Below, piece by piece: positions 1 through 30,512 of a DNA stretch of 30,512 nucleotides. The stretch spans positions 1 through 30,512 of the IMG/VR virus record IMGVR_UViG_3300008012_005713; one strand, written 5' to 3'. The notes under the pieces were generated by a model that made no database searches, was not told the DNA's origin, and saw only the letters and a program-made list of their open reading frames with translations. This DNA comes from a virus. The position numbers were made by a program, and so were the translations under genes. Every line of letters begins with the position of its first letter. Position 1 is the first letter of the stretch.

Positions 1-600
1 TCCTGTGCCTTGACTTAAACTGTTATTAAGTATTTTGAATGTGTCTATAAAACTACTTCCTATATACTTTAATGCTCCTAGTACTGCTAGACCTAATGCA
101 CCCATTATCTTGGTAACGCCCATAATTGCTTTTGCAAATCCGCCCAATGCAAATCCGCCTGCACTTGCAAAACTCATAATACCGTCACCGGAATTATTCA
201 GATCCTTTAAAATTTTATTAAGATTGTCTGATTGATCATTGGTGTTTCTACCTAACTTGCCTAATTGCGTTAAACTGTCTTCAGTGAGATTGTTGAGTTC
301 TTTGATAGCATTTTCCATGGCCTTGTTAGCGGCTTTATCTTCTTTTTGTTCTTTTTTATCATTGCTGTCTAATACTTTGAGTAATTTCTGTATTTCTTTA
401 TTACCATCCGCAGTTTTTTTAGTAGTCTCTTTATAACCTTTTAATTGTAATCGCATGATAGCCTCGATCTTTTGAGAACTGGTACCTAAACCTTTCAGTA
501 AGGTTTGCATATTTTTCTGCGTGGCTTCTGTTGCCCATGCAGGAAGATTCTGAATAGTGCTAGTTACACCCTCGGTATTAGTTATTACAATGTCTGTCAT
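1..600 (-). CDS. Coiled-coil/hydrophobic structural protein, N-terminal 200 residues (possible tape measure)
   Basis: The reading frame starts at ATG 600-598, with AGGA about 7 nt upstream on the minus strand, and stays open to the left edge, so the C-terminus is missing. Residues about 25-130 are polar and rich in Lys, Glu, Asn and Gln, as in long amphipathic helices. Residues about 138-180 are Gly/Ala-rich and hydrophobic (for example GGFALGGFAK and MGALGLAVLG). A helical stretch followed by a membrane-active segment is typical of tail tape-measure proteins. The divergent neighbour encodes gp26/gp51, thought to chaperone tape-measure assembly. I do not recognise a specific T4 homologue (gp29 would be the positional candidate), so the tape-measure role is inference. 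A minus-strand late octamer at 680-673 probably drives it. Confidence 0.5.
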   Translation of the reverse strand, partial: MTDIVITNTEGVTSTIQNLPAWATEATQKNMQTLLKGLGTSSQKIEAIMRLQLKGYKETTKKTADGNKEIQKLLKVLDSNDKKEQKEDKAANKAMENAIKELNNLTEDSLTQLGKLGRNTNDQSDNLNKILKDLNNSGDGIMSFASAGGFALGGFAKAIMGVTKIMGALGLAVLGALKYIGSSFIDTFKILNNSLSQGTG

Positions 601-632
601 TTCAATTCCTGTAAACTGAGTATATTATAATC

Positions 633-640
633 GATAAATA
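633..640 (+). promoter_or_regulatory. Late promoter octamer GATAAATA upstream of gene 26
   Basis: GATAAATA differs by one base from the T4 late octamer TATAAATA. Transcription should begin about 6 nt downstream, near 646, giving a leader of about 68 nt to the gene 26 ATG, which has its own GGAG. The same octamer precedes several other late genes in the window. Confidence 0.6.
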
Positions 641-672
641 ACACTACAAATAAAGTGATGCTTCGATAGTTA

Positions 673-680
673 TATTTATC
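673..680 (-). promoter_or_regulatory. Late promoter octamer GATAAATA (minus strand) for the leftward structural gene
   Basis: The plus strand reads TATTTATC, which is GATAAATA on the minus strand. The predicted start is near 667, about 67 nt before the leftward ATG at 600. It points towards the plus-strand octamer at 633-640, so the two leaders would overlap. Confidence 0.55.
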
Positions 681-713
681 GTTTTTATTAAAACATCACA
701 TATTGGAGAGAAT

Positions 714-1559
714 ATGACACAGAATACTAACCCTTTAGCAGATTTTTACAGAAATCCCAAGTTATATGTAGCATTACCAAGTGGTACTGATTTTTATAGC
801 AAAGATGTTGTTGAAATGACCGAAGTTGGTGAACTACCAGTTTACCCAATGACAGCCAAAGATGACATTCTTACAAAAAACCCAGACGCACTATTAAATG
901 GTGATGCAGTTATAAAACTTGTTAAGAGTTGTGTTCCTGCTGTAAAAAATCCTGCTTTACTACTTGCTCCAGATATGGAAGTATTGCTGATTGCAATTAG
1001 ACAAGCAAGTTCAGATACTAAATTTATGGAAATTGATAGAAACTGTCCAGAATGCAATGAGCCAAACAGATTCGATTTAGACTTATCTGTTGCATTAGCA
1101 GAATCACAAGAGATCGAAGCACTCAAAGAAGTTGTGTTATCAAACGGTTTAAAAGTATTAATATCGCCTACAAATTACATGCACACCATACAAGGTGCCA
1201 AGGCAGTTATAGAACAAAATAGACAGTTTCAAAATATAGATGTAAATAACAGTGACGAACAATTAAAAGCATTAGGTGATGCACTGGAAAAACTTAGCAC
1301 AATGAACTACGAAGTTATTCTTAATTCTATAGTAAGTATCACAATACCAGATACAGAACTTGTTGTTGACGATGTAAAACAAATTGCAGACTTTTTAGAT
1401 AATGTAGAAAAAGCAATTGGCATAGAATTAAATGATGCAGTTTCTAGCATTAACAATGGTGGCATCCAAAAAGAAGTAGAAATGCAATGCGGTGAGTGTG
1501 AACATGTTTACACTACACCTATAAACTACGATCCAGTAGGTTTTTTCTTAAATTCCTAG
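714..1559 (+). CDS. 26: Baseplate hub protein gp26 (T4_baseplate family), probable tail assembly chaperone
   Basis: This 281-residue protein resembles the T4 gp26 family of baseplate hub proteins. It has two Cys-x2-Cys pairs, C111/C114 (NCPECNEPN) and C259/C262 (QCGECEHVY), which could together bind one zinc ion. The ATG has a good Shine-Dalgarno (GGAG, 9 nt upstream), and a late octamer lies at 633-640. In T4, gene 26 is followed by 51, and the same order holds here. The last codons, GGT TTT TTC TTA, contain the heptamer T TTT TTC. Just after it come the TAG stop and a stable stem-loop, so some ribosomes probably shift to -1 and continue into the gene 51-like frame, making a 370-residue fusion. 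The family assignment is fairly secure. The chaperone role is inferred by analogy with gpG/gpGT of lambda-like phages. Confidence 0.85.
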   Translation: MTQNTNPLADFYRNPKLYVALPSGTDFYSKDVVEMTEVGELPVYPMTAKDDILTKNPDALLNGDAVIKLVKSCVPAVKNPALLLAPDMEVLLIAIRQASSDTKFMEIDRNCPECNEPNRFDLDLSVALAESQEIEALKEVVLSNGLKVLISPTNYMHTIQGAKAVIEQNRQFQNIDVNNSDEQLKALGDALEKLSTMNYEVILNSIVSITIPDTELVVDDVKQIADFLDNVEKAIGIELNDAVSSINNGGIQKEVEMQCGECEHVYTTPINYDPVGFFLNS

Positions 1560-1598
1560 GTGGGGCAGACCCTGAGCAAATCAGGGACTATCTAGGAA
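1541..1598 (+). promoter_or_regulatory. Predicted -1 programmed ribosomal frameshift signal (slippery heptamer plus stem-loop)
   Basis: The slippery heptamer U UUU UUC occupies 1541-1547 and lies in the X XXY YYZ phase of gene 26. A 5-nt spacer (1548-1552) leads to a stem in which 1553-1563 pairs with 1588-1598: 11 pairs, two of them G-U. An inner perfect 6-bp hairpin, 1570-1575 with 1581-1586, has the loop GCAAA. The zero-frame TAG (1557-1559) lies inside the outer stem. These are all standard elements of a -1 frameshift site, and the -1 frame beyond is open for 92 codons without a usable start. Confidence 0.8.
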
Positions 1599-1825
1599 GT
1601 CTAGAACAGCAGGCAGAAGATATCACAAAGGGCATTGCTGATTTTGTAATGTATTCTGAAGGTGCTATTGACTGGCCTACTGCCTGGCATATGGGCGTAG
1701 TCGATCAGGTTATGGTACTACAATCTTTTAGTTCGTATATTACTGCCAAGAACGGCGGTAAAAAAGATAATGAAATGAAACAGGAAATGATACCTGATAC
1801 TGCACCTCCGCCATCAGAGGAATAA
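1547..1825 (+). CDS. 51: gp51-like C-terminal extension, translated as a -1 frameshift fusion with gp26
   Basis: In the -1 frame relative to gene 26, 92 codons run from the slippery site to TAA 1823-1825. The frame is closed upstream by TGA codons at 1493 and 1499. It has no ATG, GTG or TTG before an ATG at 1649, by which point 34 protein-like codons have passed (GADPEQIRDYLGSLEQQAED). Independent initiation would therefore lose a third of the sequence, whereas a -1 shift at 1541-1547 joins both parts. The product has a helical N-terminal half, an aromatic stretch (AIDWPTAWHMGVVDQ) and a short polar tail. In T4, gp51 (about 250 aa) is a separate hub-assembly factor encoded directly after 26. 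Its position supports the assignment, but I do not see direct sequence identity. The last 12 nt overlap the convergent minus-strand gene. Confidence 0.7.
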   Translation, partial: LKFLGGADPEQIRDYLGSLEQQAEDITKGIADFVMYSEGAIDWPTAWHMGVVDQVMVLQSFSSYITAKNGGKKDNEMKQEMIPDTAPPPSEE

Positions 1826-2710
1826 GTCTTTACTGTTATTGCCTTTTAATTGTTCCACATGGTTAACACCATCATCATGCTCGTTTATCAAATGCTCTAA
1901 GTCAAGTTGTTCTAACTGGTCTACTATAGATTCGATTTCGTCGGATAGATAACAATACTCTGAAACACAATTAATCACATTACCAGGAACTACACTTGCT
2001 TGTAATTTATACTTGGTACGATCAAACATTGGTATTTGTTCATTGTGTTTTAAATGCAGTAATGCATGGTTAATGTTTCTGTGCATTACAAGACGCATAG
2101 CATCGAGTTCTTGTGCCGCTATACCAATGAACCCTTGATGTGTATTGTGTTGCATAGCGACGTTTATAATGCGTTGTAGACCCCCTAAGTGACTGCACAC
2201 TAATACTCTGTTATACAGTTGGAACCAACTTAATTTAAGTATGTAATTATCATGCTGTGGGTCTAGTAGGTCGCGGAAAGATACAGTATGCTCCGGCTTA
2301 AAATTTTTTACATTCCTGCCCAGCATATATCCAGCATCATCTTGCTTTATTATCCAATCGGCATACTCAGGTGCTTCGCTGTTTGTTTTAACTATGATTT
2401 CATCAGGGGAATCCTTGTACACCGACTCTGCTACATGTTGTGGAAACTGTTGCACAAGAAAACACATACTGCCTATCTTGGCAAACTCATGTGCAACTGT
2501 TACATCATGCTCTGCTATAGCCAATACACATTCTAGGAAGTCTTGTGGATGTCCTGATAAACCGTTGTGTTGTTTATCCAATAAAAGTTTAAACAATCCT
2601 AAGTTTCTAAAAGTCATGAGGTTGTCGATGAAACTGTTATTGTTTAAGTTATCACATGCTTCAAGAAATTCATGTTTTATGTGTAACCAATTATCTTCTA
2701 CTGGTATCAT
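1814..2710 (-). CDS. Acyl-CoA-dehydrogenase-fold protein (HsaA/flavin monooxygenase-like), shortened
   Basis: The 298-residue product has the N-terminal helical pattern of acyl-CoA dehydrogenase-type flavoproteins: LGLFKLLLDKQHNGLSG at about 37-53, FLECVLAIAEHDVTVA at about 58-73, then QQFPQHV. It also has a C-terminal helical segment (SHLGGLQRIINVAMQ at about 173-187, then AAQELDAMRLVMHRNI). The family normally has about 380-400 residues. Here the middle beta domain is reduced to about 60 residues, so flavin or substrate binding may be altered and catalysis is uncertain. No Shine-Dalgarno precedes the ATG; instead CATAAATA ends 5 nt before it, suggesting a leaderless late mRNA. Its 3' end overlaps the gene 51 frame by 12 nt. 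A structural or regulatory use of the fold is possible. The family call is by pattern only. Confidence 0.55.
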   Translation of the reverse strand: MIPVEDNWLHIKHEFLEACDNLNNNSFIDNLMTFRNLGLFKLLLDKQHNGLSGHPQDFLECVLAIAEHDVTVAHEFAKIGSMCFLVQQFPQHVAESVYKDSPDEIIVKTNSEAPEYADWIIKQDDAGYMLGRNVKNFKPEHTVSFRDLLDPQHDNYILKLSWFQLYNRVLVCSHLGGLQRIINVAMQHNTHQGFIGIAAQELDAMRLVMHRNINHALLHLKHNEQIPMFDRTKYKLQASVVPGNVINCVSEYCYLSDEIESIVDQLEQLDLEHLINEHDDGVNHVEQLKGNNSKDLFL

Positions 2711-2715
2711 GTTAA

Positions 2716-2723
2716 TATTTATG
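2716..2723 (-). promoter_or_regulatory. Late-type octamer CATAAATA, 5 nt before ATG (leaderless)
   Basis: The minus strand reads CATAAATA, then TTAAC, then ATG at 2710. If the start lies 6 nt after the octamer, as in T4 late promoters, the first transcribed base is the A of the ATG. No ribosome-binding site is present. Confidence 0.5.
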
Positions 2724-2736
2724 TGTTAATGTTTAT

Positions 2737-2751
2737 AGACACTTCGTGTCT
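2737..2751. repeat. Small perfect hairpin, AGACAC/GTGTCT
   Basis: AGACAC (2737-2742) and GTGTCT (2746-2751) form a 6-bp stem around the triloop TTC. It lies upstream of the minus-strand dehydrogenase-like gene. No U-run follows on either strand, so a terminator role is not supported. Confidence 0.4.
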
Positions 2752-2759
2752 TTGCCAAC

Positions 2760-2808
2760 TGCAAACTTCATTCACTTCGTTCAATCAGTTTTTGTTTGCA
2801 ATTTTTTT
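2760..2808 (+). terminator. Possible intrinsic terminator (7-bp stem plus T-run)
   Basis: TGCAAAC (2760-2766) pairs with GTTTGCA (2794-2800) and is followed by a run of seven Ts (2802-2808). The loop of 27 nt is long and the stem AT-rich, so efficiency is doubtful. It would stop rightward transcripts reading through from genes 26/51. Confidence 0.35.
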
Positions 2809-2839
2809 AAAAGAAGTTATCAAGTAACTTGAGCCATAA

Positions 2840-2859
2840 TTCTCCTTATGCAAGGAGAA
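2840..2859. repeat. Perfect 8-bp inverted repeat containing AAGGAG on both strands
   Basis: TTCTCCTT, the loop ATGC and AAGGAGAA form a perfect palindromic hairpin. On each strand the AAGGAG is followed 4-5 nt later by an ATG that opens only 5-6 codons before TGA. A second small inverted repeat, AAGTTA/TAACTT, lies just upstream around 2815-2830. Confidence 0.5.
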
Positions 2860-3284
2860 CAATGTCAGGTGTCATCAAGTGAACCATTACCATCTCTAAC
2901 TCGGGTGCTATTAGGAACCAGTGAGCCTTTTGTCCCCATACACTACCGTCTCGAATCTCACGGAAATTGTTATAACCTTGTAGAGTTTAGTTATATCAAT
3001 TTGTAGGTTGCTTTTTCTCAGAGCCTACATCCTTCTAATACTGTTTGTCGTGTGTTTGTATCTTTGCCGCTATACATCTCCAGAATCTCGCACCGGGTGT
3101 TTCCATTGCCGGATTGTCAAAGAGCCCGATATTCAATGCCTCGGTTGGGGCGGGTGTATAGTCCTATTTGTGTGCCGTAATGTGAGTTAGACTTTGTGTC
3201 TGAGTGTGCCGTGTTTTTTGTGTTCTTCAGCAAATAGTTATCGTCTTATGATGTTGCTTATAACATTTTTTGAGTAATCCTAGT

Positions 3285-3292
3285 CATAAATA
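3285..3292 (+). promoter_or_regulatory. Late-type octamer CATAAATA, 5 nt before ATG (leaderless)
   Basis: CATAAATA is followed by TTGCT and then ATG at 3298. The spacing is the same as at 2716-2723 and 18254-18261. The expected transcription start coincides with the initiation codon, and no Shine-Dalgarno is present. Confidence 0.5.
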
Positions 3293-3297
3293 TTGCT

Positions 3298-3795
3298 ATG
3301 GAGCATTTTACGATCACCGGCATTTTGACTAAAGATCAGTGTTCTGAAATAATAAACAAATTACCAGACGAATCTCCCAACCCTGGGGGTCTTACAATGG
3401 TACCTGGTTACTGGACTGACACCAACTGGAATAACACACATAAAACATTTAATACGCACCGGTTACGATTAACACAGGAGTTAGCAGAGTATGTTAGCAG
3501 TTTGATCAAGCCAGTAAGTATAGATTCAGAACCATACATAATAACAAATCATAATGTTTTCTATGCTAATTATTATAACAAAAATGACACTTGTACTAAA
3601 CACAAAGATCTATCAAAGTACTCTATATGTATTCCCCTCAATGACGAGTTTGAAGGCGGGATATTTTATATTGAGGATAAGCCTGTAGAACTAAAAGCAG
3701 GGGACGGAATAGTTTTTCCAGGTGATACAGAACATGAAGTAAGCAAAGTTATTTCTGGTACTAGATGGAGTTTATGTATCTGGATTATGGAGTGA
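3298..3795 (+). CDS. 2-oxoglutarate/Fe(II)-dependent oxygenase (prolyl-4-hydroxylase-like)
   Basis: This 165-residue protein carries the iron-binding facial triad H102-x-D104 (THKT-type context KHKDLSK) and H146 (DTEHEV), plus R156 (GTRWSL) for 2-oxoglutarate. The double-stranded beta-helix strands lie between them: SICIPLND, GGIFYIED, AGDGIVFPGD. Family members hydroxylate amino acids, nucleotides or small molecules using 2-oxoglutarate and O2. Similar small enzymes are common in marine T4-like phages, with mostly unknown substrates. The N-terminal 30 residues resemble the usual capping helix (TKDQCSEIINKLPDE). It sits alone in a plus-strand segment behind a leaderless-type late octamer. Its 3' end overlaps the convergent GIY-YIG gene by 24 bp. 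The family call is firm and the substrate unknown. Confidence 0.85.
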   Translation: MEHFTITGILTKDQCSEIINKLPDESPNPGGLTMVPGYWTDTNWNNTHKTFNTHRLRLTQELAEYVSSLIKPVSIDSEPYIITNHNVFYANYYNKNDTCTKHKDLSKYSICIPLNDEFEGGIFYIEDKPVELKAGDGIVFPGDTEHEVSKVISGTRWSLCIWIME

Positions 3796-4215
3796 ATCTT
3801 TAACGCCTTCACGTAAGATTTTTGAACCACCTACTCGAACGTTGATAATACCATTGTAGTAGTCATCACGCAATAACACTTTTCTTTCAAATTGTTCTCT
3901 TGCTTCTATATAACTAGCAACGCCTCTGCTAGGACAAAAGTATAAAATCTCTCTGGTAAATTTATCTTCACCTAGTGCTTCTACGTCTTCTTTTAGATTG
4001 TCTGAACTGCCCCAATAAGTTTGCCAATCGCTTTCTTTGAAACCACGGCGTTTATTCTTTTTGCCTTTGAGTGGTGGTTTAGTAGTTTTAAACTTTGCTA
4101 GTTTCTTACCTACATACTTTTTGTTATTTGTGTTGTTAGTAATTAGATACACGAATGCTTCGCAATCTTCGGGTAAGTTGTCTACTGCCTTTCCGTTGTA
4201 TGTCCAGTTGCTCAC
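3772..4215 (-). CDS. GIY-YIG family endonuclease-like protein (SegE-type)
   Basis: The 147-residue product begins at GTG 4215-4213, directly abutting the TAG of gene 46, which implies coupled translation. Residues 22-36 (VYLITN ... KKYVGKK) match the two strands of the GIY-YIG fold, with Y23 and Y34 in the diagnostic positions. A basic linker (KTTKPPLKGKKNKRRG) and an aromatic block (WQTYWGSS) follow. Glutamates in ASYIEAREQFE (E104, E107, E110) are candidates for the metal-binding residue. T4 SegE-like nucleases and their marine phage relatives share this plan, and family members cut DNA, often as free-standing homing enzymes. Being last in the 55-47-46 operon, it could instead be a stable replication/recombination accessory. 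The fold is likely and activity uncertain. Confidence 0.7.
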   Translation of the reverse strand: MSNWTYNGKAVDNLPEDCEAFVYLITNNTNNKKYVGKKLAKFKTTKPPLKGKKNKRRGFKESDWQTYWGSSDNLKEDVEALGEDKFTREILYFCPSRGVASYIEAREQFERKVLLRDDYYNGIINVRVGGSKILREGVKDSLHNPDT

Positions 4216-5985
4216 CTAACTTTCCACATATTCCGTATCAGTGTTGTAACTAGTGAAGCCGCCTTCTTTGATTACATATAATACATCATTTACTCTACCA
4301 CTGAGTTCTTCTCTGTGTGATATAAGCATGATATTTTTGTTTTGTTCTCTGCTCATTTTCTTGAGTATGCCCAATGCATTCTCTACACCAACACCGTCTA
4401 AACCACTGTCAATAAGTTCGTCAATGCATAAAAAGTTCATTGGGTGATTAAGACTTTCATATATGTCTCTGAATGCCCAACTCAAACTCAGTATTAGTCT
4501 GTTACGTTCACCTCTACTTAAATTATCAAAGTCTAAGTCTCTGCCATACTCTGTGATCTCTACACTTAGGTCACTGTTAAATTTAACATCATGTGGCAAA
4601 CCAATAGCATTTAAGTAGTGTGCCAGTCTGTGATTCAAGTAAGCAATGTTTTGATCAATAATACGTCTACGGATAAAACTGTCTTTGCTTGTTAGCAGTT
4701 TATACAAGAACTCTTGGTGATCTTTTAATGCTGTGAGTTCATTTATAATATCCCAACTGACTTCTTGTATACCAGTTTGTTTCATAGATTCTATTTGTTC
4801 TATGTAAGGATTTTCTTCGTTGTTCTTGTCTTCAATACTTTGTATTAAGTTATCTACATTATTTCTATGAGTAAGGGCCTCTTCTAGTGTTCTATAGAAG
4901 GTTTTAGGGCGTTCTTGAACAGGTCCTAGCATTTCTACGCCTGTTTTTAACTCTTTTTCTTTAGTGATTAGGGTGTTGTTATATGTCCTTTCCTCTGTTA
5001 TTTCGGTGTTTAAATCGGCCGTATATTCTTCATGTGTGTCTAAATGTGCTGTATCTTGTCCACAAGCAGGGCATGTACCTTCTTTTGCTTTAGCCAAATT
5101 TGCTTCTAGTGTTTGCAGTTTAGTATTACTTCTTTTAATACTGGTTTCTGTGTTAGTGATATTACTTACTAATACATTTAAATTTGCTTCGTGATCTTTT
5201 ATTTCAACTAATGCATTATGCTTTGCAATTTCTTCGTCTACATCTAGTTCGTTGACTTCTTCTAGAGCATCAGCCATTTCAGATAGTTTAGATTTCTTAT
5301 TGGCTTCCCAGGCCATACTGCGGCTTTCGATTTCTTTGATATTCTTTTCCATTCTAGCATTGCCATCTTTGACAGCATTGATTCGAATTTCCTCTTCCTT
5401 GATACTGTCTCTAGTATCCTTCATTCTTTCTTTGAGTGTTTCTGCTTTTTCTGACAACTCCTGTATACCAAGTAGTTGCTCAATCATGTCTCTCTGATCG
5501 TTATTTTTCATGCCTAAGAAAGGTTCAGTGTATGTGTTTAGTGCAACAATATGCTTAAACATTTCGTGAGTAAAGCCAATTATTTTTTCAATGTGTTTTT
5601 GTGTTTCTCTGCTGTCGCCTTGTTGCTCTTGATCACCTGACTCAGTACCGTTAACAAAGAAACGTAATATATTAGGACGTCTGCCTCTTTCTATACGATA
5701 TTCAACACCGTTAAGTTCAAAGTCTACACTAACTATCATGCCCTTGGCATTTGTTTTGTTAATTAAGTTATCGCGACGAATGTTAGTAAGTGCTTCACCA
5801 TATAATGCGTAACTGAGTGCATTAATAATAGTAGTCTTACCTGTGCCATTTCTACTACCGTCACCACCTAGGTCTAGATTGTTACCTAGTACTAGTGTTA
5901 AGTTCTTGTCGTCAAACCGCACACCTTGAACGTTGTTTCCAACACTCATGAAATTCTTTACACTGATGTTTTTTAATTTAAGCAT
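4216..5985 (-). CDS. 46: Recombination endonuclease subunit gp46 (Rad50/SbcC-like ATPase)
   Basis: This is the ATPase half of the T4 gp46/47 complex, which resects DNA ends for recombination-dependent replication and degrades host DNA. At 589 aa it is close to T4 gp46 (560). Visible motifs: Walker A GSRNGTGKT at 43-51; a coiled-coil region from about 170 to 440 interrupted by the zinc hook CPAC (C305, C308); the ABC signature LSRGE at 489-493; Walker B plus D-loop FLCIDELIDSGLD at about 523-535; and the switch His in MLISHREE. All are intact, so the protein should be functional. It follows gene 47 by 3 nt and is followed immediately by the GIY-YIG gene. Expression is probably from the sigma70-type promoter upstream of gene 55. 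Confidence 0.95.
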   Translation of the reverse strand: MLKLKNISVKNFMSVGNNVQGVRFDDKNLTLVLGNNLDLGGDGSRNGTGKTTIINALSYALYGEALTNIRRDNLINKTNAKGMIVSVDFELNGVEYRIERGRRPNILRFFVNGTESGDQEQQGDSRETQKHIEKIIGFTHEMFKHIVALNTYTEPFLGMKNNDQRDMIEQLLGIQELSEKAETLKERMKDTRDSIKEEEIRINAVKDGNARMEKNIKEIESRSMAWEANKKSKLSEMADALEEVNELDVDEEIAKHNALVEIKDHEANLNVLVSNITNTETSIKRSNTKLQTLEANLAKAKEGTCPACGQDTAHLDTHEEYTADLNTEITEERTYNNTLITKEKELKTGVEMLGPVQERPKTFYRTLEEALTHRNNVDNLIQSIEDKNNEENPYIEQIESMKQTGIQEVSWDIINELTALKDHQEFLYKLLTSKDSFIRRRIIDQNIAYLNHRLAHYLNAIGLPHDVKFNSDLSVEITEYGRDLDFDNLSRGERNRLILSLSWAFRDIYESLNHPMNFLCIDELIDSGLDGVGVENALGILKKMSREQNKNIMLISHREELSGRVNDVLYVIKEGGFTSYNTDTEYVES

Positions 5986-5988
5986 ATA

Positions 5989-7002
5989 TTATAAATTTTG
6001 GTAAATGTCAATTAACTTTTCTGTGTTAATTGTATTACTTTCTATGGTTTGTAATTGGCTTATAACAATTTGTTCAACACTTTCAAATGATATTTCGCCG
6101 GCTTCGTATTCTTCTTCAACTTCTTTAATAGGTACAAGTTGTATTTCTCTACACTTGTATTTTTCCATAAAGTTTTCTTTTATGAATGTTGCTTCTTCAT
6201 AACTGATATCAACATCTAATTTGATTCTTGCATAAGTATATGCATCTAAGTATTTTGCAGGATCATCAATTAATTCAACAAGTCCGCATGTAACATACTT
6301 AGGACACTCAGGCCAGTTTACATATACTGGTTCCTTGCCCCATTCAAGATACATGTAACCTCTATCATTGTCTTGTGCGTCTGCGTAATTGTGTGGAAAT
6401 GCATTACCTATATAATGAATGTTTTCGTCATATTGTCTTTTATGAAAGTGTCCACTAAACACATATTCTGGATTACGCAACATTGATGCATTAATGCCAC
6501 CGTGGTCTGGCATCTCTATCATTGCATTCATTTTAAAGAACGGTAATTCAAAATGACCAAACATATACTTGCATTGCATTTTAGCAACTCTCTTGTATTC
6601 GTTTTCTACTAACCAAGGTACAATACCAACATTGCCTTCTTCAAACAACTCGTCTATCATTACAAAGTTGTTTAAGTCTCTAGCAAACTCCATGCTGTTT
6701 AATTCACGTTTATCTCTGTAATATAAATCGTGATTACCTGTAATAAAGTATACTTTGTTAAATGCTTCGTTAAGTTTCTTAAGGTCTCTCCAACTAGCAT
6801 TTAGTGTTGCTACATTAACACTTGCTCTATGATGATGCCAGTCGCCTAAAAAGAAACAGGTTTCAGCACCGCGGACTTTTGCCTCAGCAATAAACCAGTC
6901 AACAAAATTACTACAATCTTTTAAGTGTTGATGACTATTAGATTTTAGTCCGTAATGTATGTCCGTAAAGACAACTGCTTTTTCAAATAAATTGTCTGTC
7001 AT
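5989..7002 (-). CDS. 47: Recombination endonuclease subunit gp47 (Mre11/SbcD-like)
   Basis: This is the nuclease partner of gp46, a metallophosphoesterase that processes DNA ends. At 337 aa it matches T4 gp47 (339). The five-motif metal site is present: FTDIHYG (D-x-H) at the N-terminus, FLGDWHHHR, FITGNHDLYY, a conserved His region around MFGHFELP, and FSGHFHKRQ (G-H-x-H). The C-terminal 80 residues are acidic and probably contact gp46. It starts 2 nt after the stop of gene 55 and ends 3 nt before gene 46, so the three are one transcript with coupled translation. Confidence 0.95.
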   Translation of the reverse strand: MTDNLFEKAVVFTDIHYGLKSNSHQHLKDCSNFVDWFIAEAKVRGAETCFFLGDWHHHRASVNVATLNASWRDLKKLNEAFNKVYFITGNHDLYYRDKRELNSMEFARDLNNFVMIDELFEEGNVGIVPWLVENEYKRVAKMQCKYMFGHFELPFFKMNAMIEMPDHGGINASMLRNPEYVFSGHFHKRQYDENIHYIGNAFPHNYADAQDNDRGYMYLEWGKEPVYVNWPECPKYVTCGLVELIDDPAKYLDAYTYARIKLDVDISYEEATFIKENFMEKYKCREIQLVPIKEVEEEYEAGEISFESVEQIVISQLQTIESNTINTEKLIDIYQNL

Positions 7003-7004
7003 AC

Positions 7005-7853
7005 TTAGGCATCCGATTCTGAATTTTTTGCTTCTCTTAAAGCCTTAATTTCATTTTCGTGTGCTATCTGTCTGCCATAACTTGGTAAGTGCCCAGAGTC
7101 GATTAATATGTCGTCTCTGATGTTTTGATTTTTCTTTTCTATGTTTAACACTCTTGTAAAACTATTTGTAATTGCGGCTGTATAATAAGCAAATGGATTA
7201 TCCGATTTTGCTTCATTGAATTGTAATCCAATCATTGCAAGTTGTAGTAATGCCTGTCCTCTCATTTCGTCAACATAAGTATAGCCTCTCCAATTAGATC
7301 TTTGACTATATCTATCTACTAACTTAAGGTACATCTTACCTAATTCGTTTGTAATGCTACCATGATCAACAGAAAACTTACCACTCTTAGGACCGCCTTT
7401 CCAGTGACTCCTAGCAACCTCTTCCCATGTACCGTTTATCAAGCCATAATGCTTAAATGGTGGAAAGTTTGCTTTTGCTTTTGTTTCTGCTTCGTTTCTA
7501 GGATTCTTTTTTCTGCCTGGCTCTAATGGAATATGCTCGTAAGTCATTTGCCTTACTACTACATCTTCGTCTGCAATATCCTCTAGAGCAACTAAAAAGT
7601 CTTTTTGTCTAGGCTTTTTATTAGCAGGTCCGTCGTAATTTTCAACTGCTTTTTTATAAGCAATATCTTTCATTTTTCCTGCTTTGTTTTGTTTTGCTTC
7701 GAGTATCACTGCATCAGTAATTTCATCTTCTAAATTAATAATAATGTCTGGATAATCGTATTGGGGTGATTTAACCCAACAAAAGGACATCTTACTGAGA
7801 TGTATTTGTTTAAGTAAATCTTTGTTGTTCAAGTATTTAACTTTTGCGACCAT
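7005..7853 (-). CDS. 55: Late-transcription sigma factor gp55, with a long N-terminal extension
   Basis: The C-terminal core (about 185-255) carries the gp55 pattern: NWRGYTYVDEMRGQALLQLA, then KSDNPFAYYTAAITNSFTRVLNIEKKNQNIRDD. This corresponds to sigma region 2, which in T4 directs RNA polymerase to the TATAAATA late promoters. At 282 aa it is clearly longer than T4 gp55 (185). The first 140 residues (KYLNNKDLLKQIHLSK ... QMTYEHIPLEPGRKKNP ... NFPPFKHYG) look like a separate conserved domain fused in frame, and their function is unknown. The ATG is preceded by AAGGAG and a strong sigma70-like promoter, as expected for a gene needed before late expression. It heads the 55-47-46 operon and stands divergent from the late gene 48 operon it should activate. 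Confidence 0.88.
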   Translation of the reverse strand: MVAKVKYLNNKDLLKQIHLSKMSFCWVKSPQYDYPDIIINLEDEITDAVILEAKQNKAGKMKDIAYKKAVENYDGPANKKPRQKDFLVALEDIADEDVVVRQMTYEHIPLEPGRKKNPRNEAETKAKANFPPFKHYGLINGTWEEVARSHWKGGPKSGKFSVDHGSITNELGKMYLKLVDRYSQRSNWRGYTYVDEMRGQALLQLAMIGLQFNEAKSDNPFAYYTAAITNSFTRVLNIEKKNQNIRDDILIDSGHLPSYGRQIAHENEIKALREAKNSESDA

Positions 7854-7877
7854 TGTGTCTCCTTATAATTAACCTTT

Positions 7878-7905
7878 ATTATACATTAAATTTTTCTAGT
7901 GTCAA
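7878..7905 (-). promoter_or_regulatory. Near-consensus sigma70-type promoter for the 55-47-46 operon
   Basis: On the minus strand TTGACA (7905-7900) and TATAAT (7883-7878) are both perfect hexamers separated by 16 bp. The predicted start is near 7871, just upstream of AAGGAG (7864-7859) and the gene 55 ATG. This is the clearest host-type promoter in the window and implies early or middle expression. Confidence 0.85.
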
Positions 7906-7951
7906 GTATAATTATCCAATTCTGGCCAATAACGGCTAGTTTATTGATATC

Positions 7952-7959
7952 GATAAATA
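7952..7959 (+). promoter_or_regulatory. Late promoter octamer GATAAATA for the gene 48 operon
   Basis: GATAAATA is followed by a short leader with AGGAG at 7971-7975 and ATG at 7981. The predicted start is near 7965. This octamer has a conventional leader, unlike the three leaderless cases. Confidence 0.7.
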
Positions 7960-7980
7960 CATAGTACATTAGGAGAAAGA

Positions 7981-8721
7981 ATGGCAAATACAGATTTAGG
8001 AAGAAATAGTAATCTAGACATTGACTGGAGAGCACGACTACAGGTTATGCGAGCCAATAAAGATTCATTCTTTCCAGATAGCCTAGTAAAGACTGATATA
8101 TTGAGTCCTCTCAAGCCTGACCGCGGCATTATGTTTCACTACCAGCCAAGTATTTTTATAGCCTTTAGTGCAACGTATGATACACAGCAATTTCAAGGCA
8201 CAAATTATCCGTTACATACTTATATGATGAGTTCGCCTCCTACAATACCATTACAGGTGCAGTATTCAGTGACTACACAAGAAGAAGCACGATATTTACT
8301 AGCAATAATGCACTTTTTAAAAGTTACAACTAAAGCAAACTTTGGTGAAGCGGCAGTATCATCTAATAAATTTGGTGCACCGCCGCCTGTTTTAGAATTT
8401 AGTTATTTAGGCCCCCATGGATACGACAGAGTACCAGTTGTTATTAATGACGTCAACTTTATTATGGAAAATAATGTAGACTACATACCAGTACAACATA
8501 ATATTATAAAAACTAACGGAAAATTTGTTAGTGCATTTAAAACACAAACAACTACAGATGGGACTACAGAAAATAATGCCGGAGAAGCCGCAGGAGTAAC
8601 TTATGTACCAACAGACTTACAAATGACAATTACACTAATGGTGCAATACTCGCCTAGAAGACAGCGAAGATTATTTGACCTTGATCAAATGAAAAAAGGC
8701 GGAAATATAGGATTTATTTAA
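7981..8721 (+). CDS. 48: Baseplate tail-tube cap/initiator, gp48 (or gp54) family
   Basis: The 246-residue protein resembles tail-tube initiator proteins of marine T4-like phages. Characteristic stretches are MFHYQPSIFIAFSATYD at about 50-66, YPLHTYMMSSPPTIPLQVQYSVTTQEEA near 80-105, LAIMHFLKVTTKANFGEA, PPPVLEFSYLGPHGYDRVPVVI, and a C-terminal block TYVPTDLQMTITLMVQYSPRRQRRLFDLD. In T4, gp48 and gp54 cap the baseplate and nucleate tube polymerisation. The fold is a tube-protein-like beta structure, which fits the alternating strands seen here. It is shorter than T4 gp48 (364 aa). Gene 53 follows with a TAATG overlap. Whether it is 48 or 54 cannot be decided from the sequence alone. Confidence 0.65.
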   Translation: MANTDLGRNSNLDIDWRARLQVMRANKDSFFPDSLVKTDILSPLKPDRGIMFHYQPSIFIAFSATYDTQQFQGTNYPLHTYMMSSPPTIPLQVQYSVTTQEEARYLLAIMHFLKVTTKANFGEAAVSSNKFGAPPPVLEFSYLGPHGYDRVPVVINDVNFIMENNVDYIPVQHNIIKTNGKFVSAFKTQTTTDGTTENNAGEAAGVTYVPTDLQMTITLMVQYSPRRQRRLFDLDQMKKGGNIGFI

Positions 8722-9026
8722 TGGCAGTATATAACAAAAACAGTTTTTTAAAAGACGCACAAAATATGTCGTTTTATACAGGTTTAAATTACATGAATTT
8801 ACCTGCAGTACCATCTACGGTAAGTGATCAAAAATTTTTAATTACTAAAAAATATGCCAGTAGGCCTGACTTACTTGCATTTGAAAAATTTGGTAGTCCT
8901 GAGTTATGGTGGATATTGGTACTAAGTAATCCAGAAATAATAAAAGATCCTATACAAGATTTCAAAGAAGGTACAATTATAAGATTAGTCACAGGTAGCC
9001 GAGCAAGACAGATAGCAGGTAATTAA
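8721..9026 (+). CDS. 53: Baseplate wedge protein gp53
   Basis: This 101-residue protein is a compact gp53. It has the family core YASRPDLLAFEKFGSPELWWILVLSN (about 48-73), then DPIQDFKEGTIIRLV. In T4, gp53 (196 aa) joins neighbouring baseplate wedges and carries a LysM-like fold. Only that core is present here, so the protein is about half the T4 length, as in other marine relatives. It begins inside the stop codon of the upstream gene (TAATG) with AGGA about 12 nt before, and gene 9028 follows 1 nt after its stop. Confidence 0.85.
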   Translation: MAVYNKNSFLKDAQNMSFYTGLNYMNLPAVPSTVSDQKFLITKKYASRPDLLAFEKFGSPELWWILVLSNPEIIKDPIQDFKEGTIIRLVTGSRARQIAGN

Positions 9027-9027
9027 T

Positions 9028-12024
9028 ATGGCAGAAATAAAATCAGAATATTTTGCTAATCCAAACCTATTCAAACACATACTGCCAGAAGAATTGCAAA
9101 GCAATATCCTATTTAATCCTACAGATGCATATTCTTCATACACTTATCGTTTAACTTTTAGTATGTTGCCATCTAATTTTTATACTGATGGTCTTGTGAA
9201 TTTAGATACAAAACAAGGTAACAGGATTATTATTGCACAAACAAGTGTTACTAAATTTCAAATAGATAATTTATCAATTAGTACTGTTGTACATCCATCA
9301 CCTCCTCCAACAATGAAAGGTCATAAAATGTACAATTACATAATGCATTTTGATTTAAAAGAACCATTTGGAATGTCATTTATTGATTTGCTGAATAGAT
9401 CTCAATTTGAACTTAACAAAACTTTGGGCGAGAGTGACCCATTACCTTTACAATCTATGCCGTACCTTTTGGAAATAGAATTGATCGGTCAGGAAGACAA
9501 ATTAACAGAAAATGATAAATTATTTGGCGATATTAACAATGCTGAGCCTTTTTATCACACAGCAATACCCATAAGAATTATAAATTTTGATGTAAATCCA
9601 AGTCCAACAGGTTCTGAGTATAATATTCAAGCAGTTGCAATCGACGAAGTAGTTGCATCTGCGGATGCATCAGTACAAAGAGTCCCGGAGGATATCAAAA
9701 TTGTATCAGGTGACAAAGGCACAGTTAACGAATTGTTTGAGAGTTTTACCAAACAAATGCAAAAACTACAAAAGACGCAGACTGGGGATATTGAATTAGA
9801 AAAACCAAAGCCAAGTATAGGTATTGAAAAAGGCATCTACATGTTAGATCCTCTTGGACTTCCTGGATTGAAAACTATATTTAAAGATATGCCTATTGAT
9901 AAAGAATATTTTGATACAATGCAAAATTTAACACTCACTACCGAGGAAGATGGCAATGAAACTATAGGTAGAATTGAACAGGCCGCAGAAGCCGGTGAAG
10001 AAAAACCAGCCGATGATGGCAAAAAAGCCAAAATTAAAATACATATCAAAAAAAATACCCCAGTTGATACTGTAATGTATGGCTTAGCCTCAATGAATCA
10101 CAAATATGCAAAAACCAATCATAGGTATGATATGGATGAAGGCGAAGCACAATTAGATACTGAAAAACTCAATAAAGATAAAACACAATATATTACACCA
10201 GCGATTCGTAGAGAATACACGTGGCAAAAATTTGATGACAAATACTTGTATACATCGACTGGAAAACCAGCAATGGAATATACTTATGTACTTACCGGCA
10301 AACTAGATTCATCATCTGTGATAGATGCAAAAGAATTAGACATAGAAACCAGTACAACAAAAGGTGACAAGAAGAAAAAGGTTAAATTAGTAAAAGCCGC
10401 AAAAGACAGGAATATTAATAAACTTTATGCTTACACATATTCTGGCATTAATGATCAGATTTTTGATGTTGATTTAAAAATAGAAAATGGTATAAGATAT
10501 TTAGTACCAGTTGCAGGTGGACGACAAACTAATTACACACAGTCGCCAGCCGCACAAATAAGTTCAGCAGGCACTGATAAACTTAACGATTTCAATAGTA
10601 AAGTGAGGCCTACTACAAAAGATCAAATTCTTGAGAAGTTTGAACAACTTGCCACAGATGCAAAAAATTTACTTACAACACTAGCAAAGTTGCCTATAAC
10701 ACTCACAGAAGATTTAGCCGCAGTAGCCTCTGGACTGAGTCCAGTTGGTATTACAAAACCAAATTCCAAAAATATTAGAAAACTCAATTTAAAGTTACCC
10801 AGTTCTCCGGTTGCAATATTACAAAAAACCAAAACCATAAAAGACTTGACCTCAGATTTAGATACAATCACAAACAGAATATCAACTTTGCAGTCTGATG
10901 TGGAAGACATTATATCAAATGAAATTAGCGAACAGATAGCAAAAATTACAGCAAATGCTTTTACTCCTTTTGCAGTAATAGATAGTGCATTTAATGAAAT
11001 AAGCGAAGGAGTCAGTGGCTTTATTAATGAAATTGAAAGTGCAGTAGGCGATCTTGGACTAGACCAATATGGCATTGACACAGGCTCATTGTTAGATGAC
11101 GCCAAAGAAAAAATGAGCGAATTTACCAAAGAACTTAATTCCATTACAGTTCCTGCAGGATTCTCCACTGGAGTAGGCCCTGGTACTGTTCAGAACTCTG
11201 TAGTAGAAAATTTTAATTCTATATATATGGAAGAATTTGAATTTGATCAAGCAGGATATGGTTCTCAAAACACCCATGGTGAGAATTTACCTTTTGGTGA
11301 ATATGATCCAAAAATAAAAACACTAGTAGGTCCAAACTCTAAATTTGCAAATAAAAGTATTTTTACAACGGCTTTGTCAAATAGCCAATTGGGTGCACCA
11401 TACTTAGTACAAATGGAATTAACTATCAAAGGAGATCCTTATTGGCTTGGCAAAGAAGCACCAAAAGTAAACAATGTATTTATTCACAAGCCAGGCAATG
11501 AATATTTAGGTTCACTGCAAACAGATATAGGTAAAGTACGCGAACAGTCTATAAAAGAAAATATTGCACCATACGGAATAGGCGAAGTAGGCTTTTTCTT
11601 TACATATTTGTTTCCAAGAGAATACGATACATGGCATGATGATCCAAGCAGGCATACTGGAGAAATAAATGATCTATCCATGGACAACTCTTTCTCAGGA
11701 ACGTTTTTCCCTTACAAAGTACTTCATAACTTTAATGGTGGACAGTTTAGACAAACTCTACAATGTTATAGAACAATTTATAAAGGACAATTTCCAAAAA
11801 GTGCCGAAGAAATAGAGGCAGAGGAACACTTAGAGGAGCAAATATCAGCATCTTTAGATGCGTCTAAATTACAGTTTGATGAAAACGGCAAATTGGTTCT
11901 TGACTCAGGTGATCCGTTAGAGAATGCAATAAACAATTTAACTTTTACTGAATCTGACTTAGCGACAGCCGGATATGTAAATCCCCTATCAATAGATAGA
12001 CTTAATAATAGTGACGGTGGTTAA
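9028..12024 (+). CDS. Large baseplate hub-like structural protein (gp27 position), 998 aa
   Basis: I infer a baseplate hub protein from position, directly before gp5, and from patterns at both ends. The N-terminal domain (about 30-230) contains YRLTFSMLPSNFYTDG, HKMYNYIMHFDLKEP and IPIRIINFDVNPSPTGSEYNIQ. The C-terminal domain (about 780-930) contains APYLVQMELTIKGDPYWLG, FFFTYLFPREYDTW, and FSGTFFPYKVLHNFNGGQFRQTLQCYRTIYKG, a strand pattern common in phage hub and baseplate proteins. Between them lie a charged linker (about 320-350), a Lys-rich segment (about 425-450) and helical repeats (about 530-700, with LTSDLDTITNRISTLQSDVED) suggestive of coiled coil. T4 gp27 has 391 aa, so if homologous this is greatly expanded. 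The start has AGGT 8-10 nt upstream. A minor tail protein is the alternative. Confidence 0.55.
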   Translation: MAEIKSEYFANPNLFKHILPEELQSNILFNPTDAYSSYTYRLTFSMLPSNFYTDGLVNLDTKQGNRIIIAQTSVTKFQIDNLSISTVVHPSPPPTMKGHKMYNYIMHFDLKEPFGMSFIDLLNRSQFELNKTLGESDPLPLQSMPYLLEIELIGQEDKLTENDKLFGDINNAEPFYHTAIPIRIINFDVNPSPTGSEYNIQAVAIDEVVASADASVQRVPEDIKIVSGDKGTVNELFESFTKQMQKLQKTQTGDIELEKPKPSIGIEKGIYMLDPLGLPGLKTIFKDMPIDKEYFDTMQNLTLTTEEDGNETIGRIEQAAEAGEEKPADDGKKAKIKIHIKKNTPVDTVMYGLASMNHKYAKTNHRYDMDEGEAQLDTEKLNKDKTQYITPAIRREYTWQKFDDKYLYTSTGKPAMEYTYVLTGKLDSSSVIDAKELDIETSTTKGDKKKKVKLVKAAKDRNINKLYAYTYSGINDQIFDVDLKIENGIRYLVPVAGGRQTNYTQSPAAQISSAGTDKLNDFNSKVRPTTKDQILEKFEQLATDAKNLLTTLAKLPITLTEDLAAVASGLSPVGITKPNSKNIRKLNLKLPSSPVAILQKTKTIKDLTSDLDTITNRISTLQSDVEDIISNEISEQIAKITANAFTPFAVIDSAFNEISEGVSGFINEIESAVGDLGLDQYGIDTGSLLDDAKEKMSEFTKELNSITVPAGFSTGVGPGTVQNSVVENFNSIYMEEFEFDQAGYGSQNTHGENLPFGEYDPKIKTLVGPNSKFANKSIFTTALSNSQLGAPYLVQMELTIKGDPYWLGKEAPKVNNVFIHKPGNEYLGSLQTDIGKVREQSIKENIAPYGIGEVGFFFTYLFPREYDTWHDDPSRHTGEINDLSMDNSFSGTFFPYKVLHNFNGGQFRQTLQCYRTIYKGQFPKSAEEIEAEEHLEEQISASLDASKLQFDENGKLVLDSGDPLENAINNLTFTESDLATAGYVNPLSIDRLNNSDGG

Positions 12025-12032
12025 ATAGTAAT

Positions 12033-13643
12033 ATGATACCAAACCGCATAAAAGAAAAAATCACATCCAATGCAAGTAAAGGTTTGTCGCTGTATTTTGG
12101 CACAGTAATTAGTGCAGACGATCCTTCTAGAAATGGAATACTCTTAGTGCATATACCAGAATTAACAGGCACAAACAAAAGTACTAGTGCCTTATTTGAT
12201 TGTATATGGACATCACCATTTGCTGGTGCAACTCCTGAGAGAGGCACAGGCGATAAAAATGCACCTGACGTTGCACAAACCAGTTATGGAATGTGGATGA
12301 GACCACCTGATAATGGTAATCAAGTTGTAGTAGGTTTTTATGAATACGAAGGCCAACTCTCCGGAATAATCTTAGGGTGCTTATTTCAAACAAATAGAAA
12401 TTTTATGGTACCAGGTATTCCAGCAGGAAAATCCATAGGTGGAGTGACACCTGTTAATGAAGCAAACATGTCTGCAAATATCAAGGATCATAATGTAGAA
12501 TACAGCGGTACTGTTAAAAGTGTCAAAGTAAAAGCAGATGACAGATCAATGCACGAATTAGAAAGTGTTATTTTTTCACAAGGACTGATAGATGATTTTA
12601 TAAGAGGGCAAAGTACTAGTGGTGCTAGGCGGGAAGGCGCAAGTGAAGTATATGGTATATTAACACCAGGTCCCAAGAATCCTAAAGATCCAGGACTAAG
12701 ACATGCTGGACATCAATTTGTAATGGATGATAGTAACGATAATCCATTTATAAGAATACGAACCGGTGGCGGAAATCAAATAGTACTCAATGACGCAGAA
12801 AATTTAATATACATATCTAATAAGTCAGGTACAGGGCATATAGAAATAGATGCCGATGGTAACATAGACATTTACGGCACAGGCAGTTACAATGTAAGAA
12901 CATCAGGTGATATGAACCTCAGAGCGGACAAGGATGTAAATATAGAAGCAGGACAAAATGTTAATATCAAAGCCGCTAACAACTATCCACATCCAAACGA
13001 CCCTAACGAAACACAAAAAGGTATTGTAGATGTAGAAGAATTAGCATACTTAAATCCAGTATATCAGAGTGTATTAAATAACGGTAGTGTGAACATCGAA
13101 GGTGTGAAAGATATTAATATGTATTCTAATGCTATAAGTATAGAAGCAAGACCTAGACTATTTACAACCGCTGGTACCACAATGCCAGGTAGTTTACAAT
13201 TATTTGGTGATAACAAAGTACATATGGCAGGCACACAAATAGAAATAGCCGCACCAGCCTCTGTAAATAATCCGCCCTCTGAACCTACATTACAAATCAA
13301 GTCAATGGGAGATGTAGATATATTTTCAACAACTCATACACATATAATGGGTCTAACAAAAACATACATCAATGCTGGCGACACAGTTGATATTCAAACA
13401 ACAACATTGCCGACTTTGCCACCTTTGCCTGTTGCACCTAACATGAGTGGCATAAAAACAACCGAAACAACAAACACATTACTATCGTTTGAATTAGCAG
13501 GTATACTATCAGGTGGTTATCCTAAAAGAGCAGAACAAGGCAAAAGTCCATTAACGCCATTGCTTTTATTTGATAAAAAAGTTAATACTATTATTACAAG
13601 ATGGCCTGGTATAGAACCAAGTCCTTCAAGGACAAACAAATAA
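12033..13643 (+). CDS. 5: Baseplate hub/needle protein gp5, lacking the inserted lysozyme domain
   Basis: The 536-residue protein has an OB-fold N-terminal domain (about 15-125: LYFGTVISADDPSRNGILLVHIPEL, then DNGNQVVVGFYEYEGQLSGIILG). A linker follows, then VgrG/gp5-like beta-helix repeats at about 235-330, with short alternating strands in the order IRIRTGGGNQIVLND, GHIEIDADGNIDIYG, DMNLRADKDVNIEAG. In T4, gp5 is 575 aa and carries a lysozyme domain between OB fold and needle. Nothing like it is seen between the domains here, and a lysozyme-like gene follows instead. Its role is the puncturing spike of the tail tube. Spacing to the upstream gene is 8 nt and the Shine-Dalgarno is weak. The next gene overlaps the stop (TAATG). 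Confidence 0.8.
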   Translation: MIPNRIKEKITSNASKGLSLYFGTVISADDPSRNGILLVHIPELTGTNKSTSALFDCIWTSPFAGATPERGTGDKNAPDVAQTSYGMWMRPPDNGNQVVVGFYEYEGQLSGIILGCLFQTNRNFMVPGIPAGKSIGGVTPVNEANMSANIKDHNVEYSGTVKSVKVKADDRSMHELESVIFSQGLIDDFIRGQSTSGARREGASEVYGILTPGPKNPKDPGLRHAGHQFVMDDSNDNPFIRIRTGGGNQIVLNDAENLIYISNKSGTGHIEIDADGNIDIYGTGSYNVRTSGDMNLRADKDVNIEAGQNVNIKAANNYPHPNDPNETQKGIVDVEELAYLNPVYQSVLNNGSVNIEGVKDINMYSNAISIEARPRLFTTAGTTMPGSLQLFGDNKVHMAGTQIEIAAPASVNNPPSEPTLQIKSMGDVDIFSTTHTHIMGLTKTYINAGDTVDIQTTTLPTLPPLPVAPNMSGIKTTETTNTLLSFELAGILSGGYPKRAEQGKSPLTPLLLFDKKVNTIITRWPGIEPSPSRTNK

Positions 13644-14461
13644 TGGCATACATAGATGATCTAAATATAGGGCAGTTGGATCCATCGGATAATGTACCGT
13701 TAAGTTATTGTAACCCAGGTGGTTTTTATATAGGATCACATTTTGAAGGCACAGATTATCTTACTGGAGTATATTCTAAAACAAATACAGTAGTACCTAA
13801 ATTTATTCTGCCTAATTTAGTAGATACGACTCAAATTTTAATACATGCAAATGATTTTATAATTGGTAATTTTAATACATATCTTGTGCCAACTGAAATA
13901 CAAAACGAAACATACATTGGTATATCTCATAAAATGAGTTCTCTAGAAATATCAAACAAAATGATAGCATTCAATGATTATAGTAAACTGGATTTAGATC
14001 ATCCTGATGTAAGAAAAATTATTAGAAATAATCATGCTTACTTACAAGGAGCAACTATTATTAAAAATGGTAGAGTTGATTATGAATTAGCAGTAAAATC
14101 AATTGCTGTATATGACCAAATAAATAATTTTTATGTTTATAGTCTAGTAAATGGTGCAAAACCAGAATTTATCGATAGGCTGTATAAACTTGATTTGACC
14201 CGTGCTTTTAGTGTGGTAGTAGACAGAGTCAAAGTACCGCTTAATACAAATCAAACAGTTGCATTAATATCTCTAGCATTTGATATAGGTATGAAAAAAT
14301 TTACAACTAGCAAATTAATAAAAGCACTCAATAGTGAAAATTATAATTGTGCTACATACTTTATGGAGTTTACTGAAATACCTATTAAAAGAGGTAATGG
14401 AATCAGCACATTATTATACAATAGACGTGTAGCCGAAGCCAACCTATTTAGTCGAATTTAA
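13643..14461 (+). CDS. GH24 lysozyme-fold protein, probably with a degenerate active site
   Basis: The ATG at 13643 overlaps the gene 5 stop (TAATG) and has AAGGA about 10 nt upstream. It is preferred over an in-frame ATG at 13601 inside gene 5, giving 272 aa. Residues 182-270 match the C-terminal lobe of phage lysozymes: LTRAF, KVPLNTNQTVALISLAFDIG, FTTSKLIKALNSENYNCATYF, then LLYNRRVAEANLFSR. The catalytic half is much weaker. E148 and D158 could align with the Glu and Asp of GH24, but the usual TIGYGH segment is replaced by FYVYSLVNG and the catalytic Thr is missing. The N-terminal 130 residues are unrecognised and may bind gp5. It may be the detached lysozyme of the spike or a structural derivative. 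Confidence 0.6.
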   Translation: MAYIDDLNIGQLDPSDNVPLSYCNPGGFYIGSHFEGTDYLTGVYSKTNTVVPKFILPNLVDTTQILIHANDFIIGNFNTYLVPTEIQNETYIGISHKMSSLEISNKMIAFNDYSKLDLDHPDVRKIIRNNHAYLQGATIIKNGRVDYELAVKSIAVYDQINNFYVYSLVNGAKPEFIDRLYKLDLTRAFSVVVDRVKVPLNTNQTVALISLAFDIGMKKFTTSKLIKALNSENYNCATYFMEFTEIPIKRGNGISTLLYNRRVAEANLFSRI

Positions 14462-14650
14462 TTCTCTTTGTAAATCAGAAATTTTAACAAATGCTCTATA
14501 CTTTGCATCTGACTCTTCAGCAACAGACACTTTAAGCATTTTTATTTCTTCTCTAAGTGCATTACACTCGTTGTTTTTTTCAACGAGCATAATTCTTAAA
14601 TCTTCTTCTAAGGTATTGTTTGTGAATTTTTTTGTTAAGTGGTCGGTCAT
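14444..14650 (-). CDS. Small coiled-coil protein of unknown function
   Basis: This 68-residue protein is almost entirely polar and helical. A heptad-like stretch (EKNNECNALREEIKMLKVSV at about 24-43) predicts a coiled coil. Its ATG overlaps the stop of the upstream 87-aa gene (TAATG on the minus strand), so the pair is translationally coupled. The 3' end overlaps the convergent lysozyme-like gene by 18 bp. No family was recognised. The overlap and coupling support a real gene. Confidence 0.6.
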   Translation of the reverse strand: MTDHLTKKFTNNTLEEDLRIMLVEKNNECNALREEIKMLKVSVAEESDAKYRAFVKISDLQRELNSTK

Positions 14651-14913
14651 TATTTTACAGTGATAACTCTTTTCATGTCATCCAGTTCAGGAATTACATC
14701 TACATTTCTTGCAATGTAATCTCTTATAAAAACTAAGGCATATCTTTTAGTTTTAGAATTATAAAATCCCAAACTATCAAACTTGCCTCTCCTATCTCTT
14801 TGTATCATAGAGTGAATTACAGTCTTACCACTTGCTGAATTAATGTGACTGGCCTTTTCCTCTAGATCTTTAAAAGTAGATACAATATTCTTAATAATTT
14901 TATCAGTTTTCAT
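14650..14913 (-). CDS. Small protein of unknown function, 87 aa
   Basis: The ATG at 14913 has AGGAC 4-5 nt upstream and a candidate sigma70-type promoter just before it. The protein is basic at the N-terminus (MKTDKIIKNIVSTFKD). It has a central strand-like section (KTVIHSMIQRDRRGKFDSLGFYN) and a C-terminal part ending RYALVFIRDYIARNV then DDMKRVITVK. It forms a two-gene unit with the following coiled-coil gene. No family was recognised and no membrane segment or signal peptide is visible. Confidence 0.6.
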   Translation of the reverse strand: MKTDKIIKNIVSTFKDLEEKASHINSASGKTVIHSMIQRDRRGKFDSLGFYNSKTKRYALVFIRDYIARNVDVIPELDDMKRVITVK

Positions 14914-14932
14914 TTTAGTCCTATGTTGTTAA

Positions 14933-14962
14933 ATGATACACTTGTATTTACTACTAATTCAA
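14933..14962 (-). promoter_or_regulatory. Candidate sigma70-type promoter for the two small genes
   Basis: On the minus strand TTGAAT (14962-14957) and TATCAT (14938-14933) are separated by 18 bp. The predicted start lies near 14926, just upstream of AGGAC and the ATG at 14913. The match is moderate, and a weak late-like AGTAAATA also lies in the spacer. Confidence 0.35.
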
Positions 14963-14989
14963 TTCAAACAAATCAAAATATGATATTTT

Positions 14990-16975
14990 TTACCAGTTAT
15001 AATGTAATGTCAAGTAAATTTCTCTACCTTGTGTATTATAAAAAGGAACAACCTCTACAATTTCATCTGTTATGTTTTCTGCTTTAAAAGAAAGTGTTAA
15101 GCCATTTGTAAACACTTTGGTTACATATAAGTTTAACTTATTTAGATCTTCCAAATACTCCTGCCCTTCTTCTAATACATCATAGGGACCAGGTGCTCTA
15201 TCTAAATTAAATGCGTACTTTAATCTAAAGTTTACATCAAAAAAGTCTTCGCTGTATTGTAACACACCAGCAAATTTAGGTACTCTAGTTTGGTCTGTAT
15301 CAGTATATTTTAACATTATAAAAACAGGACCAAAGTTATTTGCATATCTAACACCTGCTGTGGTGTACTCTCCTGTGTTAGAATATGTAGCCATAGTGTA
15401 AACTGGATTATTATCTTCTACAATTTCATATGCACAACCTAATGGCATTCCATCTGATGCTGTATAATTAGGATCTAAAACACAACCACCATATGTACCA
15501 TCTGTATTAACAGATGCTTCAGCATCTAATTCCAATGATGTTGTAATATTGTCTGTATAATATCCTGGAACATACTCTATTGATTCTTCAAAATCATACA
15601 TAAACACACTTAGCACACCATATCCTAATTCAATGCCTACACCTTTTTCAGGTTCTAGTTCTTCATTACCTTGTACATATCCATCGCCAAACTTTTCATA
15701 TAGATTAGGCTTTCTAAAACTGTTTCCTATATTAAAGAACCAGTCGCCTTTTTCAATACCCAGTCTAAGAGCATTCTGATCATCGTTGCCCAGTCTAATA
15801 CCAAAGTTATAATTTAGTATAAAGTTAGCATTGGCTTGAAAGTATATACCTCCATTTTCGTCTGAATACTTTTCATCTATTTGTGTTAGAGTATATACAC
15901 CGTTACCTTGTATAACTTCATATGCATTATCAAGATCAGGTTCTATTGTACCGTTCCACAAAGGTAATAATGTACCATCATTATATGTTAAATTTTCATC
16001 TGTAAAGGAACCTGGTCTTGTATCACTTACTAAAACTGTTTCAGATCCTTCCACATTTTGCCAACTGCTTGTATTGTAATACTGTTTTTCTACATCTATA
16101 CCAAATGCAACATTTAAACTTTGACTGAGTTCTACTTGATTGCCTATTCTAAAATAATCTCTATAACCCTCATTTAAATATGTAGGATCTTCTACTGTGA
16201 AATACTCAGCAGTATTATAGTTTCTACCTATTGTAATATAATCATTTCTAATAGCAATATTATATCTTTGGCCGTCTTGTAAACAGTCATTGCTTTGGCC
16301 CCAATTATAATCATAACAGTTGTCATAGTCGTATTCGTATTCAGTAAACTTACCTACAATAGTAAAGTCTCCTGCATCTACATTAAACCTAGCAGTTTTG
16401 TTTTCGTAATTATCTTCCTCTTCATTGTCATTACGAACACTATCCATGCCATCTTTAACCGTACTAAACTCTAACTGATCTATTGGAGCAACTCTGACAT
16501 AGTTTATACCATCTTCTACTCTAAGTGTAATACCTCTTTCTATTGTATCCTGTATAAGTACTGATCCTGCCATACTGCCTGAGCCATATATAACACCATT
16601 TGCACCAGTAATTACTTTTACTGTTTGTCCACTTGCAAAGTCATGTCCAAAGTCATACCAACTTGCCCCTGGATCATTTGCCGGGATACCATTCACATAA
16701 ACTGAAGTGTGAGATGTTTGAGCACCTCTTTCATTGAAACCTACAAAGCCTCCATAGCCACCTGGATTCCAAGTAAAGGCTGGCATAATAGCACTTATTA
16801 AACTACCGCTAGTTATTGGGTCTGCTTTGACCACTTTTTCTTGTTGAGCAGTTACAACAATTTCTTCTATCTCGTCTGCTTTAGCCTCTACTGCCCATAA
16901 TAGAAAAAACATCACAACTGCGGCAATGTAAAGTGGACTAAAGTTTATGTGAAAGTTTTTATCAAATTCGTTCAT
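14990..16975 (-). CDS. TonB-dependent outer-membrane receptor (BtuB/FepA-type), apparently complete
   Basis: The 661-residue product has a signal-peptide-like N-terminus (hydrophobic about 13-29, then VEAKADE). A Ton box IEEIVVTAQ at about 36-44 follows. The plug domain at about 50-150 contains VGFNERGAQTSHTSVYVNGIP, DPGASWYDFG, then VKVITGANGVIYGSGSMAGSVLIQD, the usual GPxSxLYGSxAxGGVI region. A C-terminal part rich in alternating aromatic strands and acidic loops fits a 22-strand barrel: SFRKPNLYEKFGDGY, LSFKAENITDEIVEVVPFYNTQGREIYLTLHYNW. The last residue is an aromatic Trp, as outer-membrane insertion requires. Family members import cobalamin, ferric siderophores or other scarce nutrients using TonB energy. 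No truncation is visible. It begins 2 nt after the nucleosidase gene, so the two are co-expressed. Such receptors are unexpected in T4-like phages. The substrate is unknown. Confidence 0.9.
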   Translation of the reverse strand: MNEFDKNFHINFSPLYIAAVVMFFLLWAVEAKADEIEEIVVTAQQEKVVKADPITSGSLISAIMPAFTWNPGGYGGFVGFNERGAQTSHTSVYVNGIPANDPGASWYDFGHDFASGQTVKVITGANGVIYGSGSMAGSVLIQDTIERGITLRVEDGINYVRVAPIDQLEFSTVKDGMDSVRNDNEEEDNYENKTARFNVDAGDFTIVGKFTEYEYDYDNCYDYNWGQSNDCLQDGQRYNIAIRNDYITIGRNYNTAEYFTVEDPTYLNEGYRDYFRIGNQVELSQSLNVAFGIDVEKQYYNTSSWQNVEGSETVLVSDTRPGSFTDENLTYNDGTLLPLWNGTIEPDLDNAYEVIQGNGVYTLTQIDEKYSDENGGIYFQANANFILNYNFGIRLGNDDQNALRLGIEKGDWFFNIGNSFRKPNLYEKFGDGYVQGNEELEPEKGVGIELGYGVLSVFMYDFEESIEYVPGYYTDNITTSLELDAEASVNTDGTYGGCVLDPNYTASDGMPLGCAYEIVEDNNPVYTMATYSNTGEYTTAGVRYANNFGPVFIMLKYTDTDQTRVPKFAGVLQYSEDFFDVNFRLKYAFNLDRAPGPYDVLEEGQEYLEDLNKLNLYVTKVFTNGLTLSFKAENITDEIVEVVPFYNTQGREIYLTLHYNW

Positions 16976-16977
16976 TT

Positions 16978-17523
16978 TTATTTTATTAAATCCTTTAATG
17001 TGGACTCGAACATCTCGACACCTAATGCTTTATTCGCCTGCCATTCGGATGTCTGATCTCCTTGTCCGATTATATCGCTTATAAACTTTAAACATTTAAA
17101 GTCTACGCCAAAATGCATACACACTTTAGCGATTGCATAAGCCTCCATGTCAACTACATTGCAATAACCATCAGGTTTAGTTGTAGCAAACTTATCTTGA
17201 GTATAACATGTAAATCCTTTGTGGTCAACCACAATTTCTTGGGTATTTGTTTCAAATGGTGTTTGATATTTGTCAAAGCCAAATTCTCTACAATCCATAT
17301 CTGCTTGTACAAATTTTCCAATGTGCAACATGCCTTTCATATTAGGGTCTACTCCTCCAGCAGTACCATAATTGATAACCAGTTCTGTATCTGGATTATT
17401 TGTCAAATACTCAGTGAGTTTAAGTGTGGCGTTAATCTTACCAACACCTGTAATAATTGTGTTATAGTTGCCTTGCAATCCTTCGAGTTCGTCTGCCAGT
17501 GCAACTGCTAAAACATATTTCAT
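16978..17523 (-). CDS. Nucleoside phosphorylase-family enzyme, MTA/SAH nucleosidase-like
   Basis: The 181-residue product has PNP/UDP family motifs: ITGVGKINATLKLTEYL at about 24-40 (phosphate/ribose-site strand), VINYGTAGGVDP at about 49-60, NVVDMEAYAIAKVC with E127 (ribose-binding MEAxA), and KFISDIIGQ with D150 (the catalytic Asp of nucleosidases). E12 in ADELEGL may correspond to the Glu that activates water in MTA/SAH nucleosidase. The likely reaction is hydrolysis of methylthioadenosine, S-adenosylhomocysteine or a related nucleoside to adenine. It is shorter than the usual 230 aa, so one loop or the dimer segment is reduced. AGAGG lies 5-8 nt before ATG 17523. It heads a two-gene unit with the TonB-dependent receptor. 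The family is secure, the substrate inferred. Confidence 0.8.
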   Translation of the reverse strand: MKYVLAVALADELEGLQGNYNTIITGVGKINATLKLTEYLTNNPDTELVINYGTAGGVDPNMKGMLHIGKFVQADMDCREFGFDKYQTPFETNTQEIVVDHKGFTCYTQDKFATTKPDGYCNVVDMEAYAIAKVCMHFGVDFKCLKFISDIIGQGDQTSEWQANKALGVEMFESTLKDLIK

Positions 17524-17577
17524 AATTTCCTCTAGTAATAGTTGTACTTGTAATTATTTAATTGATATAAGAAAAGA

Positions 17578-17585
17578 GATAAATA
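17578..17585 (+). promoter_or_regulatory. Late promoter octamer GATAAATA
   Basis: GATAAATA is followed by a short leader with AGGAG and ATG at 17604. The predicted start is near 17591. The region 17524-17603 also has to hold the promoter of the divergent nucleosidase-receptor unit, but none is clear on the minus strand. Confidence 0.6.
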
Positions 17586-17603
17586 ACTGGCAGGAGATAT
17601 TAA

Positions 17604-18188
17604 ATGAGAATTGATGAAGTAATAAACGAAGTTGAATTCGGTGCAGTTGACCGAATGAAGCAAGGTGCAAAAAATGTTGTCAGTAAAATTGGAAGTAAAT
17701 TAGGCAGTAATCGTGCAAAAATTTCCAACATTCGCGGTGACGTTAAAGCAAAAGGCATGAAAGCCGCAAATGTTATTGCTACAAAATATCAGAAATGGTT
17801 GGTACAAAATCATCCGGATCAACCACCTGAGACACTCAATATTGAACAATTCAAACAATGGATGGCAACATCTCCTAGACTGAAGAACCAGACTAGCACA
17901 TTTGATTTTTTAAAAGCCAATCCGCCATTGCAAAATCTTGCAAAGCAATCATCCTCAGATGCTCCAGTGCAATTTGATGGCGAAAACAAAAGTGCGATAT
18001 TTTTAAACTTGGCTTATGCTGATGCACAGACACAGCCTTCCTCTAACGATAATACAAATATACCAAATGTGAAAGGTGATAATTTAGACTCTAATCAGCA
18101 ACAGGAAGTTAATAAGTGGGTGCAAAATGCTCCAGATGATGTTTTAGCCGCAGTGATACAAGCCGGAACGGCAAAACTTCAAAAGTAG
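17604..18188 (+). CDS. Late protein of unknown function, 194 aa
   Basis: The protein starts MRIDEVINEVEFGAVDRMKQ, a type of amphipathic N-terminus common in unannotated virion proteins of marine myoviruses. It continues with a very basic segment (KIGSKLGSNRAKISNIRGDVKAKGMKAAN, about 28-57; quoted in two parts as KIGSKLGSNRAK and GDVKAKGMKAAN) that could bind DNA or another protein. A helical middle follows (YQKWLVQNHP, FKQWMATSPRLKN). The C-terminal third is Asn/Gln/Ser-rich and acidic. A late octamer and AGGAG precede it, and gene 25 follows after 78 bp. No family is recognised; a virion or assembly protein is plausible from timing alone. Confidence 0.65.
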   Translation: MRIDEVINEVEFGAVDRMKQGAKNVVSKIGSKLGSNRAKISNIRGDVKAKGMKAANVIATKYQKWLVQNHPDQPPETLNIEQFKQWMATSPRLKNQTSTFDFLKANPPLQNLAKQSSSDAPVQFDGENKSAIFLNLAYADAQTQPSSNDNTNIPNVKGDNLDSNQQQEVNKWVQNAPDDVLAAVIQAGTAKLQK

Positions 18189-18253
18189 ATTTTTTTAGTA
18201 AAACAGTAAAAGGCCCAAAAACCCCCATCATTAAAGCATCCGTTAATATTACT

Positions 18254-18261
18254 GATAAATA
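18254..18261 (+). promoter_or_regulatory. Late promoter octamer GATAAATA, 5 nt before the gene 25 ATG (leaderless)
   Basis: GATAAATA is followed by CTTGT and ATG at 18267. With T4 late promoter geometry (octamer at -13 to -6) the first base of the mRNA is the A of the start codon. There is no Shine-Dalgarno sequence. The rest of the 78-bp gap upstream shows nothing else. Confidence 0.6.
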
Positions 18262-18266
18262 CTTGT

Positions 18267-18638
18267 ATGGCAACATTTATTGGATTCAGTACAGATAACA
18301 AGAAAAAACCACCTTACACACTTACGGATTTAGATTTAGTTAAACAAGATTTATTAAATCATTTTCAGACTCGTAAAGGGGAAAGAGTTATGAGACCAGA
18401 ATATGGTAGTATTATACACGATGTTCTAATGGAGCCGTTTGATAATCTAACAATGCAAGATGTACAAGAAGAATGCAACACTATAGTTGGTAATGACCCA
18501 AGAGTAGAATTACTTGATGTAAAAATTACAAATACAGATCATTTTTTACAAGTAGAACTTTATTTAGAATATAATGTAGATCAAAGTCAAGATGTATTAG
18601 AGGTTAGGTTAGAAAGAGAATTTAATGGAGATACATAA
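18267..18638 (+). CDS. 25: Baseplate wedge protein gp25
   Basis: At 123 aa it matches T4 gp25 (132) and the wider gp25/GPW/TssE family. It carries LTDLDLVKQDLLNHFQTRKGERVMRPEYGS, with the conserved RxGERxMxPxxG block at about 37-51, then IHDVLMEPFD. In T4, gp25 forms the core wedge heterotrimer with gp6 and gp7 and starts sheath assembly, which fits the immediately following genes. The ATG lies 5 nt downstream of a late octamer without Shine-Dalgarno, so translation of this operon should start on a leaderless mRNA. Its stop overlaps the gene 6 start (TAATG). Confidence 0.93.
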   Translation: MATFIGFSTDNKKKPPYTLTDLDLVKQDLLNHFQTRKGERVMRPEYGSIIHDVLMEPFDNLTMQDVQEECNTIVGNDPRVELLDVKITNTDHFLQVELYLEYNVDQSQDVLEVRLEREFNGDT

Positions 18639-21600
18639 TGTCAATTAGCAATAGAAATCAAAATCTATTTGCCGCAGAGGACTGGGAATTAGCCTATCAG
18701 GCATTCACCCAAGTAAGTTTCAAGGCATATGATTTTAGTACAATGCGTACATCTATGCTTAATTACATAAGAGAAAATTATCCAGAATCTTTCAATGACT
18801 ACATTGAGAGTTCTGAATTTATTGCTATTATAGAATTATTAGCATATCTTTCGCAAAGTTTATCATTCAGAGCAGATTTAAATACCAGGGAAAACTTCCT
18901 TGCTACCGCAGAAAGTAGAGACAGTATTTTACGTTTAGCAGATATGCTAGGTTATGCTCCTAAAAGAAATATACCAGCAAGTGGATTAGTAAAAATTGAT
19001 AGTATAGAAACAGACGAACCTTTACTAGACGCTTCGGGCGAAAGTTTACAAGATATCAGAATAGACTGGAATGATCCAACAAATGCAAATAGTTTTGATC
19101 AATTTATTACAGTTTTAAATAGTGCATTTTCTGTAACAAACCCTTTTACAAAACCTATTGTTGAAGGAACAGTAGGCGGTATTGCTACACAGATATATGG
19201 GTTCAATAATGAAATAGGCTCAACCCCTATATTCCCAACCAGTGCAACTGTAAATGGTGTTAGTGTACCTTTTGAATTTGTTAGTACACATATAGAAAAC
19301 GGTGTTTTCAAAGAAGCACAACCAGACATTTACAGTCAAATGAGAATTTGTTATCGAAATGATAAAAGAGGTTTAGAAAGTCCTTATACAGGATTTTTTA
19401 TGATGTTTAAGCAGGGTGTATTAAGTTTTGAAGATTATATTTTTGAAAGGGCATTGCCTAACAGAACAGTAGATATACCGGTTGCTAACATAAACGAAAC
19501 AGATGTATTTGTGCATCAAATGGATAATAATGCTGTTAACCAACTTACTTGGCAAAAAGTCAGCAATCTTCAAGGACAGACTTTATTATATAATGCAACT
19601 AGTCTAGAATCCAGAAACTTATATGCAATTGACAACTTATTTGACGACGGTGTGAGAATAAGATTCTCAGACGGTAATTTTGCAAACATACCTTCTGGAA
19701 TTTTTAGAATTTATTACAGAACCAGCATTGGCGAAAACTTATCTATTAGACCAGCAGATTTTCAAAACAAAGAATTAGTATTACCTTATTATAACAGAAA
19801 AGGTGAATTACACAGACTCACTCTAAGGATGTCATTAAAAGGCACAGTTTCAAATGGTTCAGCCGCAGAAACTTTACAAAGCATTAAACGAAGAGCACCA
19901 CAAACATATTATACACAAAATAGAATGGTCAGTGCTCAAGACTATAATGTATTTCCACTGAGTCAAAGTGTAAACATATTAAAACTTAAATCTACAAATA
20001 GAACCCATGCAGGTCATAGTAGATATATTGATATCGAAGACCCAACAGGAAGATTTAGTAGTGTCACATCATTTGCAGACGATGGGGCATTATACAAAGA
20101 CATAGAAAATAAAGACACTTATTTGACATTTGGTACAAGTAGAACAGCAATGCAAATTTTAAAAGAGGATGTTGCTAATATTACTAAAGATGTAAATTTA
20201 CAAAACTTTGTATACGATGATTATAGGAAATTACATAAAGGCTTAGATGCATTAGCATTTGACTTGACATCAAACAATAAAGATATCACATGGGTTACCC
20301 AGCCTAGTAAAAATAAAAATAACACAGGTTATTTTACTAGATTAGATGGCGGCATAAGAACTACATTAAACAATAGTGTAAACGAAAATAGAATTATACA
20401 AGCCGGCTCTTATATAAAATTTAAAAATCCAAACGATCCAACACAAGAAGAATTAGCAACTATTACAAGTATTACAAATAATGGCGTTCCGACAAATTTA
20501 CTAAGTGTCACAGAAGGCGTCGTAAAATTAAACAAAGAAATTCCAAATGCATGGAGAGCCACAGAAATTATACCTACATTAAATTCTAATAGTCTAGAAA
20601 CAGATATAGGCAACGCATTTGATACAAGAATAAAGGCTAAAGAGGATTTTGGTATAGGATATAATTTTAGACCAGGTGGAAGTAATATTACACACTGGTA
20701 TGTTATAGACAATAGTAATTTACAGAAAAATGCAGACTTTAATCCGGATCTTACCAGCGGTGCTAGTTGGTTAATGAAATTTGAATACAATAGTACTAAC
20801 AGTACAACAAATATTTCAAATTACACAGTAACTACAAGAGGTACCAGAATTATATTTGAAAGTCTCAAAGATATAAAATTTTATTTTTCCAGTGATGAAA
20901 AAACATTTGACAGTAAAACAGGAAGGGTATTAAAGGATACTATCGCATTAACCACAGCAAACTTCAAACCAGAACTGGTAGAAACATATAACTGGGTTGA
21001 TACAAATTTAGATGATATAGGTGATAGTTGGCAATTAGAATCTACAAATGCAACATATACTCCAAATGTAGGAAACAGTCCAGAAATAATTTTAAGAAGC
21101 AGAGACACAAAAGCAAAAGATTTAGAAATAAGATTTATTAGTAATTTTGGTTTACTGGTCAACGGTGAAGCATCAGTGTCGCCCACAGCAGATTATAGCC
21201 AAGGTGATTTTGCACCAGCAGTATCTACAACAATAGCAGTAGATCCAATATCAGCAACAACTGGTAAAGCAGTGGTAAAATTAAATAGTGCAAAATTATC
21301 AGCATTGCCGAGTGGTATTACTATACCATTAAGTAAATTTGGTACATCTATTATTGGTGGAGCAAACGGTAATATTGCTTATGTTAATTACGACACAGGT
21401 TCAAGTAGTTATAAAACTTATACAGGTAATGCAACCACAACTACATTTGAGGTAGGAGATTCCGCATCAGAAGGATTTATTGATTTGACGTCAAACACAA
21501 GTTTAAAAATTTCAGACTTTGACAGTTTAAGTAGCAGATGGAACGGATTTAAACATGCAGATAAATTGCAGGTAGTTTATAAAAACGTCAAAGAGTCATT

Positions 21601-22849
21601 AGACAGACCACTGCAATTTGAAATTGTGGATTCATACAGATATGGTGACGGCTTTGCCGATCCGGCAAAAGTTGTTGTTAAACCTGTCGACAGCGACTAT
21701 GATGGTTTTCCAGATGATCCAGACTTATTTGACAAGTTTGTAGGTAGCACAGACTTTGTTTTCTTTGAGCAATACACTGACTTAGATGGCTATACATACG
21801 AAAGACCAGCAAAATTCAAAATATTAAATTTTGCAACTGAAACAGAAATATCAGTTGATTATGTATTAGACACAGTTGCTCCAGGTAGTGACCCAGATAA
21901 CAAAACACCATTTACAGATTTTGATTTGATTATTGTAAAAGATTTAAGTGTAGCAGAAAAATATCTAAAAAATAATTTAGGTAAACTTAATCACAAATTA
22001 GTTTTTCCAAGATCGCTTTTACCTAAAGTATATGAATTAATCAATGACTTAACAACACCTAAAATGATTGTACTAACAGAAAACAACCAGTACAATGTAA
22101 AAGTAGGTAGAAGTTTTGAGCAAAACACATTACAGGCAAATCCAAGAAAATGTTCATTTGAATGGCAACACATTGCTCCAAGTGATGTTAGAATAGATCC
22201 TAGTATCAGCAATGTTGTTGAAATGTTTATGCTTACTAAATCGTATTATCAAGCAATGCTAAGTTATAAAAATGGCGGTACTAGTATATTGCCTAGTGCA
22301 CCAACTTCAGAACAACTTGCACAAGATTTTGCAGGCTTAGATGAATTTAAGAGTGTTAGTGATCAATTAGTTTACAGCAGTGGTAAATTTAAATTATTAT
22401 TTGGCAATGACGCAGAACCAGAATTACAAGCAAAAATTAAAGTTGTAAAACTACCAGGAAGTACAACTACAGATGCAGAAGTTAGAAGTGCGGTGTTAGA
22501 ATTAATTGACACTTATTTTAATGTAGAAAACTGGGACTTTGGTGAAACATTTTATTTCTCAGAATTAAGTGCGTACATTCATCAGGAACTAGGTAAAGCA
22601 ATAGCATCAGTAGTAATTGTGCCTAGTAAGTCCGAATCTATATTTGGAGATTTATATCAAGTTAGAGCGGCATCAGATGAATTATTCTTTTCTACAGCAA
22701 CAGTGGATAATGTAGAAGTAGTTAAAAGTCTATCTTCAGCAAATTTAAAACAATTGAAAGGCAACGTAATTAATAAATCATCTACAACAAACAGTAGCAG
22801 TAGCAGTAGCAGTAGCAGTAGCAGTGGTTCAAGTGGAAGTGGATACTAA
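18638..22849 (+). CDS. 6: Baseplate wedge protein gp6, enlarged
   Basis: The 1403-residue protein opens with a gp6/J-like N-terminal core: AYQAFTQVSFKAYDFSTMRTSMLNYI, FIAIIELLAYLSQSLSFRADLN, LRLADMLGYAPKRNIPASGLVKI. This resembles the part of T4 gp6 that forms the ring joining six wedges. A further conserved portion lies at about 370-430 (NRMVSAQDYNVFPLSQSVNILKLKS). The acidic segment DSDYDGFPDDPDLFDKF at about 1012-1028 and the C-terminal part (about 1190-1350) also look conserved. T4 gp6 has 660 aa; the extra length lies mostly in the region about 450-1000, rich in Asn, Thr and Ser. The C-terminus ends in a poly-Ser/Gly tail coded by a hexanucleotide repeat. GGAG precedes the overlapping start. 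Gene 7 position follows with a TAATG overlap. Confidence 0.88.
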   Translation: MSISNRNQNLFAAEDWELAYQAFTQVSFKAYDFSTMRTSMLNYIRENYPESFNDYIESSEFIAIIELLAYLSQSLSFRADLNTRENFLATAESRDSILRLADMLGYAPKRNIPASGLVKIDSIETDEPLLDASGESLQDIRIDWNDPTNANSFDQFITVLNSAFSVTNPFTKPIVEGTVGGIATQIYGFNNEIGSTPIFPTSATVNGVSVPFEFVSTHIENGVFKEAQPDIYSQMRICYRNDKRGLESPYTGFFMMFKQGVLSFEDYIFERALPNRTVDIPVANINETDVFVHQMDNNAVNQLTWQKVSNLQGQTLLYNATSLESRNLYAIDNLFDDGVRIRFSDGNFANIPSGIFRIYYRTSIGENLSIRPADFQNKELVLPYYNRKGELHRLTLRMSLKGTVSNGSAAETLQSIKRRAPQTYYTQNRMVSAQDYNVFPLSQSVNILKLKSTNRTHAGHSRYIDIEDPTGRFSSVTSFADDGALYKDIENKDTYLTFGTSRTAMQILKEDVANITKDVNLQNFVYDDYRKLHKGLDALAFDLTSNNKDITWVTQPSKNKNNTGYFTRLDGGIRTTLNNSVNENRIIQAGSYIKFKNPNDPTQEELATITSITNNGVPTNLLSVTEGVVKLNKEIPNAWRATEIIPTLNSNSLETDIGNAFDTRIKAKEDFGIGYNFRPGGSNITHWYVIDNSNLQKNADFNPDLTSGASWLMKFEYNSTNSTTNISNYTVTTRGTRIIFESLKDIKFYFSSDEKTFDSKTGRVLKDTIALTTANFKPELVETYNWVDTNLDDIGDSWQLESTNATYTPNVGNSPEIILRSRDTKAKDLEIRFISNFGLLVNGEASVSPTADYSQGDFAPAVSTTIAVDPISATTGKAVVKLNSAKLSALPSGITIPLSKFGTSIIGGANGNIAYVNYDTGSSSYKTYTGNATTTTFEVGDSASEGFIDLTSNTSLKISDFDSLSSRWNGFKHADKLQVVYKNVKESLDRPLQFEIVDSYRYGDGFADPAKVVVKPVDSDYDGFPDDPDLFDKFVGSTDFVFFEQYTDLDGYTYERPAKFKILNFATETEISVDYVLDTVAPGSDPDNKTPFTDFDLIIVKDLSVAEKYLKNNLGKLNHKLVFPRSLLPKVYELINDLTTPKMIVLTENNQYNVKVGRSFEQNTLQANPRKCSFEWQHIAPSDVRIDPSISNVVEMFMLTKSYYQAMLSYKNGGTSILPSAPTSEQLAQDFAGLDEFKSVSDQLVYSSGKFKLLFGNDAEPELQAKIKVVKLPGSTTTDAEVRSAVLELIDTYFNVENWDFGETFYFSELSAYIHQELGKAIASVVIVPSKSESIFGDLYQVRAASDELFFSTATVDNVEVVKSLSSANLKQLKGNVINKSSTTNSSSSSSSSSSSGSSGSGY
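22793..22825 (+). repeat. AGTAGC microsatellite coding for 11 serines at the end of gene 6
   Basis: Eleven serine codons alternate AGT and AGC for 33 bp, which is 5.5 perfect copies of AGTAGC. They are followed by GGT TCA AGT GGA AGT GGA TAC and the stop. Copy-number changes by replication slippage in steps of six would keep the frame and only alter the length of a flexible tail. Confidence 0.9.
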
Positions 22850-25800
22850 TGACAAACAAATTTTTTGATCTATTACCTATACAGCACCAAACTAGTGTTA
22901 ATAAAAATTTCTTTGAAAGCACAGTTGAGCAATTATTTTCAAAAGCAAATATAGAAAATATACAAGGCTTTATAGGGACACCAAGAGAAATAGGTAGTAG
23001 CAATACATCCTTTGTAGAGCAACCAGCACCTAATAGAGAATACTACAGTTTTGATCCTGTAGTGACTACTATAAATCCAGATTCGGGTAAACCTGTAAAT
23101 TATGTTTTCTATGAGGACTTTTTGTATGACATAAGAAGCAAAGGTGGCTTAATCGATAACCACGACAGATTATTTAAAACAAATCAATATGCATTTGCAC
23201 CGCCTATAAACATAGACAAATTAATTAACTATCAAGATTACTATTGGTACCCAACAGGTCCAGAAGTTACTGAAATTAATGGTAATGCAAACGTACAAAT
23301 TAACATAGATAACATACAAGGTCTAAAGTCATATACATCGCCAGCAGGTCAAGAACTTAGAAATGACATGGTAGTAAAATTCACAGGCGACCATATTTCA
23401 AATACCAGTGTGCTAACTAAAGATACTGCTTATATTGTTACAGGCGTAGGAAAAGGAATACAATTTATTTTGCCAGGCGATTCCACATCTGCTTATGCAG
23501 AATTTAGTGATTTTCCTTTAGAACAATCAATTTCAATAACATATACTCAGGCAAATTCCAGTTCGTATTATAATTTAGAAACAACTTTACCAGAAGATTT
23601 TGTTGTTACACCAGGTGGTGATTTCAAAGAGTACTATAGAAACTTAGCAGATAGTGAGGCATCAGGAGCCGCAAGTGCATCAGTGCATAATAATACTAGA
23701 CTGTACATTGGTAATCTTGCACTCAAAGTAGGCGATGCAGTAGCGGCCAATGTATATTATTTAGGTAACAATGCCCAGAGAACAGGAAACGTTGTTTACT
23801 TAGATGTCGAATCATTAGGCAACTATTTATTGCCTGATAGTGTGCAAGGGACTAGAAATTTTGCATTAGACGATTATCATCAAACATATATACAACCGCA
23901 ACTACAATGGAACATTGATACAGTTTACGGTTGGGGCGCAACACCATGGGGATCAGAATCAACACAAAATCAACCTGATTACATGGTTATGGAAAAAGGT
24001 GCTAAAAATAAGAATCCATGGAGTAGATTAAATTACTGGTGGCATGTAAACGAGTTACGGCAACCACTTAAAGATAATGTAACGGGATTTGCTTTGCCAG
24101 AATCGGCTCAAAGAGCAACACGACCTATTTTAGAATTTGATAGAGATATAGAACTATATAATTGGGGCAACTCATTTATATCTAAAGTGGACATAATAGC
24201 AGATAAGAAAAAAGAAGATCTAGAAGGATTGGCATTAGGATTCCCAATTAATAGTGCATCGGGTACTGCAAATGCCAGTATTATTTTTCCACAAGACGAT
24301 ACAGCAATAGCAGAAAAAATTTATAGAATACAAGACAACAGCGGTACAATTCAATTTGTTGAAGATACATCTTTAAGTAATTTAGTTGTTACTAATGGAC
24401 AGGTGTATAGCATCACAGGAACTAATATAGGTTTAGATTACTATTGGACAGGCACATCATGGAAACAAGCACAACAAAAAATTCAAATTAATCAAGAGCC
24501 GTTATTTAATTTATATGACTCTGCAGGTACAAAAGTAGATGACCCTGCAAAATATCCGCACAGTGATTTCAAAGGCTGTCCTGTATTTACATACAACACT
24601 GATAAAACAAGTACTAAACAAACATCATATGATGCAGTTTTAGGTGCTAATGTTGTTTACCAAACAAGCAAATTCAACAGTGAGCCAACATTTTTTAATC
24701 ATCTGGGTAATCATACAGTAAATTACAAAGCAAATTTATTAGCAAATACATCTACAATACCTGGATATTTGTTTTACAAAGATTTACAACAAGATTATAA
24801 AGGCAATGACAACACAAGATTTAAGAACAATTGGCATCCAATAAGTTATCCACATCAATACAGAGACTTTAGTAATGTAGAAACATATTTTACAAACGAA
24901 GTTGTAAAATACGAAGGGCAATATTTTATAGCAAATGCAAATATTTCTGCAGGTAGTTTTAATATTAGTAATTTTAAATATTATGAAGACGATAATTCCT
25001 TATATTCAAAACAGTATGTAGAAGATGTCATTATAATTGACAAAGTTAATTCAGCAGATAAATTTTTTACAACAAGTGCATCACCTCACAATAATGATAT
25101 AATTGTTAAATTAAACGATACTGCTCTCACTATAAACAAAGACTTCGCAATTAGAAATAGCAGTACAGGTATTGTAATAAATCCTACACTTAATGACGTG
25201 TCATTAAATAACACAGGTTTAGGGTATGAAGTTGGTGATATACTTACTTTAAGTATAGCAGGAAGCAATAGTAATATTGCAATTACTGTTACCGATGCAG
25301 AATCATATGACGGAAACATCAGTAACGGCGGCGGACAGATTAAAACTATTTCAGTTTCAAACTATGGCCTTTACAGCGAATTGGTTGGCCACCCTGGAAA
25401 TATTACATCAATTGTTACTACAGCATCTAATAACGGACACGGAGTCGATGCAACATTTAACTTTACATTTAATCAAACAGTAACTTTAAAAAATACAGAT
25501 GTATTAAATGTTAAGACATTTACAAAAGAAGGAAGAAAAACAACAATTGATTCATACGGATTCTTTGAGATTCCAAGTGCATTAAAATATAATCCGTTGA
25601 ACACTGAAATCACAGAAACCAGATTGAGCGATCTTATTGGTCATGGAAATAAATTGTTACTAGGGCAAGAAGGTTTTAGCGGTAAAGTCACTGGCAATAA
25701 CAATTTCAAAGATACAAGTAAAACATTTAATGTAAATGATATTAACATTGGCCAAATAGATTCTGATTTACTGCACTCCATGTATTTAAGTAAGAACGAA

Positions 25801-28800
25801 GACAGGAATTTAATTAATGCATTGAGATTTGGCAATGATCAATACAATAACTTTAAAAAGAAATTTATATCAAATTTAGAACTTTATATCAATAACAATG
25901 ACTATTTAAGTCAAACAAATTTAGAAATACTAGACACGGTACTAAAAACTATAAAATCTAGCAAAGTCACTGAAGGTGGGTTTGACTTGTCTTATATGGT
26001 TCCAATTGGTACAGATTACAGCAATGAAGAAATTGTAATTAGCAATGTGAGTTTACAGGAATACACATTTAGTAACACAGTCAATATTGCATTAGATAAA
26101 AACTTATACATATTACAACATAATAATACAGTTTTATGTGCAGACAAAGATTTTACTGTGGATTCATACTTACCGTTTGATATTACATTGAACAATAGTA
26201 TTACATTAGCAGAAAATGACACTCTAAATTTACGAATATATGAAGACAGCGAATCTGCAGATGTTCCAGCAAGTTTATCTAAACTAGGTATGTTTAGGGC
26301 ATTCCAGCCTCAGTTTATGACCGATACATCATATCAGGTCAACAAAGATGTAATTTTGTGTCATGATGGTAGTTATGTGATTAAACAAAACGACAAAATT
26401 GATGATATTATATTAACATTTGAACAAATTATTTACAGTAATATAGAAGAAGAATACAGGAACTGTGAATACATAGAACTAAATGAGTATGAAATTAAAC
26501 CAAGTTTCTTCTGTGAAACCGATTACAGCCTAGTTGAATACAACAAATTATTAACCACAAATTTTAACAAATGGAATAGACAAAGCAAAGTAGATTATAG
26601 AACAAATACTGTATTCGATAGCACAAATGAATTTACATGGAATTATGCAAGTGGACCCACAGAACCAGGATACTGGAGAGGCATGTATGATTACTACTAT
26701 GATACACAAACACCTACAGTTACTCCGTGGGAAATGTTTGGCTACTGTAAAAAGCCATCATGGTGGGACACTGAATATCCAACAGCAATTACAAGTTCAT
26801 ATACAGCATTTTGGAATAATGTTAGAGATGGATACATACCAGCAGGAAGTAGAAAAGGATACTGGAAACGTTGGGCAAGACCAACTATTTATAGTTACTT
26901 GCCAGTTGATTCCTCTGGTAACTTAAGATCACCCAAAGAAATAGTTTACACATCGCTCACAGGAGATTCTTTAAACATAGACAATCTATGGGCCTTCGGT
27001 GATATTGCACCAGTAGAATATGCTTGGAGAAAAAGCAGTCACTATCCGTTTGCAATATTAGAAATGCTTTACTTGTCTAGACCAGGTGAGTTTGCTAAAT
27101 TATTTTATGATAAAAGAAATTTACAAAGATTAAGTGTTCAGCCTGAGCAACTAGTTGACAAAACTACAGGTAAACGTAAATTAAGACAAAATTTTGAACC
27201 ACATGGTTATAAGTCTACAGACAATATTATAACATTGAGACCAGGATACACGACATTATTATATCAATATTTGTCATTTTACTCATTGAATATAAATGTT
27301 GAAATAGGAAATCCTGTTAAAACTTTGGACACACGACTAGGGCATAAATTTGCAGGATTTGTAAACAGTAAACAACTTAACGTCTTTAGTGAAAGCATCA
27401 GTACAGATGGGTTAAGTGCAAGTCAAGTACTGCCTAAAGAAGATGTAACAGTAAACTTACATACAAGTCCTTTTAACAGTAGAAACTTTTACACAGGTGT
27501 AAAAATTACAAAACAAGCAGAAGGATATAGTGTTTCAGGTTTTGATACAGTATCGCAATATTTTGATATTATACCTAGTGATGTTGCAGGGCCATTTGAA
27601 GGCGTACAAGAAGGCGGGACTCCAGCAGACTTTAGTGTATTCGAAACACTAGCATCTTATCTCAAAGACGAAATTATTAAATTAGGTAGTGTTTATTACA
27701 TAGCCAAACAGAATATATCACCAGGTGCATTTGATTCTAATATGTGGACACCGTTAAAATCATTGCCCACAATTGGCGGAGCATCCGGTACTGTCTATCA
27801 ATTAGGCACAGGTGTTACAGAAAAAGTTTATTACGATACAGTATTTCAAAATGCAGGAAAAGTTTTTGATTTCTTAATAAGTTTAAGCAGAAAACAAAAA
27901 GAGATTGGCTTTGACTTTGGCGAGTTTGATAGCAGTATTAATAGCATGAATGACTGGATACTTGCAGGAAAACGATTCCTATTTTGGTCAACAGAAAATC
28001 ATGAAATCGGTGATAGTATTAAACTAAGTCCGTTAGCAGAGACATTAAAATTTGTTAGTACAACTGGTAAAATATCAAAAATTAACAGGCAAATTAATGA
28101 ACAATATTCTATAGTAGACGAAAACAACAAAGCAATTATACCTGAAGACTGTTCAATTGTTAGAGAAGATAATACAATTACTGTTTCTCCAATTGGCAAT
28201 AGAATATATGGTATGCTGTTACATACAGAATTAGTTGAACATGCTTTTGTTATAAACAACAAAACAGTTTTCAATGATATAATTAACGACAATGTTCTTG
28301 GAATAAGACAAGACAGGCTAGAAATTAATACTCAACGAAGTAGAAATTGGGATGGTAGATATCAAGCAGAAGGTTTAGTGATTGTTGGCGATGCAGTATT
28401 GCCAAACTTTGATACACTAATAGACAGCATACGATTGTACCACGACAAAGATACTACACAATTAGATCCATTAAAATCGCAACTAGCAAAAGGATTACTA
28501 GGATATCAAACTACCAATGAGTATGCTGATATCAAAATAGATGACACCATTGGGTTCCAGTACTATAAAGGATTAATAAATCAAAAAGGTACTGCTAATT
28601 CACTTACAAGTTTGATTAGATCTAATGTTGTGAATACAAATAAAAACATTGAGATTTTTGAAGAATGGGCAATTAAACGTGGCGAATTTGGTGATGTTTA
28701 TAATCATCAAAGTATGGATATAAAATTAGAACAAGATAAGTTTACTAGAGATAATCAACAAATAGAAATAATTTATCCTGAAAATGTCACAGGTGCAGTA

Positions 28801-30512
28801 TCAAATATTTTTGTGTTTGAAAGAAATACAACATATTACAATGTACCTACCATAGAAATTGATCCACCAGCAAGTGGAAATGCCGCACAGGCAACAGCAA
28901 AACTTTTTGCTAATGCTCAATTAGAAAGTGTTACAATTACAAACGGCGGCGACGGATATGCAAGTAAGCCAAATGTTGCAGTTATTACAGGTAATATTGT
29001 TATTTCTCAATTTAGTGATGTATTAGCATTTGGATTAGCAGGCAGTAATGCTTCGGTAGATTTACCACTAACTGGTGCAAATGCAGTAACAAATGTAAAC
29101 ATATATGATCATACAACTGAAAGTAATTTAGACATTTACTTAGGCAATGAAAGAAGTATTGATAGTGTTGTTGAATTACTTAACAACAAATTTACCAATG
29201 CCAATATTGCAAATATTGTTGCATACGGAGACATTGATACTGAAACAGAAAAACACCTTGTGACCCAAGTCACTAAGGCTGGTTCTAATACTAGGATATC
29301 AACAGATAGAGCAACAATTACTTCTAACACATCAATAGAAATTAACACACCAGTTGGCAGTAATGCCTTTGTTATTACAAACGGTGCGTCAACTTTGACA
29401 TTAAGTAATGTTGATTCAATAACAAATACTAACCCTGCTACAGTTACATTAACAACTAAAACAGGATTTACGCCATTGCAAAATGGTGATACATTAACTT
29501 TTGTTAACCATGAACCTTATAGTGTTCTTACGTCAGACATACTGAATAAAACATATTTTGTAAAAGCAACTGCTGACTCAACTATATATGAATTATACAC
29601 AAATGAAACATTAACAGCAAACGTAGATGCTACTTCGTGGTACAATGAATCTGTAAGCGGTACAGATACACACTTACAATCTGTTGGAGCATATCGAAGT
29701 GCAGAAGCAGACCTAGTAAATGTAGATTTTAATTACAGTACAATTACAGGATCAGGAATTCGTAATACAAGTTATTTTGCAGAATTAAGTGCATTTAATA
29801 ATTCGTATTATGCAGAAGCAGGTACAAGTAATACACAAATTAAGTTATATACTGATCCAGCATTACAGATACCACTTAATACAACCGCATCATCAAAACC
29901 ATTCTCAGACACTAACCTTGCAAACGATTTCATACAAGCAAATGTTACAGTCTTAGGAACAGGCGGCGACAATAGGCTGTTTATAAAAGGTACCGATTTT
30001 ACTATTAGAGAAGTAAGACTGCCTGGTAAATTGTCAGATGAAACAACTCTAGAAGTTTTAAATATACCTGCAGGAAGATATCAGCCTACTCAAAGATTCC
30101 CAATAAGGTCTGCTAACAATACAACAACTAACGATATTATTGTTAGTGTAGACGGCAAAAACGTAGGTACAACATATTGGTCATATGATAGAGGTGCTAG
30201 AACTAGTATAACAGCAAATGCCTCAATTGTCAACGATTATAACATAAATCCTAACAATGCCTTTAGTATTGTTTTAGGAGGACAAAACAGGTTTGAAGAT
30301 CAAAATATTACTAGACTAAACGGATTATATCCATTTGCAGAAATTTACATTGATGGAAATAAAGTTAATAATACACCAGACTATGATGCATTTACATTAA
30401 CTAATAATTTAACTGAAACAACAATTAGTTTTAGTAATGCATCACTATACACTGATAATTTCAGCATTGGTTCTAACATTACAGTTATAGAAAGCGGTTC
30501 AGTACAATTTAA
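22849..30512 (+). CDS. Giant virion/baseplate protein in the gene 7 position (over 2,550 aa, C-terminus missing)
   Basis: The ATG overlaps the gene 6 stop. The frame stays open for 2,554 codons to the right edge, so neither the end nor the total size is known. Position after 25 and 6 matches T4 gene 7 (gp7, 1032 aa), but this is at least 2.5 times larger. The N-terminus is of the type seen in giant virion proteins of marine myoviruses: FFESTVEQLFSKANIENIQGF, VFYEDFLYDIRSKGGLIDNHDRLF, YAFAPPINIDKLINYQDYYWYP. A conserved Trp-rich block at about 1290-1420 reads PWEMFGYCKKPSWWDTEYP, then WAFGDIAPVEYAWRKSSHYPFAI, then FAKLFYDKRN. Gly-Tyr repeats (GLGYEVGD near 791, GGDGYASKP near 2033) suggest beta-rich modules. 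It is probably wedge plus peripheral fibre-like domains; its role is inferred. Confidence 0.75.
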   Translation, partial: MTNKFFDLLPIQHQTSVNKNFFESTVEQLFSKANIENIQGFIGTPREIGSSNTSFVEQPAPNREYYSFDPVVTTINPDSGKPVNYVFYEDFLYDIRSKGGLIDNHDRLFKTNQYAFAPPINIDKLINYQDYYWYPTGPEVTEINGNANVQINIDNIQGLKSYTSPAGQELRNDMVVKFTGDHISNTSVLTKDTAYIVTGVGKGIQFILPGDSTSAYAEFSDFPLEQSISITYTQANSSSYYNLETTLPEDFVVTPGGDFKEYYRNLADSEASGAASASVHNNTRLYIGNLALKVGDAVAANVYYLGNNAQRTGNVVYLDVESLGNYLLPDSVQGTRNFALDDYHQTYIQPQLQWNIDTVYGWGATPWGSESTQNQPDYMVMEKGAKNKNPWSRLNYWWHVNELRQPLKDNVTGFALPESAQRATRPILEFDRDIELYNWGNSFISKVDIIADKKKEDLEGLALGFPINSASGTANASIIFPQDDTAIAEKIYRIQDNSGTIQFVEDTSLSNLVVTNGQVYSITGTNIGLDYYWTGTSWKQAQQKIQINQEPLFNLYDSAGTKVDDPAKYPHSDFKGCPVFTYNTDKTSTKQTSYDAVLGANVVYQTSKFNSEPTFFNHLGNHTVNYKANLLANTSTIPGYLFYKDLQQDYKGNDNTRFKNNWHPISYPHQYRDFSNVETYFTNEVVKYEGQYFIANANISAGSFNISNFKYYEDDNSLYSKQYVEDVIIIDKVNSADKFFTTSASPHNNDIIVKLNDTALTINKDFAIRNSSTGIVINPTLNDVSLNNTGLGYEVGDILTLSIAGSNSNIAITVTDAESYDGNISNGGGQIKTISVSNYGLYSELVGHPGNITSIVTTASNNGHGVDATFNFTFNQTVTLKNTDVLNVKTFTKEGRKTTIDSYGFFEIPSALKYNPLNTEITETRLSDLIGHGNKLLLGQEGFSGKVTGNNNFKDTSKTFNVNDINIGQIDSDLLHSMYLSKNEDRNLINALRFGNDQYNNFKKKFISNLELYINNNDYLSQTNLEILDTVLKTIKSSKVTEGGFDLSYMVPIGTDYSNEEIVISNVSLQEYTFSNTVNIALDKNLYILQHNNTVLCADKDFTVDSYLPFDITLNNSITLAENDTLNLRIYEDSESADVPASLSKLGMFRAFQPQFMTDTSYQVNKDVILCHDGSYVIKQNDKIDDIILTFEQIIYSNIEEEYRNCEYIELNEYEIKPSFFCETDYSLVEYNKLLTTNFNKWNRQSKVDYRTNTVFDSTNEFTWNYASGPTEPGYWRGMYDYYYDTQTPTVTPWEMFGYCKKPSWWDTEYPTAITSSYTAFWNNVRDGYIPAGSRKGYWKRWARPTIYSYLPVDSSGNLRSPKEIVYTSLTGDSLNIDNLWAFGDIAPVEYAWRKSSHYPFAILEMLYLSRPGEFAKLFYDKRNLQRLSVQPEQLVDKTTGKRKLRQNFEPHGYKSTDNIITLRPGYTTLLYQYLSFYSLNINVEIGNPVKTLDTRLGHKFAGFVNSKQLNVFSESISTDGLSASQVLPKEDVTVNLHTSPFNSRNFYTGVKITKQAEGYSVSGFDTVSQYFDIIPSDVAGPFEGVQEGGTPADFSVFETLASYLKDEIIKLGSVYYIAKQNISPGAFDSNMWTPLKSLPTIGGASGTVYQLGTGVTEKVYYDTVFQNAGKVFDFLISLSRKQKEIGFDFGEFDSSINSMNDWILAGKRFLFWSTENHEIGDSIKLSPLAETLKFVSTTGKISKINRQINEQYSIVDENNKAIIPEDCSIVREDNTITVSPIGNRIYGMLLHTELVEHAFVINNKTVFNDIINDNVLGIRQDRLEINTQRSRNWDGRYQAEGLVIVGDAVLPNFDTLIDSIRLYHDKDTTQLDPLKSQLAKGLLGYQTTNEYADIKIDDTIGFQYYKGLINQKGTANSLTSLIRSNVVNTNKNIEIFEEWAIKRGEFGDVYNHQSMDIKLEQDKFTRDNQQIEIIYPENVTGAVSNIFVFERNTTYYNVPTIEIDPPASGNAAQATAKLFANAQLESVTITNGGDGYASKPNVAVITGNIVISQFSDVLAFGLAGSNASVDLPLTGANAVTNVNIYDHTTESNLDIYLGNERSIDSVVELLNNKFTNANIANIVAYGDIDTETEKHLVTQVTKAGSNTRISTDRATITSNTSIEINTPVGSNAFVITNGASTLTLSNVDSITNTNPATVTLTTKTGFTPLQNGDTLTFVNHEPYSVLTSDILNKTYFVKATADSTIYELYTNETLTANVDATSWYNESVSGTDTHLQSVGAYRSAEADLVNVDFNYSTITGSGIRNTSYFAELSAFNNSYYAEAGTSNTQIKLYTDPALQIPLNTTASSKPFSDTNLANDFIQANVTVLGTGGDNRLFIKGTDFTIREVRLPGKLSDETTLEVLNIPAGRYQPTQRFPIRSANNTTTNDIIVSVDGKNVGTTYWSYDRGARTSITANASIVNDYNINPNNAFSIVLGGQNRFEDQNITRLNGLYPFAEIYIDGNKVNNTPDYDAFTLTNNLTETTISFSNASLYTDNFSIGSNITVIESGSVQF

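Follow-up and report, generated by a model that had tools for sequence, protein, structure and literature searches.

Receptor Gene and Its Predicted Fold

The DNA analyzed here (hereafter, the window) is the 30,512-nt stretch of the IMG/VR virus record IMGVR_UViG_3300008012_005713. An intact gene for a TonB-dependent receptor (TBDR) was encoded on its minus strand, with an ATG start codon and a TAA stop codon. The following features were recognized in the gene:

14990–16975, minus strand: TBDR, 661 aa (Pfam Plug, BtuB profile alignment, AlphaFold2 and Foldseek, relatives on other viral contigs)
16877–16975, minus strand: signal peptide, residues 1–33, ending in ...VEAKA/DE (read by eye from the sequence)
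16847–16867, minus strand: TonB box EEIVVTA, residues 37–43 (read from the sequence; conserved in 41 sequences)
16541–16840, minus strand: plug domain, residues 46–145 (Pfam Plug; dN/dS)
14993–16534, minus strand: 22-strand beta-barrel, residues 148–661, with the terminal tryptophan W661 (AlphaFold2 secondary structure, PDB matches)
16406–16435, minus strand: acidic motif RNDNEEEDNY of extracellular loop L2, residues 181–190 (conserved in 41 sequences; placed by the AlphaFold2 strand count)
16283–16333, minus strand: motif YDYDNC...NDC of extracellular loop L3, residues 215–231, with two invariant cysteines (conserved in 41 sequences)

The Pfam Plug domain (PF07715) was detected at residues 45–137 with an E-value of 3e-8 and 34.5 bits, the curated cut-off being 23.9; none of the Pfam barrel models matched. 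No match was obtained in the PDB with the single sequence. The search with the TBDR profile retrieved BtuB, the cobalamin transporter of Escherichia coli, as the sole PDB family, and the profile aligned with BtuB from end to end (residues 18–660 with 10–613, hhalign probability 96.9, E = 1.4e-10). An AlphaFold2 model of medium confidence was obtained from an alignment of 41 sequences (pLDDT 76.9, pTM 0.69), superseding a run with 15 sequences (pLDDT 50.7). Its strands, counted by hand, could be assigned to 22 barrel strands and 11 outer loops, and nothing in the model indicated that the barrel cannot close. Foldseek matched the model to solved TBDRs with a probability of 1.00, the TM-scores with BtuB being 0.57–0.66.

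Close variants of the TonB box were present in all 41 aligned sequences of the family; E37, V41, and Q44 were invariant, and almost no variation was seen at I36 and E38. The signal peptide had an n-region without net positive charge. The Plug domain was detected in 12 of the 13 related records, the only record without it being the one with an empty site. All 88 complete homologues had an open reading frame, while one short copy stopped 39 bases from the end of its contig, and each of the 20 records inspected for copy number, a 250-kb contig included, carried a single copy. An earlier note, made from the sequence alone, had described a complete TBDR with a signal peptide, Ton box, plug, barrel, and terminal aromatic residue; the Plug match, the BtuB alignment, the structural comparison, and the sequence itself all bear out this description. 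The protein is an intact member of the TonB-dependent receptor superfamily and, judging by its sequence, is apparently functional.

Genomic Sites and Identity of the Phage

Relatives of the TBDR were found on 214 viral contigs; the earlier note had suggested looking for the same gene in neighboring phage contigs. The 118 TBDR loci were confined to two genomic places, 29 at site A and 89 at site B, with none in a third. At site A, the order of genes was nucleosidase–TBDR–87-aa protein–68-aa protein, amid and opposite to baseplate genes. At site B, the TBDR was located between the UvsX/349-aa region and a UvsW-like helicase; loci L054–L059 showed a variant placing. The genes adjoining the TBDR in the window were the following:

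16978–17523, minus strand: 181-aa nucleosidase of the PNP family (MTA/SAH-nucleosidase-like), which opens the operon (Pfam PNP_UDP_1, 4.5e-13)
14650–14913, minus strand: conserved 87-aa protein, 3' of the TBDR (found at site-A loci with a readable flank)
14444–14650, minus strand: conserved 68-aa protein (site-A loci; homologue in the TBDR-free A region of contig G006)

The nucleosidase gene, which also matched NCBIfam PRK05634 (5e-22, under the cut-off), ends 2 nt ahead of the TBDR start codon. Going by its family, the probable substrates of the enzyme are products of SAM use (MTA, SAH, and 5'-deoxyadenosine). Some phages of the B type (G012, G015, G017, and G020; L173–L176) likewise encoded PNP-family nucleosidases, which lay a few kb 3' of the TBDR.

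The T4-like structural setting that had been noted for the gene holds for the window, where T4-type baseplate genes surround it; in most relatives the TBDR lies in the replication region instead. Its position outside the T4 core was confirmed. The scans for helicase and gp25 loci were limited to the best 80 hits, so that the counts describe near relatives rather than all phages. The TBDR was present in 66 of the 77 readable helicase loci of the clade and missing from 11; in nine of the latter, only about 100 nt separated the 349-aa gene from the helicase behind it. All 12 readable gp25 loci (at least 80% identity) carried the TBDR at site A.

The gene content of the window included T4-type baseplate genes, gp46- and gp47-like genes, and, in part, a giant structural ORF, which begins in the window (22849–30510, plus strand) and has a counterpart of 21.3 kb, or about 7,093 aa, in the 90-kb relative G002. 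The 250-kb contig G006 combines a window-type structural region (about 31–80% protein identity) with the replication region of the relatives (TerL, gp32, UvsX, and helicase), and its TBDR was found at site B, the A region being without one. The nearest cultured phages were PA5oct-like phages (Arenbergviridae, 286 kb) and Sinorhizobium phage Phosso (469 kb), with identities of 53 and 47% for gp46 of the window, 57 and 51% for TerL of a site-B relative, and 54 and 55% for its helicase, respectively; the core synteny of this relative with PA5oct was partial. Judged by gene content and protein identities, the phage of the window is probably a T4-like jumbo phage with PA5oct (Arenbergviridae) and Phosso as relatives. 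Going by the contig numbers, its habitat may be marine. These cultured phages share the order from UvsX to the helicase with the TBDR clade but lack a TBDR in this interval, where the site-B members of the clade carry it.

Three other genes of the window deserve mention. A 2OG-Fe(II) oxygenase was encoded at 3298–3795 (plus strand); certain B-type phages have distant relatives of it close to the TBDR. A 298-aa protein encoded at 1814–2710 (minus strand) was weakly similar to flavin-monooxygenase oxygenase subunits (HsaA), which is unusual in a phage. A candidate GIY-YIG-type nuclease domain (YLITNNTNNKKYVGKK) was read by eye at 3772–4215 (minus strand).

Promoter-Like Signals

A promoter-like motif, TTGAC[A/T]-N16–18-TATAAT, was found in 75 of the 81 readable B loci, in the interval that opens 180 nt ahead of the TBDR start and closes 60 nt behind it; in most of the loci read by eye, it was located 5' of the start codon and past a terminator-like hairpin. 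The site-B TBDR usually has, by this prediction, its own sigma-70-like (host-type) promoter. At empty sites, the helicase was preceded by a similar motif of its own.

The 3' end of the gene carried a second signal. In 53 of the 63 helicase-adjacent loci, the gene's final codons, TTG ACA, together with its TAG stop, formed the −35 box and spacer of a predicted helicase promoter, as opposed to none of 28 loci at site A and none of 6 non-adjacent loci; these counts come from related sequences and are not independent events. In L007 and other B loci, the TAG stop was followed by TATAAT, as seen in a stretch made up of the final 20 bases of the gene and the 10 beyond it. None of the 146 internal Leu-Thr pairs was coded TTG ACA. 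The corresponding feature of the window was the following:

15008–15013, minus strand: codons TTG ACA for L655–T656 (TTGACA at the same place in 54 of 63 helicase-adjacent B-site genes)

Among the A alleles, TTGACA at the end of the TBDR was found only in the window lineage, and no TATAAT accompanied it there. These codons are probably left over from a −35 box that belonged to the helicase promoter at site B, and their retention at site A without TATAAT suggests that the allele moved from B to A. A clear strong promoter was not found for the site-A operon of the window. The T4 late promoter TATAAATA was matched once in the window, which is below the chance expectation.

At site B, the arrangement resembles phage morons, accessory genes that carry a promoter and are inserted between phage genes: the TBDR is an extra gene with a promoter-like site of its own between genes adjacent in relatives. 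It differs from them in that the TBDR occurs in jumbo phages, occupies two sites, and supplies with its 3' end the predicted −35 box for the gene that follows.

Exchange of the Gene between Phages

In a maximum-likelihood tree of the TBDRs, built by a quick method, at least four changes between sites A and B were each forced by strongly supported branches. Sister phages with baseplate proteins about 94% identical had TBDRs only 45–63% identical, whereas identity was 85% for otherwise divergent site-B phages, which implies that the ORF was swapped as a unit. The boundaries of the homology agree closely with those of the ORF. Between the window and site-B loci L007 and L008, DNA homology of about 85% extended from 2–4 bases 5' of the start codon to the stop codon. 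In the comparison with sister A phages, the flanks were mostly 77–93% identical while the ORF was 50–84% identical (L041) or less (L087), with the shift at the ORF ends. The synonymous divergence between the window and L041 was 1.26 for the TBDR, against 0.33–0.48 for most neighbors and 0.77–0.84 for two short neighbors in the operon; the excess of the TBDR over most neighbors points to replacement of the gene and not to rapid evolution at its locus. From these comparisons of sequences, we conclude that the TBDR ORF is exchanged between phages as a whole unit.

With respect to L010, L011, L012, and L015, the homology to the window started just past the signal peptide, so the leader was exchanged separately. 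A TBDR-type leader (MNEFDKNF..SPLLIAALVMFFMM) was also found on an unrelated 154-aa phage protein (L032:10001–10465), as a modular export leader.

Selection on the Receptor and Its Possible Role

In comparisons of the window TBDR with B alleles 77–86% identical to it, dN/dS was 0.05–0.07 for the plug, 0.10–0.15 for the strands, and 0.13–0.25 for the loops. Invariant positions among the 41 sequences made up 50% of L2 (12 positions, 179–190), 41% of L3, 40% of L6, and 33% of L7, against 14% of the strands, and the large loops L5 and L8 were the most variable of the outer loops. A conserved vestibule with variable lids, as predicted here, is consistent with a receptor that has a single common ligand. 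The purifying selection on the plug and the conservation of the TonB-box core and of L2 and L3 incline us somewhat toward active import of one conserved ligand, as against exclusion of competitors. The variability of L5 and L8, as in receptors that evade phages or bacteriocins, speaks against import.

The interpretation we lean to is that the TBDR is a working TonB-dependent transporter of an uncultivated clade of T4-like jumbo phages and imports one conserved scarce ligand. The protein would be secreted during infection and inserted into the outer membrane of the host, where the host TonB-ExbBD system would energize it via its TonB box. No TonB_C domain was found in 13 phage records, and the function would hence depend on the host system. 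The ligand, which may be corrinoid- or metal-complex-like, would be bound by the conserved acidic outer loops, and its import could sustain a long infection. Owing to the predicted host-type promoter at site B, the TBDR would probably be made early there. The ORF itself moves between these phages like an interchangeable cassette housed in one of the two sites. The parts of this proposal based directly on sequence are the fold, the intactness, the purifying selection, the two sites, the ORF-bounded swapping, and the promoter-like motifs. The proposal in the earlier note that this is a candidate auxiliary gene is plausible; both selection and prevalence were observed.

A narrower form of the import interpretation, in which the TBDR is an analogue of BtuB raising the supply of B12, appears doubtful. 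The earlier note had named cobalamin and iron as candidate limiting nutrients. BtuB alone among PDB families was retrieved with the profile, and it was one of the top fold matches. The two proteins share a plug, a 22-strand barrel, a TonB box, and an alignment over their full length, together with acidic motifs in L2 and L3, where BtuB has its Ca2+ sites, a lead in this direction, and a SAM-cycle-type nucleosidase is encoded in the same operon at site A. However, identity in the aligned columns was only about 28%, and the phage-encoded protein scored far under the equivalog cut-offs (20.3 bits for NF007926, cut-off 836; 19.9 bits for TIGR01779, cut-off 599.7). None of 13 records contained a B12-binding domain over the cut-off, and neither a cobalamin riboswitch nor any other Rfam match was found in the six sources searched. 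The only ribonucleotide reductase tested, that of G006, belonged to class Ia, which does not depend on adenosylcobalamin; a B12-dependent reductase as the reason for a B12 receptor was thereby ruled out for this phage.

Superinfection exclusion or receptor replacement, whereby the phage would alter the cell surface and bar competing phages or bacteriocins through competition for TonB or for membrane space, is in our assessment unlikely. TBDRs are common phage receptors, the alleles are swapped among phages with strong variation in L5 and L8, and a promoter of the early type, as predicted at site B, would be in keeping with such a role. A passive decoy, however, would need neither a TonB-box core and plug under the strongest purifying selection nor nearly invariant exposed loops L2 and L3, and the loop dN/dS against the nearer alleles gives no sign of diversifying selection. 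Exclusion by competition for TonB is possible. The earlier note had listed uptake and exclusion as possible roles; because conservation is greatest in the TonB-box core, plug, and a number of outer loops, exclusion is the less likely.

A neutral hitch-hiker, that is, a bacterial TBDR acquired by chance and unused by the phage, is very improbable. TBDRs are abundant in aquatic Gram-negative bacteria, but the complete copies are all open and under strong purifying selection, and the gene is carried by most members of the clade, recurrently exchanged, and provided with promoter-like motifs. No bacterial donor or close bacterial relative was found in two peptide-pattern scans of genome contigs (full alignment and plug segment, near-exact matches required). 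Searches of plasmids and of INPHARED by tblastn revealed no relative. As for a chimera of a bacterial and a phage contig at 14.4–17.6 kb, raised at the first reading of the sequence and in keeping with a local GC dip at about 14–15 kb, it is practically ruled out: six contigs from six datasets (L001–L006) showed the same locus, neighbors, and junctions with TBDRs of 99–100% protein identity, and phage genes flank the TBDR at the 29 site-A and 89 site-B loci.

Relation to Known Phage Receptors and Significance

A SusC-like TBDR was reported in the very large phages Mar_Mega_1 and LR745206 (Michniewski et al. 2021, PMC9723777). This remark on Mar_Mega_1 was the only precedent in very large phages found in our literature search, which covered mainly open-access journal articles. 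In the collection of predicted viral structures searched, the only match at E ≤ 0.001 was A0A8D9FQQ5, a SusC-type TBDR encoded by an uncultured marine phage, which we infer to be the Mar_Mega_1 protein. It is likewise a TBDR encoded by a very large phage, but it is 805 aa long, of the SusC type, and only 11% identical to the window TBDR over the structural alignment, whereas the family described here is BtuB-sized, conserved in another jumbo clade, and bound to two fixed sites. The paper on the pelagiphage Skadi mentions a TonB-dependent receptor protein between the tail tube and capsid genes, taken there as a pointer to the adsorption receptor. Part of the plug of the window TBDR was matched by phrog_5687, a 760-position PHROG family with no assigned function, and other phage proteins may therefore be unrecognized TBDRs.

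To our knowledge, the window TBDR family is the first to be seen as a near-core phage gene. TBDRs are known as doors for phages, and a widespread family of phages with a TBDR of its own inverts these roles. The overlap of the predicted helicase promoter with the TBDR stop and the ORF-precise swapping of alleles provide a clear example of a cargo gene that is interlaced with the regulation of its phage. From the sequences, these phages probably re-equip the surface of the infected cell. If so, they would refit its outer membrane and thereby either feed the infection or control competition for TonB and receptors; both ideas, import and exclusion, are directly testable with one gene. It is quite possible, if just short of probable, that a large uncultivated jumbo clade carries phage-specific active importers as near-core genes, with an early host-type promoter and with alleles traded between lineages at two dedicated sites. 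Should this be true, these would be viruses that actively take up nutrients through a receptor of their own.
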